Shown piece by piece: positions 1-64,000 of a stretch of 64,000 nucleotides of DNA. This DNA comes from Neptunicoccus sediminis. GTDB lineage: Bacteria > Pseudomonadota > Alphaproteobacteria > Rhodobacterales > Rhodobacteraceae. The position numbers and the translations under genes are program-made. Positions within the stretch are counted from its first letter, which is position 1, and every line of letters starts with the position of its first letter. Below the pieces are notes generated by a model. That model saw nothing but the letters and a program-made list of their open reading frames with translations. It did not search any database and was not told the origin of the DNA. The stretch is from assembly GCF_001719615.1 (NCBI RefSeq), contig NZ_MDVX01000003.1, forward strand, positions 1 to 64,000, written 5' to 3'.

Positions 1-671
1 AGCTCTCTAAGCGATTGGTAAAAGGCAGGCGCCTCAGCCCAGTCGAGCGCGGCAATGTGGGTGACGGTGTGTCTTGGTGCACCAAGCAGGATGCGGGCTT
101 GGTCAATGATGCCGAGGTTCACGCCAAAGCCTTCTGCGATGGCGTAGCTCAGGATCACCTTCAGTCGGGACAAGGCCTTCTTTGCTGTAACAGGAGACGT
201 CTCCCAGCCGCGGGAAAGGGCTTGTTTAATGTCGTGTTGGTCGATTTTGACGACCGGCATCATCCCCAGATGAGGCAGAAGATGGTTCTTGATCGGGCTA
301 AACCACATCCCGTCCGACCCTTCATGCTTCAGCGTGGAGCGATGGGCATCAAATGCAGCATAGGCCAGAACATGGAACCGACCTTCCTGTGCGCTTGCAT
401 GGTTTCTCTGCCGCCGCTTGATCTTGATCGGATCATCCCCGTTCGCCACAATCCGCCGCACGTCATGGGCCGCTCTGCGGGCCTCTGCGAGGGATAGGAG
501 AGGATAGGAGCCGAGCCCCATCTCGCGTTGACGACCGAACAGGGAAAACCGGAAGGTCCATTGTGCCCCGCCGTCTTTCCTTTTAAACAACCATAACCCC
601 TGTCCATCGCAATGCTTGCCAGGCGGCAGGGACTTTAACTGTGCGACTGTAAAGAAATTGGATTTTGCCAT
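1..671 (-). CDS. Tyrosine-type phage/island integrase, N-terminal part (runs off the window)
   Basis: The reverse strand reads openly from an ATG at 671 to base 1, so about 223 residues are visible and the C-terminal catalytic part lies outside. The start follows MAKSNFFTV and is preceded by GGAGG seven bases upstream. Residues 20-60 carry the arm-binding (DUF4102-type) pattern of P4-like integrases: a DGQGLWLF strand, then GGAQWTFRFS, then MGLGSYPLLSLAEAR followed by a helix ending DDPIK. After it comes a helical core-binding region. Such enzymes recombine att sites to insert genomic islands or prophages. The catalytic R/H/R/Y residues cannot be checked. No tRNA gene, the usual target, is visible between it and ecm. 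The family call is good; whether the protein is active is unknown. Confidence 0.85.
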   Translation of the reverse strand, partial: MAKSNFFTVAQLKSLPPGKHCDGQGLWLFKRKDGGAQWTFRFSLFGRQREMGLGSYPLLSLAEARRAAHDVRRIVANGDDPIKIKRRQRNHASAQEGRFHVLAYAAFDAHRSTLKHEGSDGMWFSPIKNHLLPHLGMMPVVKIDQHDIKQALSRGWETSPVTAKKALSRLKVILSYAIAEGFGVNLGIIDQARILLGAPRHTVTHIAALDWAEAPAFYQSLRE

Positions 672-810
672 ATGTGTACCTCCGAAATATCTACAAACGC
701 AGATGGCACTGCCCGGGAATTTCCGGACCGCGATGAGACGCTACCGCACTCTTATTAAAGCACGATTTAAATCTCAGAGCGTTTGTGAAAGCGCTTGATA
801 CGAAGGATAT

Positions 811-850
811 ACCCCTCCGGCGGGAGTATTTTTGGAACATTGAAGCGGGG
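811..850 (+). repeat. Dispersed CGGGAGTATTTTT-type extragenic element, copy 1
   Basis: This stretch reads CCTCC-GGC-GGGAG-TATTTTT and then a purine-rich GAAG tail. It resembles segments at 10489-10535 and 52121-52176, all immediately outside genes. A short CTCC/GGAG stem followed by TATTTTT suggests terminator-like activity. Here it lies between the 3' end of ecm and the upstream region of the integrase gene, both on the reverse strand. Confidence 0.5.
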
Positions 851-855
851 CGGAG

Positions 856-2820
856 TTATTCTGCGGCCACTGCTTTGCTGTCCAGAAGGGCGACGATGTC
901 CATCATGATTGTGTTCAGTTCAAAGTCTTTCGGGGTGTAGACTTTGGCCACGCCGAGCGCGCGCAGGTGGTTGGCGTCGTCTTCGGGGATGATGCCGCCG
1001 ACAATCAGCGGTACGTCAGAGAGGCCGGCCAGTTTCATGCGTTTGAGGACATCTTCTATTAGCGGCACGTGAGAGCCGGAGAGGATCGACAGGCCGATCA
1101 CATGGGCTTGTTCCTCTAGCGCGGCATTGACGATTTGTTCCGGTGTCAGGCGGATGCCTTCATAGGTGATGTCCATGCCGCAATCCCGTGCGCGCACGGC
1201 GATTTGTTCGGCGCCGTTGGAATGGCCGTCCAGTCCCGGTTTACCGACAACAAATTTCAAGCGACGGCCGAGTTTGTCGGAGACGGCGTCCACCGCCTCG
1301 CGGATCTGGTCCAGCCCTTCGGTCTGGTTCGAGACGGATTTGCCAACGCCGGTGGGGGCGCGGTATTCGCCAAAGACGGCGCGGATGGCGCTGCCCCATT
1401 CGCCTGTGGTCACGCCTGCTTTGGCGGCGGCGATAGAGGCGGGCATGATGTTGCTGCCGTCTTGGGCGGCGCGGCGCAGATCGTCCAGCGCGGCTTTGAC
1501 CGCGCCATCGTCCCGATCCGCCCGCCATTGTTCCAGACGGGAAATCTGGTCCGCTTCGGCGGCTTTATCCACCACCATGATCGCACCGTCACCCGCAGTC
1601 AGCGGGCTGTCTGCGCCTTCGGTGTATTTGTTCACGCCAATAACAGTTGTGTCGCCGGATTCGATCCGGCCCAGCCGTGCAGAGTTGGAGTCCACCAGAC
1701 GGCCCTTCATATATTCGATGGCTGCAACTGCGCCGCCCATGCCGTCGATCTGGGCCAGCTCGTCCCGTGCGCCCTGTTTCAGCGCCTCCACCTTGCGATC
1801 TACGGCAGGGTTGCCGTCAAACAGGTCGTCATACTCCAGCAGGTCGGTTTCAAAGGCGAGGATTTGTTGCATCCGCAGGGACCATTGCTGGTCCCATGGG
1901 CGGGGCAGGCCGAGCGCTTCGTTCCATGCGGGCAGTTGCACCGCACGGGCGCGGGCGTTTTTCGACAGGGTCACGGCCAGCATTTCGATCAGGATGCGGT
2001 AGACGTTGTTTTCGGGTTGTTGTTCGGTCAGGCCAAGGGAGTTGACCTGCACGCCATAGCGGAAGCGGCGCATTTTGGGGTCTGTGACGCCGTAGCGCTG
2101 TTCGCAGATTTCATCCCAGAGATCGACGAAAGCACGCATTTTGCACATTTCGGTGACGAACCGGATGCCGGCATTTACGAAAAAGGAAATGCGTCCCACC
2201 ACGGTGGCGAAATCTTCGGCAGGGACCTTGCCGCGCACGTCATCCAGCACGGCTGTGGCGGTGGCGAGCGCAAAGGCGAGTTCCTGTTCCGGTGTCGCGC
2301 CTGCTTCTTGCAAATGGTAGGAGCAGACGTTCATCGGGTTCCATTTCGGCACATTTGTATAGCAGTAAGCCGCCACATCGGTGATCATCCGCAGGGAGGG
2401 TTTGGGCGGACAGACATAGGTGCCCCGTGAGAGGTATTCCTTGATAATGTCGTTCTGAACCGTGCCTTGGAGTTTTTTCACATCCGCGCCCTGTTCTTCG
2501 GCCACAGCGATATAAAGCGCCAGCAGCCACGGCGCGGTGGCGTTGATCGTCATGGAGGTGTTCATCTTTTCAAGGGGAATATCGTCGAACAGAGCCCGCA
2601 TGTCGCCGAGATGGGCCACTGGAACGCCGACCTTGCCCACTTCACCACGGGCCAGTTCGTGATCGCTGTCATAGCCTGTCTGGGTTGGCAAATCGAAGGC
2701 CACAGAAAGGCCGGTTTGGCCTTTGGCAAGGTTGCCACGATACAGCGCGTTGCTGTCTTTGGCGGTGGAATGGCCCGCATATGTGCGGAAGAGCCAGGGG
2801 CGGTCAGGTGTTTGTGTCAT
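856..2820 (-). CDS. ecm: Ethylmalonyl-CoA mutase (adenosylcobalamin-dependent)
   Basis: The 654-residue product rearranges ethylmalonyl-CoA to methylsuccinyl-CoA in the ethylmalonyl-CoA pathway for acetyl-CoA assimilation. The N-terminal two thirds is the methylmalonyl-CoA-mutase-type barrel (RTYAGHSTAKDSNALYR, FDLPTQTGYDSDH, EKMNTSMTINATAPW). From about residue 520 comes the B12-binding domain with the base-off D-x-H-x-x-G motif (GLDGHSNGAEQ) and a VGGIIP loop. Single-chain length and these motifs fit Ecm/MeaA better than a two-subunit mutase. The start at 2820 (MTQTPDRPW) has GGAG nine bases upstream; an in-frame extension of 20 residues to 2880 looks untranslated. The pathway partner ccrA lies 2.8 kb away on the other strand, which strengthens the assignment. 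Confidence 0.93.
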   Translation of the reverse strand: MTQTPDRPWLFRTYAGHSTAKDSNALYRGNLAKGQTGLSVAFDLPTQTGYDSDHELARGEVGKVGVPVAHLGDMRALFDDIPLEKMNTSMTINATAPWLLALYIAVAEEQGADVKKLQGTVQNDIIKEYLSRGTYVCPPKPSLRMITDVAAYCYTNVPKWNPMNVCSYHLQEAGATPEQELAFALATATAVLDDVRGKVPAEDFATVVGRISFFVNAGIRFVTEMCKMRAFVDLWDEICEQRYGVTDPKMRRFRYGVQVNSLGLTEQQPENNVYRILIEMLAVTLSKNARARAVQLPAWNEALGLPRPWDQQWSLRMQQILAFETDLLEYDDLFDGNPAVDRKVEALKQGARDELAQIDGMGGAVAAIEYMKGRLVDSNSARLGRIESGDTTVIGVNKYTEGADSPLTAGDGAIMVVDKAAEADQISRLEQWRADRDDGAVKAALDDLRRAAQDGSNIMPASIAAAKAGVTTGEWGSAIRAVFGEYRAPTGVGKSVSNQTEGLDQIREAVDAVSDKLGRRLKFVVGKPGLDGHSNGAEQIAVRARDCGMDITYEGIRLTPEQIVNAALEEQAHVIGLSILSGSHVPLIEDVLKRMKLAGLSDVPLIVGGIIPEDDANHLRALGVAKVYTPKDFELNTIMMDIVALLDSKAVAAE

Positions 2821-2886
2821 GTGTTGCGACTCCGATCTGTGCTGCGCCGCAGCATAAGTTATAAAATTACCCGATTGCAACCGTCT

Positions 2887-2915
2887 GTATAATATTCGTG
2901 CGCAGAAAATTTCAA
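2887..2915 (-). promoter_or_regulatory. Candidate sigma-70 promoter of ecm
   Basis: Reading toward ecm, TTGAAA (2915-2910) is followed after 17 bases by TTATAC (2892-2887), with an overlapping TATTAT at a shorter 15-base spacing. Transcription would start near 2880, leaving a leader of roughly 60 bases. This is pattern-based only. Confidence 0.4.
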
Positions 2916-3028
2916 GCCGCGACGTGGCGATAGGCTAGGGCGCGGGCGCCGTGGCCTGTTTCTGGTCCTGTTACATAGCGCAAGTAAAGAATTGGCGGGA
3001 CGCGGGATTCAGGCTACATCTGTGCGGA

Positions 3029-4408
3029 ATGTTTGAAACGGTTGAAATACAGGTCTGGGTCGTCTGGGTCGCGGGATTGCTGGCGCTGGCGGGATTGCTG
3101 GATCGCATCCTCATGCCGTCGGTGCGCTGGTATCTGCGCCGCCGTTTCAACCGCGCAATAGAGCAGTTGAACACCAAACTGCAATTGCAGATCCAGCCCT
3201 TCAAGCTGACACAACGGCAGGTGATGGTGGACCGTCTGGCCCATGACCCTCAGGTGATGGAAGCGGTGCTTGAGCATTCCAATGACGAAGGCATTCCCTA
3301 TCATGTGGCCGCTGACATGGCGATGCGCTACGCCCGCGAGATCGTTCCCTCCTTTTCGGCTTTTGCCTATTTCGGCTTTGGCATCCGCTTTGCCCGTTGG
3401 TTAAGCCGTGCGCTCTATCGGGTGCGGCTGGGCTATGTGGACGAAGGGGCGCTGCAAAAGATGGACCCGAATGCGACGGTGGTGTTTGTGATGAATCACC
3501 GCTCCAATATGGATTACGTGATCGTCACTTTTCTTGCAGCCTCCCGTTCTGCGCTGTCCTATGCGGTGGGGGAGTGGGCGCGGGTCTGGCCGTTAAAACA
3601 GTTGATTCGCTCCACCGGCGCCTATTTCATCCGGCGCAAATCGCGCAATCTGCTCTACCGGCGGGTTTTGTCCCGCTATGTGCAGATGGCCACAGCCGCA
3701 GGGGTGACGCAGGCCGTTTTTCCAGAGGGCAGCTTGTCTCGGGATGGCAGCCTGCGACCGGCAAAGCTGGGGCTGTTGAATTATATTGTCTCTGATTTTA
3801 ACCCCGAACAGGAACGGGATGTGGTGTTTGTGCCGGTGGGCGTGAACTATGACCGCGTGCTTGAGGACCGCGTACTGCTGGCGGCGAACCGTGGGGAAAA
3901 GACCGGCGTTTTCTTCAAGCTCTGGACTTTTGTGCATTTTGTGGTGCGTCATCTGTGGCTGCGGCTGACGGGGCGGTTCTATAAATTCGGCTATGCCAGC
4001 GTCAGTTTCGGCGTGCCGATCTCGCTCAAGTCGTTTTTGGCGGGAAAGGAGACTGTCAGTCACGAAAGAATGACTGCCGATCTGGGGAAGGCCCTTATGT
4101 ATCAGGTGGGGCGGGTGATTCCGGTGCTGCCGGTGTCACTGGTGTCTACTGTCTTGCTCGATCAGGGGGACACTCCGCTGACTTCGGCAGAGGTTCAGCA
4201 GCTTGCCGAGGCAGAACTGGAGCGGTTGCTCTCTAACGGGGCGCATATGCACATCCCGCGCAAACGTCTGGATTATGCGGTAGAGGTCGGATTGCGGATG
4301 TTGGTGCTGCGCCGTGCGCTGGTGGAACGGGAGGGGCGCTTTGTGTTGCAGCCCGATCAGTTAGAGGTGGTGCGCTATTACGCCAACGCTATTGCCCATT
4401 TGCGCTGA
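3029..4408 (+). CDS. PlsB/PlsC-type glycerolphosphate acyltransferase
   Basis: This 459-residue protein is predicted to transfer an acyl chain to glycerol-3-phosphate or lysophosphatidate at the inner membrane. An N-terminal hydrophobic stretch (WVVWVAGLLALAGLL) probably anchors it. The acyltransferase H-x4-D motif appears as NHRSNMD near residue 156 and the glycerophosphate-binding block as FPEGSLSRDG near residue 231. The protein is much longer than typical PlsC (about 240 residues) and has a C-terminal extension of some 150 residues, as in PlsB-like proteins. The start at 3029 (MFETVEIQ) is chosen because the 26 upstream in-frame residues are not membrane- or enzyme-like. It precedes ppaC by about 95 bases in the same direction. 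Acyl-donor specificity cannot be read. Confidence 0.8.
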   Translation: MFETVEIQVWVVWVAGLLALAGLLDRILMPSVRWYLRRRFNRAIEQLNTKLQLQIQPFKLTQRQVMVDRLAHDPQVMEAVLEHSNDEGIPYHVAADMAMRYAREIVPSFSAFAYFGFGIRFARWLSRALYRVRLGYVDEGALQKMDPNATVVFVMNHRSNMDYVIVTFLAASRSALSYAVGEWARVWPLKQLIRSTGAYFIRRKSRNLLYRRVLSRYVQMATAAGVTQAVFPEGSLSRDGSLRPAKLGLLNYIVSDFNPEQERDVVFVPVGVNYDRVLEDRVLLAANRGEKTGVFFKLWTFVHFVVRHLWLRLTGRFYKFGYASVSFGVPISLKSFLAGKETVSHERMTADLGKALMYQVGRVIPVLPVSLVSTVLLDQGDTPLTSAEVQQLAEAELERLLSNGAHMHIPRKRLDYAVEVGLRMLVLRRALVEREGRFVLQPDQLEVVRYYANAIAHLR

Positions 4409-4502
4409 GCGCAGGGGTGCATTGCATCACAGAGTAGTGACAGCTTGGACCGGCGCGGCTATAAGCGCCGCGAACACCCCAATTTTGCATGGAAAAGATG
4501 AA

Positions 4503-5420
4503 ATGATCCAAGTTTTTGGCCATATGGCCCCCGATACAGACGCAACCGGTTCCGCAATCGTATGGGCCTGGTACCTGAACGAGATCAAAGGTCAAAGCGC
4601 GGCTGCCAAATTGCTGGGCACGCCAAACACCGAAGCTGCATTTGTTCTGAAACGTTGGGGGTTCGAGCAGCCGGAAATTATCTCTGATGTGGCTGAAGGC
4701 GATGATGTGGTGATCGTTGACACCAACAACCCTGCCGAACTGCCCGCTTCCATCAATGACGCAAACATCCTTGAAATCATCGACCATCACCTGCTGGTGG
4801 GCGGGATCAAGACCAAAGGCCCGATCAACATCACCGTGCGCCCGCTGGCCTGTACTGCAACCATCATGGCCGATCTGATGGGCGACGATCTGGCCAAAGC
4901 GCCGGATGCGATCAAAGGCGTTATGCTGTCCTGCATTATCTCTGACACGCTGGAGTTCCGCTCTCCGACCACAACGGATGTGGATGTTACGCGGGCGAAA
5001 TCTTTGGCAGCGGAACTGGGTGTGGATATTGCCGAATATGCAGCGGAAATGTTTGCGGCGAAATCCGATGTCTCGGCGTTTTCCGATGCGGAACTGCTGC
5101 GTATGGACTCCAAAAAATACGAAGTGGGCGGCAAGGCGTTCCGTGTGTCCGTTCTGGAAACCACAACCCCTGCAATCGTTCTGGACCGCAAGGCAAGCCT
5201 GATGGACAGCATGACCGCAGTGGCCAGTGAAGATGGTGTCGATCAGGTTCTGCTGTTCGTTGTGGATATTCTGAAAGAAGAATCCACGCTGCTTGTGTCC
5301 AACGATCTGGTGAAAACTGTTGCTGAGAAATCGTTCGGTGCGACAGTGGCGGGCGACACGGTTGTCCTGCCCGGCGTGGTCAGCCGCAAGAAACAAATCA
5401 TTCCGCAACTGGCTGTCTGA
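4503..5420 (+). CDS. ppaC: Manganese-dependent (family II) inorganic pyrophosphatase
   Basis: The 305-residue enzyme hydrolyses pyrophosphate and belongs to the DHH superfamily. Visible metal and substrate motifs are GHMAPDTDAT near the N-terminus (H-x3-D-x-D), DTNNP, the DHH triad in IIDHHLL, and the C-terminal SRKKQIIPQL loop that binds pyrophosphate. There is no CBS insert, so this is the simple two-domain form. The start at 4503 follows MIQVFGHM; a nearby ATG at 4490 is in another frame and stops at once. It lies downstream of the acyltransferase gene and ends at a strong terminator. Removing pyrophosphate helps drive anabolic steps, but no specific partner is indicated. Confidence 0.95.
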   Translation: MIQVFGHMAPDTDATGSAIVWAWYLNEIKGQSAAAKLLGTPNTEAAFVLKRWGFEQPEIISDVAEGDDVVIVDTNNPAELPASINDANILEIIDHHLLVGGIKTKGPINITVRPLACTATIMADLMGDDLAKAPDAIKGVMLSCIISDTLEFRSPTTTDVDVTRAKSLAAELGVDIAEYAAEMFAAKSDVSAFSDAELLRMDSKKYEVGGKAFRVSVLETTTPAIVLDRKASLMDSMTAVASEDGVDQVLLFVVDILKEESTLLVSNDLVKTVAEKSFGATVAGDTVVLPGVVSRKKQIIPQLAV

Positions 5421-5447
5421 AGCCGGTTACAGCGTTGACGCTACGGG

Positions 5448-5472
5448 AAGGGGGGCTTGGCCCCCCTTTTTT
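5448..5472 (+). terminator. Rho-independent terminator after ppaC
   Basis: AAGGGGGGC pairs perfectly with GCCCCCCTT around a TTG loop and is followed by further T residues. It begins about 28 bases after the ppaC stop. Confidence 0.9.
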
Positions 5473-5531
5473 CATGGGCAGTCCCAGGCCAAATTCCCGC
5501 CAAAATCCGCCGCGCAATTAAATTTCGCCAA

Positions 5532-5555
5532 AATAATCATTTTTTTATGATTATT
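5532..5555. promoter_or_regulatory. A/T-rich palindrome upstream of ccrA
   Basis: AATAATCAT and ATGATTATT form a perfect 9-bp inverted repeat around six T residues, about 95 bases before the ccrA start. The position suits a regulator operator for the carbon-assimilation gene. No family can be assigned from the sequence, and it could simply be an A/T-rich promoter upstream element. Confidence 0.35.
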
Positions 5556-5650
5556 GCTCTTGCGATTTTTGCTGCATCGCGGCATTGATCGTGTCAACGT
5601 AGCGATACAGTGACTCGTTACCGGAATTGCCTAACGCAGGAGATTAAATC

Positions 5651-6934
5651 ATGGCCCCACTCGACGCCGGATATGAAGCCCCCGAAAAAGACCTCTACGA
5701 AGTCGGGGAAATTCCTCCTTTGGGTCACGTGCCCAAAGAAATGTACGCCTGGACGATCCGCCGTGAACGCCACGGCGAGCCGGACAAATCCTTTAAGGTG
5801 GAAGTGGTCGAGACCCCCAAGCTCGACAGCAACGAAGTACTGGTCTTCGTCATGGCGGCCGGTGTGAACTACAACGGGGTCTGGGCCGGACTTGGCATTC
5901 CAATCAGCCCGTTCGATGTGCACAAGGAAGATTACCACATCGCAGGTTCGGATGCCTCGGGTATCATCTGGGCTGTGGGTGAAAAGGTTAAACGCTGGAA
6001 AGTGGGCGATGAGGTTGTCATCCACTGTAATCAGGACGATGGCGACGACGAAGAATGTAACGGCGGCGATCCGATGTATTCCGACAGTCAGCGCATCTGG
6101 GGCTATGAAACGCCGGACGGGTCGTTTGGCCAGTTCACGCGGGTTCAGGCACAACAACTGATGCCCCGTCCGCAGCACCTGACATGGGAAGAAAGCGCCT
6201 GTTACACCCTGACGCTGGCCACCGCATACCGCATGTTGTTCGGTCATCGTCCTCATACACTGAAACCCGGTCAGAACGTTCTGGTCTGGGGCGCGTCTGG
6301 CGGTTTGGGCAGTTTTGCGATCCAGTTGATCAACACCGCAGGGGCCAACGCCATCGGCGTGATCTCGGACGAAGACAAGCGCGAGTTTGTGATGTCCCTT
6401 GGCGCCAAAGGCGTGATCAACCGCAAGGATTTCAACTGCTGGGGCCAATTGCCCGAGGTGAACACCGATGCTTATAAAGAATGGTTCGGTGAGGTGCGCA
6501 AGTTCGGTAAGGCCATCTGGGACATTACCGGCAAGGGCAATAACGTTGATATGGTGTTTGAACACCCCGGCGAGTCTACCTTCCCTGTTTCGACCTTCGT
6601 TTGTAAAAAGGGCGGTATGGTTGTGATCTGTGCGGGGACGACCGGCTATAACCTGACGATGGACGCGCGATATGTCTGGATGCACCAGAAACGTGTTCAG
6701 GGGTCCCACTTTGCCCACCTGAAACAGGCTGCTGCGGCGAACAAACTGATGATGGAACGCCGTCTTGATCCTTGCATGTCCGAAGTGTTCTCTTGGGACC
6801 AGATTCCGGACGCGCATATCAAGATGCGCAAGAACGAGCACAAGCCGGGCAATATGGCGGTTCTGGTGAGCGCTACGCAAACCGGCCTGCGCACCTTTGA
6901 GGATACCCTTGAGGCGAGCCAGGCCAGATTCTGA
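5651..6934 (+). CDS. ccrA: Crotonyl-CoA carboxylase/reductase
   Basis: The 427-residue enzyme reductively carboxylates crotonyl-CoA to (2S)-ethylmalonyl-CoA with NADPH and CO2, the signature step of the ethylmalonyl-CoA pathway. It is a medium-chain dehydrogenase/reductase: a GroES-like N-terminal domain (VMAAGVNYNGVWAG, then HIAGSDASGIIW), and a Rossmann domain with WGASGGLGSFAIQ near residues 210-222. Length and the QDDGDDEECNGGDPM insertion are characteristic of CCR rather than of simple quinone reductases. The start has AGGAG eight bases upstream. It is monocistronic, with terminators before and after. The second pathway gene, ecm, is nearby. Confidence 0.96.
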   Translation: MAPLDAGYEAPEKDLYEVGEIPPLGHVPKEMYAWTIRRERHGEPDKSFKVEVVETPKLDSNEVLVFVMAAGVNYNGVWAGLGIPISPFDVHKEDYHIAGSDASGIIWAVGEKVKRWKVGDEVVIHCNQDDGDDEECNGGDPMYSDSQRIWGYETPDGSFGQFTRVQAQQLMPRPQHLTWEESACYTLTLATAYRMLFGHRPHTLKPGQNVLVWGASGGLGSFAIQLINTAGANAIGVISDEDKREFVMSLGAKGVINRKDFNCWGQLPEVNTDAYKEWFGEVRKFGKAIWDITGKGNNVDMVFEHPGESTFPVSTFVCKKGGMVVICAGTTGYNLTMDARYVWMHQKRVQGSHFAHLKQAAAANKLMMERRLDPCMSEVFSWDQIPDAHIKMRKNEHKPGNMAVLVSATQTGLRTFEDTLEASQARF

Positions 6935-6955
6935 GCCGTTAAACCCTGACCAAAT

Positions 6956-6991
6956 GGCCCGCAATCCAGCGCCGGATTGCGGGCCTTTTTT
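6956..6991 (+). terminator. Rho-independent terminator after ccrA
   Basis: GGCCCGCAATCC pairs with GGATTGCGGGCC around the loop AGCGCC and is followed by TTTTTT. The stem is a perfect 12 bp and starts 22 bases after the ccrA stop. Confidence 0.93.
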
Positions 6992-7154
6992 GTGCGAAGC
7001 GGGCGGCTGCCGGACGGATTCCTGTTTACCTTTGGGAAGATAAATAAACCACACTCGCTATTTCCGGTGAGTTTACTACGGCGATTTTCTGTATAAAACT
7101 ACTCGTGGTATAGTTGTATTAACTTCCTGTTAACCTTTGTAAACGAGACTAATT

Positions 7155-7358
7155 ATGTCACAAGAATGGATCATCTCAGTCCTTAAAGACCTCAAGAATT
7201 TTGCGAACCAGAACCAGTTGGGACGGTTGGCAGAGCAGTTGGACGATACCATCCATGTTGCTGTGGCAGAGACAACAACAAAGGCCCGCAATCTGGCGGT
7301 GGCGGAGGGTGATGCAAAATCAAATAGCAGCGTTTCTCGAACGCGTGGAGCAATGTGA
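7155..7358 (+). CDS. Small protein encoded upstream of and overlapping luxR
   Basis: This 67-residue frame begins MSQEWIISVLKDLKNFANQN and is predicted to be two amphipathic helices (LKDLKNFANQ and LGRLAEQLDDTIHVAVAE) with a polar tail. It has sensible codon composition and ends 47 bases inside luxR, whose start at 7312 it overlaps in another frame, so the two are probably translationally coupled. I believe similar short proteins accompany LuxR genes in other roseobacters, but I cannot verify that here. Function is unknown. A role in quorum sensing is inferred only from position. Confidence 0.65.
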   Translation: MSQEWIISVLKDLKNFANQNQLGRLAEQLDDTIHVAVAETTTKARNLAVAEGDAKSNSSVSRTRGAM

Positions 7359-8025
7359 ATCTCTGGTCGAATTGAACACAGTGGTCGCAGAGCTGAGACA
7401 TATCTTTCAGGTTGACCACGTTGTTTATCATTCAGTGAACAGTCAGGGGGATCCTTACGCCCTCGCGACATATGGTCAGGATTGGGCCGAGTATTACGAA
7501 TGCGAAGAATTATACCGCGTGGATCCCGTTGTTCTCGGGGCGTTCCAGCGGTTCCATCCCTACAACTGGAAATCGCTGGATTGGGAAAAGAAGCCGGCAC
7601 GACGGTTTTTTCAGGAAGCTCAGGACGGTGGGGTTGGCAATCAGGGGGTATCGGTTCCGGTGCGCGGTCCCCACGGTGAATTTGCACTGTTCTCTATCAG
7701 TCATACCTGTTCGGACGAGGTTTGGGCCCGTTTTCTTGACACCCATATGCCGAACCTTTTGCTGATCGGTCACTATATTCATGCCAGCATTCGGGCGCTG
7801 GAATTTCCCGAAGTTGACGGCAACTATATTGTGTTGTCACCACGGGAAACCGATGCGCTGCGCTTGCTTGGGGCGGGGTTGAACAGGGGGCGTGCGGCGG
7901 AACGGCTGAAGATCTCTGAACATACCCTGCGGGTCTATATTGAATCCGCGCGTTCCAAGCTGAACGCGTCCAACACCACCCATGCTGTCGCCAAAGCAAT
8001 GGCGCGCGGATTGATTAGCATTTAG
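7312..8025 (+). CDS. LuxR-family quorum-sensing transcriptional regulator
   Basis: The 237-residue protein has an N-terminal autoinducer-binding domain (about residues 15-165, including the acyl-HSL pocket-type stretch ATYGQDWAEYYECEELYRVDP and a YNWKSLDW segment) and a C-terminal LuxR helix-turn-helix from about residue 175 (LSPRETDALRLLGAG...AERLKISEHTLRVYIESARSKL). It should bind an N-acyl-homoserine lactone and control transcription. The start at 7312 has GGAGG just upstream; longer in-frame readings run through the overlapping small gene. A cognate luxI gene begins 171 bases after its stop, so the pair is a complete signalling module. Confidence 0.92.
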   Translation: MQNQIAAFLERVEQCESLVELNTVVAELRHIFQVDHVVYHSVNSQGDPYALATYGQDWAEYYECEELYRVDPVVLGAFQRFHPYNWKSLDWEKKPARRFFQEAQDGGVGNQGVSVPVRGPHGEFALFSISHTCSDEVWARFLDTHMPNLLLIGHYIHASIRALEFPEVDGNYIVLSPRETDALRLLGAGLNRGRAAERLKISEHTLRVYIESARSKLNASNTTHAVAKAMARGLISI

Positions 8026-8196
8026 GAACAGTGTTTTAGGGTGTTAACCTGATGTTAATGAATCCTTACCGTTGCGCGCGGTGATGAGTTGTTAACCAAA
8101 ATTATCGAAGTCTGGACGCAGTTGATCTTGAAATCAGGATCGCCTGCGCATTGCCTGTCATGCATTCCGCCGGCGGTCCGCCTCCGGAGGTTTCCC

Positions 8197-8865
8197 ATGC
8201 TGCGTTACCTTTACGCCGATGAAATTGACCGCTTTCCCCTGTTACAGGACACGATGTTCCGTGACCGCAAATCCCAGTTCTACGACCGGCTTGGCTGGGA
8301 TCTGAGCATTGACCGGCGCGGCTGGGAGCAGGACGCCTATGACCGGATGAACCCGCTTTATGCGATCTGGCAGCAGCCCGATGGCCGTCACGGTGGCTCT
8401 ATGCGGGTGCTGCCCACCACGGGGCCGTGTATGGTTAACGATCATTTCTGTGATGTGACTGGTGGGGCCATAACCAGCCCGTTGATCTGGGAAAGCACGC
8501 GGTTCTGCCTGACCCCACACGCGGGCGGTCAGGCAGGGCGCATTTCAGCGGCAATAATGCTTGCGGGCTGTGAAGTCGGTTTGGGCTTTCATCTGCGTCA
8601 CGCTATCGGGGTGTTTGATGCGCGAATGGTGCGGATTTACCGTCGATTGGGATGGGCGCCGGAAATCCTCGGGGCGCAGGGGCAGGGACGCCAGCGGGTT
8701 GCGGTCGGGCTGTGGGAATTTTCCGGCTCGGTTCGTGAGAGGCTGGCCTTGGCGGCCGGAGTCTCTGTGGCGCAATCTGCAGAATGGTTTACCGCGGCCT
8801 TTGCTCCCGAGAGCGGCGTGCGGCAAGCGGACTTGCAGGCACAAGTTTCCCTGCGCCAATCATAA
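8197..8865 (+). CDS. N-acyl-homoserine lactone synthase (LuxI family)
   Basis: The 222-residue enzyme makes acyl-homoserine lactone from S-adenosylmethionine and an acyl-carrier protein. Conserved LuxI residues are in place: R and F in FRDRKSQFYDRLGW, the W, then D-x-x-D in a WEQDAYDRMNP context, R in GSMRVLPTTG, and E-x-x-R in WESTRFCL. The start at 8197 (MLRYLYADEID) has GGAGG six bases upstream, which rules out the longer frame from 8089. It follows luxR directly. Acyl-chain preference cannot be deduced. A short palindrome CAGG-ATCG-CCTG lies at 8135-8146, but no canonical lux box is clear. Confidence 0.94.
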   Translation: MLRYLYADEIDRFPLLQDTMFRDRKSQFYDRLGWDLSIDRRGWEQDAYDRMNPLYAIWQQPDGRHGGSMRVLPTTGPCMVNDHFCDVTGGAITSPLIWESTRFCLTPHAGGQAGRISAAIMLAGCEVGLGFHLRHAIGVFDARMVRIYRRLGWAPEILGAQGQGRQRVAVGLWEFSGSVRERLALAAGVSVAQSAEWFTAAFAPESGVRQADLQAQVSLRQS

Positions 8866-8929
8866 AAAGCCGTTCAGTCCGGCGGGGTGTTGCGCTATGT
8901 TGGCGCGAAACAAGACCGGACCCGAGGCC

Positions 8930-10453
8930 ATGCAGTTTTCCGAAGATCAAGCCAGCGCCTATGATGCTGTGGCCGAGGTGCTGAAAGCCTCGGGTGTGGA
9001 TTTGGAAAACGGGATGCTGATTCCCGAAACCACTGGCAAACAGCAAACACTGGCGCTCTTGGGTAAGGCGGGGTCGGGCAAGACGATGCTGCTGGCCCGG
9101 ATTGCCGATGCGCTGACCGAGGCGGGTGTGGATACGATCAGTGGCGATTACGAAGGGCGCGCCCGCAAGGAAAGACGCACACTCGCAATCCTTGCGCCCA
9201 CCAACAAAGCGGCGAGCGTTCTGCGCAACCGTGGCGTTGCGGCGACGACCATTCACCGGATCCTTTACACACCAATGTACGATCCGGAGTATGAAAAGAT
9301 TGCCGAATGGCTGGCAGGAAATGCCGAGAAGCCCGAGATCGAAGGGCTAAGTGATCTCGCGCTTGATCGGGCGGCGCAGTTTTACGAAACCAATAAGTCC
9401 ATTCCCGGTGCTTTGGCGGTGGCGGGGCTGCGCGGATCTGATTTTATCGTCGGCTGGAAACGCCGCGAAGATCCGCTGGATGTGGGGTTTGTGGATGAAG
9501 CCTCGATGCTGGACGACAAGCAGCTTGGAGATTTGCAAGAAATCTTTTCAACGTTGATCCTGTTTGGTGATCCTGCACAGCTTGCTCCGGTGGGGCAATC
9601 GGGCAGTATGGCGTTTGACGATCTGCCCGAACCGCGCAAGCTGTACCTTAACCGTGTGCACCGTCAGGCGGATGACAACCCGATCTTGGATCTGGCCCAT
9701 GCGCTGAGCGATCCGGCACTGGAATTTTCCCAGTTCGAGCGGATGATCGAAGAGGCCGCGCGCAGGGATGACCGGGTGATCGTTTCGCCCCGTGTGGATG
9801 CCTCTGCTATGGCGCGGGCGCCGGTTCTGGTCTGGCGCAATGCCACCCGCATCCGCCTGATCCATGCCTTTCGCAACGCCTTTGGTGCGCCACCCGAGAT
9901 GCTGCTGCCCGGCGAGCCGCTGATCTGTGACGGTCTGGAACTGCCGATGAAACACCGCAAAAAACGGATTGATCTGGAGGCCCGTGGTCTGATCAAAGGC
10001 GCGCAGGCGGTGTATCTGGGAGAGGGACGCAAGCCCGGTTTCTCGCGGTTGCATGTGATTGGCGCAGAGGACCCGCAGGTTTCGGCTGCGACGATCATCA
10101 AGATTGAACTGCCCGATCAGGAAGAACCCTTCATCCCCTCTGCCGCGCGGATGGGGGCGGCCTTTGTGCACGGGGCCGCTTGTACGATCCACAAGGCGCA
10201 GGGGTCGCAATGGGGGGATGTGCAGGTGTTTGCGCCGGATATTTACGCGGCCAGTCGCGCCGGACGCACCGAGGCGGGCATCGCACTGTGGAAACGTCTG
10301 GCCTATGTCGCGATCACACGGGCGGAACACCGTCTGCATTGGGTCACGCGCTATATGCTGGCAAAACCGACAGCGCCCCTTGGCGTTGACGATCTGCGCC
10401 GTGTGGCGGCCCCTGTTCTGGAGCTGGAAGAGCAGCCTGCCACGCCGGAGTGA
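8930..10453 (+). CDS. RecD-like ATP-dependent DNA helicase (SF1, AAA family)
   Basis: The protein has 507 residues. Motif I (Walker A) is GKAGSGKT near residue 45, a second nucleotide-contact motif is APTNKAAS, motif II (Walker B) is FVDEASML, and motif III is LILFGDPAQLAPVG. The C-terminal UvrD-like domain shows TIHKAQGSQW and AYVAITRAEH (motifs V-VI). This is the minimal superfamily 1B RecD2-like helicase plan without the long N-terminal OB region of RecD2. It is predicted to translocate on DNA in repair or recombination. The start at 8930 is preceded by GAGG; 8897 is an alternative. It lies 64 bases after luxI and could be co-transcribed, but a functional link is not evident. Confidence 0.85.
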   Translation: MQFSEDQASAYDAVAEVLKASGVDLENGMLIPETTGKQQTLALLGKAGSGKTMLLARIADALTEAGVDTISGDYEGRARKERRTLAILAPTNKAASVLRNRGVAATTIHRILYTPMYDPEYEKIAEWLAGNAEKPEIEGLSDLALDRAAQFYETNKSIPGALAVAGLRGSDFIVGWKRREDPLDVGFVDEASMLDDKQLGDLQEIFSTLILFGDPAQLAPVGQSGSMAFDDLPEPRKLYLNRVHRQADDNPILDLAHALSDPALEFSQFERMIEEAARRDDRVIVSPRVDASAMARAPVLVWRNATRIRLIHAFRNAFGAPPEMLLPGEPLICDGLELPMKHRKKRIDLEARGLIKGAQAVYLGEGRKPGFSRLHVIGAEDPQVSAATIIKIELPDQEEPFIPSAARMGAAFVHGAACTIHKAQGSQWGDVQVFAPDIYAASRAGRTEAGIALWKRLAYVAITRAEHRLHWVTRYMLAKPTAPLGVDDLRRVAAPVLELEEQPATPE

Positions 10454-10488
10454 GCAGACTGCGTAGGGACGGGCTGGCGAAGTGATTT

Positions 10489-10535
10489 TAGGGGCGCTGC
10501 CCCTAAGACCCCGGGATATTTTTGCCAGAAGAAGC
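10489..10535 (+). repeat. Dispersed GGGATATTTTT extragenic element, copy 2 (probable terminator)
   Basis: A perfect TAGGGGC/GCCCCTA stem with a GCT loop is followed by AGACCCCGGGATATTTTTG and a CCAGAAGAAG tail. It sits after the helicase gene, with the convergent SLC13 gene ending at 10547. The same arrangement recurs at 52121-52176 and, without the first stem, at 811-850. Confidence 0.6.
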
Positions 10536-10546
10536 CGGCCTGCACG

Positions 10547-12430
10547 TTAGAAAACGATATTCATCATCACCAGTGATACAATCAGGAACAGCACGGTCAT
10601 AATGCCGCCCGTGCGCATGAAATCCACCACGCGGTAGCCAGCGGGACCCATGATCAAGGCGTTGACCTGATGGGTGGGGATCAGGAAAGAGTTCGAAGTG
10701 GAAATTGCGACGGTCATGGCAAAAATCGCCGGATCGCCGCCCGATGCGATTGCGATGGAAACCGCAAGCGGGACCAGAAGGACTGTCGCGCCGACATTGG
10801 ACATGATCAGGGTGAAGATGGTGGCAAGGATGGCCACGCCCGCTTGCAAGGACCAGATCGGCCAGCCGTCCAACACTGCGAGCACGCCCTGTGCGATCCA
10901 TTCCGCCGTGCCCGTCATCTGCACCGCCTGTCCAAGCGGGATCAGCGAGGCGAGCAGGAAGACCGTATTCCAGCCGACCGCGTTATAGGCTTCGTCCATA
11001 TTGATCACGCGGGTGACAATCATGCCCACAGCCCCTGTCAGCAGGCACAAAGACAGGCGCATATCGGTAAAGAGGATCAGGCCAAGCGCGAGGATGAAGA
11101 ACAGGATCGCCCAGCCGACCTTTTGCGGGCGCAGTTCTTCTTGGGGGAAGTCGGTTGTGACAACGACAAAGTCGCGGCCTTTTTTGATGCGCACCAGATT
11201 TTCCCAAAGCACATGCACCACGAGCGTATCACCGGCACGGAACGGGACCAGCCCGATGCGGGTGGCCTCATGGTCTTCGTCTTCCACATGGCTCATGGTG
11301 TCTTCGCCGCGGTGGATCGCCAGCATCGACATGCCATAGGTCTTGCGCAGGGCCAGTTCCTGAGCGGTCTTGCCGATCACCTGACTGTCCGGCGGCACCA
11401 CGATTTCTGCCACGCCGCTTTTGGTCGGGGCAAATTCTTCGGCAAAAATATCGAGGTTGGGTTTGATCTCCAGCCCGTAAATATCTGCCATTTCCTCTAT
11501 CACCTTGCGACGACCCAGAATGGCAAGCCGGCAGGGTGTGGTGATTTCGGTCGTCACCAAGGGGGCAACCCAACGGTGCCCCTGAAAGTAGCTGCCGATG
11601 ATATAGCAGTGGTGTACTTCCATCAGATCGGCAAAGGTTTCCCCGAGCAGGATGTTGCCCTCTGGGATCTCAACCTCAACAATGTCGGCCTTCAGCCCGT
11701 AAAGCCGTTTGAGATAGGCATTCATGGTCTGACCGGAGGTTGCATCGTCTTTCTGGGTAGACCCCGGCAGCACCCAACGTCCGAACAGAACGAAATAGGC
11801 GATCCCTGTCAGCACCAGTGCAAGACCGATCGGGGTGACAGCGAACAGGGTGAAATGTTCCATCTGGGCATCGGCGGGCAGGTCGAGGTTCGCCGTGTCG
11901 ATCAGGTCGTTCAAAAGGATCAGCGGGGAGGAGCCAACCAATGTCATTGTGCCGCCAAGGATCGCACAAAAGCCCATTGGCATCAGCAGACGGGACATGG
12001 AAATATTGGTGCGCGAGGAAATCCGCGAAACCACCGGCAGGAACAGCGCAGCGGCGCCGACATTCTGCATAAAGCTGGAGATAAAGCCGACAGTGGCGGA
12101 AATAATCGGGATGATTCGCCGCTCGCTTGTGCCGCCGTATTTCAGGATCGTCGCGGCCACAGTGGACATCAGCCCCGTCTTGTCGAGCCCTGCGCCAAGG
12201 ATCATCACCGCAATAATCGAGATCACCGCGTTAGAGGCAAAGCCGTCGAACAGGTGATTGATCTCTATCAGACCGCCAAGGCCCGGCAGGTAACTCAGCC
12301 CGCCAAGCAGCACCATCACGATCACCGCTGCCACGTCAACGCGGACAATTTCGGTTACAAACAGCAGGACGGTAAAGCCGAGCAAAGCCAGCACAACTAT
12401 CATGTCGGGGGTCAGGGTGATCGCGTCCAC
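10547..12430 (-). CDS. SLC13-family permease with central RCK_C/TrkA-C domains
   Basis: The 627-residue membrane protein belongs to the DASS/SLC13 (sodium:anion symporter) group. It has about five hydrophobic segments before residue 200, then a cytoplasmic insert (about residues 215-420) that looks like two TrkA-C regulatory domains (VEIPEGNILLGETFADL; VVPPDSQVIGKTAQELALR), then another hydrophobic half. Helix-loop signatures include FMQNVGAAALFLPV and a matching IMSNVGATVLLVPLA, the duplicated N-x-x-A substrate-site type loops of the superfamily. The substrate (sulfate, dicarboxylate or another anion) cannot be assigned. It converges with the helicase gene and stands alone. Confidence 0.87.
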   Translation of the reverse strand: MDAITLTPDMIVVLALLGFTVLLFVTEIVRVDVAAVIVMVLLGGLSYLPGLGGLIEINHLFDGFASNAVISIIAVMILGAGLDKTGLMSTVAATILKYGGTSERRIIPIISATVGFISSFMQNVGAAALFLPVVSRISSRTNISMSRLLMPMGFCAILGGTMTLVGSSPLILLNDLIDTANLDLPADAQMEHFTLFAVTPIGLALVLTGIAYFVLFGRWVLPGSTQKDDATSGQTMNAYLKRLYGLKADIVEVEIPEGNILLGETFADLMEVHHCYIIGSYFQGHRWVAPLVTTEITTPCRLAILGRRKVIEEMADIYGLEIKPNLDIFAEEFAPTKSGVAEIVVPPDSQVIGKTAQELALRKTYGMSMLAIHRGEDTMSHVEDEDHEATRIGLVPFRAGDTLVVHVLWENLVRIKKGRDFVVVTTDFPQEELRPQKVGWAILFFILALGLILFTDMRLSLCLLTGAVGMIVTRVINMDEAYNAVGWNTVFLLASLIPLGQAVQMTGTAEWIAQGVLAVLDGWPIWSLQAGVAILATIFTLIMSNVGATVLLVPLAVSIAIASGGDPAIFAMTVAISTSNSFLIPTHQVNALIMGPAGYRVVDFMRTGGIMTVLFLIVSLVMMNIVF

Positions 12431-12646
12431 GGGCGTGTAACCTCTTATCGTTCAGGTCCTTAACGGTATACGCGCGCAGGGCGCTTCGGGCAACCGGCCA
12501 GTTGGCAGGTTTCCAAGGTATGCTCTGGACTTAACGGCAGTTTTTCATGCGGAATGCTTGGGTGGGAACCGCGCGGATTGCCTAGACAAAGCCGCCGGGC
12601 TGGGCCAGAACTCTGGCAGGTCAGGCAGCAGAAGGACAAAAGCGAC

Positions 12647-13384
12647 ATGGCACAGACGATTGTAATCACCGGTGCGGGCAGTGGAATCGGCAAGGCAACG
12701 GCGCAGGCTTTTCTGGCGGCTGGTTGGAACGTGGGATTGATTGGCCGGCGGGCCAGCGCCCTAGAGGAAGTGGCGCAGGGGCAGGAAGCGGGGTTTGCTG
12801 TGCCCTGCGATGTCACGGAGGAATCGCAGGTAGAGGCGGCGTTCGACCGGATTGCCGCCCGCTTTGGTCGAATTGACACGCTGTTCAACAATGCCGGCAC
12901 CGGGGTGGCGGGGGCGATGATTGATGAAATGGACGTGGCGGACTGGCGCAACTGTGTGGAGATCAACCTGACCGGCAGTTTCCTCTGCGCCCGTGCCGCC
13001 TGGCGGATCATGCGCGGGCAGTCTCCCCAAGGGGGTCGGATCATCAACAACGGGTCGATTTCTGCGACAACACCCCGTCCTGGATCGGCACCCTATACGG
13101 CCACGAAGCATGCGATCAGCGGGTTGACCAAAACGCTGGCGCTGGACGGGCGGGCGGTAAACATCGCCTGCGGCCAGATCGACATCGGAAATGCCCACAC
13201 AGAGATGGTTTCACAGATGGTGGAGGGGATCCTTCAGGCGGATGGATCTGTAAAGCCAGAGCCGACGATGAACGTACAGCATGTGGCGGATGCGGTGCTG
13301 CATATGGCCGGATTGCCGCTGGAGGCGAATGTTCTGTTTATGAATGTAATGGCGCGGGATATGCCATTTGTCGGTCGAGGTTAG
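12647..13384 (+). CDS. Short-chain dehydrogenase/reductase (SDR)
   Basis: The 245-residue classical SDR has the cofactor motif [10 protein letters not shown] (residues 8-17), NNAG in the beta-4 loop, a GSIS stretch carrying the catalytic Ser and YTATK carrying the catalytic Tyr and Lys. An Arg pair after beta-2 (GRRASAL) hints at NADP(H). The substrate is not identifiable. The start at 12647 is chosen because [11 protein letters not shown] is a typical SDR beginning. Its stop overlaps the stop of the convergent rimI gene by four bases, so there is no room for a terminator between them. Confidence 0.9.
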
Positions 13385-13791
13385 AGCGTTTTGTGCATGA
13401 CGAGGGCGGCAGCGGTTCCGCCCTCCGGCCCTCTGTAGTAGTCTTTCCGATAGGAGAGTTTGCCAAAGCCCGCAGCCTCATACAGCGCAATCGCTGCTGT
13501 GTTGTGTTCGACCACCTCAAGAAAGATCTCTTCACAGCCGGTGGCTCGCAGCTCTTGCAGCAGCGCAGACAGGAGCGTGCGTGCCTTTCCTTTGCGGCGG
13601 GCATCGGGATGAACTGCGATGGTTAGCAATTCAGCCTCCGGTCCGGCGCGGCGGGCAATTGCAAAGCCCTGATCACAGGATTTCACCAGACAGAGCGGCG
13701 AAGCACAGAGGGCTGCAAGCTCTGTCGCGGACCACGGGCGGGGCTGTGTGAAACAGGCGCCGTGAATCTCTGCCATTCGGCTCGGTGTCAC
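13381..13791 (-). CDS. rimI: Ribosomal-protein-alanine N-acetyltransferase (GNAT)
   Basis: The 136-residue GNAT protein has the acetyl-CoA loop [14 protein letters not shown] and the C-terminal [18 protein letters not shown] block typical of RimI, which acetylates the N-terminal alanine of ribosomal protein S18. The start is a GTG at 13791 whose last bases overlap the TGA stop of tsaB (GTGA), indicating translational coupling; an ATG at 13776 is an alternative. The tsaB-rimI pairing is widespread in bacteria and supports the call. Confidence 0.87.
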
Positions 13792-14420
13792 GGCAGAATG
13801 CGCGGTGGTTGTTCGGACGGCAGCGCCGCATCCGGTGCGCGGACGTATAGCGGTGCGGGGCGGGGGTGTTCGTCATTCCTGCGCAACTGCACCAACGCGC
13901 CGGTGTTGCGGATCATGTCTTCGGCGCTGATAAGGCTTAGCGAGCCGAGATCAAGCGGGCCGTCAGAGAGAAAGCTTTGATCCCCCGCGAGGCTGTCGAG
14001 CGCAACAAGCGCCACATCCGAAAGGGCAACGCCGTTGTCAAAGCTTTGGTGATAGACGCGGTTCTGGCGGGCATCGACCACCACCGTCTGCGGTCCGGCA
14101 CTGCCATAGGCAATAGCGTCGAGCCGCGAGATACCGATGCAGGGCCGGTTCAGCGACAGCGACAGACCGCGCGCCGCTGCGACAGAGATGCGAATGCCGG
14201 TAAAATTACCCGGTCCGATGCCGACACCCAGCGTGTCAAGATCGGCCCAGCTGCACCCTGCAGACTGCAAAAGGGTTTCAAGCATAGGCAACAGGTGTTC
14301 CGCCTGTCCTTTGGACATGGGATCGACGGTTCGTGCCAGCATGTTCGGCCCTTGAAACAGGACAGCCGCGCAATGCGCGGCTGCTGTATCAAACGCCAGA
14401 GTAAGCGGTTCAGGCGGCAA
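13788..14420 (-). CDS. tsaB: tRNA threonylcarbamoyladenosine biosynthesis protein TsaB
   Basis: The 210-residue protein is the non-catalytic dimerisation partner of TsaD in forming t6A37 on ANN-decoding tRNAs. It shows the ASKHA-fold start LTLAFDTAAAHCAAVL and the diagnostic GVGIGPGNFTGIRIS motif (near residues 66-80). The start appears to be TTG at 14420, eleven bases inside the 3' end of the upstream nfu gene; no ATG lies close to the expected N-terminus. It overlaps rimI at its own stop, giving an nfu-tsaB-rimI chain. Confidence 0.9.
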   Translation of the reverse strand: MPPEPLTLAFDTAAAHCAAVLFQGPNMLARTVDPMSKGQAEHLLPMLETLLQSAGCSWADLDTLGVGIGPGNFTGIRISVAAARGLSLSLNRPCIGISRLDAIAYGSAGPQTVVVDARQNRVYHQSFDNGVALSDVALVALDSLAGDQSFLSDGPLDLGSLSLISAEDMIRNTGALVQLRRNDEHPRPAPLYVRAPDAALPSEQPPRILP

Positions 14421-14970
14421 CAGGGCGTACCTCGGTCACTTCGGGGATATAGTGGCGCAGCAGGTTTTCGATGCCCATTTTCAGGGTAATGGTCGAAGAC
14501 GGGCAGCCAGCGCAGGCGCCTTGCATGTGCAGGTAGACCACGCCGCGATCAAAGCCGTGAAAGGTGATGTCGCCACCATCTTGCGCCACAGCCGGACGCA
14601 CGCGGGTGTCCAGCAGGTCCTTGATCTGTTGCACGATCTCGCCGTCTTCGCCGGTGTGTTCCTTGTGACCGGAGTTTTCCGCATCCGCGCCCATGACCGG
14701 CTGGCCGGATTGGTAATGTTCCATGATCACGCCCAGAATTGCGGGTTTGACGTGGTTCCATTCGGTCTGTTCGTTCTTTGTGACGGTGACAAAATCCGGC
14801 CCGAAAAAGACCCCTGTTACGCCCTGCACACCAAAGATGCGCTGCGCCAGAGGAGAGGCTTGTGCCGCCTCTTCGGTGGGGAAATCGGCTGTGCCGGTGG
14901 ACAGAACCGCCTGACCGGGCAGGAATTTCAACGTGGCCGGGTTCGGGGTGCTTTCGGTTTGGATAAACAT
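14410..14970 (-). CDS. NifU/Nfu-type iron-sulfur cluster scaffold protein
   Basis: The 186-residue protein has an N-terminal Nfu_N domain (MFIQTESTPNPATLKFLPG) and a C-terminal NifU-like domain with the cluster-binding C-x-x-C in GACAGCPSSTITLKMG. It is predicted to carry or transfer 4Fe-4S clusters to target enzymes. The start at 14970 is preceded by AAGGATG; the frame continues to 15030, but those residues do not look like the family. It overlaps tsaB by 11 bases. Confidence 0.9.
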   Translation of the reverse strand: MFIQTESTPNPATLKFLPGQAVLSTGTADFPTEEAAQASPLAQRIFGVQGVTGVFFGPDFVTVTKNEQTEWNHVKPAILGVIMEHYQSGQPVMGADAENSGHKEHTGEDGEIVQQIKDLLDTRVRPAVAQDGGDITFHGFDRGVVYLHMQGACAGCPSSTITLKMGIENLLRHYIPEVTEVRPVAA

Positions 14971-15092
14971 GTCATTTACATCCTTTTGGAAGGTTGCCTT
15001 AGATATGCGCTTCCATCGGCGCACTGTCAAGATTTAGAATTATTCTAAAGAGGCGGTGATGGGTGCTGTGCAGCGGGGTGGGGCTGTGCCGG

Positions 15093-15803
15093 CTAAGAGA
15101 ATTTGTCCTTCAGGCGTTGCAGCGGGCTGCGGGTGTCTTTTTGCGGTTCCGGCGTTGGTTCCGGTTTCTTTGCATCCGGTTGTTCCGGCTTTGCTGCGGC
15201 ACGGGCAGGCTTGGGGGAAGTGGCGGAGGATCGGGGCGGGGCGACGCGTAGGGCGACGGCGTTCATGAACCGGCCGCTGTCTCCTGCGGCAAGGTCCGCC
15301 GCGCCGTCCGACATGCCGCGCAGCAGATCGTCGATCCAGTTTTCATCCGCTTTGGGAAAATCGTGCAGGACATAGCCTGCCACGGCCTCTTTGCGACCCG
15401 GATGACCGATGCCGATGCGCACACGGGCATAGGCCTCGCCCACGTGTTGGTGGATGGAGCGCAGGCCGTTGTGACCCGCATGACCGCCGCCCTGTTTCAC
15501 GCGGCATTTGCCCGGTGCAAGGTCCAGTTCGTCGTGAAAAACCGTCAGATCCTCTATGGTGGCTTTATAAAAACGCAAAGCCTCGCCCACGGATTGGCCG
15601 GAGAGGTTCATGAAGGTTTCGGGTTTAAGCAGAATCACCTTTTCGCTGCCAAGCCGCCCTTCAGAGACCTTGCCCTGAAACTTGTTGCGCCACGGGGCGA
15701 AGCCGTGATCCGAAGCAATCCGGTCGAGCGCCATAAAACCGATGTTATGCCGGTTCTTGGCGTATTTCGGGCCGGGATTTCCAAGGCCGACAAATATTTG
15801 CAT
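15093..15803 (-). CDS. pth: Peptidyl-tRNA hydrolase
   Basis: The 236-residue enzyme recycles tRNA from stalled peptidyl-tRNA. The family start MQIFVGLGNPGPKYAKNRHNIGF contains the conserved N and catalytic His; FMNLSGQSV and the HDELDL and GGGHAGHNGLRS motifs follow. The C-terminal 45 residues are a low-complexity Pro/Ala/Lys/Glu tail (PKPARAAAKPEQP...), beyond the usual 190 or so residues. The start at 15803 is clear by homology; upstream in-frame sequence runs through the rplY terminator. It lies downstream of rplY in the same direction, a common pairing. Confidence 0.95.
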   Translation of the reverse strand: MQIFVGLGNPGPKYAKNRHNIGFMALDRIASDHGFAPWRNKFQGKVSEGRLGSEKVILLKPETFMNLSGQSVGEALRFYKATIEDLTVFHDELDLAPGKCRVKQGGGHAGHNGLRSIHQHVGEAYARVRIGIGHPGRKEAVAGYVLHDFPKADENWIDDLLRGMSDGAADLAAGDSGRFMNAVALRVAPPRSSATSPKPARAAAKPEQPDAKKPEPTPEPQKDTRSPLQRLKDKFS

Positions 15804-15875
15804 GTGGGGTGTCCTCTGGCGCGACGTCGATTCGCTGGCTTTATAACGGGTATCGCTGCGGGATGCCAAAAGCGC

Positions 15876-15914
15876 AAAGAAAAACCCCGCGCGTTCAAGG
15901 GAACACGCGGGGTT
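15876..15914 (-). terminator. Rho-independent terminator after rplY
   Basis: On the reverse strand AACCCCGCG pairs with CGCGGGGTT (9 bp) and is followed by TTTCTTT. It lies between rplY and pth, so pth is probably expressed by read-through or from its own promoter. Confidence 0.85.
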
Positions 15915-15936
15915 CGGGAAAAATCGCCGGTAAGGC

Positions 15937-16575
15937 TTATTCTTCAGCGGCGTCTTCTGCCGGTGCTGCTGCTTCGTCTTCAGCTTCGTCATCCGCAGAT
16001 TTCAGGCTGGACGGTGCAGAGATGTTCGCAATCACGAAATCACGGTCTGTAATCATCGGGCGCGAGCCTTCTGGCAGGGTCACGTCGGAAATGTGAACGA
16101 TGTCGCCCACATCCAGATCGGCCAGATCGATTTCGATCGCGTCAGGGATGTTGCCCGCTGTCACTTTCAGTTCGATCTCGTTGCGCACAACTGTCAGAAC
16201 ACCGCCGCGTTTCAGGCCAACGGAGGTTTCTTCGTTGATGAATTCAACCGGAACAAACAGGTTTACGCGGGAGGTCCGGCGCAGACGCATCAGGTCGAGG
16301 TGAACGGGCAGGTCTTTTACAACATCGCGCTGCACGTTACGGCAGATCACGCGAACATCTTCCTGACCTTCAACTTTGAGGTTGAAGAGGGTGGAAAGGA
16401 AACGACCGGCTTTGAGCTGTTTCAGCAGTTCGTTGAATTTTACGTTGATCGCGATCGGCTCTTCGCCGCCGCCGTAGACAACACCTGGGACAAGTCCGTC
16501 GCGACGGGCTTGACGGGCGGCCCCCTTGCCGGTCCCCGTACGTGGTGTGGCGATGATGTTTGGCATCTCGGCCAT
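15937..16575 (-). CDS. rplY: 50S ribosomal protein L25 (Ctc/TL5 form)
   Basis: The 212-residue protein binds 5S rRNA. It has the L25 N-terminal domain ([31 protein letters not shown]) followed by the TL5/CTC C-terminal beta domain ([35 protein letters not shown]) and an acidic Ala/Glu tail of about 25 residues. This long Ctc form is usual in alphaproteobacteria. It is the first gene of the rplY-pth pair and has a 498-base gap upstream. Confidence 0.95.
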
Positions 16576-16828
16576 GATAATTCTCCAATATGTAAAGGCG
16601 GCAATCCTCCAAGGGTGTAAGTGCCGCGTGAAGCCGCTCCATTAGGGGGGAAATGGCAAAAAGGCAAGACTGAATCTGGATCGCGCGCGGGGGAGGGGTG
16701 TTGCGCCGCGCGTCATTAACGGCCTGATATGGTGGCGATTTGTGGGGAGCGCAATTGGTTTGAAAGGTTAACGCGGCGCAGACGGGAGCTTCGCGTACGT
16801 AAGGGGCTGAGATTACTAAGGAAATGGC
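16576..16828. other. Gene-free stretch upstream of rplY
   Basis: It contains the rplY leader and probably its promoter. I see no convincing open reading frame and no clear -35/-10 pair or stable hairpin. The repeat element at 16829-16914 follows. Confidence 0.4.
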
Positions 16829-16914
16829 GTCAACATACTGCTTATATGAAGCTTCTTAAATGAAGCTTCATATATGACGCGTCTTGTATGACGCTTCATA
16901 TTTGCAGGGTGATC
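16829..16914 (+). repeat. 14-bp-period palindrome array, element A
   Basis: Four 10-bp near-palindromes (TGAAGCTTCT, TGAAGCTTCA, TGACGCGTCT, TGACGCTTCA) start at 16847, 16861, 16875 and 16889, exactly 14 bases apart, separated by 4-base A/T-rich spacers. The left boundary is GTCAACATACTGC and the right is GCAGGGTGATC. Bases 16877-16910 are identical to the reverse complement of 60440-60473 in element B, and the left end matches the inverted right end of element C. The element lies in the gap between the co-directional genes lldD and rplY. Confidence 0.85.
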
Positions 16915-17010
16915 GGCGGGCGGCGATCGTTGGGCGCGACCCACGGCACGGTTATATCAGTCATGGGATGTCAGGTGCGGCGTGAGAGGCCGCATCGCCG
17001 CTAATCGCCC

Positions 17011-17047
17011 AAAACAAAACCACCCGATGCGGTGCAATCGGGTGGTT
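17011..17047 (-). terminator. Rho-independent terminator after lldD
   Basis: On the reverse strand AACCACCCGATT and ATCGGGTGGTT pair around a G/C-rich loop and are followed by the T-rich TTGTTTT. It starts about 27 bases beyond the lldD stop. Confidence 0.85.
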
Positions 17048-17073
17048 TCAAATCGAATTAATCGTACGAAAAG

Positions 17074-18237
17074 CTATTCCCACTCACCCCGAAAATCTTT
17101 CGGGATCAGAAGGTTATCCCGCCCCATATTGTTCAGATCCCGCTCTCCGCACAGGGCCATCGTGATGTCGAGCTCTTTGTGAATCACCTCAAGTGCGGCT
17201 GTCACCCCTTCACGCCCCATCGCGCCAAGTCCGTGGACGAATGACCGCCCGATCATTGTCCCCTTTGCGCCCAGCGAAATGGCCTTCAGCACGTCCTGAC
17301 CGGAGCGGATGCCCCCGTCCATATGCACCTCGATCTGGTCCCCCACAGCATCCACAATATCCGGCAGCATCCGGATAGAGGACATCGCCCCGTCCAACTG
17401 CCGTCCGCCGTGGTTCGACACGATCAGCGCATCTGCACCGACTTCGACCGCTTTTTTCGCATCCTCAACGTCCAGAATACCCTTAAGGATCAGCGGCCCG
17501 CCCCAGCGTTCCTTGATCCAGGCCACATCGTTCCAGTCAAGCGTCGGGTCGAACTGCTCGGCGGTCCATGCGCCGAGGTCGGACATATCTTCAACCCCTT
17601 GAACATGCCCGATAATATTGCGAAAGCTGCGCCGCTTGGTGTTGAGCATGTTATAGGCCCAGCGCGGCTTGGTCGCGATGTTCAGGATGTTGGGCAGGGT
17701 CAGGCGCGGCGGGGCAGAGAGCCCGTTTTTGATGTCTTTATGCCGCTGCCCGAGAATTTGCAGATCATAAGTCAGCACCAGCGCGGAGCATTTCGCCGCC
17801 TTGGCGCGGTCAATCAGGCGGTTGATAAAATCCCGGTCCCGCATCACGTAAAGCTGGAACCAGAACGGTTTTGTTGTGTGTTCGGCCACATCCTCGATCG
17901 AACAAATCGACATGGTGGACAGTGTGAAGGGCACCCCGAAATCCTCAGCGGCTTTCGCGGCGTGGATTTCTCCGTCAGGGTGCTGCATCCCGAGCATTCC
18001 GATCGGCGCGAGCGAGACCGGCATGGCATAGTCCTGACCGAGCATGGACATCCGCGTGTTGCGGTTGGTCATATCCACGGCCACTTTCTGCCGCAGGCGC
18101 AGGCGCGAGAAATCGTCTACATTGTCCCGAAAGGTCTGCTCGCTCCAGCTGCCGCTTTCGGCATAGTCGTAAAACATACGCGGCGTGCGCTGCTGGTGCA
18201 GGGCTTTCAAATCGTAAATGTTGGTAATGGGTGCCAT
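17074..18237 (-). CDS. lldD: L-lactate dehydrogenase (quinone), FMN-dependent alpha-hydroxy-acid oxidase family
   Basis: The 387-residue flavoprotein oxidises L-lactate to pyruvate and feeds electrons to the quinone pool at the inner membrane. Family features include YDYAESGSWSE near the N-terminus, LAPIGMLGMQHPDGE (FMN-binding loop), the QLYVMRDRDF strand, the active-site SNHGGRQLDG block (catalytic His and Arg) and the phosphate-binding DGGIRSGQDVLKA plus GRSFVHGLGA. The strand usually read L-T-V/L-D here is LTYDLQ, a Tyr substitution. The length is usual. It is followed by its own terminator, and an 8-bp palindrome lies about 76-96 bases upstream. Confidence 0.88.
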   Translation of the reverse strand: MAPITNIYDLKALHQQRTPRMFYDYAESGSWSEQTFRDNVDDFSRLRLRQKVAVDMTNRNTRMSMLGQDYAMPVSLAPIGMLGMQHPDGEIHAAKAAEDFGVPFTLSTMSICSIEDVAEHTTKPFWFQLYVMRDRDFINRLIDRAKAAKCSALVLTYDLQILGQRHKDIKNGLSAPPRLTLPNILNIATKPRWAYNMLNTKRRSFRNIIGHVQGVEDMSDLGAWTAEQFDPTLDWNDVAWIKERWGGPLILKGILDVEDAKKAVEVGADALIVSNHGGRQLDGAMSSIRMLPDIVDAVGDQIEVHMDGGIRSGQDVLKAISLGAKGTMIGRSFVHGLGAMGREGVTAALEVIHKELDITMALCGERDLNNMGRDNLLIPKDFRGEWE

Positions 18238-18312
18238 AGCCGACCTCTCTTCGAATATTTGCGGTAGAATAGGATCAAGGCGGCGAGAGGCTCAAGTGGG
18301 GATCGCGGGAAA

Positions 18313-18333
18313 CTGGTCAAACGGATTGACCAG
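18313..18333. promoter_or_regulatory. Perfect 8-bp inverted repeat upstream of lldD
   Basis: CTGGTCAA and TTGACCAG flank the 5-base centre ACGGA. The TGGT...ACCA half-sites resemble the operators of GntR/FadR-type regulators such as LldR, and the distance suits control of lldD. The repeat is also only 22 bases past the stop of the upstream MFS gene, so a terminator role is possible, but only three T residues follow. Confidence 0.45.
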
Positions 18334-18354
18334 AATGTGCGATTTTGCCGGCGG

Positions 18355-19569
18355 TTAGCGTTTCTTGCGCAGCAATCGGCCCACCAGATAAGAGGTGCGC
18401 GGGACGTATTTATATCGCGTTTTCTTACCACTTGTGGGGCGTGCGCCCATCCGTGCCAGCCCAAAGACCACCAGAAACACATGGGCGGCAGAGATGAACA
18501 GGAACAGGGCGGAAGGTCCGAAACCGGTTATCAGCGCTGTTGCCACCACAGGGCTAAGGATCGCACCAACCGCGTAGATGAACATCAAGGAGGCGTTCAC
18601 CTCTACAACGTTTTCGGGTTTGGCAAAATCGTTTGCGTGGGCCGCAGAGACCGAAAATATCGGAAAGGTCATGATGCCGAACAGGGCGGCCATGACGAAA
18701 ACCAACCAGTAGGATGTGGGATCCACAAAGGAAAAGCCGACGCAGACCACCACCGAGGCAAGGGACAGTCCGATCAGCACATGGCGCCGGTCGAATTTAT
18801 CCGCCAGATAGCCAACCGGAAACTGCGCCACGGCGCCGCCAATCAGCACTGTTGCCAGAAATGAACCGATCTGCTGGGCGGTCAGGCCGATTTCCTGACC
18901 GTAAATCGGGGATACCATCCGGAATGCGGCAGAAGTGGTGCCCGCCACCATAACACCCGCCGCGCCAAGGGGCGATAGGATCGCGGTGCGGATTGGATGC
19001 AGCCGGGGGGCTGCGGGAACTTTGGGCTGTTCGATCCGCGACAGGGTTAACGGGAACAGGCAGGCACAGCACAGGATCGCGAGCAGATTGTAAGAGACAT
19101 AGGACGCAGGCTCCAGCACGCCGATCATTAACTGCGCCAGCGAGGACGCACCAATATCAACCACACGGTAGCTGCCCATCACCCGCCCGCGCGTCTGGTT
19201 GGTCAGCTTGGCCTGCATCCATGCCTCGATCACCGTGTAACAGCCCGCCACGCAGAGGCCCGTCATGATCCGCATGATAGCCCAGGCGGTGGGGTCCGGC
19301 ATCAGGGGGTGGGCAATGGCCCCGATCGCGCCAAAGGCTGCAAAAGCGGCAAAAGCGCGGGTGTGACCCACGGTTCCCATAAGGCGCGGCGACCACCAGC
19401 ATCCCACAAAGAACCCCAGAAAATGGGCCGAGCCAAGAATGCCGATTTCATTCTTGCTAAAACCGAGCTTGTGTCCCGACAGCGCGTCCAGCGGCCCGAT
19501 TGCGCCGGAGGACAATTGTAAAAAGGTGATCGACAAAAACAGGGCCGCAAAAGAAATGAGCAAACGCAT
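18355..19569 (-). CDS. Major facilitator superfamily transporter (YcaD-like)
   Basis: The 404-residue protein has about twelve hydrophobic segments in two halves. The loop after helix 2 reads WWSPRLMGTVGHTRAFA and the repeat loop in the second half reads GYLADKFDRRHVLIG, the MFS G-x-x-x-D-R/K-x-G-R-R/K pattern. A conserved EAWMQ in the fifth helix region resembles the YcaD/sugar-efflux type subgroup. The basic C-terminal tail (KKTRYKYVPRTSYLVGRLLRKKR) is cytoplasmic. The substrate is unknown. It ends 117 bases upstream of lldD in the same direction but probably is not part of the same unit. Confidence 0.85.
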   Translation of the reverse strand: MRLLISFAALFLSITFLQLSSGAIGPLDALSGHKLGFSKNEIGILGSAHFLGFFVGCWWSPRLMGTVGHTRAFAAFAAFGAIGAIAHPLMPDPTAWAIMRIMTGLCVAGCYTVIEAWMQAKLTNQTRGRVMGSYRVVDIGASSLAQLMIGVLEPASYVSYNLLAILCCACLFPLTLSRIEQPKVPAAPRLHPIRTAILSPLGAAGVMVAGTTSAAFRMVSPIYGQEIGLTAQQIGSFLATVLIGGAVAQFPVGYLADKFDRRHVLIGLSLASVVVCVGFSFVDPTSYWLVFVMAALFGIMTFPIFSVSAAHANDFAKPENVVEVNASLMFIYAVGAILSPVVATALITGFGPSALFLFISAAHVFLVVFGLARMGARPTSGKKTRYKYVPRTSYLVGRLLRKKR

Positions 19570-19629
19570 GGGAAGTTATTAACCTCTATTCAGCGCAGCT
19601 TGGCCTGTTCCTGTCGTAAAACCTGTTGT

Positions 19630-19645
19630 GTTCCCGACAGGGAAC
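19630..19645. terminator. Short hairpin downstream of nusB
   Basis: GTTCCC and GGGAAC form a 6-bp stem with a GACA loop in the 104-base gap between nusB and the MFS gene. No T tract follows on the reverse strand, so termination is uncertain. Confidence 0.3.
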
Positions 19646-19673
19646 TGCCGTTTTTGCCGGTTTCTCGCCCGCT

Positions 19674-20135
19674 TTAGAATTTGCCGGGCTGTAGGGCGCG
19701 GGCCATGTGATCCAGCACCGCATTCACGAATTTGGATTCGCGCCCCTCGGGGAAGAAGGCTTTGGTCACGTCCACATATTCCGAAATAACCACTTTGGGC
19801 GGGGTGGCTTCGGCAACCAGTTCGGCACCCGCAGCGCGGAACAGGGCGCGCAAAGTGGGGTCGATCCGTTTCAGTGGCCATTTCTCTACCAGTGCCTGAT
19901 CGGTGTGCTGGTCAATCTTGGCCTGATTATTAACAGCTGCCAGCAAAACCCGTTCAAAGAAACCGGCGTTGCCTTCCATCCATTCATGCTCTTCTTCCTG
20001 CGCCCCGAAACGGTGGTTCACGAACTGTTCACGCACAGTTTCCGCATCCGTATCAGAGGCTTCCATCTGGAACAGGGCCTGTACCAGATACATCCGCGTC
20101 GCGGATTTTATTTGTCGTTTGTCAGCGGGTTTCAT
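19674..20135 (-). CDS. nusB: Transcription antitermination factor NusB
   Basis: The 153-residue helical RNA-binding protein acts with NusE in rRNA antitermination. Family features are ATRMYLVQALFQME near the N-terminus, the DPTLRALFRAAGAELVA helix and the C-terminal VVISEYVDVTKAFFPEGRESKFVNAVLD block. It starts with ATGA overlap on ribH and is the last gene of ribE-ribB-ribH-nusB, a classic arrangement. Confidence 0.95.
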   Translation of the reverse strand: MKPADKRQIKSATRMYLVQALFQMEASDTDAETVREQFVNHRFGAQEEEHEWMEGNAGFFERVLLAAVNNQAKIDQHTDQALVEKWPLKRIDPTLRALFRAAGAELVAEATPPKVVISEYVDVTKAFFPEGRESKFVNAVLDHMARALQPGKF

Positions 20136-20686
20136 ACCGTTTTTGTGTCCTTGTTTTCGCCCGCCATCAAGATGTTCTCGGACGCGGGTTTGAACCCGAT
20201 ACCTTTAGTTTTGTTCAAAAAGCGCCGCGACAGGGCGATCAGATGCAGCGCTGCCTCGGCTGCGCCGCCGCCTTTGTTCTGGCCTTCGCTGTCGGCGCGG
20301 ACTTCGGCTTGGGTGCGGTTTTCAACCGTCAGAATGCCGTTGCCGATGCAGTAACCGTCCAGCCCAAGCAGGCTGATCGCACGGCTGGAATCGTTGCATA
20401 CCGTGTCGTAATGGGTGGTTTCCCCGCGAATGACGCAGCCAAGTGCGACAAACCCGTCGAAATCGTTGGAGCGGCCCGCCAGACGGATGGCCGTTGGAAT
20501 TTCCAATGCGCCGGGAACCTCTACCAGATCGCAGGTTGCGCCGGCCGCTTTGATCGCGGCTTTGGCACCCGTCACCAGATTGTCCGCGATGTCCTTGTAA
20601 TACGGCGACACCACGATCAGCAGATGGGGCGCATCACCGTCGAATTGCGGACTGGGCAGCACGTAATGGGTTTCGGAACCGGCCAT
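20132..20686 (-). CDS. ribH: 6,7-dimethyl-8-ribityllumazine synthase
   Basis: The 184-residue enzyme condenses 5-amino-6-ribitylaminouracil with dihydroxybutanone phosphate. The family core is GALEIPTAIRLA and ALGCVIRGETTHYDTVC, which includes the catalytic His region, then IGNGILTVENRTQAEVRA. An N-terminal extension of about 20 residues (MAGSETHYVLPSPQFDGD) precedes the fold. It starts three bases after the ribB stop and overlaps nusB by four bases. Confidence 0.95.
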   Translation of the reverse strand: MAGSETHYVLPSPQFDGDAPHLLIVVSPYYKDIADNLVTGAKAAIKAAGATCDLVEVPGALEIPTAIRLAGRSNDFDGFVALGCVIRGETTHYDTVCNDSSRAISLLGLDGYCIGNGILTVENRTQAEVRADSEGQNKGGGAAEAALHLIALSRRFLNKTKGIGFKPASENILMAGENKDTKTV

Positions 20687-20689
20687 GGA

Positions 20690-21787
20690 TCAAGCTTTCT
20701 TAATAGGGCGTGTGCCCACAATGTTCAGGTCATAGGCTTCCAGACCTATCACTTTGGGCATGGGAGAATTGGTCAGCAGGATAAAATCCCGCAATCCCAG
20801 AGAGGAGAGGATCTGCGAGCCAAGCCCAGTATAGCGCAATTGGCGCGGTGTCGAGTCCTCGTCCAGTTGCAATTTGGCCTCAAGGTCGCGGAACAGCATG
20901 ACCACGCCGCGCCCTTCCTCTGCGATGGTCTCCATCGCGCGGGCCAGCTCTCCGGCAGGGGCAGGGCCAAGACCCAGCAAGTCCTCTAGCGGGTTCATCG
21001 CATGGGTGCGCACCAGAACAGGTTCAGGGGTGGTGATGTCCCCTTTTACAAGGACCACATGTTCGGTGTTGTTGGTCTTATCCGTGAAAATCCGCAGGTT
21101 CCAGTCGCCTCCATAACTGGAGGTGACATTGCGGTTGGCGGTTTCACTGACCAGATTGTCATAGCGCAGGCGATAGGCGATCAGATCGGAAATCGTACCG
21201 ATTTTAAGACCGTGCAATTGGGCGTAGGCCACCAGATCGGGCAGGCGGGCCATTGTGCCATCGTCATTCATGATCTCGCAGATCACCCCTGACGGGTTCA
21301 GCCCTGCCAGACGGGACACGTCCACGGCAGCCTCGGTATGACCGGCGCGCACCAGAACGCCGCCTTCGCGGGCGCGCAGCGGAAATACATGGCCGGGTGT
21401 GGCAATGTCCTGCGCGCCGGTGTTTTCATCAATCGCCACGGCAATGGTTTTTGCGCGGTCTTGGGCGGAAATGCCGGTTGTCACCCCTTCGCGGGCTTCA
21501 ATCGACACGGTAAAAGCGGTTTCATGGCGCGAGGAATTGGCGGTGGCCATCATTGGCAGCCCAAGCGCGTTCAGCCGCTTGGATTCAAGAGACAAACAAA
21601 TCAGCCCGCGCCCGTGGGTGGCCATGAAGTTCACCGCTTCGGGGGTGGCCATTTGTGCCGGGATCACCAGATCGCCTTCATTCTCGCGGTCCTCATGGTC
21701 CACAAGAATAAACATCTTGCCCGCTTTGGCATCTGCGATGATGTCCTCAATCGGAGAGATCATGTCGTGGAAGGTCTCTTCTGTCAT
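20690..21787 (-). CDS. ribB: 3,4-dihydroxy-2-butanone 4-phosphate synthase with a degenerate GTP cyclohydrolase II domain
   Basis: The 365-residue protein makes 3,4-dihydroxy-2-butanone 4-phosphate from ribulose 5-phosphate. The N-terminal DHBPS domain (about residues 10-210) has the acidic loop DHEDRENEGDLV, THGRGLICLS and HVFPLRAREGGVLVRAGHTEAAVDV. The C-terminal 150 residues look like GTP cyclohydrolase II (AEEGRGVVMLFRD, LRYTGLGSQILSSLGL), but the zinc-binding Cys cluster is absent: the visible text is VRTHAMNPLEDLLG where active enzymes have a Cys-containing stretch. It is therefore probably DHBPS only, and a separate ribA is expected elsewhere. It lies between ribE and ribH with tiny gaps. 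Confidence 0.92.
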   Translation of the reverse strand: MTEETFHDMISPIEDIIADAKAGKMFILVDHEDRENEGDLVIPAQMATPEAVNFMATHGRGLICLSLESKRLNALGLPMMATANSSRHETAFTVSIEAREGVTTGISAQDRAKTIAVAIDENTGAQDIATPGHVFPLRAREGGVLVRAGHTEAAVDVSRLAGLNPSGVICEIMNDDGTMARLPDLVAYAQLHGLKIGTISDLIAYRLRYDNLVSETANRNVTSSYGGDWNLRIFTDKTNNTEHVVLVKGDITTPEPVLVRTHAMNPLEDLLGLGPAPAGELARAMETIAEEGRGVVMLFRDLEAKLQLDEDSTPRQLRYTGLGSQILSSLGLRDFILLTNSPMPKVIGLEAYDLNIVGTRPIKKA

Positions 21788-21796
21788 GTTGTCACC

Positions 21797-22402
21797 TCAG
21801 GTCTGTGTCATTTCGGCAAGCCGCGCCACATAGCGGGCCAGTGTGTCGATTTCCAGATTGATCCGGTCCCCGAGCGCAACATCCCCCCATGTAGTGTGCT
21901 GTTTGGTATGGGGGATGAAGTTGATGTCAAACTCTGTATCGTTCACACCGTTCACGGTCAGCGATGTCCCGTTCAGTGCGACCGAGCCTTTGGGGGCAAT
22001 AAAACGTGCCAGATCATGCGGGGCCCGCAGGGTGACACGGGTGCTGTCGCCTTCGTCGTGAAGCTCGATCACCTCGGCCAGCCCGTCCACATGGCCCGAT
22101 ACGATATGTCCGCCCAACTCGTCGCCCACCTTCAGGGCGCGTTCCAGATTGATCCGCCGTCCTTCGGCCCAGTCGCCAAGGTTTGTTTTGGAGACGGTTT
22201 CGGCAGAGATTTCCACGTCAAACCAGTTGCCTTGCGCGGATTTCCCCATCTCGATCACGGTCAGGCAGACGCCTTCACACGCAATAGAGGCGCCCAGATC
22301 AATCGTGGCAGGGTCGTAATTTGTCGTAATACGGGCGCGCAGATCGCCCCGCTGTTCGAGTTCGGCAACCGTGCCGATGTCCGTGATGATACCTGTGAAC
22401 AT
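21797..22402 (-). CDS. ribE: Riboflavin synthase, alpha subunit
   Basis: The 201-residue enzyme dismutates two lumazine molecules to riboflavin. It shows the two tandem lumazine-binding repeats: MFTGIITDIGTVAEL and ACEGVCLTVIEMG in the first, then GGHIVSGHVDGLAEVIE, GSVALNGTSLTVNGVND in the second. The start at 22402 (MFTGIIT) is typical; the ten upstream residues are not part of the fold. It is the first gene of ribE-ribB-ribH-nusB and is divergent from the capsule gene kpsS. I looked for an FMN riboswitch in the 239-base gap and did not recognise one. Confidence 0.95.
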   Translation of the reverse strand: MFTGIITDIGTVAELEQRGDLRARITTNYDPATIDLGASIACEGVCLTVIEMGKSAQGNWFDVEISAETVSKTNLGDWAEGRRINLERALKVGDELGGHIVSGHVDGLAEVIELHDEGDSTRVTLRAPHDLARFIAPKGSVALNGTSLTVNGVNDTEFDINFIPHTKQHTTWGDVALGDRINLEIDTLARYVARLAEMTQT

Positions 22403-22641
22403 GTTTTTCACCTGTTTTATGCTCCTTTGCACCTAGCTCTTGTGTACAAATTGAGCAAGTCCAAGTATGACTTTTCAAGGGTCGAACGGGAGGCCCGCAA
22501 GAAGACGCACCAGTGATTTCAGGCAGGTAAATTGTGGCATTTGCACCGCGCGATTGCCACGCCAACAGACGCATTGGATTTTTCTTCGTGACTTTGAAAC
22601 CGGAAGCACAATATTAGAACGACCAGAGGGCAGGGGGCCAG

Positions 22642-23943
22642 TTGGCTCGCGGTAAGTTAACGTTGCAGCAAGAAAAGAAATCCTTTTTGTTTTTACAGGG
22701 TCCCCATGGCCCGTTCTTCTACGACCTGAGCAAGGCGATTTCGCAGTCCGGCGCGGATGTGACCAAGATCGGCTTTAACGAAGGCGACCGCTTCTTCTGG
22801 CGCAACCGTTCTACCTTTGTGGCTTTTACAAAACCATACGAACAATGGCCGCAATTTGTCGAAGATTTTCTGAAAGACGGGATTACCGATCTGGTGATCT
22901 ATGGCGACACCCGCCCGCTGCACAAAGCTGCGGTAGAGGCAGCCAACACCCTAGGTATTCGCGTGCATTGCTTTGAAGAAGGTTATCTGCGGCCCTATTG
23001 GGTGACATATGAACGGGGCGGTGTGAACGGCTATTCCCGCCTTATGGATATGAGCGTGGACACCATGCGCGAGGCGCTGAGCCATGTGGACAATGACCAG
23101 CCCGAAGCCCCCGCCCGTTGGGGCGATATGCGCCAGCATATTTTGCTCGGGGCGGTCTATCACTGGCATATCCTGTTCCGGAACCGCCGCTTTGCCAATT
23201 ATAAAACCCACCGCGACAGTCCGGTGAGCCATGAATTCTGGCTGCACTTCAAACGGTTGATCACCCGTCCGGCCCATGCTTTCCGGCGTTGGCGGGCGAC
23301 GCAATCCATCAAACGCAACGGCTTTGTCTACCATCTCAGCCTGCTACAGCTGAGCCATGACTCCTCGATCCGCAGCCACTCTGAATTTACAGGCATGGCG
23401 GAATTCATGCGCATCTGTGCCGAGGCATTCGCCAGAAAAGCGCCCAAGCATCACCATCTGGTGTTCAAGTCCCACCCGCTTGAGGATGACCGTCAGCCCC
23501 TGTCCAAAGTGGCAGACCAGCTTGCGCGGGAATTCGGTCTGACGGGGCGCATCCATTTTGTGCGCGGCGGTAAGCTGGCAGAGTTGCTGGACTACGCCCG
23601 TTCCGTGGTGACGATCAATTCAACTGCTGCGCAACAGGCGCTCTGGCGGGGTCTGCCGGTAAAGGCGCTGGGGGCAGGGGTGTTCTGCAAACCGGAGTTC
23701 ACCTCTGACCAGCCGCTCGACGAGTTCTTTGCAGCGCCCCGTAAACCCGACCTGACCGCCTATCGCGACTACCGGCAGTTTTTGCTGATGACCTCGCAGA
23801 TTACGGGGGGGTATTATTCCCGCCGCGGCCGTGTGCGGCTGGTGCGGCAGGTGGTTGATATGGTCCTGTCAGAGCAGGATCCCTATGATGCGCTGGAAAC
23901 CTCAAGCGCGGCCCCCGTGCAACAGTTTCAGGTTGTCAAATAA
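22642..23943 (+). CDS. kpsS: Capsule polysaccharide Kdo transferase KpsS
   Basis: The 433-residue cytoplasmic glycosyltransferase adds Kdo to the lipid anchor of group 2/3-type capsules. N-terminal LFLQGPHGPFFYDLSKAI and FEEGYLRPYWVTYERGGVN are characteristic, and the C-terminal half has HHLVFKSHPLEDDRQ and VTINSTAAQQALWRGLPVKALG. The start is TTG at 22642 with AGGGGG just upstream. It begins a plus-strand trio (kpsS, Wza-type lipoprotein, kpsC) placed between ribE and ribD. Confidence 0.9.
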   Translation: MARGKLTLQQEKKSFLFLQGPHGPFFYDLSKAISQSGADVTKIGFNEGDRFFWRNRSTFVAFTKPYEQWPQFVEDFLKDGITDLVIYGDTRPLHKAAVEAANTLGIRVHCFEEGYLRPYWVTYERGGVNGYSRLMDMSVDTMREALSHVDNDQPEAPARWGDMRQHILLGAVYHWHILFRNRRFANYKTHRDSPVSHEFWLHFKRLITRPAHAFRRWRATQSIKRNGFVYHLSLLQLSHDSSIRSHSEFTGMAEFMRICAEAFARKAPKHHHLVFKSHPLEDDRQPLSKVADQLAREFGLTGRIHFVRGGKLAELLDYARSVVTINSTAAQQALWRGLPVKALGAGVFCKPEFTSDQPLDEFFAAPRKPDLTAYRDYRQFLLMTSQITGGYYSRRGRVRLVRQVVDMVLSEQDPYDALETSSAAPVQQFQVVK

Positions 23944-24012
23944 GGCTGCTTCGTTAAGGACTTTGTTTTTGTTGGCCTTTGTGTCACGGTAAAAGAAAAA
24001 AACGAGGCAGTT

Positions 24013-25161
24013 TTGACAAAAGGGGCAGAAACTTTGTCAAAAGTTACAAAACCTAAGGCCGGGTTAATGGCCCTTTTCGTTGTGGCGTTTGCCGTGTCAG
24101 CCTGCGGGTTGCCACGTCCTGGTCCTAACAAACGCGAGATTTTTGCAGGCAGTGTCCAGCAAAAAGGCAACGCCTATATCGTCTCCGTGAATGACAGGGT
24201 GGTGCAGGCAACAGCCGATGCGCCGAACGCGGGATTTGATGCCGCATTTCTGAATGCAGGGCGGATCGGCGCGGACACCATCCGGCGCGGCGACAGGCTT
24301 CTTCTGACGGTTTATGAAAACGTGGAAGAAGGGCTGTTCGGCACCGCCGGCGCACCCTCTACCCTGACCGAACTGCAAGTGGACCAGACCGGCCACATCT
24401 TTATACCCTACGCGGGCCGCATCCGTGCCGCTGGCAACACGCCAGAGGCGCTCCGCCAGATCATCACGCGCAAGCTGGACGCCCAAACACCTGATCCGCA
24501 GTTTATCGTGACCCGCGCCGCAGGCGACGGCTCGACCGTGTCCATTGTCGGGGCCGGCGGGCAGGGTGTTTACCCGATTGAAGCCTCCACCAGCACGCTT
24601 TCAACCATGATTGCCGCGGCTGGCGGGATTACCACCAATCCGGAAAACACCCGTGTCACTGTGATCCGCGGCGAACATAAGGGCACTGTCTGGCTGGAAG
24701 ATCTGTTCTCGAGCAACAGGCAGGATATTGCCCTGCGTCCGGGCGACCGTATCCTTATTCAGGAAGACACCCGCCGCTTTACCGCGCTGGGCGCAACCGG
24801 CTCGCAGTCACTGGTGGAATTTCCCCAGCCAAACATGAATGCAATCGAAGCCATCGCCTTTATGGGCGGTCTGAACAGCAGTCTGGCCGATCCCACGGGG
24901 ATTTTCATCTTCCGCGATGAATCTCCGGAATATGCGAACCGGGTGCTGGGGCGGAACGATTTCACCACGCCCAAACGTTTCGCCTATGTGCTGGACCTGA
25001 CAGAGCCGACAGGCGTCTTTCTGGGACGGGATTTTGAGATCCGCGACGGCGACACGATTTACGTCACCGAGGCGCCTTATGTGCAGTGGACCAAAACACT
25101 CTCTGTGCTGACCTCCAGCGCGGGTGCCGCCAATTCGCTGACAGCGGCGGCGGGTGGCTAA
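24013..25161 (+). CDS. Outer-membrane polysaccharide export lipoprotein (Wza/KpsD/BexD type)
   Basis: The 382-residue OPX protein should form the outer-membrane channel for capsule export. The N-terminus is K-rich, then a hydrophobic stretch (ALFVVAFAVSAC) ends in a lipobox VSAC. A Poly_export domain follows (RRGDRLLLTVYENVEEGLFG; LQVDQTGHIFIPYAGRI), then SLBB-like repeats (VSIVGAGGQGVYPI; RFTALGATGSQSLVEFP). The start is TTG at 24013 with GAGG five bases upstream; starting instead at the internal ATG 24067 would remove the positive n-region of the signal peptide. It lies between kpsS and kpsC. Confidence 0.88.
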   Translation: MTKGAETLSKVTKPKAGLMALFVVAFAVSACGLPRPGPNKREIFAGSVQQKGNAYIVSVNDRVVQATADAPNAGFDAAFLNAGRIGADTIRRGDRLLLTVYENVEEGLFGTAGAPSTLTELQVDQTGHIFIPYAGRIRAAGNTPEALRQIITRKLDAQTPDPQFIVTRAAGDGSTVSIVGAGGQGVYPIEASTSTLSTMIAAAGGITTNPENTRVTVIRGEHKGTVWLEDLFSSNRQDIALRPGDRILIQEDTRRFTALGATGSQSLVEFPQPNMNAIEAIAFMGGLNSSLADPTGIFIFRDESPEYANRVLGRNDFTTPKRFAYVLDLTEPTGVFLGRDFEIRDGDTIYVTEAPYVQWTKTLSVLTSSAGAANSLTAAAGG

Positions 25162-25203
25162 GGCCACTCCGACACTGGTATGAGACAGAAAAGGCCCGCG
25201 ATT

Positions 25204-27261
25204 ATGCCTGAAAAGAGCACGCGGGCCTTTGGCTTTTCTGCAAGTTTTCTCCTGAACAAACCCTTGCGGCGGGCCTTGCGTGCGGCGGGGATGGACCCGC
25301 GTCTTGGTTGGCCGCGCAAGGGCGACCGTGTTCTGGTCTGGGGGCGCAAACCGGTATCGCGCCGTGGACGGGCCATCGCCAGTGCCACAAGTGCCCAAGT
25401 GATCACAGCAGAAGACGGTTTCTTGCGTTCGCTACGCACGGGTCGACAGGGGGAACCGCCCCGATCGCTGGTTCTGGACCACAAGGGCATCTACTTTGAG
25501 ACTGCCGCCCCGAATGATTTGCAGGATATTTTCCGCGCGGGTCCGGTGTTGTCAGACGCGCAAAGACATGCCGCATTGGAAGGCATCGCTTTCCTCCGCG
25601 ACTGCCATTTGTCCAAATACAATGATTTTGCGCTGGACCCGCCTGCTTTGCCTGACCCATTCGTTCTGGTTGTGGATCAGACCTACGGGGATGCCTCTGT
25701 TGCCGGGGCGGGAGCGGGCAGCGAAACCTTTGCACAGATGCTGCAATCCGCACTGACAGAGCACCCCGACGCGTTGATTGTGATAAAAACCCACCCTGAA
25801 ACCAGCGCAGGCCAACGGCGGGGGTATTTTGGTGCACAGGATGCTTCCGACAGGGTGATCCTGTTGGACGCGGCCGTATCCCCGTGGCACCTGATGGAAC
25901 AGGCGCGCGCGGTCTATTGTGTGTCCTCGCAGATGGGGATGGAGGCGATTTTTGCAGGTCATCGTCCGGTGGTCTTCGGCAACGCCTTTTACTGCGGTCT
26001 GGACCTGAGCGAAGATCGCCACCCACAGGTTAAACCGCGCGGCCATCGCAGTGCGGCGCAGGTGTTTCACGGCGTTTACCAGATGTATTGCCATTGGGTT
26101 GACCCCGTCACCGGAGCGCCAAGCGATTTTGTGTCAACGGCCCGTCACCTGTCTGCGGCGGCAGATTTCCGGCGGCGAACGAGCGGTTTCAAAGTCTTTG
26201 TCGGCATGCGGCTGTGGAAGCGCGGGTTCTTGCGACGATACTTTCAACAGGACGGACCCGCGCCGGTTTTTGAAGACGATCCGGCCAAGGCAGCCCGTCT
26301 TGCCAAGGAAAAATCCGGCGCGGTTTATGTCTGGTCTGGCAAGGAAACCGAGGCATTGTCGGCGGCCTGTGACACATCAGGCGTGCCCCTGATCAGGGTG
26401 GAGGACGGGTTCCTACGCTCCAGCGGGCTTGGCGCGGCACTGGTTGAGCCGGTCTCACTCGCCTTGGACGATTTGGGGATTTACTACGATCCGACCAGAG
26501 AGAGCCGCTTGGAAAGGTTAATTGCGCAGAGTGCTGCTTTAACAGCGGAAAAGCGTAAACGGGCGCAGGATTTGGTGGAGCGTATTAACGCTTTGGGCTT
26601 GTCTAAATACAACCTTTCGGGGGGCGATCTGCCGGCGTTGTCGCAAGACCGTCATCTGGTGCTGGTGCCCGGTCAGGTAGAGGACGACCAGTCAATCCTG
26701 ACAGGCTGTACCGATATCAGAACCAACCTTGATCTGCTCAGGGCGACCCGCGAAAGATTTCCCGACAGCTTCATCCTTTATAAACCTCATCCTGATGTAA
26801 TGGCGGGACTGCGCAACGGCGGCGCGGCGATTGACAGTTTTGCCGATGTGGCGGATCTGCTGGTGGAACAGGCGGATATTGCCCGATTGTTGGGGCAGGT
26901 GGATTGCGTGGCGACCATGACCTCTCTGACGGGGTTTGAGGCGCTTTTGCGGGGTAAACAGGTGGTGTGCTTTGGGGCGCCGTTTTATGCAGGCTGGGGA
27001 CTGACCGAAGATCTCGGGCAGGTTCCGGCCCGCCGGACTGTGACCGTTCCGCTGGAAGGGCTGGTTCACGCGGCGCTGATCGACTACCCGACCTACTGGG
27101 ACCCTGCGGGCAGGGGGCGGGCAGGTTGCGGTGTCTGCTCTGTGGAAACCATCCTGTCGCGTTTTACTCACGGACGGGTCAATACGCGGGGGGCTGGCGG
27201 GATCAGGCTGTTGGCAAAGCTGCAGGGCGTGTTTGCCAGTTACGCCCATTTGTGGCGATAG
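25204..27261 (+). CDS. kpsC: Capsule polysaccharide Kdo transferase KpsC (two-domain)
   Basis: The 685-residue protein has two Kdo-transferase domains in tandem: EDGFLRS occurs once in each half (ITAEDGFLRSLRTG and IRVEDGFLRSSGLG), as do KTHPE/KPHPD and matching VFGNAFYCG and CFGAPFYAGWG blocks. KpsC and KpsS together build the poly-Kdo linker on the phosphatidylglycerol anchor. The start at 25204 (MPEKSTRAFG) has AAAAGG nine bases upstream; ATG 25180 is an alternative without a ribosome-binding site. No kpsM, kpsT or kpsE accompanies it here. Confidence 0.92.
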   Translation: MPEKSTRAFGFSASFLLNKPLRRALRAAGMDPRLGWPRKGDRVLVWGRKPVSRRGRAIASATSAQVITAEDGFLRSLRTGRQGEPPRSLVLDHKGIYFETAAPNDLQDIFRAGPVLSDAQRHAALEGIAFLRDCHLSKYNDFALDPPALPDPFVLVVDQTYGDASVAGAGAGSETFAQMLQSALTEHPDALIVIKTHPETSAGQRRGYFGAQDASDRVILLDAAVSPWHLMEQARAVYCVSSQMGMEAIFAGHRPVVFGNAFYCGLDLSEDRHPQVKPRGHRSAAQVFHGVYQMYCHWVDPVTGAPSDFVSTARHLSAAADFRRRTSGFKVFVGMRLWKRGFLRRYFQQDGPAPVFEDDPAKAARLAKEKSGAVYVWSGKETEALSAACDTSGVPLIRVEDGFLRSSGLGAALVEPVSLALDDLGIYYDPTRESRLERLIAQSAALTAEKRKRAQDLVERINALGLSKYNLSGGDLPALSQDRHLVLVPGQVEDDQSILTGCTDIRTNLDLLRATRERFPDSFILYKPHPDVMAGLRNGGAAIDSFADVADLLVEQADIARLLGQVDCVATMTSLTGFEALLRGKQVVCFGAPFYAGWGLTEDLGQVPARRTVTVPLEGLVHAALIDYPTYWDPAGRGRAGCGVCSVETILSRFTHGRVNTRGAGGIRLLAKLQGVFASYAHLWR

Positions 27262-27274
27262 CGGCGCGTCCGGA

Positions 27275-28381
27275 TCAGTCCCGTTGCGGCGCCCAAAGCG
27301 TCAGCACATCCGGGCCAAGCGTTGTAACTGATGTGCGGGTGAACCGCGGCGCATCCTTCAGCGCATCTACCCCGAACGCGCCCAGATTTGGCAGCCCGTC
27401 CGCCCCGATCGCCACACCTGCGGAAAACAGCGCCAGTTCATCCACTGCGCCAATCCGCAACAAAGAGGCCGCGACCTGTCCGCCACCTTCGACAAACAGG
27501 CGGGTAATGCCTTGGTTTGCAAGCGTTTCAAGAACCGCTGCCAGATCGAGCCGACCATCGGGCGCGGCAGCACACGCAAGGGGAACCGCGCCGGCCTCCG
27601 TCCATTTTTGCGTGGAGCCCGCCCCGTTCGTATGGCAAATCCAAAGCGGAATATCCCGCGCCGTACTGGCAAGCCGGCCCGTAGCTGGCAGGGAAAGCCG
27701 ACTATCAAGCACCACCCGCACGGGAGAGCGATGGGCCAGCCCGAGATCCCGAACCGACAGGTCCGGATCATCCTGTTCCACAGTGTTCCGCCCCACCAGT
27801 ATGGCATCATGGCGCGCCCGCATCAGATGCACCGCCCGCCGTGCCATCGGTCCGGTGATCCACCTGCTGTCACCTGTTCGCGTTGCGATCCGCCCGTCCA
27901 GACTGCTGGCGAGCTTTAGTGTTATGCTGGGGCGATCCTTGGTGATCCGACTGAAAAATCCGATATGGTCCGCATCCGCCTGCGCCTTGAGCACGTCACA
28001 CGTTACCTCAATGCCAGCCTGTTTAAGAATTTTGAAACCTTTACCCGATACACGGGTGTCAGGATCTTGCGTTGCGCAGACCACGCGGCGTATCCCCGCC
28101 TTAACCAACGCCTCTGCACAGGGGCCGGTTTTTCCGTGATGGGCGCAGGGTTCCAATGTGACGTAGGCCGTTGCGCCCTGCGCCAGATCGCCTGCTTGGG
28201 TCAGGGCGTGAACCTCTGCATGGGGGCGGCCGCCGGGTTGCGTCCAGCCCCGTGCAATGATGCGGTTGTCCTTGACCAGAACACAGCCCACGGCGGGGTT
28301 CGGCCAGACATTGCCCAACCCCCGCTGGCCCATTGTCAGGGCCATCTGCATAAACCGTGCATCCATTGGGGCTGGCGTCAC
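27275..28381 (-). CDS. ribD: Bifunctional pyrimidine deaminase/reductase RibD
   Basis: The 368-residue enzyme performs the deaminase and reductase steps of riboflavin synthesis. The N-terminal deaminase domain has the zinc motif HAEVHAL and [15 protein letters not shown]. The C-terminal reductase domain starts near residue 150 ([28 protein letters not shown]) and has [14 protein letters not shown] near the end. Its start overlaps the nrdR stop by four bases (ATGA). It converges with kpsC 13 bases away. Confidence 0.95.
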
Positions 28382-28851
28382 TTTACCTCGTCCGGGGCGG
28401 TCGGGGGGCGCAACTGCTGGACAAAATCTTCAAAGTCGTCCGCGGCTTGGAAGTTCTTGTAAACACTGGCGAAACGCACATAGGCAACCGTATCAATCCG
28501 TGCCAGCGTATCCATCACGATCTCACCGATCCGGTCGGAAGCCACATCGCTTTCGCCCATGCTTTCCAGTCGGCGCACAATGCCGGAAATCATCTGGTCA
28601 ACCCGTTCGGGATCCACGGGACGCTTTTGCATCGCCATCCGGATCGAGCGTTCCAGCTTGTCCCGATCAAAATCCTCGCGTTTGCCATTTTTCTTGACCA
28701 CCACAAGATCGCGCAACTGGACCCGTTCATAGGTGGTGAATCGCCCTCCGCAAGACGGGCAGAAACGCCGGCGCCGGATGGCCACATGGTCTTCGGCAGG
28801 ACGGCTGTCCTTCACCTGTGTGTCGGTATTGCCGCAAAAGGGACATCTCAT
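28378..28851 (-). CDS. nrdR: Transcriptional repressor NrdR
   Basis: The 157-residue ATP/dATP-sensing repressor controls ribonucleotide reductase genes. It has the N-terminal zinc ribbon ([13 protein letters not shown] and [16 protein letters not shown]) and the ATP-cone domain ([20 protein letters not shown]). The start at 28851 is set by MRCPFCG; five upstream residues are in frame but not conserved. It is followed by ribD with a 4-base overlap, a widely conserved pair. Confidence 0.96.
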
Positions 28852-29022
28852 AAACCTGTACCTCAATCTTGTTTTCTCAGACTATAGCAATCTTCAATGG
28901 TTTGGGTAGGAAAAATCCGCATCCCCAAGATACTGTGCTGCTTTCGCTATCTAGTGTTGCTTTGGTTGACCGTGCTGATCGAATGCGGGTAGTTTCGCGC
29001 CTGTAAACGGTAGGGACTTTAT

Positions 29023-29571
29023 ATGCTGGATGGATTGGTTGACTGGATCGGGAAGCGGGCTTTCGGGCTGGTGACGATACTGGCGTTTGTTGTCGGGGGA
29101 AATGTGCTCTGGCAGATTTATCTGCATAAAACCACGCCGCTTCTGGCGTGGAAAGGGGGCGGTTTTGGCATGTATACCGAACCCCACGCCGAAGATCGTG
29201 GGGTTTGGGTGCGTTTGCGCGGCGCAGAGGGGGGCGAGGCGCTGGTCCAGCTTTGGCCGGAAACGGCTGCGTTTTCCACATGGCGGGACATGGCGGGTGT
29301 GCGGGGCGGTGCCTATCTTGCAGGGCTGACCCGCAGTGCCGAGCGGCTGCGCTTTTACCCGCGCGACAGTGTCAGCGATCCGTTGATTGCCCGACTGGCC
29401 CGTGTGCGCTGGCCCGAAACCCTGATCCAAGAGGTGATCCCCAGTGACGGGACGGTTTTCAATCCGGCCACGATTTCTCTGGAAGTTTATGAAAATCGGT
29501 TCAACCAGACAGAGGCGACAGTATCGCGCAATCTGGTCTACAAGCGCAGCGGCGGGGAGGCTGGCCAATGA
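29023..29571 (+). CDS. Membrane-anchored protein of unknown function
   Basis: The 182-residue protein has one hydrophobic anchor near the N-terminus (AFGLVTILAFVVGGNVLWQIYL) and a soluble remainder, probably periplasmic, with a conserved-looking W-K-G-G-G-F-G-M-Y segment near residue 43. Its stop overlaps the next start by four bases (ATGA), so it is translationally coupled to the multi-pass protein downstream. Anchor proteins with a similar F-G-M-Y-type segment are, to my recollection, partners of HTTM-domain membrane proteins, but I cannot confirm it from sequence alone. Function unknown. Confidence 0.75.
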   Translation: MLDGLVDWIGKRAFGLVTILAFVVGGNVLWQIYLHKTTPLLAWKGGGFGMYTEPHAEDRGVWVRLRGAEGGEALVQLWPETAAFSTWRDMAGVRGGAYLAGLTRSAERLRFYPRDSVSDPLIARLARVRWPETLIQEVIPSDGTVFNPATISLEVYENRFNQTEATVSRNLVYKRSGGEAGQ

Positions 29572-30464
29572 CCCCGTTCAGAGAGCGTTTGATCATCCAG
29601 CCGGTCGCAAGGTTCGTAAGCGAAGAGCATATTCGCACGCTGCTGATCCTTTTTTCTGCCATCGTTTTCGTTTTCTTTACCACTAAGGAGTACATTCCTT
29701 TTGCGGCGCGTCTGGTGGTTCCATTTCTGCTGATCCTGTTGATGACAACGGGACAGATGAAGCAGCGTGTGGTCTTGTTATTCTGCGTTGTGCTTGGCTT
29801 GGGCCTGAATGTCTGGGCCAATTATTACGTCATTGCCAACCACGGCTTTATGATCACCTACATCGGCATCGCGCTGATGATCGCTTGTGCAGCGGGGGCG
29901 CAGGCATCGGCGGTTATGGCGCGGGCCGCGGTTTTGTTGATCAGCATCCTGATGGGATTGGCGTTGATCCAGAAACTTGTCTCCCCCCACTATATGACCG
30001 GGGCTCTCGTGGGCGGGTATCTGGCCAACGGGTATATATTTAAAACGCTGATTTCGCTGTTTTATTCCAACTGGCCGGAGGTGGTGCAACAGAACCTGAC
30101 GGGGCAAAAGCTGTTGCTGTCAACGCCGCCCGGAGAGGGGAGCGTTGTGCCCCTGACCGTGCCGCCGTTTGTGCAGCTTTTGGCGATCGTTTTGACCTAT
30201 GCGGCATTGTTTTCGCAGGTGGCTATTGAGGCTTTTGTGCTGCTGCGGGCCCGGCTGGGTATCTGGACCCATTATGCGGTGCTGCTGTTTGTGCTGATCA
30301 TCTACTCTACGCGGAATGAAAATGTTTTTCTGTCGATGAACCTTATTCTGGGCTATGCGATGACGGATGCGCAGACCAAAAAAGCGCGGCTGTGGTATGT
30401 GATCGGAATTGCCTATCTGCTGATTATGGAAATGATGGGATTGCGCCCCGGTATCTTCGGTTAA
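29568..30464 (+). CDS. Multi-pass membrane protein, possibly HTTM-like
   Basis: The 298-residue protein has about eight hydrophobic segments (for example LLILFSAIVFVFFTTKEY, VVLLFCVVLGLGLNVWANYY, MIACAAGAQASAVMARAAVLLISILMG, FVQLLAIVLTYAALFSQVAIEAFVLL). A soluble loop of about 40 residues (SNWPEVVQQNLTGQKLLLS...) lies in the middle. It is coupled to the upstream anchored protein. The pair resembles the HTTM membrane protein plus small partner arrangement, only weakly supported. No catalytic motif is recognised. Confidence 0.75.
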   Translation: MTPFRERLIIQPVARFVSEEHIRTLLILFSAIVFVFFTTKEYIPFAARLVVPFLLILLMTTGQMKQRVVLLFCVVLGLGLNVWANYYVIANHGFMITYIGIALMIACAAGAQASAVMARAAVLLISILMGLALIQKLVSPHYMTGALVGGYLANGYIFKTLISLFYSNWPEVVQQNLTGQKLLLSTPPGEGSVVPLTVPPFVQLLAIVLTYAALFSQVAIEAFVLLRARLGIWTHYAVLLFVLIIYSTRNENVFLSMNLILGYAMTDAQTKKARLWYVIGIAYLLIMEMMGLRPGIFG

Positions 30465-30510
30465 CCGAAAAGCCGTTGCTTTAGCTGGACAAACTCCCCA
30501 TGCTCTGGCC

Positions 30511-31176
30511 ATGCGCTTTCTTGTGATCCTATTGTTACTGGCGGCCTGCGGGCGCCCCATGACCGACAGTGAAAAGGCGTTTGCAGCGCGGTTTCACGGC
30601 CCTGATCTGAATGTGAACCGGGTGCGTCTGATTGATAACGCGCCGGTCCGGTCCTACACATTGCGCGCGCCCAAACGCCCGAGACTGACCTGCACAGAGC
30701 GGGTCTATCCGCCGCCAAAAACCGAAATTGTCACCGGTGCGCCCTCGGCTGTGACCCTCTTTAACCGAATCTTTGTAAATCCGGATTATTATCTTAAGTC
30801 CTACACGCCGGCCTATCCAGATCGTCTGCATCTCTATCAGGCAATGTTTCTGGCCCATGAGCTGACCCATGTCTGGCAATGGCAAAACAGGAGGAAAACA
30901 GGTTATCACCCGTTGAAAGCCGCACAAGAGCATCAGACCAAGGCTGATCCCTATCTGATTGATCCGGAGAGCGGCGGGGACTTTTTGTCCTATGGCTATG
31001 AACAACAGGGCCGTATTGTTGAGGAATATCTCTGCTGCTCGGTGCTGGACTCAAAGGCGCCGCGCACAAGCCGGTTGCGCGATATGCTGGCCCCCCATTT
31101 CCCCCTGCACAAACTGCCCATGCGGGAGGTTATCGTGGGGTGGAAAGATGTGCAGATTAAGGGGATTTGCCGATAG
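30511..31176 (+). CDS. Lipoprotein with HELTH zinc-protease-like motif (DUF4157-like)
   Basis: The 221-residue protein starts with a short signal peptide and a lipobox (LLLLAAC, Cys near residue 13). Near residue 115 it has AHELTHVWQWQ, an H-E-x-x-H motif matching the HELTHVxQ form of DUF4157-type proteins. Downstream are Y-G-Y-E-Q-Q and IVEEY, where a third zinc ligand might lie. The start ATG at 30511 is 47 bases after the membrane protein, so the three genes may form one unit. Enzyme activity is unproven; DUF4157-like proteins are often associated with secreted toxins, but I infer no such role here. Confidence 0.7.
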   Translation: MRFLVILLLLAACGRPMTDSEKAFAARFHGPDLNVNRVRLIDNAPVRSYTLRAPKRPRLTCTERVYPPPKTEIVTGAPSAVTLFNRIFVNPDYYLKSYTPAYPDRLHLYQAMFLAHELTHVWQWQNRRKTGYHPLKAAQEHQTKADPYLIDPESGGDFLSYGYEQQGRIVEEYLCCSVLDSKAPRTSRLRDMLAPHFPLHKLPMREVIVGWKDVQIKGICR

Positions 31177-31477
31177 GGGCGTCTGGTACAGGTGCTGACG
31201 GGTCGGAACTACGCCGCCGAACGCGTGTGACGTACGCTTAACTCAGTCAAGGGGAGGGTGCGTGATCTCTCCCTCGGTTTGTGCGTGGGAACAGACCTCG
31301 GCCAACAGGGAGCGGGTGCTGTCTATTGCAGCGGTGCACGGCCCTGTCGGGAGAATACCTAAGCCTGTGTAGATCTTTGGACAACACGGACTGTTGGAAA
31401 GATGATCGCTTGCCAAAGGCCTAAGCCTTTTGCCGCTTTCAACCTAAATTGACTGATAACGGATAACCGTTTTGTGC
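31177..31477. other. Gene-free stretch between convergent genes, with possible RNA structure
   Basis: No convincing coding frame is seen. Bases around 31272-31356 contain TCTCCC...GGGAGA and a nested ACAGGG...CCCTGT, plus GCTG...CAGC, which could make a branched structure. None of the signature blocks of SRP RNA, RNase P RNA, tmRNA or 6S RNA that I can recall is present, so no RNA is called. Confidence 0.3.
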
Positions 31478-31506
31478 GGAACTGGCCGGATCATCCGGCC
31501 AGTTCC
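31478..31506. terminator. Perfect 12-bp stem-loop at the rpoD 3' end
   Basis: GGAACTGGCCGG pairs with CCGGCCAGTTCC around a 5-base loop (ATCAT), and the two-fold symmetry extends into it. It lies about 12 bases past the rpoD stop on the reverse strand. No T tract follows on either strand, so it may act as a bidirectional barrier or an RNA-stability element rather than a standard terminator. Confidence 0.6.
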
Positions 31507-31517
31507 TGAACATGTAT

Positions 31518-33512
31518 TTACTGATCCAAGAAACTCCGCAACTTGCGGCTGCGGCTTGGGTGTTTCAGTTTGCGCAGGGCTTTGGCTTCGATCTGGCGAA
31601 TCCGTTCCCGTGTCACGCTGAACTGCTGGCCGACTTCTTCGAGAGTATGGTCCGTGTTCATCCCGATACCAAACCGCATCCGCAGAACCCGCTCTTCCCG
31701 CGGAGTCAGGGAGGCGAGAACCCGTGTCGTGGTTTCCTTCAGGTTGCCTTGAATTGCGGAATCCAGTGGCAGGATCGCGTTCTTATCCTCAATAAAGTCA
31801 CCAAGCTGGCTGTCTTCCTCATCCCCGATCGGGGTTTCCAGCGAGATCGGTTCTTTGGCGATTTTCATCACCTTGCGCACTTTCTCAAGCGGCATTTGCA
31901 GCTTTTCAGCCAGTTCTTCCGGTGTCGGTTCGCGACCGATCTCATGCAGCATCTGGCGTCCGGTGCGAACCAGTTTGTTGATCGTCTCGATCATATGGAC
32001 CGGAATACGGATGGTGCGCGCCTGATCCGCGATGGAACGGGTGATGGCCTGACGGATCCACCATGTTGCGTAGGTGGAGAATTTATAGCCGCGACGGTAT
32101 TCGAATTTATCCACCGCCTTCATCAGACCGATGTTACCTTCCTGAATAAGATCAAGGAATTGCAGGCCACGGTTGGTGTATTTCTTGGCGATCGAGATCA
32201 CCAGACGCAGGTTTGCCTCGACCATTTCCTTCTTGGCAAGGCGGGCTTCTTTTTCACCCTTTTGCACCTGATTCACGATCCGGCGGAATTCGGTGATATC
32301 CACACCCACGTATTGGCCCACTTGCGCCATTTCGTTGCGGATGTCTTCGGCCTTGTCGCGGAAGCGTTCGATGAACTGGCTCCAGCCGCGTCCGTCCCGT
32401 TCCGCAATATTGTCGAGCCACATCGGGTCCAGTTCCTGACCGCGGTAAGCGTCGATAAATTCGCGGCGGTTGATGCGGGACTGGTCGGCCAGTTTGACCA
32501 TGCCCGAGTCGAGCGACATGATTTTACGGTTAATCCCGTAAAGCTGGTCGATCAGGGCTTCGATACGGTTGTTGTGCAGGTGCATTGCGTTGACCTGTTC
32601 AACAAGAGAAGAACGCAGCTTTTGATAGGCGCTCTCTTCGGTGGCAGAATAGCTTTCGCCTTCGTTCAGCGTTGCAGAGATACGCACGTCTTGCATCGCG
32701 GCCAGCGCCTCATAGTCGTGGGCGATCTTTTCAAGCGTTTCCAGAACTTGCGGCTTCAACGCGGCTTCCATCGCTGCCAACGACATATTGGCGGCTTCGT
32801 CCTCGTCGTCGTCGTCATCATCGGAGTGGATCGGATTGCCGTCCGCGTCCACTTCGGGTGTCTTCTCCGCAGCGGCGGGGGCGGCCGGTGCGCCGGGGGC
32901 AGCCGGTTTCAGTCCGGCAACGACGCTTTCTTCGCCGTCTTCTTCCATCGTGTTGCCAAAGGTGGTTTCAAGGTCGATCACATCGCGCAGCAGGATGTCT
33001 TCTTCAAGAAGTTCCTCGCGCCAGATGGTAATGGCCTGAAAGGTCAGGGGGCTTTCGCACAGACCGGCAATCATTGTGTTGCGGCCGGCTTCGATCCGCT
33101 TGGCGATGGCGATCTCACCTTCGCGGCTCAGCAGTTCGACAGAGCCCATTTCCCGCAAATACATGCGGACAGGGTCATCGGTGCGGTCCAGTGTTTCCTT
33201 GCCGGTTTCCGCCAGAGCGACCTCTTTGGCAGAGGTGTCAACGACGGCCACTTCTTTGGAACTGTCGTCTTCGAGTTCTTCCTCTTCGATGATGTTGATG
33301 CCCATTTCGGACAGCATGGACATCACGTCTTCGATTTGTTCGGAGGAAACCTGATCCGGTGGCAGCACCTGATTCAATTCGTCGTAGGTAATGTAACCGC
33401 GTGCACGGGCACCCGAGATCATCTTTTTGACCGCGGCTTGGCTCATGTCATTCATCGGGCCTGCGTTTTCAGGATCGTCGGTTTTCGCCGCGTCGTTGTC
33501 TTTCGCTGCCAT
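31518..33512 (-). CDS. rpoD: RNA polymerase primary sigma factor (sigma-70)
   Basis: The 664-residue housekeeping sigma factor shows region 1.1, an acidic Ala/Pro-rich spacer (about residues 130-200, including a run of six Asp), region 2 ([38 protein letters not shown]) with the -10-recognition and melting residues, region 3 ([12 protein letters not shown]) and region 4 ([33 protein letters not shown]) for -35 binding. The start at 33512 has GGAGG five bases upstream; the frame runs on to 33608 without family similarity. It lies downstream of dnaG, the usual macromolecular-synthesis order. Confidence 0.97.
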
Positions 33513-33582
33513 GTTAGCCTCCAAAATATCATGTGCCGTTGGCCTTTGGCCTATTTCGGCTGAGTGATCAACCGAATACGGC

Positions 33583-33627
33583 GAATCGCTTTGCTGGTTT
33601 CGAATCAATAGAACGAATCAATGATTC
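33583..33627. promoter_or_regulatory. Cluster of four GANTC sites upstream of rpoD
   Basis: GAATC at 33583, 33602 and 33615 and GATTC at 33623 fall within 45 bases, 70-115 bases before the rpoD start. The last two form CGAATCA-A-TGATTCG. GANTC is the CcrM methylation motif of alphaproteobacteria. Any methylation or GcrA-linked control of rpoD is inference. Confidence 0.4.
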
Positions 33628-33636
33628 GCAATGGTT

Positions 33637-35616
33637 CTACTGCTTTTTCTTTACCCAAACCTGATCATCGATCAGTTTTTGTAGCTGTTGTGACAAATTC
33701 TCCCGATCCTCAGACTGTCCGGCACCGGGGTTCACACTGGCCTTTACAGCTTCGGCGCGGGCTTCAGAGGCTTGCTGGATGCGCCAGGTCAGCCCTTCGT
33801 CGGCCAGTCCTTCAAGATCCCTTTCAGCCTCCAGCAGTTCTGCTTCAGCGCCCTTGTTGGCAGCGTGTTTCGCGAGTTCTTCGCTTAAGGTCAGTGCAAT
33901 CAATTCGGGGTCCGTGTCAGGTTTCAGATGCGGGTGTATGCGCACGGGGGGCAGCGAGAGCAGATGGGCCATCGGGTCAAAGCCGAGCCGCCCTGTCATT
34001 GCCGAGATCAGAGTCCCCGATGCATCCTCCCCAGATAGGTCCAAATGCAGCGATGCCAAGAGTGCCGATTGAATTTTAATTAGATCGGGGGCGGCGATGG
34101 GGCATTTTTCCAGCGCGGTTTCCCGTTCCAGCGCCGCGTCCGGATTGCGAATCGCAGCGGCGAGAATCAGGGATTCGCGCAGGCGGGAGGGTTCAAACGG
34201 GGAATCCTGCTGCGCCAGAAGCGAGGTTTTGGTGCCTGCCGTAGCGGTCTGGGGCGGGCGGTAGCCGAATTTGCCCTTTCCCCTGCCACCTTTGTTAAAA
34301 GAGGGCTGCCAAGGCGTCTCGGGGCGGTTTTTCGGCGCGAACAAATCGGCCCGCAGTTCCTTGATAGCGGCGGTGTAATGGGTTCGCAGGGAGGCGTCTT
34401 TGATGGCATAGAGCGCGGTGCGCAGGCTGGCATCCAGCGCTGCGCGGCGTTCGGGGCTGTCAAAGACCTTACCCTCTATTTCCCGCTCCCAAAGCAGCGT
34501 GACCATAGGTTGCGCCTTGTCGAGCAGGGCCTGCATCGCGGCGGGTCCGCTTGCTTTGAGCAGATCGTCAGGGTCCTGACCTTCGGGCAGCACCACAAAG
34601 CGCAGGGATTTTCCCGCCTCCAGAAGCGGCAGGGCCAGATCAATCAGGCGGCGTGCGGCGCGGATGCCGGCGGTGTCACCGTCAAGGGCGATGATCGGCT
34701 CGGGGCACATGCGCCACATCAGTTGCAACTGCGGTTCGGTGATGGCGGTGCCTAGGGGGGCAACGGCGTGATCGAACCCTGCCTGTGCCAGCGCAATCAC
34801 GTCCATATAGCCCTCGGCGACGATCAGGCTTTGGGTTTTGCCTGCGGCTTCGCGGGCGGGACCGTGGTTATACAGGCTGCGACCCTTGTCAAACAGCGGG
34901 GTTTCGGGACTGTTGAGGTATTTCGCCCGCGCGTTCGGGTCCATTGCACGGCCGCCAAAGGCAATGCAGCGGCCCCGCGCATCGCGGATCGGAAAGATGA
35001 TGCGGCCGCGAAAACGGTCAAAAGGGGTGCCGCCGTCATCCGGTTTGACGCAAAGCCCGGCCTCGTCCAGATCGGCGGGGCTGATTCCCTTGCCGGTCAG
35101 ATGCTGGAAAAGGGCGGCGCGCGTGTCACTGGCAAAGCCGATCTCGAACCGTTCCTGAATCGCCAGTGGCATGCCGCGATTTTCCAGATACTCCCGCGCG
35201 GCGGTGGCCTGTCCGGTGTTAAGCTGCATCCGGTAGAATTGCAGCGCCTGTTCCATAATGTCGGCCAGAACCGTGCGGCGGTCCGCTTCTTTCTGGGCGA
35301 CCGGATCGCGCTTTGGAACCGGCATACCCGCTTCACGGGCGAGGATTTCCACAGCCTCCATAAAGCCGACGTTTTCTGTTTCGCGCACAAAGGTCAGCGC
35401 ATCGCCCTTGGCATGACAGCCAAAGCAATAGTAAAAGCCCTTCCGGTCATCCACATGAAAAGACGCGGTTTTTTCCTGGTGAAAGGGGCAGGGGGACCAA
35501 TAGTCACCTTTGCCGATATTGGATTTACGCGTGTCCCAAGTGACTTTGCGGCCCACCACATGTGCGATGGACAATCGGGTGCGCAATTCGTCAAGGAAAC
35601 CGTCTGGCAGGCTCAT
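33637..35616 (-). CDS. dnaG: DNA primase
   Basis: The 659-residue enzyme synthesises RNA primers at the replication fork. The N-terminal CHC2 zinc finger is CPFHQEKTASFHVDD...YYCFGCHAKGDALTF. The TOPRIM catalytic core includes FRGRIIFPIRDARGRCIAFGGR and VAEGYMDVIALAQAG and ALDGDTAGIRAARR. The C-terminal 200 residues form the helicase-binding type domain. It lies upstream of rpoD on the reverse strand. Confidence 0.97.
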   Translation of the reverse strand: MSLPDGFLDELRTRLSIAHVVGRKVTWDTRKSNIGKGDYWSPCPFHQEKTASFHVDDRKGFYYCFGCHAKGDALTFVRETENVGFMEAVEILAREAGMPVPKRDPVAQKEADRRTVLADIMEQALQFYRMQLNTGQATAAREYLENRGMPLAIQERFEIGFASDTRAALFQHLTGKGISPADLDEAGLCVKPDDGGTPFDRFRGRIIFPIRDARGRCIAFGGRAMDPNARAKYLNSPETPLFDKGRSLYNHGPAREAAGKTQSLIVAEGYMDVIALAQAGFDHAVAPLGTAITEPQLQLMWRMCPEPIIALDGDTAGIRAARRLIDLALPLLEAGKSLRFVVLPEGQDPDDLLKASGPAAMQALLDKAQPMVTLLWEREIEGKVFDSPERRAALDASLRTALYAIKDASLRTHYTAAIKELRADLFAPKNRPETPWQPSFNKGGRGKGKFGYRPPQTATAGTKTSLLAQQDSPFEPSRLRESLILAAAIRNPDAALERETALEKCPIAAPDLIKIQSALLASLHLDLSGEDASGTLISAMTGRLGFDPMAHLLSLPPVRIHPHLKPDTDPELIALTLSEELAKHAANKGAEAELLEAERDLEGLADEGLTWRIQQASEARAEAVKASVNPGAGQSEDRENLSQQLQKLIDDQVWVKKKQ

Positions 35617-35686
35617 GGCTGTAATATGCTGTCGTTAGGGGGGCGCGGCAAGGCGCGGAATTTGGATATTTGCACCAAAAAGAGGC

Positions 35687-35995
35687 TCATGGTCGGGATT
35701 CGATCCGAACGGTCTGGCGCAAGTCTCCGGTTGTGCGATCATAGATCAGAATTGTGTCCTGCGCTGTAACAATCGCGTACCAGTCGCCCGCTTGGGTGAA
35801 GGCGGTGGCTTTTGTGCCGTCGGGCAGGGCGATGCTGTCGGGCAGGGCGGGGCGGCTGTCTGTCGAGAAACGCATGACAAGCACCGCGAAGATGGCTAGA
35901 AGCCCGAGGATCATGGTTGCGGTCAGGATCGTAACCAGTCTTCGCAGGAACCGCAGATTTGCAGGTTCCTCTATTTGGGAATCGTTTTGATCCAT
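35687..35995 (-). CDS. Small single-pass membrane protein (DUF6476-like)
   Basis: The 102-residue protein has a short acidic N-terminus (MDQNDSQIEEP), a basic stretch (RFLRRL), one transmembrane helix (TILTATMILGLLAIFAVLVMRF) and a C-terminal beta-rich part (ALPDGTKATAFTQAGDWYAIVTAQDTILIYD). I recall this pattern from Rhodobacterales DUF6476 proteins, always without known function. Its ATG (reading 35995-35993) shares the palindrome CATG with the ATG of the divergent rluD at 35994, so the two frames overlap by two bases head to head. No function can be given. Confidence 0.75.
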   Translation of the reverse strand: MDQNDSQIEEPANLRFLRRLVTILTATMILGLLAIFAVLVMRFSTDSRPALPDSIALPDGTKATAFTQAGDWYAIVTAQDTILIYDRTTGDLRQTVRIESRP

Positions 35996-37031
35996 GTCTG
36001 ACACGTTGCAAACCCTTGTTCTGATCCTTGGCGACACGCCGCCTGCCCGTCTTGATAAGGCACTGGCTGGCGTTGTTCCAGAGGGAGAGAGCCTTAGCCG
36101 CTCGCGGATCAGTAAATTGATCGAAGCGGGGGCTGTGTCCCGTGTGGCAGACGGTATGCCGGTGACGGTGCTCAAGACGCAAGGTCAGCCGCAGGAGGAA
36201 TGGCAGATTGTGATTCCGGCGGCAGAGACGCTGGAAACCGTGGCGCAGGATATTCCGATTGATGTGGTTTATGAGGATGATCATCTGATCGTGGTCAACA
36301 AACCTGCGGGTATGGTGGTGCATCCGGCGCCGGGGTCCGAAGACGGCACGCTGGTGAACGCGCTGCTGCACCATTGTGCGGAGAGCCTGTCAGGGATCGG
36401 CGGGGCCAAGCGGCCCGGTATCGTGCACCGGATCGACAAAGACACCAGCGGTATTCTGGTGGTCGCAAAGAGCGATGTGGCCCATCAGGGGCTGGCGGCG
36501 CAATTTGCCGACCATTCGATCAACCGGCGCTACACGGCTTTTTGCATCGGTGTGCCCTCGGCGGCGGACCCGCGGTTGCGCGGGTTGCCGGGTGTCAGTT
36601 TCGAGCAGGGCGGCGTTTTGCGGGTGGCCACCAACATCGAGCGGCACAAAACCGACCGCAAGCGGATGGCTGTTGCTGCCAATTCGGGGCGGCATGCGAT
36701 CACCCGTGCCTCTGTGATCGAGAGTTTCGCAGATCGTGCGGCGCGGGTCGAATGCTGGCTGGAAACCGGCCGGACCCACCAGATCCGCGTGCATCTATCC
36801 CATATCGGTCACGGGCTGATCGGTGATCCGGTTTATGGCACAAGGCGTAAGGTGAAGACGGCGGGGCTCGGTTCCGAGGATGCAGCTTTGATCAGCGGGT
36901 TTCCGCGTCAGGCGCTCCATGCGGCAAAACTGGGGTTTGTCCATCCGGTGACAGAGAGCTACGTTGAGTTTGAAGCAGAGCTGCCTGCGGACCTGCAAGC
37001 CCTAGATCAGGCGCTGCGCCAGCTCGGCTGA
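35994..37031 (+). CDS. rluD: RluA-family 23S rRNA pseudouridine synthase (RluD type)
   Basis: The 345-residue enzyme isomerises uridines in rRNA, most likely 23S positions near 1911-1917. It has an N-terminal S4 RNA-binding domain (ARLDKALAGVVPEGESLSRSRISKLI...GAVSRV) and the catalytic domain with VHRIDKDTSGILVVAK carrying the catalytic Asp, then CWLETGRTHQIRVHL and HGLIGDPVYG. The start at 35994 is at the very edge of a shared CATG with the divergent membrane protein gene. The exact target among the RluA family is an inference from overall similarity. Confidence 0.88.
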   Translation: MSDTLQTLVLILGDTPPARLDKALAGVVPEGESLSRSRISKLIEAGAVSRVADGMPVTVLKTQGQPQEEWQIVIPAAETLETVAQDIPIDVVYEDDHLIVVNKPAGMVVHPAPGSEDGTLVNALLHHCAESLSGIGGAKRPGIVHRIDKDTSGILVVAKSDVAHQGLAAQFADHSINRRYTAFCIGVPSAADPRLRGLPGVSFEQGGVLRVATNIERHKTDRKRMAVAANSGRHAITRASVIESFADRAARVECWLETGRTHQIRVHLSHIGHGLIGDPVYGTRRKVKTAGLGSEDAALISGFPRQALHAAKLGFVHPVTESYVEFEAELPADLQALDQALRQLG

Positions 37032-37050
37032 ACGGGTTGGACTGCCCCGT
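37032..37050 (+). terminator. Weak hairpin after rluD
   Basis: ACGGG pairs with CCCGT around a 9-base loop, followed by a pyrimidine-rich CTTCTTCACTTTT. It may terminate rluD or belong to the rpoH promoter region. Evidence is weak. Confidence 0.25.
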
Positions 37051-37190
37051 CTTCTTCACTTTTACTTGAAGAGGCGCGAATATCCTACTAATGCAGTCAG
37101 GTTTGTCGGATCATTGTCTTGAAAACGGTCCCGGCGGTGCCTAGCTTATTTGTGGCCTTTACCGTCTGGGCCAAAAAAGGAGCCGAATTC

Positions 37191-38090
37191 ATGAGTTATT
37201 CCAATCTTCCAGCACCAAGTCCCGAACAGGGTCTAAGCCGTTACATGCAGGAAATCCGCAAGTTCCCGATGTTGGAACCGGATGAGGAATACATGCTGGG
37301 CAAAGCCTGGATCGACCATGAGGACACAGAGGCAGCCCATAAACTGGTGACAAGCCACCTGCGGCTCGCTGCGAAGATCGCGATGGGCTATCGGGGTTAC
37401 GGGCTGCCCACGGCAGAGGTGATTTCCGAGGCGAATGTGGGTTTGATGCAGGCGGTGAAACGGTTCGAGCCGGACAAGGGTTTTCGCTTGGCCACCTATG
37501 CCATGTGGTGGATCCGCGCCAGTATTCAGGAATACATCCTGCGCAGTTGGTCCTTGGTGAAGATGGGCACGACGAGCGCGCAAAAGAAGCTGTTTTTCAA
37601 CCTGCGCAAGGCCAAGAACCGGATTGGTGCTCTGGAAGAGGGCGATTTGCGGCCTGAGAACGTCAAGCGGATCGCAAATGACCTGAATGTGACCGAGGAT
37701 GAAGTGATCTCTATGAACCGGCGCATGTCGGGGGGCGATGCCTCGCTTAACGCGCGGGTTGGCGGGGAAGAAGGCGACAGCGCGGCCGAATGGCAGGACT
37801 GGTTGCAGGATGAGACTGCGGATCAGGCAGACAGCTATGCGGAAAGCGACGAACTGAAGGCCCGTCGTGCGCTGATGGTTGAAGCAATGGATGTGCTGAA
37901 CGACCGTGAGAAAGACATTCTGATGCAGCGCAAGTTGCAGGACAATCCGACCACGCTGGAAGATCTGAGTGTGGAATACGGCGTCAGCCGCGAACGTATC
38001 CGCCAGATTGAGGTCCGTGCTTTTGAAAAATTGCAGGAGAAAATGCGCGATCTGGCGGCAGAAAAAGGCATGATGGCGGAGGCGAATTAG
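37191..38090 (+). CDS. rpoH: Heat-shock sigma factor RpoH (sigma-32)
   Basis: The 299-residue protein directs heat-shock and stress transcription. It has region 2 (LIT-type SHLRLAAKIAMGYRGYGLPTAEVISEANVGLMQAVKRFEPDKGFRLATYAMWWIRASIQEYILRSWSLVK), the RpoH-box-like stretch (SWSLVKMGTTSAQKKLFFNLRKAKNR) and a region 4 helix-turn-helix ending [18 protein letters not shown]. The start at 37191 is set by MSYSNLPAPSPEQGL and AGGAG nine bases upstream; an earlier frame start at 37119 lacks similarity. It is monocistronic. Rhodobacterales often have two rpoH copies; which this is cannot be decided. Confidence 0.93.
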   Translation: MSYSNLPAPSPEQGLSRYMQEIRKFPMLEPDEEYMLGKAWIDHEDTEAAHKLVTSHLRLAAKIAMGYRGYGLPTAEVISEANVGLMQAVKRFEPDKGFRLATYAMWWIRASIQEYILRSWSLVKMGTTSAQKKLFFNLRKAKNRIGALEEGDLRPENVKRIANDLNVTEDEVISMNRRMSGGDASLNARVGGEEGDSAAEWQDWLQDETADQADSYAESDELKARRALMVEAMDVLNDREKDILMQRKLQDNPTTLEDLSVEYGVSRERIRQIEVRAFEKLQEKMRDLAAEKGMMAEAN

Positions 38091-38123
38091 CGCCACAGTG
38101 TGTTTCCGGCAGGCAAGAAAAAA

Positions 38124-38140
38124 CCCTGCTCAGGGCAGGG
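38124..38140 (+). terminator. Hairpin after rpoH
   Basis: CCCTGC pairs with GCAGGG around a 5-base loop and the downstream sequence is CGGAGCTTTGTTT. It lies about 34 bases beyond the rpoH stop. Confidence 0.5.
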
Positions 38141-38183
38141 CGGAGCTTTGTTTAGCTGTCTCGTAAATCTTAAATGAGTGTGC

Positions 38184-38203
38184 CGGGCGGTTTGCACCGC
38201 CCG
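38184..38203. terminator. Stem-loop between rpoH and the RTX gene
   Basis: CGGGCGG pairs with CCGCCCG around TTTGCA. It is 15 bases from the RTX gene stop on the reverse strand and could serve convergent transcripts; a short T-rich tail is seen on the plus strand only. Confidence 0.55.
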
Positions 38204-38217
38204 ACAGTTTCTTGGCC

Positions 38218-39387
38218 TTAGCCGAAGAATTTGAAGTCTTTTGCACCGAAATCGTCGATCGTGGTGTTTTCGATCAGGACCAATGCGGCATCCAGTTCGA
38301 TTTGAACGTCGCTGCCGATTTCTGTCATTGCGTCTTTAGCTTCAGCGAAGTCCTCAAACACTTTGTAGAACTTCAGCTTGTCTGTGCGATGTTCGAAATC
38401 CGTGATCGTGATGTCGAACGTATCGGTGTGGAAGTTGAATTTATCCTTGCCGTTCCCGCCGGTTAAATTGTGCGTCCCTGCAAGGATGTCGAACTTATCC
38501 TTGCCGTTGCCACCATCAGCCGTATCGGACCCGCGGCGCAATTGGATTTTGTCGTTGCCACCGCCACCGTAGTAGAAATCGTCACCCCAGTCATCCTGGA
38601 ACCTATCGCGGCCGGCGCCACCATAAAGAACGTCATCACCCAAGTCGCCGTTCAGAACGTCTCTGCCGCCGCCGCCGTAGATAACGTCGTCACCACCAAT
38701 GCCAGCGATGTCATCGTTGCCATCTTCACCGTAGATAGTCTCGGCACCCTGAGATCCCCGGATGTTGTCACCGAATTCGGTGCCGATCACGGCCTCAATA
38801 CTGGCGAATGTGTCGCCCTTGCCAACGCCGGATGAAGAACCGGACGAGGAGAACATGCTGAGCGTCACGCTGGCTGTCGCATTTGCGTATGACATGGTGT
38901 CATAGCCATCGCCGCCATCATGGAAATCTACACCGGTGCCAAAGAAGAATGTGTCGTCTCCATCGCCGCCTTCGTAATGATCGTCCCCTGCGCTGCCTGA
39001 AAACGTATCGTCGTCCAGACCGCCATAGAGGCTATCGTCGCCGGCACCACCGTCCAGCAAATCATTGCCGTCTTCGCCGTAAAGAATATCCGCATTGGCA
39101 CCGCCGTAAAGCGCATCAGCGCCCGAACCGCCCTCAATAAAGTCGTCACCGCCGCCGCCGTAAGCTTCGTCAGCACCATTGTCGCCGGAAATCTCGTCCG
39201 CGCCTGCGCCGCCTTCGATGTAATCGGCACCAAGGCCGGCGTCGATCACGTCTGCGCCGTCTCCGCCGTAGATGGAATCGTTACCATCCAAACCTTCAAT
39301 GCTATCCGCGCCACCCAGGCCTTCAATAATGTCGTCGCCGCTTGTTCCAGCAAGGGTGTCTGCGCCGCCTGTTCCTGAAATAGTCAT
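38218..39387 (-). CDS. RTX-type calcium-binding protein (secreted by type I pathway)
   Basis: The 389-residue protein is almost entirely made of G-G-x-G-x-D-x-U nonapeptide repeats (GGADTLAGTSGDDIIEG, GGDGADVIDAG, GGAGADEISG and so on), with about 25 or more turns in two blocks separated by a hydrophobic patch (ATASVTLSMFSSSG). These bind Ca2+ in a parallel beta roll outside the cell. The C-terminus (DFGAKDFKFFG) is rich in Phe/Asp, as expected for an uncleaved type I secretion signal. No catalytic domain precedes the repeats. The start at 39387 has AGGA upstream; an alternative at 39414 does not. It is in a gap with no type I exporter beside it. Role unknown. Confidence 0.85.
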   Translation of the reverse strand: MTISGTGGADTLAGTSGDDIIEGLGGADSIEGLDGNDSIYGGDGADVIDAGLGADYIEGGAGADEISGDNGADEAYGGGGDDFIEGGSGADALYGGANADILYGEDGNDLLDGGAGDDSLYGGLDDDTFSGSAGDDHYEGGDGDDTFFFGTGVDFHDGGDGYDTMSYANATASVTLSMFSSSGSSSGVGKGDTFASIEAVIGTEFGDNIRGSQGAETIYGEDGNDDIAGIGGDDVIYGGGGRDVLNGDLGDDVLYGGAGRDRFQDDWGDDFYYGGGGNDKIQLRRGSDTADGGNGKDKFDILAGTHNLTGGNGKDKFNFHTDTFDITITDFEHRTDKLKFYKVFEDFAEAKDAMTEIGSDVQIELDAALVLIENTTIDDFGAKDFKFFG

Positions 39388-39736
39388 TTGTGTGTTCCTC
39401 GTCCTAGTTTCCACAAAAAGTGTTTCCTTCGGCCCTGATCACTGATTCACATCGACCGAATTGAGAAGAGATTAACAAGCAATTTGTGGTGAAATTGAGA
39501 TGCCTCCAAATGGCCTCATTTGCCGCTCCTGACGCGGCTTTTTGGTCTCAGTCGGAGGATTGCAGGCAGGTTTGGGGCGAAGGTTTGGCAGAAATGCAAC
39601 GGAAATTCGGGGCGTGTTCCGGGATTGCGGCGCGAATATGGCGGGTCGCGGAGAGACGGAATTTGCAAAACCTATGGTAGAAACATTTTGATTCTCTTTT
39701 TTGCGGGGAACTAGGTCGCACCGCCCTGTGCGAAAT
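39388..39736. other. Gene-free stretch upstream of the RTX gene
   Basis: It includes the RTX leader and probable promoter. Short overlapping frames on both strands (39486-39680, 39520-39714, 39548-39778) have no recognisable protein features and unfavourable composition, so I call none of them. The pepF terminator follows. Confidence 0.4.
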
Positions 39737-39775
39737 GCAAAAAATCCGGCGCCTGTCGGGAACGGGCGCCGGATT
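39737..39775 (-). terminator. Rho-independent terminator after pepF
   Basis: On the reverse strand AATCCGGCGCC pairs perfectly with GGCGCCGGATT (11 bp) and is followed by a run of T residues. It lies about 30 bases beyond the pepF stop. Confidence 0.92.
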
Positions 39776-39804
39776 CAATCTGTTCGGGAGGAATTTGGGC
39801 GGAC

Positions 39805-41634
39805 TTAGTCCTCCATCGCTTCCAGTTCGTCGATCATGGAACTGATCAGCGACAGACCCTTGTCCCAGAATTTCGGGTCGCTGGCATCCAGCCCGAAGGG
39901 GGCCAGAAGCTCTTTGTGGTGTTTGGACCCACCGGCGCGCAGCATCTCAAAGTATTTATCCTCAAAGCCGGGCTCGCCTTCCTCGTAGACCGCATAAAGC
40001 GCGTTCACCAGACCGTCGCCAAAGGCATAGGCATAGACATAGAAGGGGGAGTGGATGAAATGGGGGATATAGGACCAGAAGGTCTCATAGCCGTCCATGA
40101 AGTTAAACACGGGACCAAGGCTTTCGCCCTGAACAGACATCCAGATTTCGTTGATTTGGTCCGGTGTCAGTTCGCCTTCGGCACGGGCGGCGTGGAGTTT
40201 GCATTCAAAATCATAAAACGCGATCTGGCGCACCACGGTGTTGATCATATCCTCCACCTTGCCAGCAAGCAGACGTTTGCGTGCGGCCTGATCGGGGGCC
40301 GCGTCCAGCAGTTTGCGGAAGGTGAGCATTTCGCCGAAAACAGAAGCGGTTTCGGCCAGCGTCAGCGGGGTGGAGGACAGCATTTCCCCCTGATCTGCGG
40401 CGAGAACCTGATGCACCCCATGGCCGAGCTCATGGGCCAGCGTCATCACATCGCGTTGCTTGCCAAGGTAATTCAGCATCACGTAAGGATGGGCGTCCGT
40501 CACGGTGGGATGGGCAAATGCGCCCGGTGCCTTGCCGGGTTTCACGGCCGCGTCGATCCAGCCCTGTGTAAAGAACGGTTCGGCCAGTTCTGCCATTTTC
40601 GGGGAAAAGGCGCTGTAGGCTTCGGTGACGGTTTTGCGGGCTTCGTCCCAGTGGATCGTGGCCTCGTCCGAGCCGGGCAGGGGCGCGTTGCGGTCCCACA
40701 TTTCCAGCTTTTCCAGCCCCATCCATTTCGCCTTGAGCGCATAGTAACGGTGCGAGAGTTTCGGATAGGCGGCTACGACCGCATCGCGCAGGGCCTGAAC
40801 CACTTCGGGTTCCACGTCATTGGCCAGATGGCGCGAGGCTTGCGGGGTTGGCAGATTGCGCCAGCGGTCCTCTACCTCTTTTTCCTTGGCGAGCGTGTTG
40901 GTGATCCGTGCAAACAGGGTGATATTCTCGCCCAGCGTCTTTGCAAAAGCCTCCGCCGCTTTTTGACGGGTGGCGCGGTCACTGTCCGACAGGAGATTTG
41001 CGGTGGCTTCGAGGTTCAGCTTCTCACCGTCCACATCAAATTCCAGCGCGGCGCAGGTCTCGTCAAACAGACGGTTCCAAGCCGTTGCACCGACAACAGA
41101 CTGGTCGTGAAGGAATTTTTCCAGCTCGTCAGACAGTTGATAGGGTTTCATCGCCCGCATCCGGTCCAGAACCGGCTTGTAACGGGCCAGGTCGGCGTTT
41201 TCAGATAACATGCCGTCCAGAACCTCATCAGGGATGCGATTCATTTCCAGCGAGAAGAACACCAGCGGGGTGGACAAATCAGTGATCTTGCCCTGCATGT
41301 CCGAGATAAATTTGGCGCGGTCCGGATCGGTTGTGACCTGATAATAGCGCAGCCCTGCAAAGGACATGATCCGGCCTGAAACGGACTGAATTTTTTCGTA
41401 GCGCTGGATGCACTCCAGCATTTCAGCGGCACTTAGCCCCGCGAGCTTGCCTTCGTAATCGGCAGCAAAGGCTGCACATTCCTGTGTCAGAAACTCCAGA
41501 TCTTTGGCCAGTTCGGGGCTATCCTCGCTGGGGTAAAGATGGGTCAGATCCCATTCCGGCAAATCCCCGAGTGTAGCGCCGCCAGCAGCGTCGCGGTGGT
41601 CTTTGGGCAGGTCGGGGGCAGTGGGTCTGAACAT
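39805..41634 (-). CDS. pepF: M3-family oligoendopeptidase F
   Basis: The 609-residue cytoplasmic zinc metallopeptidase cleaves short peptides. The active-site HEXXH is seen in TLAHELGHGVHQVLA near residue 410, with the third ligand Glu expected about 25-30 residues on (TPLTLAETASVFGEML). The preceding PGKAPGAFAHPT and YVMLNYLGKQRDV match the M3B oligopeptidase F pattern. The length is usual for PepF. It has its own terminator downstream. Confidence 0.95.
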   Translation of the reverse strand: MFRPTAPDLPKDHRDAAGGATLGDLPEWDLTHLYPSEDSPELAKDLEFLTQECAAFAADYEGKLAGLSAAEMLECIQRYEKIQSVSGRIMSFAGLRYYQVTTDPDRAKFISDMQGKITDLSTPLVFFSLEMNRIPDEVLDGMLSENADLARYKPVLDRMRAMKPYQLSDELEKFLHDQSVVGATAWNRLFDETCAALEFDVDGEKLNLEATANLLSDSDRATRQKAAEAFAKTLGENITLFARITNTLAKEKEVEDRWRNLPTPQASRHLANDVEPEVVQALRDAVVAAYPKLSHRYYALKAKWMGLEKLEMWDRNAPLPGSDEATIHWDEARKTVTEAYSAFSPKMAELAEPFFTQGWIDAAVKPGKAPGAFAHPTVTDAHPYVMLNYLGKQRDVMTLAHELGHGVHQVLAADQGEMLSSTPLTLAETASVFGEMLTFRKLLDAAPDQAARKRLLAGKVEDMINTVVRQIAFYDFECKLHAARAEGELTPDQINEIWMSVQGESLGPVFNFMDGYETFWSYIPHFIHSPFYVYAYAFGDGLVNALYAVYEEGEPGFEDKYFEMLRAGGSKHHKELLAPFGLDASDPKFWDKGLSLISSMIDELEAMED

Positions 41635-41721
41635 ATAATAGGCTCCGGTAAAGATTTCGTTGCAAAAGACTTAGGGTGTCACGGGGCGAAGTGAAAGGGG
41701 CGATGATAAAGCCGTGACCAC

Positions 41722-42228
41722 CTACATGGAAATTGCGGTGTCTTTGCCGTGGGTGAAGGGACGTGTGGCGTCCTGCATTTCCTTGATTGCAGCGATGGTT
41801 TGCGCGTTATCCGCCTGAAACGCCGCCAGATCGGGATAGGTGCGATACCCTGCGGCGAATTGCTGTTCGGCCTCTGGTACGCTGCTGGCGGCCAAAGGCA
41901 GATGAACGGCAAGGGCGGCGCGGGCTGCGCGTAATCGCGCCACGGCTTGCAGGGCTTCGGCGTATGGGGTTGTGCCGTCCTTCACCGCTGCCAGCAGGTC
42001 ACAGCCGTAGGTGCGGCAGATTTTCGGGCGGATGTCATAGACGGTGCAGGTCTCGCAGAAATAGGGGCAGGGCAGGCTGAAACCCCGTTCGTTGCGGGCA
42101 AAGCCTTCGGCCATGTCGGGCAGGATTTCCTCGCCTTCAGCCAGTTTTGCCTGAACAAACAGGCTGCCGTCACAACAGGCGCCGCAGGCTTTGCACAGGT
42201 CTTCATCCCAGATTTCCGCCTCGGCCAT
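41722..42228 (-). CDS. YkgJ-family cysteine-cluster protein
   Basis: The 168-residue protein has the YkgJ-type cluster: CKACGACC near the N-terminus, then CPYFCETCTVYDIRPKICRTYGCD, which would bind zinc or an iron-sulfur centre. This group is often annotated as a zinc/iron-chelating domain protein without a defined reaction. It starts at MAEAEIWDED and ends with a disordered charged tail. It is upstream of pepF on the same strand; no functional link is evident. Confidence 0.85.
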   Translation of the reverse strand: MAEAEIWDEDLCKACGACCDGSLFVQAKLAEGEEILPDMAEGFARNERGFSLPCPYFCETCTVYDIRPKICRTYGCDLLAAVKDGTTPYAEALQAVARLRAARAALAVHLPLAASSVPEAEQQFAAGYRTYPDLAAFQADNAQTIAAIKEMQDATRPFTHGKDTAISM

Positions 42229-42252
42229 GACTGCCCCCGATTTGAACCGTGG

Positions 42253-42603
42253 TTACAGTTCTATGGAGTTTTGCGGGTTGGGCAAAGGTATTTCGCGAGG
42301 CTCGACAGGCACCTCCTTCGGGGGGAGCGGGGTTTTGCGGCGGATCAGGATGTCGCCGTTTTCCAGCACCTCGGGCGCGTGATAGGTGCTCATCTCGCCC
42401 AGCCGATCTGCAAGGTCTTCCATTGCGGGGCCAAGTTCGTCGAGTTTCGGGCCGAGATCTTCTACCCAGCCTTTCAGCATGGACTGCGCATCATCGGAAA
42501 GTTGCTCAAACCGTTTGAACAGTTCGGACGAGTCTTCTTCCTCCTGTGCGATGACAGGTGTGGCCAATGCGATGGCAAGAATAAGCGGGGCAAAACGTTT
42601 CAT
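42253..42603 (-). CDS. Secreted helical protein of unknown function
   Basis: The 116-residue protein begins with a clear signal peptide (MKRFAPLILAIALATPVIAQ, cleavage after ALA/VIA-Q). The mature part is an amphipathic, acidic helix (ELFKRFEQLSDDAQSMLKGWVEDLGPKLDELGPAMEDLADRL) then an ENGDILIRRK beta strand and a Pro-rich tail (PLPPKEVPVEPREIPLP). I recall homologs in roseobacters misannotated as AAA ATPases, but no Walker motif is present. It follows the endonuclease/phosphatase-family gene with a 31-base gap. Confidence 0.75.
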   Translation of the reverse strand: MKRFAPLILAIALATPVIAQEEEDSSELFKRFEQLSDDAQSMLKGWVEDLGPKLDELGPAMEDLADRLGEMSTYHAPEVLENGDILIRRKTPLPPKEVPVEPREIPLPNPQNSIEL

Positions 42604-42634
42604 ACCCCCAATATAGTACAGTTTAACGGAAAGT

Positions 42635-43678
42635 TCAGCCCTTGGCTGCAATATCCAGATCGACCGTCACCGGAAAGTGATCCGAGGCGGTCAGCAGGGC
42701 ATCACAAAACGCGCGGTCGCGGAAACACTCGGGGGTGTCGAACGGGTGCCATATTTTCCAGCGGGGGGCCGTCCTGCGGCGCAGATCCGGTGAAACCATG
42801 ATATAATCCAGCAAGGCGTTCAGATAGGTTTTTGTGACGTGGTTGAAAAACCGCGCTGTGGTGGGGGCGGGGCTGCGCGGTGACAGTTTGGCCAGCGCAT
42901 GGGGATCAAACAGGGTTTGGTCGGACGGTTTGTTCACCCCCAGCACCACCTCTACACCGGACTGGCCAAACAGACGTTCGTATTCGTCCAGCCCCGGACC
43001 GTCGTTGAAATCCCCCAGCACCAGCAGATCGTCTCCGGCGGCAAGGTGGTATTCCACCCTCTGGCGCAACCAGATGCACTGGGCCAGTTGCTTGCGCCGG
43101 TTGGCAATGGAAATGCGCACCTCCTGCTGGTGGTTTCTGGCGCCGTGGGGGGCTTTGGATTTGGCGTGGACCCCGATCAACCGCAGGGGCGGGGCACCTT
43201 CTGGCGAGACCAGCAGTTCCAGTGGCGGTTTGGAAAACGTCACCGTGTCGGGATGGCTGTCCACATCCAGATCAATTTTGAACACGCTGTCAAAACGGGG
43301 CGCCATGTCAGAGCCTGCGGCGCTGCTTTCCTCGCCGTGGGGGTCGTGGACGACCTGCATTTTTTGCGGATCATAGAGAAAGGCGATTTCCTGTTGGGTG
43401 TCATTTGCAAAGCCGATGATCGCCTTGTTCTGGCGCAGGTTGAAATGGGCGGCAAAGTTTTCCAGCGCAACTGTGGTGGATTGGGTGTTGCCGGTATTCG
43501 GCGCTTCGATCACCATGATCCCGTCTGCATCAAGCCGTTGAAACACCTCGCCCAGAGCGGCGATCTGTCGGGCCTTGGTCACATCATAGCGGCCGGACCA
43601 ACTGTCATCGTTGATCAGAAGGTTGTTCTGGTCAAACAGACTGGCGAACCATTCGACGTTATAGGTCGCAATGCGCAT
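42635..43678 (-). CDS. Endonuclease/exonuclease/phosphatase (EEP) family protein
   Basis: The 347-residue protein has the EEP start MRIATYNVEWF, a GIMVIEAPN metal-ligand Glu segment, an inner GVHAKSK strand, the catalytic LGDFNDGP and the C-terminal SDHFPVTVDL. These are the conserved residues of Mg-dependent phosphodiesterases. The substrate (DNA, phosphoinositide-like or other phosphodiester) is not identifiable. No signal peptide is seen. Confidence 0.87.
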   Translation of the reverse strand: MRIATYNVEWFASLFDQNNLLINDDSWSGRYDVTKARQIAALGEVFQRLDADGIMVIEAPNTGNTQSTTVALENFAAHFNLRQNKAIIGFANDTQQEIAFLYDPQKMQVVHDPHGEESSAAGSDMAPRFDSVFKIDLDVDSHPDTVTFSKPPLELLVSPEGAPPLRLIGVHAKSKAPHGARNHQQEVRISIANRRKQLAQCIWLRQRVEYHLAAGDDLLVLGDFNDGPGLDEYERLFGQSGVEVVLGVNKPSDQTLFDPHALAKLSPRSPAPTTARFFNHVTKTYLNALLDYIMVSPDLRRRTAPRWKIWHPFDTPECFRDRAFCDALLTASDHFPVTVDLDIAAKG

Positions 43679-43694
43679 CAGTGGGACCGCCCCG

Positions 43695-44378
43695 TCATGA
43701 TGCGTGCCGTTCCGACAGGGTTTCCCAAGCCGTATTCACCGCGATCATGTGTTTGGTGGCAAGGGTTATGGCCTCTTCGGGCAGGCCGCGGGCCATCAGA
43801 CGGTCGGGATGGGTGTCACGCACCTTGGCCCGCCATGCCTTGCGGATATCGTCGAGCGGGGTTTCGGGGGTCACACCCAGCACGTCATAGGCGTCAGGGG
43901 CGGCGTCAGGGACAAAGCGTTTGTGCAGGCTGTCAAAACAACGCTCGCTTAGCCCGAAGATGCGGGCGACCTCGTGGATGAATTCGCTTTCGGCGGGGTG
44001 GTATTCGCCGTCCGCCATAGCGATGTAGAACAGACCCTCCACCAGATTTTCCAGCACGTCCTGATCATTGCGGAACATTCTGGCGATGGTGCCGGCGTAG
44101 GCTTCGTATCCGGCCACATCCTGCCTTGCGAGGTTGAAGACGCGTGCGGCTTGGGGTTCGTCCGTTTTGGAGATCTGGAACACCTGCCGGAAAGCGGCGA
44201 CCTCGTCTTTTGTGACCAGACCGTCTGCTTTGGCCATCTTCGCCCCGAGCGCAATGACAGCGATGGTAAAGGCGACCGAACGGTCGGGCGGGGTGCGCAG
44301 TTTTTCCAGCACCTGTGCAAGGCTTTCGCCTTTGGTCAGGGCTGAAAGGGCCTCTGCGATGCGGGTCCAGATTGACAT
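43695..44378 (-). CDS. TerB/DnaJ-domain co-chaperone (DjlA-like)
   Basis: The 227-residue protein has an N-terminal helical TerB-like domain (VAFTIAVIALGAKMAKADGLVTKDEVAAF; LFYIAMADGEYHPAESEF), with the acidic metal-site type residues, and a C-terminal J domain (DAYDVLGVTPETPLDDIRKAWRAKVRDTHPDRL) with the HPD tripeptide. It should stimulate DnaK. Classical DjlA also has an N-terminal transmembrane anchor; none is obvious here. It lies 16 bases upstream of the EEP gene, same strand. Confidence 0.87.
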   Translation of the reverse strand: MSIWTRIAEALSALTKGESLAQVLEKLRTPPDRSVAFTIAVIALGAKMAKADGLVTKDEVAAFRQVFQISKTDEPQAARVFNLARQDVAGYEAYAGTIARMFRNDQDVLENLVEGLFYIAMADGEYHPAESEFIHEVARIFGLSERCFDSLHKRFVPDAAPDAYDVLGVTPETPLDDIRKAWRAKVRDTHPDRLMARGLPEEAITLATKHMIAVNTAWETLSERHAS

Positions 44379-44412
44379 GGGCCGTCCTTATTCCTGCGTT
44401 TGCCTGATCCGG

Positions 44413-44901
44413 TCACAGCAGCTTTTGCAGCAGGACCAGATCAAGCCATTTGCCGAACTTATACCCTGCCTCGGGCAGGGTTGCGACCGCTACAAAGCCG
44501 CAGGCGCTGTGAAAGCGGATTGCAGCAGGATTGGCAGCACTGACACCGGCAAAGAGAGAGTGGATTTGCGCGGCTTTCGCGTGATCCTCAAGCGCTGTCA
44601 TCAGCTTGCGTCCTGTCCCCTTGCCACGGGCGGCAGGGGTGAGGTTGATGGAATGTTCCATCGTATAGGCATATCCCGGACCGCTGCGGAACGGGCCGTA
44701 ACTGGCAAATCCGAGCAGGTCTGCCCCGTGCTCTGCCACCAGAAACGGCCAGTTGTTCTGCCGGTTGGTGTCCAGCAGTGCGGTAATGCCTTCGGGGGTT
44801 TTCTCATCGGTGGTAAAGGTGATCAGCGTGTCGCGGATAATCGGGTTCCAGATGGCGCAAATCCCATCGGCGTCGGTCGCGGTGGCAGGGCGAATAATCA
44901 T
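44413..44901 (-). CDS. GNAT N-acetyltransferase (phosphinothricin acetyltransferase-like)
   Basis: The 162-residue protein has the acetyl-CoA loop ARGKGTGRKLMTALEDHA and the upstream EHSINLTPAAR strand, plus GVSAANPAAIRFHSACGF, the arrangement of the PAT/YncA subgroup. Members acetylate phosphinothricin, methionine sulfoximine or related amines; the substrate here is not decidable. It lies 34 bases upstream of the DjlA-like gene. Confidence 0.85.
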   Translation of the reverse strand: MIIRPATATDADGICAIWNPIIRDTLITFTTDEKTPEGITALLDTNRQNNWPFLVAEHGADLLGFASYGPFRSGPGYAYTMEHSINLTPAARGKGTGRKLMTALEDHAKAAQIHSLFAGVSAANPAAIRFHSACGFVAVATLPEAGYKFGKWLDLVLLQKLL

Positions 44902-44957
44902 GCAGAACGGTTGCGCGGCTTTGAGGGGCTGTCAAGCGGGATCAGGTTCAGAGGGGC

Positions 44958-45584
44958 TTATTCGGCGGCAATGTCAGACCCGAGATCCGGCGCGGTTTCC
45001 GGATAGACCTGCGCCTGCTTTTCTTCCCAGCCCAGCGCCCAAGCCGCAGGGGGCGCCATGCGGGCGCGGCGACGTTGCAGCAGCCAGCGGCTTTGGCCCT
45101 TGGTGTGGCGGGGGGCCATATGCCAGCGGGTTTCGATGCCTTGTGCGCCGCCATCGCCGGGTGTCAGCAGCAGCGGCAGGATTTTGATCTTGCCCAGTTC
45201 CGCGCCGCTTTGGGCAGCCAGATGCAGGCGGCGGATCGGGGTCAGGGCCGGAGGGCTGTCACATTCCGCGACCACCAGCGGAACGCAACCTGCCCGCAGG
45301 GTTTCCTCCATACACCACAGGATGTCTTCGGCCCGTTTGGGACGGACAAAGGTAATACGTCCGGGATCAAGAAACCGCACAACCCCTTGGGGGTTCAGAT
45401 CATCGGGATGCCAGTCGGGTTTGATCCACAGGATAGGGGCGTCACTGCGGCTAGCGATCATCAGCGCAAGGCTGCGCCGTGACGGACCGCAAAGTTCATG
45501 GGCACGGTCATAGGGCAGGGTGATGCCCTGTGCGATCTGGTGGGTGCTGGCGGGTTTCAAAGGTTTGCGAGTCAGAGCGTTCAT
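44958..45584 (-). CDS. imuA: ImuA-like SOS mutagenesis protein
   Basis: The 208-residue protein resembles ImuA homologs of Rhodobacterales: RAHELCGPSRRSLALMIA, PILWIKPDWHPDDLNPQGV, VRPKRAEDILWCMEETLR and the C-terminal LLTPGDGGAQGIETRWHMAPRH. ImuA works with ImuB and DnaE2 in damage-induced translesion synthesis, acting like a RecA-derived scaffold; here the Walker motifs are not visible. The start at 45584 (MNALTRKP) has a perfect GTTC-N7-GTTC SOS box 18-32 bases upstream, direct support for LexA control. Neither imuB nor dnaE2 is in the window, so it stands alone here. Confidence 0.75.
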   Translation of the reverse strand: MNALTRKPLKPASTHQIAQGITLPYDRAHELCGPSRRSLALMIASRSDAPILWIKPDWHPDDLNPQGVVRFLDPGRITFVRPKRAEDILWCMEETLRAGCVPLVVAECDSPPALTPIRRLHLAAQSGAELGKIKILPLLLTPGDGGAQGIETRWHMAPRHTKGQSRWLLQRRRARMAPPAAWALGWEEKQAQVYPETAPDLGSDIAAE

Positions 45585-45601
45585 AGCCTGCAGATTACTA
45601 T

Positions 45602-45616
45602 GTTCCTGATTTGTTC
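45602..45616. promoter_or_regulatory. LexA (SOS) box upstream of imuA
   Basis: GTTC-CTGATTT-GTTC matches the alphaproteobacterial LexA consensus GTTC-N7-GTTC exactly. It lies 18-32 bases upstream of the imuA start and between it and the divergent tas-like gene. Confidence 0.75.
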
Positions 45617-45690
45617 TCAATCCCTTTCCGCGTTGACAAGACAGAAAATCCCTCCATGTTTCTGCGCAACCGAACAAAGGACAGCCCGAA

Positions 45691-46737
45691 ATGCGTTACC
45701 GCCAACTTAGCACGACCGACCTGAAACTCAGCGAACTGGCCCTCGGGTCGATGACATGGGGCACCCAGAACAGCGAAGCCGAAGGCCACGCCCAGATTGA
45801 ACGCGCATTGGAGCGGGGTGTGAACATCATCGACACCGCCGAGATGTATCCCACCAACCCGCTGTCCAAAGAGACCCAAGGCGACACAGAGCGTGTCATC
45901 GGAAGCTGGATAGCGGCGAACAAGGCGCGGCGCGGGGATTTTGTGCTGGCCACCAAAGTATCGGGCAGCGGCTATAAAAACGTCCGCGACGGGGCGCCGA
46001 TCAGCCGTAAGACGATCCACACCGCGCTGGAAAACTCCCTGCGCAGTCTGCAAACGGATTATGTGGACATTTACCAGCTGCACTGGCCCAATCGCGGGTC
46101 TTACATGTTCCGCCAGAACTGGAGCTATGACCCGAGCGGACAGGACCGCGCCGAGACCCTGCGCCACATGCAAGAGGTATTGGAGACCATCGCAGAGCTG
46201 GTAGAGCAGGGCAAAATCCGCCACTTTGGTTTATCCAACGAGAGCGCATGGGGCTGTGCGCGCTGGGTGCGCATGGCCGAGGATATGGGCCTGCCGCGGG
46301 TGGTGTCCGTGCAGAACGAATATTCCCTGATGTGCCGTCTGTTTGATACGGATATGGCCGAAATGGCCCATCAGGAGCAGGTGGACCTGCTGTCTTTCTC
46401 GCCGCTGGCCGCGGGATTGCTGACGGGAAAATATCAGGGCGATGTGGTGCCGGAAAAATCCCGCCGCAGTTATGTGAACGATCTGGGCGGGCGGATGACG
46501 CCGCGCACTTTGCCCACGGTGGCGGAATATCTGGCGGTGGCGCAGAAACACGGGCTGAATCCAGTGCAAATGGCGCTGGCGTGGTGCCGCACGCGGCCCT
46601 TTATGGGATCGGCCATCTTCGGGGCGACCAGCATGGAGCAGCTTGATATTGCCCTTGGTGCGGCGGATGTGGACCTGTCAGACGAGGTTCTGCAAGACCT
46701 TGATGCGGTGCATAAGGCCAACCCCATGCCCTATTGA
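45691..46737 (+). CDS. Tas-like NADP(H)-dependent aldo/keto reductase
   Basis: The 348-residue protein has the aldo/keto reductase catalytic tetrad: Asp and Tyr in DTAEMYP, Lys in LATKVSG and His in YQLHWP. The beginning MRYRQLSTTDLKLSELALGSMTWG and the long PNRGSYMFRQNWSYDP insertion follow E. coli Tas. The NADP phosphate-binding part is toward the C-terminus (SAIFGATSMEQLDIALG). It is divergent from imuA. The physiological substrate is unknown. Confidence 0.9.
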   Translation: MRYRQLSTTDLKLSELALGSMTWGTQNSEAEGHAQIERALERGVNIIDTAEMYPTNPLSKETQGDTERVIGSWIAANKARRGDFVLATKVSGSGYKNVRDGAPISRKTIHTALENSLRSLQTDYVDIYQLHWPNRGSYMFRQNWSYDPSGQDRAETLRHMQEVLETIAELVEQGKIRHFGLSNESAWGCARWVRMAEDMGLPRVVSVQNEYSLMCRLFDTDMAEMAHQEQVDLLSFSPLAAGLLTGKYQGDVVPEKSRRSYVNDLGGRMTPRTLPTVAEYLAVAQKHGLNPVQMALAWCRTRPFMGSAIFGATSMEQLDIALGAADVDLSDEVLQDLDAVHKANPMPY

Positions 46738-46768
46738 ATGAAAGCGCAGGCGGCTGGGGCGGGAACGC

Positions 46769-47653
46769 TCAGGCCGCTTGTTTTGCCCGCCAGACGATAA
46801 ACAGGCCGGAACAGACAATCAGGCCGGAGCCTAGCAGTATTGTCGGGCTGAGGCTCTCTCCAAACAGGATCACGCCAAGGGCGACACCGAACAAAAGGCG
46901 GGCATAGCGGAACGGAGTCACGGCGGAAATCTCGCCGGTGCGCATGGCTTTCATCAGGAAGCTGTAAGCAAAAACGCCGGCGATAACCGCAGCGCACAGT
47001 ACCAGCCAACCCCACAGGTCCAGCCACACAAAGGGCGTTCCGTCCCAAAGTGCAAACAGGCTGCCCGCCACCACGACTGAGAGAAACCCGTAAAGCCCGA
47101 GCAGTGCCGTGCTGATGCTGGCAGGGGCGGCGCGGCTGGCCAGATCGCGGCCTGCAAAGCCCAGCATTCCGATTACCGCCAGCAGGGAGAGGGCCGAAAA
47201 GCTGTCACTGCCGGGCCGAATGATGATGATCACGCCCACAAGCCCGATGATGATGGCCGCCCAGCGCCGCCAGCCCACGGTTTCCCCGAACACCAGCGCT
47301 GCACTGGCCACAACCACCAGCGGCGTGGCTTGCAGGATCACGGTTGCAGCAGACAGCGGCGTCAGGGTGATCGCAAGAAAGTAGAACAGCCGTCCGGTGA
47401 TTTCAAAGCCGACCCGAATACGCATGGGCAGCGAGACCACGTCAGCGGTAAACAGCGGCTCGCGGCGGATCCGTGTCAGCGTGGCAAAGACCAGCGCCCC
47501 ACCAAGGCCGAACAGGATCATCACCTGTCCAAGAGGCATCATCGCGCCTGCGGCCTTGATCAATGCATCCTCAACCGCGAATACGCCCATTGCGGCGGTC
47601 ATGAACAGCGCCCCGATAACATTGGCAGACAGGTTCAGGGGGCGTGAAGTCAT
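46769..47653 (-). CDS. DMT-superfamily transporter (EamA domain)
   Basis: The 294-residue protein has about ten hydrophobic segments in two EamA halves; conserved stretches are LYFLAIT-like LFYFLAITLTPLSAATVILQATPLVVVASAALVFGETVG in the first half and FRYARLLFGVALGVILFGESLSPTILLGSGLIV in the second. It should export or import a small metabolite. The direction and substrate cannot be told. It converges with the tas-like gene 31 bases away. Confidence 0.88.
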   Translation of the reverse strand: MTSRPLNLSANVIGALFMTAAMGVFAVEDALIKAAGAMMPLGQVMILFGLGGALVFATLTRIRREPLFTADVVSLPMRIRVGFEITGRLFYFLAITLTPLSAATVILQATPLVVVASAALVFGETVGWRRWAAIIIGLVGVIIIIRPGSDSFSALSLLAVIGMLGFAGRDLASRAAPASISTALLGLYGFLSVVVAGSLFALWDGTPFVWLDLWGWLVLCAAVIAGVFAYSFLMKAMRTGEISAVTPFRYARLLFGVALGVILFGESLSPTILLGSGLIVCSGLFIVWRAKQAA

Positions 47654-47772
47654 TGGATTTCCTAAAACAAACCGCCCATAGCGGCAGGCGTCGCGGTGAC
47701 GGCAGAGGTGGCGTCGGTGATGGGGCTGTGGTGGCGACTCTGTGCGGAGTTGTCAATCAGGCGGCGTGGCAA

Positions 47773-48765
47773 TCATCGCTTTCGCAAGGAGCTGGGCGCC
47801 ATGCCGAAAGCATCCCTGAAGGCACGGGAAAAGGCGGGGAGAGAGTTGAACCCGCAGCGCACGGCGATGTTTTGCAGCGGGTCCGGCGTATCCACCACCA
47901 GACGGCGGGCTTCGGCCAGCCGCAGGGCGCGAAACGTCTGCCCCGGTCCGCTGCCGGTTTCCGCCTGAAACAGCATTTCCAGACGGCGCACCGACAGACC
48001 GCAGCGCCGCGCGATCTCGCTGACGGGGATCGGGTCTTCGAGGTGGTCCTCCATCAGATGCAGGGCGCGGGCCACAGGCGGAGAGCGCCGTTGCAAGCGC
48101 GACACAGAGACCAGCGATTGGGGGTCCGATCCTGCGTATACCGGATCGTAAAGAAAGGTGCGCATCACGCTTTCTGCCAGACTGCGCCCGTGATGCCGCT
48201 GGATCAGATGTAGCATCATGTCGATGCACGGGCTGGCGCCGCCGGTGGTGATGAACTTGCCCGATTGCACAAAACGGTCGCGCACAACGGTAATGTCCGG
48301 AAAGTTTGTTTCCAGTTTTTCCAAGTCCTCCCAATGGGTTGTGGCGCGATGTCCATGTAACACTCCACAACGGGCGAGGATTTCTCCGCCCCCGTCAATG
48401 CCACAGGCCAGCGGAGCATGGTGGATCGCGGGCAAGAGCCTGCGCTGCATTTCGGCTGTGCTCTGGCTGGCGATATTGAACCCTGCAATCAGTGCCAGCA
48501 TATCAGGTGCTGGCAGGGATGCTGCGGGATTGGCTGGCACCGTCAGGCCGGTTGTCAGCTCTACCGGCGCATCAAAGGGGGTAGCAATGTCCCAGGTATA
48601 AACCTGTGCCCCCGCCGCGCGATTGGCCGCGCGCAACGGGTCGAGCACCGCCGCAAGGCAGAGCATATTGCTATGGGGCATCACCAATGCACGGCAATGA
48701 AACGGTCGCTTGATCGGTTGTTTTGGCATCTGGGACAGGTCCGGAATTTTTGCGCTTTTGGTCAA
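47773..48765 (-). CDS. cdhR: GlxA-family (DJ-1 plus AraC) transcriptional regulator, CdhR-like
   Basis: The 330-residue regulator has an N-terminal DJ-1/PfpI-like domain and a C-terminal AraC helix-turn-helix (VSEIARRCGLSVRRLEMLFQAETG and NIAVRCGFNSLPAFSRAFRDAFG). CdhR is the GlxA-type activator of carnitine catabolism in pseudomonads; the divergent placement 77 bases from a carnitine-type operon supports the same role here. The start could be TTG at 48765 or ATG at 48729; no strong ribosome-binding site decides. The symbol is by analogy. Confidence 0.75.
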   Translation of the reverse strand: MTKSAKIPDLSQMPKQPIKRPFHCRALVMPHSNMLCLAAVLDPLRAANRAAGAQVYTWDIATPFDAPVELTTGLTVPANPAASLPAPDMLALIAGFNIASQSTAEMQRRLLPAIHHAPLACGIDGGGEILARCGVLHGHRATTHWEDLEKLETNFPDITVVRDRFVQSGKFITTGGASPCIDMMLHLIQRHHGRSLAESVMRTFLYDPVYAGSDPQSLVSVSRLQRRSPPVARALHLMEDHLEDPIPVSEIARRCGLSVRRLEMLFQAETGSGPGQTFRALRLAEARRLVVDTPDPLQNIAVRCGFNSLPAFSRAFRDAFGMAPSSLRKR

Positions 48766-48842
48766 GTTTGTTTCGTAAATTGTGAAGCGGCCCCTCGCAA
48801 GGGGTGGGAGACTGCAAAAAAGTCCTGAATTTGGAGAGCGCC

Positions 48843-49754
48843 ATGCCTTTGGAAATGAACACCGACGTCTTTATCACCTGTGCTGTCACGGGTGGCGGCG
48901 GAACACAGGATCGCAGTCCCCATGTGCCCCGTTCTCCCGAACAGATCGCCAATAGTGCGATTGCGGCGGCCAAAGCTGGCGCTGCGGTGGTGCACTGTCA
49001 TGTGCGCGACCCCGAAACCGGCGCGCCGCGCCGTGACGGGCATCTTTACCGCGAACTGACAGAGCGTATCCGCGCCGCAGATGTAGACGTGGTTCTGAAC
49101 CTGACCGCTGGCATGGGCGGCGACATCGTTTTTGGCGATGTGGAAAACCCGATGCAAATCAATGAGGCAGGCACCGATATGGTCGGTGCGACCGAGCGTA
49201 TGGCCCATATTCTGGACTGCCGCCCCGAAATCTGCACGCTGGATTGCGGCACGATGAACTTTGCCGAAGCCGATTACGTGATGACCAATACGCCGGGCAT
49301 GCTGCGTGCGATGGGGCAGATGATGACGGATTGCGGCGTGAAGCCGGAAATCGAGGCCTTTGACACCGGCCACCTGTGGTTTGCCAAACAACTGGTGAAA
49401 GAAGGCGTGTTGGACAGCCCTGCGCTGGTGCAACTGTGCATGGGGGTGCCTTGGGGCGCGCCGGACGATCTGAACACATTCATGGCGATGGTGAACAACG
49501 TGCCGGATGACTGGAACTGGTCCGCCTTTGCGCTGGGCCGTCACCAGCAGCCTTTCGTCGCCGCCGCAGTGCTGGCGGGCGGCAATGTGCGGGTCGGTCT
49601 GGAAGACAACCTGATGTTGGGGCGCGGCAACCTTGCTACCAATGAAATGCTTGTGGAAAACGCGGTTGGCATCATCGAGCGGATGGGTGCCAAGGTCATG
49701 GGACCAGAGGCCGTGCGCGAGAAGCTCGGCCTGACCAAACGGGATCCGGCGTAA
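48843..49754 (+). CDS. Beta-keto acid cleavage enzyme, 3-dehydrocarnitine type (BKACE/DUF849)
   Basis: The 303-residue TIM-barrel metalloenzyme condenses a beta-keto acid with acetyl-CoA. It has ITCAVTGGGGTQDRSPHVP, the metal-binding VVHCHVRDPETGAPRRDG and EAFDTGHLWFA. In the carnitine pathway it converts 3-dehydrocarnitine and acetyl-CoA to betainyl-CoA and acetoacetate. The neighbouring carnitine dehydrogenase fusion favours this over other BKACE reactions. The start at 48843 (MPLEMNTDVF) has GGAGAG upstream. It is the first gene after the divergent regulator. Confidence 0.88.
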   Translation: MPLEMNTDVFITCAVTGGGGTQDRSPHVPRSPEQIANSAIAAAKAGAAVVHCHVRDPETGAPRRDGHLYRELTERIRAADVDVVLNLTAGMGGDIVFGDVENPMQINEAGTDMVGATERMAHILDCRPEICTLDCGTMNFAEADYVMTNTPGMLRAMGQMMTDCGVKPEIEAFDTGHLWFAKQLVKEGVLDSPALVQLCMGVPWGAPDDLNTFMAMVNNVPDDWNWSAFALGRHQQPFVAAAVLAGGNVRVGLEDNLMLGRGNLATNEMLVENAVGIIERMGAKVMGPEAVREKLGLTKRDPA

Positions 49755-49756
49755 TC

Positions 49757-50260
49757 TTGCGGGTGCGGCGGCTTGCACTTTGTGCGGCACTGCTCGGGGT
49801 GCTGGCCTCCTGTGATCGGGGGGCCCCGCCAGAGGGCGGGGCGATCCGTGATGACCGTGTGATGATGTCCGCGACCTCCCGTTATGACGCGGGACGGTTT
49901 GCAGGGGATTGGGTCACGCGGGCCGATTTCGGCGGGGACTGGCGCATTTCCGGTTTCCGGTTCGACGCAGGGCGCTGGATCGAAGAGGATGCCGCCGGGG
50001 GTGGTCCCCGCGTTGCACAGGTAAGCGCGGATCAACCGGCTGTCTTCACGCTTAATTACGGTGGGTTTTCCGGCTCTGTGCGGCAGATGGTCGTGCTTTG
50101 GGTGGATGAAGGATTTCGCACGGCGGCCCTGTCAACGCGGGACGGCAGTGCAGCGTTTATCGTGGATCGCAAGGCCACGGGTGGCAGCGACCGGATCGCA
50201 GCAGCCGTGTCCGCGCTAGAGCATAACGGCTTTGACGTGGCGCGGTTGCGGGTGGAATGA
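49757..50260 (+). CDS. Lipocalin-like lipoprotein of unknown function
   Basis: The 167-residue protein has a signal peptide ending in a lipobox (ALLGVLASC, Cys near residue 19). The mature part contains FAGDWVTRADFGGDW, a G-x-W motif like that at the first strand of lipocalins, followed by beta-rich sequence (RWIEEDA, FTLNYGG, MVVLWVDEGFRTAALSTRDG). The start is TTG at 49757, or GTG at 49763. It follows the BKACE gene after two bases, so it is in the carnitine operon. The role there is not known; ligand binding is only a guess. Confidence 0.65.
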   Translation: MRVRRLALCAALLGVLASCDRGAPPEGGAIRDDRVMMSATSRYDAGRFAGDWVTRADFGGDWRISGFRFDAGRWIEEDAAGGGPRVAQVSADQPAVFTLNYGGFSGSVRQMVVLWVDEGFRTAALSTRDGSAAFIVDRKATGGSDRIAAAVSALEHNGFDVARLRVE

Positions 50261-50320
50261 CAGCGGGGAGCAGCGTATGATGCGGGGAAAGAGAAACCTT
50301 TCAAAATCCGAGGATTACCC

Positions 50321-50518
50321 ATGAAAACGCCGCTTCTTATTGCCCTTGCGGGATTAACCGCTGCTTGTAACGGTCCTGTGTCGGACCAGAGCAACCACCA
50401 GTCGCTCGACTTTGAATATTGCCGCGAAATCGCAGAGGAAACCGCGCGGGCCGGCAATCTGAACTACAATCTTTGCCCGGGCTATATGCCCAATGGCGAA
50501 ACGATCGAGCTTCCTTAA
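50321..50518 (+). CDS. Small lipoprotein in the carnitine operon
   Basis: The 65-residue product has a signal peptide and lipobox (LLIALAGLTAAC, Cys at 16) then a short polar tail with two Cys (DFEYCREIAEE and NYNLCPGYMPNG). It lies between the lipocalin-like gene and the dehydrogenase fusion, on the same strand. I recognise no family. Two Cys might form a disulfide in the periplasm. Confidence 0.65.
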   Translation: MKTPLLIALAGLTAACNGPVSDQSNHQSLDFEYCREIAEETARAGNLNYNLCPGYMPNGETIELP

Positions 50519-50629
50519 GCGCGCTGTCAGCCGGATGCGCCGCTACGGGAACCTGTCATCAAGAATACGGCTTTGCGGGGCAAACCCGCAGGGCAGGCGA
50601 AGCTGAACAAGTAACGATATAGGTAAAAC

Positions 50630-52087
50630 ATGACGAATGTAGCGGCAATTATTGGTGGCGGTGTCATTGGCGGGGCTTGGGCCGCGCGGTTCCTGCTGAA
50701 CGGGTGGGATGTGCAAGTGTTCGATCCCGATCCCGAAGCGGAACGCAAGATTGGTGAGGTTATGGACAACGCCCGTCGCGCCCTGCCAAGCCTGTCGGAT
50801 CACACCATGCCAGCGGAAGGCACCATCAGTTTTCACAGCACCATCGCGGAGGCCGTAGCAGGGGCGCGCTACATTCAGGAAAGCGTGCCGGAGCGGATGG
50901 ACATCAAGCACCAGACGTTCACTGCCATCACGGCGGCCTGTGACAAGGAGGCCATCATCGGGTCGTCCACGTCCAGCTTTACCCCTACAGAACTGTCGGG
51001 CGAGCAGCAGGACAAAAGCCGGATCATGGTGTGTCACCCGTTCAATCCGGTCTACCTGCTGCCGCTGGTCGAAGTGGTTGGTGGTTCAACCGCAGCGCCC
51101 GAAGCTGTTGAAACCTGTATGGAGATCTTAAGCTCTATCGGGATGAAGCCGCTGAAGATCGAAAAGGAAATCCTTGGCCATATTGCGGACCGTCTGTTGG
51201 AATCCGTCTGGCGCGAGGGGCTTTGGCTGGTCAATGACGGGGTGTGCACGACGGAGGTACTGGATGATGCGATCCGTTACGGTTTCGGCCTGCGCTGGGC
51301 GCAGATGGGGCTGTTTGAAACCTACCGCATTGCCGGTGGGGAAGCAGGAATGTTGCATTTTATCGGCCAGTTCGGGCCAACGATGGACTGGCCGCTGTCC
51401 CATTTGATGGACACGCCGGAACTGGATGAGACGCTTGTTAAAAAGATTGCCGATCAATCGGATGCGCAGTCGGGGATGTATTCCATCCGCGAGCTGGAGC
51501 GTATCCGCGACACCAACCTTGTGTCGATGATGCGGGCGCTTAAGGCGCAGAACTGGGGTGCGGGCGCTGTGCTGGCGAATTACGATGCGGAAAAGAAAGC
51601 CGCGCTGGGAGAGCCGGACCTGTCGGGGCTGGTGCGGACCGTGTCGCGGACGGTGCCGCTCGACTGGCTGGATTACAACGGCCACATGAACGAAGCGCGG
51701 TATTTGCAGGCGTTCGGGGATGCCACCGACCGGATGATGGAAATTGTCGGTTGTGACGCGGAATACATTGCCTCGGGCGGGAGTTATTTCACGGCAGAAA
51801 CCCACATCCGCCACATCGACGAGGTGAGCGCGGGTGCCGAGATCACCGTGGATACGCAAGTGGTGTTAGGTGCGGGCAAAAAGATGCACCTGTTCCACTT
51901 TATGCGGGCAAGCGACGGACGTTTGCTGGCGACGGGGGAGCATATGCTGATCCATGTCTCCCTTGAAACCCGCAAGGCCGCACCACCTGCACCCCATATC
52001 GAGGAAAAGTTGGTGGCGATTGCCAAGGCGCATGAAGCCCTGCCGGTTCCCGAAGGTATGGGGCGGTTTGTCGGGCAGGGCCGCTGA
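50630..52087 (+). CDS. cdhA: L-carnitine dehydrogenase fused to a hotdog thioesterase
   Basis: The 485-residue protein is a fusion. Residues 1-320 are a 3-hydroxyacyl-CoA-dehydrogenase-type carnitine dehydrogenase with the NAD motif IIGGGVIGGAWAARF, GSSTSSFTPTEL and CHPFNPVYLLPLVEVVGG. Residues 335-485 form a hotdog thioesterase (PLDWLDYNGHMNEARYLQAFGD with the catalytic Asp-type segment, ETHIRHIDEVSAGAEITV). The first half oxidises L-carnitine to 3-dehydrocarnitine; the second presumably hydrolyses betainyl-CoA made by the upstream BKACE, giving glycine betaine. Such fusions are known in alphaproteobacteria. It ends at a terminator-like element. Confidence 0.9.
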   Translation: MTNVAAIIGGGVIGGAWAARFLLNGWDVQVFDPDPEAERKIGEVMDNARRALPSLSDHTMPAEGTISFHSTIAEAVAGARYIQESVPERMDIKHQTFTAITAACDKEAIIGSSTSSFTPTELSGEQQDKSRIMVCHPFNPVYLLPLVEVVGGSTAAPEAVETCMEILSSIGMKPLKIEKEILGHIADRLLESVWREGLWLVNDGVCTTEVLDDAIRYGFGLRWAQMGLFETYRIAGGEAGMLHFIGQFGPTMDWPLSHLMDTPELDETLVKKIADQSDAQSGMYSIRELERIRDTNLVSMMRALKAQNWGAGAVLANYDAEKKAALGEPDLSGLVRTVSRTVPLDWLDYNGHMNEARYLQAFGDATDRMMEIVGCDAEYIASGGSYFTAETHIRHIDEVSAGAEITVDTQVVLGAGKKMHLFHFMRASDGRLLATGEHMLIHVSLETRKAAPPAPHIEEKLVAIAKAHEALPVPEGMGRFVGQGR

Positions 52088-52120
52088 CGGCCTTTGCGAC
52101 AGATTGAAAAGGACAGAGCA

Positions 52121-52176
52121 GGGGGATTCCGCATCCCCCTGACCCCCGGCGGGATATTTTTTAGAAAATGGAAACA
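52121..52176 (+). repeat. Dispersed GGGATATTTTT extragenic element, copy 3 (probable terminator)
   Basis: A perfect GGGGGAT/ATCCCCC stem with a TCCGC loop is followed by CCCCCGGCGGGATATTTTTT and an AGAAAATGGAAAC tail. It lies just after cdhA and matches the plan of 10489-10535. The ATG at 52168 is part of the repeated tail, which argues that the next gene starts later. Confidence 0.6.
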
Positions 52177-52185
52177 GGAGCATTC

Positions 52186-54168
52186 GTGCCTAGCGAGACG
52201 ATCTACAGAGTTGAGGAAGAGGCCAATTTGCGGATACCTCTGTCGAACGGGATGACCCTATCGGCGCGTGTCTGGCGGCCTGTAGGCTGCGGGCCGGTGC
52301 CGGTTATTCTGGAGTATCTGCCCTATCGCAAACGGGACGGCACGGCGGCGCGGGATGCGCTGACCCATCCTTACATGGCCGCGCGGGGTTATGTTTGCGT
52401 GCGTGTCGACACGCGGGGCTGCGGTGAGAGTGACGGGCTGTTTGATGATGAGTATTCCGAGCAGGAGCTTTCGGACGGGGTAGAGGTTGTGAACTGGCTG
52501 GCGGCGCAGGACTGGTGTTCCGGTGCGGTTGGCATGATGGGTATTTCCTGGGGTGGTTTCAACGGGTTGCAGATTGCAGCACGGGCGCCGGAGCCGTTGA
52601 AGGCTGTGGTGACGCTGTGTTCCACAACCGACCGGTTTGCGGATGACATCCATTACAAAGGCGGCATCATGCTGGGGGAAAATCCCGGCTGGGCGGCGAC
52701 GGTTCTGTCGTGGTTTTCCACTCCGCCCGATCCCGAACTTGTGGGCGAGGACTGGCGCGATATATGGCTAAACCGTCTGGAGCATACGCCGTTTCCGGCA
52801 GAGCGCTGGGTAACAGAGCAGGTGCGCTCGGACTATTGGGCGCACGGGTCGGTCTGCGAGGATTACAGCGCCATTAAGGCGGCGGTTCTGACGGTGGGCG
52901 GCTGGCATGACGGCTATCGCAACACGATGGGGCATCTGGTGGACAATCTGACAGCGCCGGTAAAAGGGATCGCTGGCCCTTGGAACCACAAATACCCCCA
53001 TTTTGCGGTGCCCGGCCCGCAGATCGACTTTCTTGACGAGATGCTGCGCTGGTGGGATCACTGGCTTAAAGGGATTGACCGTGGCGTTGAGGCGGATCCT
53101 GCCTATCGCTGTTATGTGATGGATAGTGTTGCGCCGCAAACGTCGTTTACCCATCGCGCGGGCCGTTGGGTCGGGCTGGAGCAACCGCGCGGCGCGGGGA
53201 TGACGCGGTTTTATCTGAACGGCACCCGCCTTGCCGGTGCAGACGGGCCTGTATCCCGCACGGTGGCCACTGATCTGGCCTGCGGGCGTGGCACGGGCGA
53301 GTATTTTCCCTTCGGCTTCGGGCCGGGGGAGTTGCCCGATGACCAGAGCGGGGATGACGCTTTGTCCATGTGTTTTGACAGTGATCCGCTGGAGCATGGA
53401 ATGGATATTGTCGGGCGCGCCAGGGTCAAGCTGGCGCTGTCAAGTGATCGTCCCCGTGCGCAGATTGCGGTGCGGTTGAACGATTTGCGCCCGGACGGCA
53501 GCTCTGCGCTGATCGCCCACGGCTTTTTGAACCTGCGTCAGCGGGACGGGGCGGCTGTGATGGTGGATATGCCACGGGATGAAACCGTTGAGGTGCAGGT
53601 GCTGCTGGATCAGGCAGCCTATCACCTGCCCGAAGGCCACCGTTTGCGGATTGCCCTTTCGCCATCGTATTTTCCATTTGTCTGGCCGGAAGCAGAAGCT
53701 GTGACGCTGGGTGTCTCGGGGGGCTGTGTTGAACTGCCCCATCTGGCGGGCGAGGGTGTCCCGATTGCTTTTGATGGACCGAAATCCGCCACGCCGCTGC
53801 CGCTGGAGCAGGTGACGCCCCGCGCGGAACATAAGGACATCCGGATCGAGGATCAGCGCGTCCTGCATGAAATCCTCGGGGAAAACGGGCTTGTCCGTAA
53901 TCCCGAGACCGGACTTGAAACCCGTGAGAAGGTGCATGAAGTTTTTTCGGTCGCACGGTTTGATCCGTCCACGGCCTCTGCCCGTTTTGCGTGGGAACGC
54001 AGTTACGGGCGGGGCGACTGGCGGGTTTCGGTCCATTCGGTTTTGCAAATGGAAACGGTGGACGCGGGTTTCCTTCTGACGGCAGAATTGCGGGCCTTTG
54101 AAGAGGCGCAGGAGGTTGAAACGGAGGTTTTCCGGAAAGACTGGCGTGTGATGGTGCCGCGGATGTAA
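52186..54168 (+). CDS. CocE/NonD-type hydrolase (X-Pro dipeptidyl-peptidase-like)
   Basis: The 660-residue protein has an N-terminal alpha/beta-hydrolase domain with the nucleophile elbow GISWGGFNG near residue 122, a RGCGES loop, and a DHWLKGIDRG segment, then a C-terminal beta-jelly roll of about 240 residues, as in X-prolyl and cocaine esterase families. The start is chosen as GTG at 52186 with AGGAG five bases upstream; the ATG at 52168 lies within a repeated extragenic element and lacks a ribosome-binding site. The true substrate (peptide or ester) is not known. It could serve a substrate linked to the importer 270 bases downstream. Confidence 0.85.
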   Translation: MPSETIYRVEEEANLRIPLSNGMTLSARVWRPVGCGPVPVILEYLPYRKRDGTAARDALTHPYMAARGYVCVRVDTRGCGESDGLFDDEYSEQELSDGVEVVNWLAAQDWCSGAVGMMGISWGGFNGLQIAARAPEPLKAVVTLCSTTDRFADDIHYKGGIMLGENPGWAATVLSWFSTPPDPELVGEDWRDIWLNRLEHTPFPAERWVTEQVRSDYWAHGSVCEDYSAIKAAVLTVGGWHDGYRNTMGHLVDNLTAPVKGIAGPWNHKYPHFAVPGPQIDFLDEMLRWWDHWLKGIDRGVEADPAYRCYVMDSVAPQTSFTHRAGRWVGLEQPRGAGMTRFYLNGTRLAGADGPVSRTVATDLACGRGTGEYFPFGFGPGELPDDQSGDDALSMCFDSDPLEHGMDIVGRARVKLALSSDRPRAQIAVRLNDLRPDGSSALIAHGFLNLRQRDGAAVMVDMPRDETVEVQVLLDQAAYHLPEGHRLRIALSPSYFPFVWPEAEAVTLGVSGGCVELPHLAGEGVPIAFDGPKSATPLPLEQVTPRAEHKDIRIEDQRVLHEILGENGLVRNPETGLETREKVHEVFSVARFDPSTASARFAWERSYGRGDWRVSVHSVLQMETVDAGFLLTAELRAFEEAQEVETEVFRKDWRVMVPRM

Positions 54169-54436
54169 AGGAATTTGATTGGACCCCAGCCTGCGTTGCG
54201 GCGCAAGGTAATCGCATCCTTTATCAATCCGCATCGTCAGAACCCGCGAGAGCGTGCAAATTGTCGCGAAACGCATTCAAACGGTCGGGTGTAGCGAGCG
54301 CATCGGTCGTTATGGTGCAAAAGTGAGCGGTGACAAGGGGTTAAAGTAAAGAAAAGCTTGCGTTCGGGGGGTGATCCACCGCACGCTCTGTGTCATAAGT
54401 TACAAAAATGAAGAATCTGCTACTTAGGGAGAAAAT

Positions 54437-56026
54437 ATGATGAACAATGAACTCAAGCATCTTGCAGCACGGGTTGCGCGCAAAACAGTGTCTCGCCGGG
54501 ATTTTCTCGGACGGGCAGGCGCCTTGGGTGTGTCCGCTGTTGCAGCGAACTCTTTGCTGGCGGATGCCGTAAAGGCGGCCGGCCCGAACAAGGGTGGCCA
54601 TCTGGTTCAGGGGATGGGCGGTGGTGAAAGCACCAACACGCTTGATCCGGCCTCTACCGCATCGCAAGTGCCGTTCGGCAACCTGCGCCATTTCGGTGAA
54701 ACACTGGTCGGTGTGTCCGAGAACGGCGAACTGACACCGCGTCTGGCCGAAAACATCGAAGCCAGCGACGACGCAAAGGTCTGGACCTTCAAGATCCGTA
54801 AGGATGTTGAATTTCACAACGGCAAGACAATGGACGCCAATGACGTGATGCGCACAATGGAGCGGCACTCTAACGAAGAGTCCAAATCCGGTGCGCTGGG
54901 GATTATGAAGGGTATCGAGTCCATGAAAGTGGACGGCGACAATTTTGCCATCACCCTGAACAGCCCGAATGCGGATTTGCCTTACCTGCTGGCGGATTAT
55001 CACCTTGTGATCCAGCCGGACGGCGGGTTTGAAAACCCCGGCAATGGTGTAGGCACGGGTCCTTACATCGTGGAAGTTGACGAACCGGGCGTGCGCCATG
55101 TGTTCAAAAAGAACCCGAACTACTGGGGCGGGGATGTGGTGAACTATGACAGTTCCGAAATCCTTGTGATCAACGATGCGACAGCACGGACAGCGGCGCT
55201 GCAATCCGGTCAGGTGCATCTGATCAACAAGGTAGAGCCCAAAGTCGCCAAGCTGATCGACCGCGCCCCCGGTGTGTCCATCAAGAACGTTGCGGGCCGT
55301 GGCCACTATGTGTTCATCATGCACTGCGATACAGCGCCGTTTGACAATAACGAACTGCGTATGGCGCTGAAATATGCGATCAACCGCGAAGAGATGGTGG
55401 ACAAGATCCTGCGCGGCTATGGCACAATCGGGAACGACCTGCCGATCAACGCGGCCTATCCGCTGTTTGACGAAACGATCCCGCAGCGCAAGCATAACAT
55501 CGAAAAAGCCAAAGAGCATTACGCCAAATCCGGCCATGACGGGTCTCCGATTGTTCTGCGGGTTGCAGATGGTGCCTTCCCGGGTGCAGTTGACGCGGGT
55601 GCCTTGTTTCAGGAAAGCGCACGTGCGGCGGGTATTCCGCTGGAAATCAAGCGTGAGCCGAACGACGGTTACTGGTCCGAGGTCTGGAACAAACAGCCGT
55701 TCTGTGCATCCTACTGGGGTGGCCGTCCGGTGCAGGACCAGATGTATTCCACAGCCTATCTGTCTACAGCGGACTGGAATGACACACGCTTCAAGAACCC
55801 CGAGTTCGATGCCCTGCTGAACAAAGCCAAAGCAGAGCTGGACGAAGGCAAGCGCAAGGCAATCTACAGCCAGATGGCCAATATCCTGCGGGACAATGGC
55901 GGCCTGATCTGCCCGATGTTCAACGATTTTGTTGATGCGGTCAGCGACAAGGTTGCGGGTTACGTGCTTGATCCGAACGCAGAGCTGTCCAACGGCTTTG
56001 CACCTGTTCGTACCTGGTTTGCATAA
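54437..56026 (+). CDS. ABC transporter substrate-binding protein, peptide/opine type (SBP_bac_5)
   Basis: The 529-residue periplasmic binding protein starts with a twin-arginine signal (SRRDFLGRAGALGVSAVAAN), unusual for this family, so it is probably exported folded through Tat. The family stretch NTLDPASTASQVPFGNLRHFGETLV and the WTFKIRKDVEFHNGKTMDANDV block are characteristic of DppA/OppA-like proteins. Typical ligands are di- and oligopeptides, nickel or opines. The start has AGGGAG five bases upstream. It heads a permease-permease-ATPase operon. Confidence 0.93.
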   Translation: MMNNELKHLAARVARKTVSRRDFLGRAGALGVSAVAANSLLADAVKAAGPNKGGHLVQGMGGGESTNTLDPASTASQVPFGNLRHFGETLVGVSENGELTPRLAENIEASDDAKVWTFKIRKDVEFHNGKTMDANDVMRTMERHSNEESKSGALGIMKGIESMKVDGDNFAITLNSPNADLPYLLADYHLVIQPDGGFENPGNGVGTGPYIVEVDEPGVRHVFKKNPNYWGGDVVNYDSSEILVINDATARTAALQSGQVHLINKVEPKVAKLIDRAPGVSIKNVAGRGHYVFIMHCDTAPFDNNELRMALKYAINREEMVDKILRGYGTIGNDLPINAAYPLFDETIPQRKHNIEKAKEHYAKSGHDGSPIVLRVADGAFPGAVDAGALFQESARAAGIPLEIKREPNDGYWSEVWNKQPFCASYWGGRPVQDQMYSTAYLSTADWNDTRFKNPEFDALLNKAKAELDEGKRKAIYSQMANILRDNGGLICPMFNDFVDAVSDKVAGYVLDPNAELSNGFAPVRTWFA

Positions 56027-56043
56027 GCAGGTTTGAACAGCTC

Positions 56044-57000
56044 ATGCACCCCATTTTGAAACTTCTGGTTCAGCGCATCGCGCTGAGCCTCCTTTTATTG
56101 CTCGCAGCGTCGGCAATGATCTTCATCGGTACCCAGATTTTGCCCGGCGACGTGGCACAATCCATTCTGGGACAATCCGCAACGCCTGAATCCCTTGCAA
56201 ACCTGCGCGCAGAGCTGGGTTTGAACGAACCGCCGTTGACCCGTTACTTTGACTGGTTGTTCGGTGCGCTACAGGGGGATCTCGGAACGGCTCTGACCAA
56301 TGGCAGGGATATCGCCGAAAGCCTTGGGGCGCGTTTGAAAAACACCTTGTTTCTGGCGTTTTGGGCGGCTTTGATCTCTGTGCCGCTGGCGATCTTTCTG
56401 GGTCTGCTGGCTGTGCGGTATCAGAACCGCTGGCCGGACAAGTTCATTTCGGCAGTCACACTGACCTCTATTTCCATCCCCGAGTTCCTGATCGGTTACG
56501 TTCTGATGTATTTCATCTCGGTGAAGCTCGGCTGGTTTACATCGGTTTCGACCATCTATGACAGCATGTCCCTTGGCGAAAAGCTGAGCGCAATTGCCCT
56601 GCCGGTGACTGTGCTGACCCTTGTGGTGCTGGCCCATATGATGCGGATGACACGGGCGGCGATCCTGAACGTGATGCAATCTGCATACATCGAAACAGCA
56701 GAGCTGAAGGGCCTGTCCATGTTCAACATCATCCGCAAACACGCGTTTCCCAATGCGATTGCGCCGATTGTGAATGTGGTCATGCTGAACCTTGCCTATC
56801 TGGTGGTGGGCGTTGTGGTTGTGGAAGTGGTCTTTGTCTATCCCGGCATGGGGCAGTATCTGGTGGATCACGTGGCCAAACGGGATGTGCCAGTGGTACA
56901 GGCCTGCGGTCTGATCTTTGCCGCTGTCTATATCGGTCTGAACATGATCGCTGACATCGTTTCCATTTTGGCAAATCCAAGACTGAGGCATCCGAAATGA
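56044..57000 (+). CDS. ABC transporter permease (DppB-type)
   Basis: The 318-residue protein has six hydrophobic segments. The N-terminal IALSLLLLLAASAMIFIGTQILPGD and the cytoplasmic loop TAELKGLSMFNIIRKHAFPNAIAPIVNV (EAA-type motif) identify the BPD_transp_1/DppB group. It overlaps the next permease by four bases (ATGA) and is 17 bases after the substrate-binding gene. Confidence 0.93.
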   Translation: MHPILKLLVQRIALSLLLLLAASAMIFIGTQILPGDVAQSILGQSATPESLANLRAELGLNEPPLTRYFDWLFGALQGDLGTALTNGRDIAESLGARLKNTLFLAFWAALISVPLAIFLGLLAVRYQNRWPDKFISAVTLTSISIPEFLIGYVLMYFISVKLGWFTSVSTIYDSMSLGEKLSAIALPVTVLTLVVLAHMMRMTRAAILNVMQSAYIETAELKGLSMFNIIRKHAFPNAIAPIVNVVMLNLAYLVVGVVVVEVVFVYPGMGQYLVDHVAKRDVPVVQACGLIFAAVYIGLNMIADIVSILANPRLRHPK

Positions 57001-57809
57001 GAATTCCTATCAGTGCCATGATCGGTCTGTTTTTCACCGGTCTATACTTTTTCATCGCAATTTTTGCGCCGTGGCTTGCCCCTTATGGCATGACCGAGGC
57101 TGTCGGGGACGTTTGGGAACCGGCGAGTTCAACCCATTGGCTGGGAACGGACAGTATCGGCCGTGACCTGCTGACACGGATGATCTATGGCGGGCGGACG
57201 ACGATCTGGATTGCAACCGCAGCCACGATCCTGTCTTTTACCACCGGCTCTGTGCTTGGCCTGTTGGCGGCGGTGATCGGGGGCTGGGTGGACCAGCTTT
57301 TGTCCCGTCTGGTGGATTTGCTGATGTCGATCCCCTCGTTGATCTTCGCTTTGGTGGTTCTGTCGGTCATGCCGGTGACTGTGACTGTGCTGATCCTCGT
57401 TATGGGATTGCTGGACAGCACGCGGGTTTATCGACTGGCCCGCGCCGTAGCTGTGGACATCAATGTGATGGACTATGTAGAGGCTGCGAAACTGCGCGGC
57501 GAGGGACGTTCGTGGATCATCTTCCGTGAAATCCTGCCCAACGCCCTGTCGCCTCTGGTGGCGGAAATGGGTCTGCGGTTCATCTTTATGGTTCTGTTTG
57601 TTTCGACTCTGTCGTTCCTTGGTCTTGGGGTGCAACCTCCGGCGGCTGACTGGGGCGGTATCGTGAAGGAGAACAAGGAAGGGATCGTTTACGGTATCCC
57701 TGCGGCTCTGGTGCCTGCTGTGGCGATTGCGACACTGGCGATTTCTGTGAACCTTGTGGCGGATTGGGTCTTGAACCGGACCACCAGCCTGAAAGGAGGT
57801 CGCGGATGA
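56997..57809 (+). CDS. ABC transporter permease (DppC-type)
   Basis: The 270-residue protein has the DppC plan: an N-terminal anchor (IGLFFTGLYFFIAIFAPWLAPYG), HWLGTDSIGRDLLTRMIYGGRTT, and the EAA loop YVEAAKLRGEGRSWIIFREILPNALSPLVAE. Its stop overlaps the ATP-binding gene by four bases, so the operon is tightly coupled. Confidence 0.93.
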   Translation: MRIPISAMIGLFFTGLYFFIAIFAPWLAPYGMTEAVGDVWEPASSTHWLGTDSIGRDLLTRMIYGGRTTIWIATAATILSFTTGSVLGLLAAVIGGWVDQLLSRLVDLLMSIPSLIFALVVLSVMPVTVTVLILVMGLLDSTRVYRLARAVAVDINVMDYVEAAKLRGEGRSWIIFREILPNALSPLVAEMGLRFIFMVLFVSTLSFLGLGVQPPAADWGGIVKENKEGIVYGIPAALVPAVAIATLAISVNLVADWVLNRTTSLKGGRG

Positions 57810-59443
57810 GCGATGTTTTGTTAAAGGTCCGTGACCTGAAAATCGGCGCAACGGTCTACCCCCCGAGCGGCAAGCCCCATGACATTGAAATCGTGCATGG
57901 CGTCTCTTTTGAGCTGGAGAAGGGCAAGGTTCTGGGTCTGATCGGTGAATCCGGTGCAGGTAAATCCACTATCGGCCTGTCAGCTATGGCCTATGGCCGT
58001 GGCGGTGTGAAAATCACCGGCGGCGAGGTCTGGGTGAACGGTCAGGATATTCTGCAACAGGGTATCCGCGACCTGCGGCGCTTGCGCGGGGCGGATGTGA
58101 CCTATGTCAGCCAATCGGCGGCGGCCTCTTTCAATCCTGCGAAAAAGATCATGGAGCAGGTGACAGAGGCGGCGATCCTTCAGGGCAAGTTTTCCCGCAA
58201 GGAAGCCGAAGAACGCGCTGTACGCCTGTTTGACAAACTGGGTCTGCCCAATCCGGAAACCATCGGCAACCGCTATCCCCATCAGGTGTCTGGCGGGCAG
58301 TTGCAACGCTGCATGACAGCCCTTGCCCTATGTCCGGAGCCGGATCTTGTGGTGTTTGACGAACCGACCACAGCACTGGATGTTACGACGCAGATTGACG
58401 TGTTGATGGCGATCAAGGCCGCGATCCGGGATACCGGCGTTGCGGCGCTGTATATCACCCACGATCTAGCGGTGGTGGCGCAGGTGTCTGATGACATCAT
58501 GGTGCTGCGTATGGGCGAGATGGTGGAATACGGTCCGGTGGATCAGATCATCAATAATCCGCAAGAGGAGTATACCCAAGCGCTCGTCTCGGTGCGTTCG
58601 ATTGACCATGAGGAAAAGCTGCCAACGCCGGACCCGCTGCTGACGGTGAACCATGTGACAGCGCGGTACAGAGGCACGAATTTCGACGTGCTGCGCAATA
58701 TCAACGTGGACCTGCACGAAGGCCAGACGCTGGCTGTTGTAGGGGAGAGTGGTTCGGGTAAATCGACACTCGCACGGGTGATCACCGGCCTGTTGCCCCC
58801 CAGTGACGGGCAGATCGACTTTAACGGTCGCACGCTTAGTCCCGCATTGGAACAGCGCAGCAAGGAAGACCTGCGCGAGTTGCAGATGATCTATCAGATG
58901 GCGGATACGGCGATGAACCCGCGCCAGACAGTTGGCACCATCATCGGACGCCCGCTGGAGTTCTATTTTGGTATGCGGGGCGCGGAAAAGCGCAAGCGGA
59001 TTGCAGAGCTTCTGGAAGAGATCGAGATGGGCGACGGCTTTATCGACCGCTATCCGGCAGAGCTGTCGGGGGGGCAAAAGCAACGGGTCTGTATCGCCCG
59101 TGCATTGGCGGCCAAGCCCAAGCTGATCATCTGTGACGAGGTGACTTCCGCGCTTGATCCGCTGGTGGCGGACGGGATTCTGAAGCTGCTATTGAACCTG
59201 CAAAAGATTGAAAACGTGGCCTATCTGTTTATCACCCACGATCTGGCCACAGTGCGGGCCATCGCGGACAGTATTGCGGTGATGTATCAGGGCAAGGTGG
59301 TGCGTTACGGAACGAAGTCCGAAGTGCTGTCACCGCCGTTTGACGATTACACCGATCTGCTGCTGTCCTCTGTGCCGGAAATGAAGCTCGGCTGGCTGGA
59401 AGAGGTGATCGCACATCGCAAGATGGAAAGTGCTGGCAACTAA
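57806..59443 (+). CDS. ABC transporter ATPase, two fused nucleotide-binding domains (DppD-DppF type)
   Basis: The 545-residue protein has two complete ATPase units: Walker A GESGAGKST near residue 46 and GESGSGKST near residue 317; signatures VSGGQLQRC and LSGGQKQRV; Walker B LVVFDEPTTALD and LIICDEVTSALD. In the usual systems these are two proteins. The C-terminal tail follows DYTDLLLSSVPEM, typical of oligopeptide/dipeptide ATPases. It completes the importer and is followed by a strong terminator. Confidence 0.93.
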   Translation: MSDVLLKVRDLKIGATVYPPSGKPHDIEIVHGVSFELEKGKVLGLIGESGAGKSTIGLSAMAYGRGGVKITGGEVWVNGQDILQQGIRDLRRLRGADVTYVSQSAAASFNPAKKIMEQVTEAAILQGKFSRKEAEERAVRLFDKLGLPNPETIGNRYPHQVSGGQLQRCMTALALCPEPDLVVFDEPTTALDVTTQIDVLMAIKAAIRDTGVAALYITHDLAVVAQVSDDIMVLRMGEMVEYGPVDQIINNPQEEYTQALVSVRSIDHEEKLPTPDPLLTVNHVTARYRGTNFDVLRNINVDLHEGQTLAVVGESGSGKSTLARVITGLLPPSDGQIDFNGRTLSPALEQRSKEDLRELQMIYQMADTAMNPRQTVGTIIGRPLEFYFGMRGAEKRKRIAELLEEIEMGDGFIDRYPAELSGGQKQRVCIARALAAKPKLIICDEVTSALDPLVADGILKLLLNLQKIENVAYLFITHDLATVRAIADSIAVMYQGKVVRYGTKSEVLSPPFDDYTDLLLSSVPEMKLGWLEEVIAHRKMESAGN

Positions 59444-59464
59444 GCCTGCTATTTGACAAAAATC

Positions 59465-59497
59465 GGGGCAGGGTGCGCAAGTGGCCTGCCCCTTTTT
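59465..59497 (+). terminator. Rho-independent terminator after the ABC operon
   Basis: GGGGCAGG pairs with CCTGCCCC around a 12-base loop and is followed by TTTTT. It lies between the fused ATPase and the phosphodiesterase-like gene, so the latter may have its own start or read-through. Confidence 0.88.
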
Positions 59498-59529
59498 CGT
59501 GACACCCGCTGTTAGCAAGGACTGAGAAC

Positions 59530-60366
59530 ATGAACACCAAACTGCTGCTGATTATTCTGGACGGCGTGCCGTGGCGCAACTGGGGCCGGCTGTTCGGTAA
59601 TCTCGAAGGGCATGTAGATGCGGGCAATGCGCAAAAATGGAAGATGCGCTCGGTTCTGCCGTCAATTTCCGCAAGCTGCTATGCCTCTATTCATACAGGG
59701 GTTGTGCCTGCGGAACACGGCTGTACCGGCAATGGCAATGTGTTCCGGCTGAACCATCCGGACGTGTTTTCGCAAGTGCGTCAGTCCGGCGGGGTGACAG
59801 GCGCGGTGGCCCACTCCTTCTGGTCGGAGTTCTTTAATCGTGCGCCGTTTGATAATGTGCGGGACGTGGAATACGACGAACCGGACAGCGCCACAATCAA
59901 CCATGGCCGGTTTCACACGATGACGGGCTATGGCCGCGCCAACCAGATGACGCCTTGCGATCTGGACCTGTTCGGCACGCTGACCAATCTGTGTCTGCGC
60001 TTCGGACTGGATTACGGGATGTTGCACACCTGTACGCTGGACAGCATGGGTCACCGCTATTTTCACGAGAGCGAGGAAATGGACGGGGCCTGTTTTATTA
60101 TGGACGAGATGCTGGCGCCGTTTATCCCGAAATGGCGCGCCGCAGGGTATGAGGTGATGGTGACGGCGGATCACGGGCAAGACGAGCGCGGCCATCACGG
60201 TGGCCGCTCGCCGCTGCAACAGGAATTCGCGCTTTATTATTTTGGCGAGGCTCAGGGGCCATCTGCGGATACGGTGCTGGAGCAGGTGCAACTGGCACCC
60301 ACGATCCTGACCAGACTGGGGGCCGAGGTGCCCGAGACGATGAAGGCAAAGCCGTTTTTATCGTAA
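59530..60366 (+). CDS. Alkaline phosphatase superfamily protein, phosphodiesterase/nucleotide pyrophosphatase-like
   Basis: The 278-residue protein belongs to the alkaline phosphatase superfamily. Metal ligands are visible: D11 in LIILDGV, then DSMGH (Asp and His), TADHGQ (Asp-His) and GHHGG. The nucleophile position, Thr in classic nucleotide pyrophosphatases, is Ser47 in LPSISASCYASIHTG. No signal peptide is present. The length is short for the family, without accessory domains. It follows the importer operon and may hydrolyse a phosphodiester or phosphonate brought in by it; that is inference. Confidence 0.85.
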   Translation: MNTKLLLIILDGVPWRNWGRLFGNLEGHVDAGNAQKWKMRSVLPSISASCYASIHTGVVPAEHGCTGNGNVFRLNHPDVFSQVRQSGGVTGAVAHSFWSEFFNRAPFDNVRDVEYDEPDSATINHGRFHTMTGYGRANQMTPCDLDLFGTLTNLCLRFGLDYGMLHTCTLDSMGHRYFHESEEMDGACFIMDEMLAPFIPKWRAAGYEVMVTADHGQDERGHHGGRSPLQQEFALYYFGEAQGPSADTVLEQVQLAPTILTRLGAEVPETMKAKPFLS

Positions 60367-60435
60367 CACCGATCTCATGTAAATTGTCAGACGGGACGTG
60401 GTTTTTCCAAGTGCATGGAAACGCTTTGAAAAAGG

Positions 60436-60533
60436 GATGACCCTGCAAATATGAAGCGTCATACAAGACGCGTGTTATATGAAGCTTCGTAAATGAAGCT
60501 TCTTAAACGAAGCTTCATAAATGCAGGATGATC
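60436..60533 (+). repeat. 14-bp-period palindrome array, element B
   Basis: Five 10-bp units begin at about 60452, 60466, 60480, 60494 and 60508, 14 bases apart: TGAAGCGTCA, AGACGCGTGT, TGAAGCTTCG, TGAAGCTTCT, CGAAGCTTCA, with TAAA/TATA-type spacers. The boundaries are GATGACCCTGC (left) and GCAGGATGATC (right), near-inverted copies. The right boundary runs into the stop codon of the convergent sulfotransferase gene (TGA at 60534-60532). Bases 60440-60473 are the exact inverse of 16877-16910. Confidence 0.85.
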
Positions 60534-61140
60534 AGCGACCCGTTAACGCTGTTTCGGGATTGGGAAGGGCGCGATACCATTCAAACGCCTCGGGGAAGGC
60601 GGCCTCGTAGCGGGGGCGATGGACGGAGAAGTCCGTATCGGCCACAGGCGCGGAAACGTTAAGATGGGGCAGTGAGAAATCCGCGCCATAAATGCTTTGC
60701 AGCAGGGTCTCAAAGGCGCCGAGGTTTTCGTATTTGTGGATAATATCAACCGTCTCGTTGCTGCGGCTGTCCACGCAAAACAGATTGTCGAGAAACTCCA
60801 TCGCCCATCCGCTTTTGCCGGTGATAAAGTTGTTCAGGAAGGTCTTAAAATCCAGATCCCCCACATAACGGGGATCGCCCTGTAGCTCCGGGCGTGCGCG
60901 GAATTTGTACCAGCTGACGGCTTTGTCAAACGGCTCTCGCACCACGGTGATTGTGGTGAATCCCTTGGTGCGCAGCGGCTGCTCCATCCGCTTGTAACGG
61001 GTGTAATCAATGTGTTTCAGCACCGGATTGCCGTTCAGCCGCGCCATGCCCTTAACCTGTCCAAGGGCGCGCTCCATTGAGGTGGAAGCAACTTTGCGGT
61101 TGGACAGAAACACCAGTTTCCGGTCGTAATCAATCATCAT
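60532..61140 (-). CDS. Sulfotransferase-like protein (sulfotransfer_2 type)
   Basis: The 202-residue cytoplasmic protein has the 5' PAPS-binding type loop VFLSNRKVASTSMERAL near residues 10-25 and the 3' phosphate-binding region ITVVREPFDKAVSWYKFR near residues 64-80. These are the motifs of carbohydrate sulfotransferases; the acceptor (polysaccharide, glycolipid or other) is unknown. The start MMIDYDRKL is at 61140. Its stop is within the terminal motif of repeat element B. It lies 23 bases downstream of the esterase gene on the same strand. Confidence 0.75.
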   Translation of the reverse strand: MMIDYDRKLVFLSNRKVASTSMERALGQVKGMARLNGNPVLKHIDYTRYKRMEQPLRTKGFTTITVVREPFDKAVSWYKFRARPELQGDPRYVGDLDFKTFLNNFITGKSGWAMEFLDNLFCVDSRSNETVDIIHKYENLGAFETLLQSIYGADFSLPHLNVSAPVADTDFSVHRPRYEAAFPEAFEWYRALPNPETALTGR

Positions 61141-61163
61141 GGCAGGGGGGCGTCCCGTTTCGC

Positions 61164-62081
61164 TTAATAGGGCCAGTCCCGCTGTTGCAGCGCGTTCAGC
61201 GCCGCGATTACACGGTCAAAACTGTCGCGGGCCCGCTTTACGGTATGGCGACCGCGCAGATAACCGTGCACCAGACCCGTTTCGTTGAACCAGACAACCT
61301 TGCCGTCGGCCGCGGTCAGAGCATCGCGGTAATCGCGGCATCCATCGGTAATCGGGTCACATTCTGCCGAGATCAGCACGGTCGGGGGCAGGTTGGAAAA
61401 ATCCGTGTCTTGCAGGGGAACGGCAGTGGGATCGTTTGTGGGTTTCGGCCCGTCATAGCGCACCCCCTCGTAGAACAGGATCTCATCCCGCGTCAGCATC
61501 GGCGCATTGGCGTGGGTGAGGAAGGACCCCGCATCTATATCCCCGCCCAGTCCGGGATAGATCAGCACCTGTCCGATCAAGCGGGGATCGTTGCGCAGAC
61601 GGTGGCTGACGGTTGCCCCGAGATTGCCGCCGGCACTGTCACCGGCAAGGATTACAGGACCGTCGCGGGTCGCCAGAATATGCTGTGTCGCTGCGAGACA
61701 GTCTTCGAACATGGCGGGGTGTTTATGCTCGGGCGCCATCCGGTAATCCACCGATACCACGTCCATGCCGGTCCGCTCGCAGATTTCGGCGCAGACGTCA
61801 TCATGGGAGTCGAGCCCCCCGACCACAAAGCCGCCGCCGTGAAAGTACATCACGGTCGATTCAGAGCCGCCGCTGGTGTACTGGCGGGTGGGAATATGGC
61901 CGATCATGTGATCCGTTGCACTGACGCCGTCGGGGTAGCCGGTGAAAAACGCGCGGCACATCGTGTCATAGATGTCGCGCTGTTGTTCTATGGTGTTGTT
62001 CACCGTGTCGGGCGGATAATATTCCTCCGTTTTATTGATGAAGTCCCAGGTCTCTGCGTCGATGTGTTTTGAATAATCCAT
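61164..62081 (-). CDS. HSL-family alpha/beta-hydrolase (acetyl esterase-like)
   Basis: The 305-residue protein has the HGGG oxyanion motif in VMYFHGGGFVVGGLDSHD and the nucleophile elbow GDSAGGNLG, both diagnostic of the hormone-sensitive-lipase/Aes family. The catalytic His is expected in ETGLVHGYLRGRH near residue 270 and an Asp in ISAECDPITDG. No signal peptide is seen. It probably hydrolyses short-chain esters. It is divergent from the PcaB-like gene across a gap holding repeat element C. Confidence 0.9.
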   Translation of the reverse strand: MDYSKHIDAETWDFINKTEEYYPPDTVNNTIEQQRDIYDTMCRAFFTGYPDGVSATDHMIGHIPTRQYTSGGSESTVMYFHGGGFVVGGLDSHDDVCAEICERTGMDVVSVDYRMAPEHKHPAMFEDCLAATQHILATRDGPVILAGDSAGGNLGATVSHRLRNDPRLIGQVLIYPGLGGDIDAGSFLTHANAPMLTRDEILFYEGVRYDGPKPTNDPTAVPLQDTDFSNLPPTVLISAECDPITDGCRDYRDALTAADGKVVWFNETGLVHGYLRGRHTVKRARDSFDRVIAALNALQQRDWPY

Positions 62082-62134
62082 AGGCGCAACCTAGGACCGG
62101 TGGCGGGAGGCTGCAAGGCTTTCCTAACGTTTCG

Positions 62135-62197
62135 TTACTTTAGAAGCTTCATTTAAGAAGCTTCTTATATGAAGCTTCATATATGCAGTATGTTAAC
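62135..62197 (+). repeat. 14-bp-period palindrome array, element C
   Basis: Three 10-bp units start at 62142, 62156 and 62170 (AGAAGCTTCA, AGAAGCTTCT, TGAAGCTTCA) with 4-base A/T-rich spacers. The right boundary is GCAGTATGTTAAC, the near-inverse of the left boundary of element A (GTCAACATACTGC). The left boundary is not clear; only GTTACTTT remains. It lies in the divergent gap between the esterase and the PcaB-like gene. Confidence 0.75.
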
Positions 62198-62423
62198 GGG
62201 GTTAAGCCAGAGATAACAACAGGTTGCGAATCTCCCGCTCGGGCGGTTGTCCCAGTGCGACGCGGCAGAAACACGGGTCAGTTCCCGCTGGTTCAACGCC
62301 CACCCGCCTGTCGCTGGAACGCCGATGGTGGCCCACCCCCAGCGCAGACTTGTGACAAAAATCGGGATGACCTTCGGAGTTGCAAAATGTATGGTCGCGC
62401 CAAATCAGAACACGGGTGCGATT
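62198..62423. other. Gene-free stretch upstream of the PcaB-like gene
   Basis: It should hold the promoter of the lyase gene. An in-frame reading back to 62247 is not family-like, so I do not extend the gene. I see no clear -35/-10 pair or hairpin. Confidence 0.35.
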
Positions 62424-63767
62424 ATGGCGATTTCCTTGGCCGAAGGGCAGATATTCAGAGGTTTGTTCGGGGATAGCGAACTCTCGGTGTTGTTTTCAGA
62501 CAGCGCCGAAGTTCGCGCAATGTTGCTGGTCGAAGGGGCGCTGGCCTCTGCGCAGGGCAAGCTTGGCACGATCCCGCAAGAAAGCGGAGAGATCATCAAT
62601 CGCATGGCCCGTGAGGTGCTGATTGATCCGGGGCATCTGGCCGCCGGTGTGGCGCGGGACGGTGTGGTGGTTCCAGCACTGGTCGCGGCCTTTGCAACCG
62701 AAATGCAGGCGCCCGAGCACAGCGCCTATTTGCATAAGGGGGCGACCTCGCAAGATATTATAGATACGGCTCTGGTACTGCGCCTGCGCCGCGTTCTCGA
62801 CATTCTGGATACCCGGCTTGCGGGTCTGCTCGATACGCTGGCAGAACAGGCCGACACCTACAAGTCCACCCCGATGGGTGCGCGGACGCGCCACCAGATC
62901 GCCACGCCGACAGCGCTCGGGGCGCGGATTGCGGGCTGGGGAGCACCGTTTTTGCGCCATCGCCAGCGGCTGGCGGAACTGCGCCCCCGTCTGCTGGTGG
63001 TTTCGCTCGCCGGTGCTGCGGGCAATCTCTCCGCCTTTGAGGGGCGGGGGCTGGAAACGGCGGATGCGCTGGCGGAAGAGCTTGGGCTCGGGCGGGCGGA
63101 ACTGCCGTGGCATTCGGCGCGGGACGGGATTTGCGAACTGGCGAACCTGTGCGGGTTGATCTGTGGATCGCTAGGCAAGATCGCACAGGATTTGCTGCTG
63201 TCTGCGCAGATCGGGGAGGGTCTGCGGGCAGGCACGGGCGGTGGCTCCAGCACGATGCCCCATAAGGACAATCCGACAGGGGCCGAGGCGATGCTGTCAC
63301 TGGCACGTCAGGGGCAGGGGCTGGCGGCACAGGTCGCGGGTGCAGCACTTCATGCGCAGGAACGGGACGGTGCGGCCTGGTCGCAGGAATGGCTTTCGCT
63401 GCCTTCTCTGATTGTGGCTACAGGTGCTGCGCTGCGTCACGGTCTTGAGTTGTCAAAGTTCTTAAGCGTGGAACCGGACAAGCTGGCTGCTGTTTTTGAG
63501 GACACAAAAGGTTTGATGATGGCCGAAGCCGCAAGCTTCGCGCTGGCCGCGCATATGCCGCTGGCCGATGCCCGCACACTGACCAAATCCGCCTGTGCCA
63601 AAGCCGTCCAGTCCGGTGAGCCGTTGCGGGAGGTTATAGCGCGTGAAACCATGCTTGCGATTGACTGGGACGCCGTGTTCGATGCGCAATCCGCCTTGGG
63701 AGAGTCCAGCGCCATCGTTGCGCGGTTTTGTGAAGCGGTCGCAAGGCAGCGCGTGGAGTCCGCTTAG
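62424..63767 (+). CDS. pcaB: PcaB-like 3-carboxy-cis,cis-muconate cycloisomerase (aspartase/fumarase superfamily)
   Basis: The 447-residue protein belongs to the aspartase/fumarase superfamily: HKGATSQDIIDTALVLRLR near residue 95, the signature GGSSTMPHKDNPTGAEAML near residues 275-293, and the catalytic Ser loop within it. Sequence feel and length fit PcaB, which cyclises 3-carboxymuconate in the protocatechuate branch, but adenylosuccinate-lyase-like family members cannot be excluded. The start is uncertain: ATG 62424 lacks a strong ribosome-binding site and 62367 is an alternative. It converges with the MarR gene with a 4-base overlap. No other pca gene is present in the window. Confidence 0.7.
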   Translation: MAISLAEGQIFRGLFGDSELSVLFSDSAEVRAMLLVEGALASAQGKLGTIPQESGEIINRMAREVLIDPGHLAAGVARDGVVVPALVAAFATEMQAPEHSAYLHKGATSQDIIDTALVLRLRRVLDILDTRLAGLLDTLAEQADTYKSTPMGARTRHQIATPTALGARIAGWGAPFLRHRQRLAELRPRLLVVSLAGAAGNLSAFEGRGLETADALAEELGLGRAELPWHSARDGICELANLCGLICGSLGKIAQDLLLSAQIGEGLRAGTGGGSSTMPHKDNPTGAEAMLSLARQGQGLAAQVAGAALHAQERDGAAWSQEWLSLPSLIVATGAALRHGLELSKFLSVEPDKLAAVFEDTKGLMMAEAASFALAAHMPLADARTLTKSACAKAVQSGEPLREVIARETMLAIDWDAVFDAQSALGESSAIVARFCEAVARQRVESA

Positions 63768-64000
63768 AACTCGGAGAGTTTTTTCAGTTTGTTTAACAGG
63801 TTGATCATCTGGGGCTTGCCGAAATGCTCTTCCAGTTCTTCATAGACTTTATGGGCTTCCGGCGCGATTTCAGCGATTAAATCATGTCCCGGCTGGGCCA
63901 GATGGATGATTTGCTTGCGCCGGTCAGTGGGATGTTGTTCGCGCCGGATCATGCCGCGTTTTTCCAGCAGGGCAAGTATGCGGGTCAGACTGGGGGTCAG
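63764..64000 (-). CDS. MarR-family transcriptional regulator, C-terminal part (runs off the window)
   Basis: The 78 visible residues read LTPSLTRILALLEKRGMIRREQHPTDRRKQIIHLAQPG, the recognition helix and wing of a MarR winged helix (with the D-R-R loop), then the C-terminal dimerisation helix ending NKLKKLSEF. The N-terminal part lies beyond the window. MarR proteins often control aromatic-compound genes, which would fit the adjacent PcaB-like gene, but that link is inference. Confidence 0.8.
   Translation of the reverse strand: MTPSLTRILALLEKRGMIRREQHPTDRRKQIIHLAQPGHDLIAEIAPEAHKVYEELEEHFGKPQMINLLNKLKKLSEF

What the first reader, a model, noticed from the sequence alone, without database searches (positions are those of the whole stretch)
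16829..16914. Family of short elements made of near-palindromes at an exact 14-bp period
Three separate intergenic sites (16829-16914, 60436-60533, 62135-62197) contain 3-5 units of the form TGAAGCTTCW or its GACGCGTC variant, each followed by a 4-base A/T-rich spacer, giving a 14-bp period with no slippage. The units are palindromic, so an array could fold as a long hairpin or serve as an ordered protein-binding ladder. The 14-bp phase is not a multiple of the helical turn, so adjacent sites would face different sides of the DNA. I do not recognise this as a named repeat class.
Basis: seen in the sequence. Interest (0 to 1): 0.85.

Follow-up and report, generated by a model that had tools for sequence, protein, structure and literature searches.

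The report
Tandem palindrome ladders between bacterial genes
A small group of marine bacteria carries about thirty short, strictly spaced palindrome ladders between genes, mostly at places kept across near relatives; they look more like docking tracks for an unknown DNA-binding protein than junk or RNA hairpins, but that protein has not been found.

Summary
The three window arrays belong to 31 elements in this genome: 1-7 units of WTNNAW-GAMGCKTC, 14 bp apart, between special ends. Exact unit pairs occur in 5 of 33 genus members; an exact three-unit scan of 84,980 species, which would miss variant units, hit only Amylibacter cionae and two related MAGs. They are mostly inherited in place: 27 of 31 have an orthologous element in one or both of two relatives, though others were gained or lost. 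In internal units six positions changed in 2.2% of comparisons against 31% for the spacer's middle. Convergent gene pairs are favoured (17 of 31; 10-15% expected). Orthologs show no paired changes across the spacer. One relative has a sister family built mostly on GACGCGTC with CtrA-like flanks. Best reading: contiguous binding sites for an unidentified DNA-binding protein. Main rival: a REP-like repeat without function. No protein was found, and no described family seen here fits.

The parts
16830..16914 (.). Ladder element 1 (four units), between the genes for ribosomal protein L25 (15937-16575, -) and an FMN-dependent dehydrogenase (17074-18237, -)
   Evidence: Sequence; tandem repeat of period 14; profile hits; neighbours; orthologous elements L084 and L144
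16834..16841 (+). Left end motif CATACTGC (type B), one 14-bp step outside the first unit
16848..16855 (.). Unit 1 GAAGCTTC
16862..16869 (.). Unit 2 GAAGCTTC
16876..16883 (.). Unit 3 GACGCGTC
16890..16897 (.). Unit 4 GACGCTTC
16904..16911 (-). Right end motif, CACCCTGC on the minus strand (type A)
17019..17048 (-). Terminator-like hairpin of the 17074-18237 gene, lying between its stop codon and the ladder
60436..60533 (.). Ladder element 2 (five units at 60453, 60467, 60481, 60495, 60509; end motifs GACCCTGC at 60439-60446 and GCAGGATG at 60523-60530), between convergent genes 59530-60366 (+) and 60532-61140 (-); its right edge touches the stop of the second gene
   Evidence: neighbours; orthologs L083 and L136
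62123..62197 (.). Ladder element 3 (three units at 62143, 62157, 62171; left flank 62123-62142 with TAAC and TTAC, right end motif GCAGTATG 62185-62192), between divergent genes 61164-62081 (-) and 62325-63767 (+; an earlier start at 62247 is possible)
   Evidence: neighbours; orthologs L083 and L136

Best explanation
Each element is a contiguous track of binding sites for one DNA-binding protein. A dimer reads two GAMGC half-sites, accepting A or C at the third base. Dimers dock side by side every 14 bp, spiralling so that every third one faces the same way, and the end motifs limit the track. The tracks sit mostly behind gene ends, about thirty per genome, so the bound protein most likely acts on the chromosome itself (anchor, barrier or topology site between converging genes) rather than as a promoter switch. 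Shown: the family, the period, the constraint, conserved position, convergent bias. Inferred: that a protein binds, that it is cooperative, and what it does.
For: Constraint: in internal units of orthologs six unit positions changed in 11 of 510 comparisons, the middle of the spacer in 53 of 170; spacer positions 1 and 6 changed almost only between A and T (31 of 32), unit positions 3/6 mostly A/C or G/T (21 of 25). Third unit base A 199, C 79, G 1, T 0 of 279 units. Position: 27 of 31 G000 elements have a two-sided orthologous element in G002 or G012. Unit number differs in 34 of 63 ortholog pairs, yet no perfect unit lies out of register within 60 bp of these genomes' 76 elements. Location: 17 of 31 convergent against 10-15% expected, p 2e-7 or less; 2 divergent. 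Of 40 gene ends facing a ladder with room, 24 have a terminator-like hairpin before it, 12.8 in shuffles. No paired changes across the spacer. One relative uses mostly GACGCGTC units.
Against: No protein was identified. The ladders come and go: of the 31 G000 elements G002 lacks 6, has what looks like one decayed remnant and one cut to a single unit, which also suits a repeat without function. Half-sites facing each other across a spacer agree more often than chance (G000 odds ratio 2.7, p 0.02; three genomes 2.2, p 0.01; with end motifs counted 3.3, p 0.005), as pairing would predict. Within-unit and outer partners changed together slightly more than chance (8 and 5 times, p 0.05 each). Only 2 elements are shared, with both neighbours, with G020. 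Units were found by likeness to the motif, which flatters the constraint, and species pairs are not independent. Neighbouring genes show no common theme.
Confidence: 0.45

Rival explanations
1. A REP/BIME-like dispersed repeat that spread by copying in the ancestor of this clade, tolerated behind genes, with no function of its own; the mobilising enzyme is gone or unknown.
For: Dispersed, intergenic, palindromic, convergent bias and few divergent gaps, the location habit that the abstract of PMC3733652 gives for REPs. Gains and losses between related species. Inverted end motifs. Near-identical copies of one subtype in G028.
Against: The transposase family Y1_Tnp (PF01797) was not found in any of the 5 carriers, one of which (G028) is only 72% complete. 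Position-specific constraint. Few worn copies in G000: 110 of 111 profile hits fall on the 31 elements, though only 150 of 971 first-look candidates were scored. No hit to the exact pattern in viral contigs, nor of one ladder in plasmids and another in phages (the low-complexity filter is on).
Confidence: 0.3
2. The ladders act as RNA: transcripts running in from both converging genes fold into rows of hairpins that end transcription or protect 3' ends.
For: Strong predicted folds for the three window elements, z -4.3 to -8.6 on both strands. Convergent placement. Short terminator-like matches inside ladders at sites 1 and 2. Static agreement of half-sites across spacers; in G020 also within units, outer and mirror partners.
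Against: Orthologs: across the spacer 29 one-sided changes against 2 two-sided, as by chance; outer partners 24 against 5 (p 0.05), within-unit 45 against 8 (p 0.05). No mirror agreement in G000, G002 and G012. Many genes have a terminator-like hairpin before the ladder. No Rfam match in the window at gathering score.
Confidence: 0.15
3. The ladders are part of cell-cycle control: CtrA binds the TTAA-N7-TTAA flanks and a partner binds the ladder.
For: In G020, 40 of 52 ends not of the CTGC type match both TTAA elements at 3 of 4 bases or better; 330 of 167,150 positions of the same loci do (0.2%, the ends themselves included). The CtrA full site is given as TTAA-N7-TTAA with variant TTAACCAT (passages of PMC6180460). 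Neighbours in G000 include GapR and an adenine methylase with a RAMA domain, like CcrM (the CcrM likeness is recalled).
Against: In G000 only 8 of 21 such ends show the flank, and 0 of the other 41 by the test shifted one unit. Only 2 of 31 elements lie in divergent gaps. Few cell-cycle-like genes among the 62 neighbours scanned.
Confidence: 0.08

Closest known systems
REP / BIME repeats, including the CGTC-tagged REPs of alphaproteobacteria (PMC3733652, PMC2817692)
   Same: Short, palindromic, dispersed, extragenic, rich in convergent and unidirectional gaps; CGTC REPs also lack a dedicated transposase (abstract and passages of PMC3733652)
   Different: REPs are described as 20-40 bp palindromes with an unpaired GTAG or CGTC tag at one end; here 8-bp palindromes recur every 14 bp in one register, 1-7 units, with other ends, and no Y1 transposase was found in the carriers
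Arrayed operators of ribbon-helix-helix proteins, e.g. pSM19035 parS with 7-10 consecutive 7-bp repeats (PMC9499535, passages)
   Same: Contiguous, strictly spaced short sites of variable number; 14 is two heptads
   Different: About 30 chromosomal places, palindromic 14-bp unit, no known protein
CtrA full site TTAA-N7-TTAA (PMC6180460, passages)
   Same: The flanks of most G020 ladders match it
   Different: Rarely at divergent promoters; missing from most G000 ends
GapR-rich convergent gaps under positive supercoiling (PMC8360656, passages)
   Same: Same kind of place: between converging genes; one ladder lies beside gapR itself in four species
   Different: GapR reads supercoiled DNA, and a gapR match is found in 33 of 33 genus members (clear in 32, weak in G019), the ladders in 5

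Membership tests
REP (GTAG/CGTC superfamilies) | Extragenic palindromic repeat, mostly downstream of genes | tested here: met
   G000: 17 of 31 between convergent genes, 12 tandem, 2 divergent, by a home-made gene caller
REP (GTAG/CGTC superfamilies) | Unpaired GTAG or CGTC tag at one end of a 20-40 bp hairpin | tested here: not met
   By reading the listed elements, no dedicated scan: no such tag seen; the commonest unit GAAGCTTC (142 of 279) holds no CGTC, and where CGTC occurs it is half of a palindrome
REP (GTAG superfamily) | RAYT-type Y1 transposase in the genome | tested here: not met
   PF01797 matched in 5 of 33 genomes, none of them a carrier; carrier G028 is 72% complete
MITE / insertion sequence derivative | Target-site duplication and precise empty sites | tested here: inconclusive
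   Sites lacking the element were found (4 elements absent from both relatives, 2 more from G002), but the gaps are too diverged to see a duplication
Intrinsic terminator | G+C-rich hairpin followed by a T run serving the upstream gene | tested here: inconclusive
   Short matches inside the ladders at sites 1 and 2; 24 of 40 gene ends with room have a terminator-like hairpin before the ladder, shuffles 12.8
Structured RNA family | Covarying base pairs among orthologs, or an Rfam match | tested here: not met
   No excess of paired changes across the spacer; weak excess for outer and within-unit partners, p 0.05 each; no Rfam hit in the window at gathering score
Cooperative operator array | Position-specific constraint in every repeat with fixed spacing | tested here: met
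   for G000, G002 and G012
Cooperative operator array | A cognate protein that binds the repeats | not testable with these tools
   No candidate found; needs pull-down or ChIP
CtrA site | TTAA-N7-TTAA | tested here: inconclusive
   Most G020 ends, a minority in G000

The most novel reading that the evidence does not exclude
A clade-specific chromosome system: about thirty ladders per genome bind one lineage-specific protein that coats them as a three-start spiral between converging genes. In a sister species reader and ladders have shifted together from AAGCTT-rich to ACGCGT units across the genome, including one orthologous place (L025 and L097), so that ladder and reader co-evolve like lock and key.
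Probability: 0.25. Interest if true: 0.82.

Novelty: new variant of a known kind. Interest (0 to 1): 0.58.

Why it matters
If the ladders are binding tracks, this is a natural set of some thirty graded arrays (1-7 sites) at conserved chromosomal places, present in the named strain Amylibacter cionae m18, with near relatives that lack them. Such a set would let one measure what coating of DNA between converging genes does to transcription, supercoiling or segregation. If they are inert, they are still an unusually regular repeat family for which no mobilising enzyme was found.

Tried and rejected
RAYT/Y1 transposase as mobiliser: not found in the 5 carriers. RNA structure: folds are strong, but ortholog changes show no compensation across the spacer. 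Chance: excluded. Phage or plasmid origin: exact three-unit pattern 0 in viral contigs; one ladder against plasmids and another against phages, no match. Origin- or terminus-bound marks: 26 places on the G020 chromosome do not differ from uniform (KS p 0.80). Common function of neighbours: none seen among the 62 flanking genes of G000 scanned with Pfam (6 at E up to 1e-3, 56 at E up to 1e-12).

Diverged ladders in non-carriers: in 292 kb of G005 (about 9% of it) the de novo scan gave no period-14 hit and four hits at periods 13, 21, 22 and 24 that do not resemble ladders; about 2.3 elements would be expected there at the density of G000, so this is weak. The profile from G020 hit the 5 carriers plus one marginal place in G007 (E 0.009), with only 150 of several hundred first-look candidates scored in each genome. 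At the gapR locus 30 loci were returned for 33 genomes: ladders in G000, G002, G012 and G020; no unit pair in the other 26, among them carrier G028; in one of the 26 (G008) the contig ends before the gap. Single-gene trees did not resolve the place of G005 and G008. At sites 2 and 3 gene order in G005, G008 and G020 is too rearranged to show an empty site.

Papers: nine of ten searches used; only listings were seen there and none showed a ladder of this kind. Corrections to my own counts: one search counted one element twice (18 of 32); the right count is 17 of 31. Searches counted some end motifs as units; the stricter count is (279 units instead of 301; 34 instead of 41 of 63 ortholog pairs differing in unit number). 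The flank identities (0.74 for orthologs, 0.68 for unrelated flanks, aligned columns only) are a poor measure and are not used.

Full report
What was checked. The three arrays are in the window as described. Two units 14 bp apart occur more often than in shuffled sequence (12 matches, shuffle mean 3.4, 0 of 100 shuffles reach it). A scan for any palindromic ladder at periods 9-24 returned these three and nothing else in the window. TRF reports them as period-14 arrays.

How many and where. In the window's own genome (3.86 Mb, 72 contigs) a sequence-only profile of element ends gives 111 hits up to E 1, of which 110 fall on 31 elements; 150 of 971 first-look candidates were scored. Exact unit pairs number 60 against 0 for the pattern read backwards. 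In the genus 5 of 33 genomes carry exact pairs: G000 60, G012 47, G002 38, G020 16, G028 15; the other 28 have none. In a family draw of 295 genomes (G000, one other of its genus, and 293 of other genera) the only other hits are single pairs in G259 and G261, which I take for chance. An exact three-unit scan of one genome for each of 84,980 species gave 18 loci: 8 in MAG P03SST1bin.12, 8 in Amylibacter cionae m18 and 2 in an uncultured Amylibacter MAG. That pattern is strict: it would miss ladders like most of those in G020, and the tool says that records near the window's own may be left out. Contig lengths tie G002, G012 and G028 to these three.

Anatomy. For G000, G002 and G012 I looked at 76 elements (31, 23 and 22; for G012, 20 stretches of those indicated were fetched; for G002 the stretch L077 gave no element under the detection rule). 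They hold 279 units, of which 142 are GAAGCTTC. The third base is A 199, C 79, G 1, T 0, and the sixth is T 194, G 83, A 1, C 1. Spacers follow W-T-N-N-A-W for the most part. Ends come in three types: GATSACCCTGCAAATAT before GAAGCGTC (A), TTAACATACTGCATATAT before GAAGCTTC (B) and TTAAC-N6-TTAAYCAT (C). The A end looks like a worn unit in register (GACCCTGC). In G000 33 of 62 ends are type A, 8 type B and 21 other. Within 60 bp of these 76 elements no perfect unit lies out of register; G020 and G028 show 5 and 18 such listings, some counted twice, mostly a 12+14 variant.

A sister family. In G020 (one contig of 3.45 Mb) the commonest unit is GACGCGTC (40 of 92), with first and last base variable. 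Of 52 ends that are not of the CTGC type, 40 show TTAA-N7-TTAA at 3 of 4 bases or better in both elements, against 0.2% of positions in the same loci. This matches the CtrA full site as given in passages of PMC6180460. A profile of these ends hits the 5 carriers and one marginal place in G007.

Inheritance. With both flanks required, 27 of 31 G000 elements have an orthologous element in G002 or G012. For G002: 23 have a two-sided ortholog, one has shrunk to a single unit (L065), one looks like a decayed remnant (L028), and six are absent (L020, L027, L030, L032, L063, L066). Four (L020, L027, L063, L066) are absent from both relatives. Ortholog pairs differ in unit number in 34 of 63 cases. 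Between the G000 group and G020 two elements are shared with both neighbours (L025 with L097, L029 with L105) and two more with one neighbour (L016 with L124, L024 with L126); a third one-sided match (L065, L098) is in an inconsistent orientation. Beside gapR the ladder is found in G000, G002, G012 and G020, and not in the 25 other gapR gaps that could be read, one of them of carrier G028.

Constraint. In internal units of orthologs, six unit positions changed in 11 of 510 comparisons (2.2%), unit positions 3/6 in 25 of 170, spacer T2/A5 in 22 of 170, spacer 1/6 in 32 of 170 (31 of them between A and T), and the middle spacer in 53 of 170 (31%). Changes at 3/6 are mainly A/C or G/T (21 of 25). 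These are transversions; drift would usually favour transitions. A and C share an amino group, G and T a keto group in the major groove (general knowledge), which is what a protein reading the groove would see. Caution: units were picked by likeness to the motif, so the lowest figure is flattering, and species pairs are not independent.

RNA or DNA. The three window elements fold strongly as RNA on both strands, z from -4.3 to -8.6, as any such palindrome row would. If pairing mattered, partners should change together. Within a genome, half-sites facing each other across a spacer do agree more often than chance (G000 odds ratio 2.7, p 0.02; three genomes 2.2, p 0.01), and within-unit partners too (2.0, p 0.08 and 0.02), while mirror partners do not. 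Over time, across-spacer partners changed together 2 times and singly 29 times, no more than chance; outer partners 5 together and 24 singly (p 0.05); within-unit partners 8 together and 45 singly (p 0.05). In G020 within-unit, outer and mirror agreement are above chance, though nearly all units there are of one type. So the evidence leans against an RNA stem without excluding it.

Context. With a home-made gene caller, 17 of 31 G000 elements lie between convergent genes, 12 tandem, 2 divergent; one of the two divergent calls (L029) rests on a short reading frame without a Pfam match. Convergent gaps make up 10.8% of intergenic bases in the window and 14.5% in the G005 stretches, p 2e-9 and 2e-7; divergent gaps are under-used, p 0.02 and 0.05. 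Of 40 gene ends that face an element with at least 45 bp of room, 24 have a terminator-like hairpin before the ladder, against 12.8 in mononucleotide shuffles; at site 1 the FMN-dehydrogenase gene has one. Pfam of the 62 flanking genes shows mixed metabolism, transport and regulation. Among them are GapR and an adenine methylase with a RAMA domain (CcrM-like, recalled), too few to make a theme.

Judgement. Conserved place, kept register through length changes, a strict but degenerate alphabet and placement behind genes fit tracks for a DNA-binding protein better than an inert repeat or an RNA. The protein, its cooperation and its task are inference. Membership in the REP class fails on tag and transposase, though its location habit is the same. 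I searched the paper library nine times and saw listings, plus passages of PMC12306157, PMC9499535, PMC6180460, PMC2817692, PMC3733652 (with its abstract) and PMC8360656. Nothing seen there describes this family; most subscription papers are not in that library.

Noticed in passing
L116, L117, L118, L119, L120, L122 (genome G028): A ladder subtype with a 12-bp step (GAAGCGTCTAAAAGAGCGTCTTGTTTGAAGC, in either orientation) recurs almost unchanged, more like recent copying than the elements of the other genomes; some of these contigs may be assembly duplicates.
   Followed up: partly
L016, L087, L128, L124: A ladder lies beside gapR in four species although in G020 the gene on the other side is different.
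   Followed up: partly
L021, L026: Two other ladders lie beside a gene for an adenine methylase with a RAMA domain and beside a gene with a gene-transfer-agent holin domain.
   Followed up: no
window 7118-7134 and 8043-8059: Two sites TTAAC-N6-TTAAC that read nearly the same on both strands, like paired CtrA boxes, away from any ladder.
   Followed up: no
L065 against L204 (G002): An element of five units in G000 is reduced to a single unit with both end motifs intact in G002.
   Followed up: yes
L054, L055 (genomes G017, G008): REP-type Y1 transposase genes occur in five genus members without the exact ladders; what repeats they serve was not looked at.
   Followed up: no
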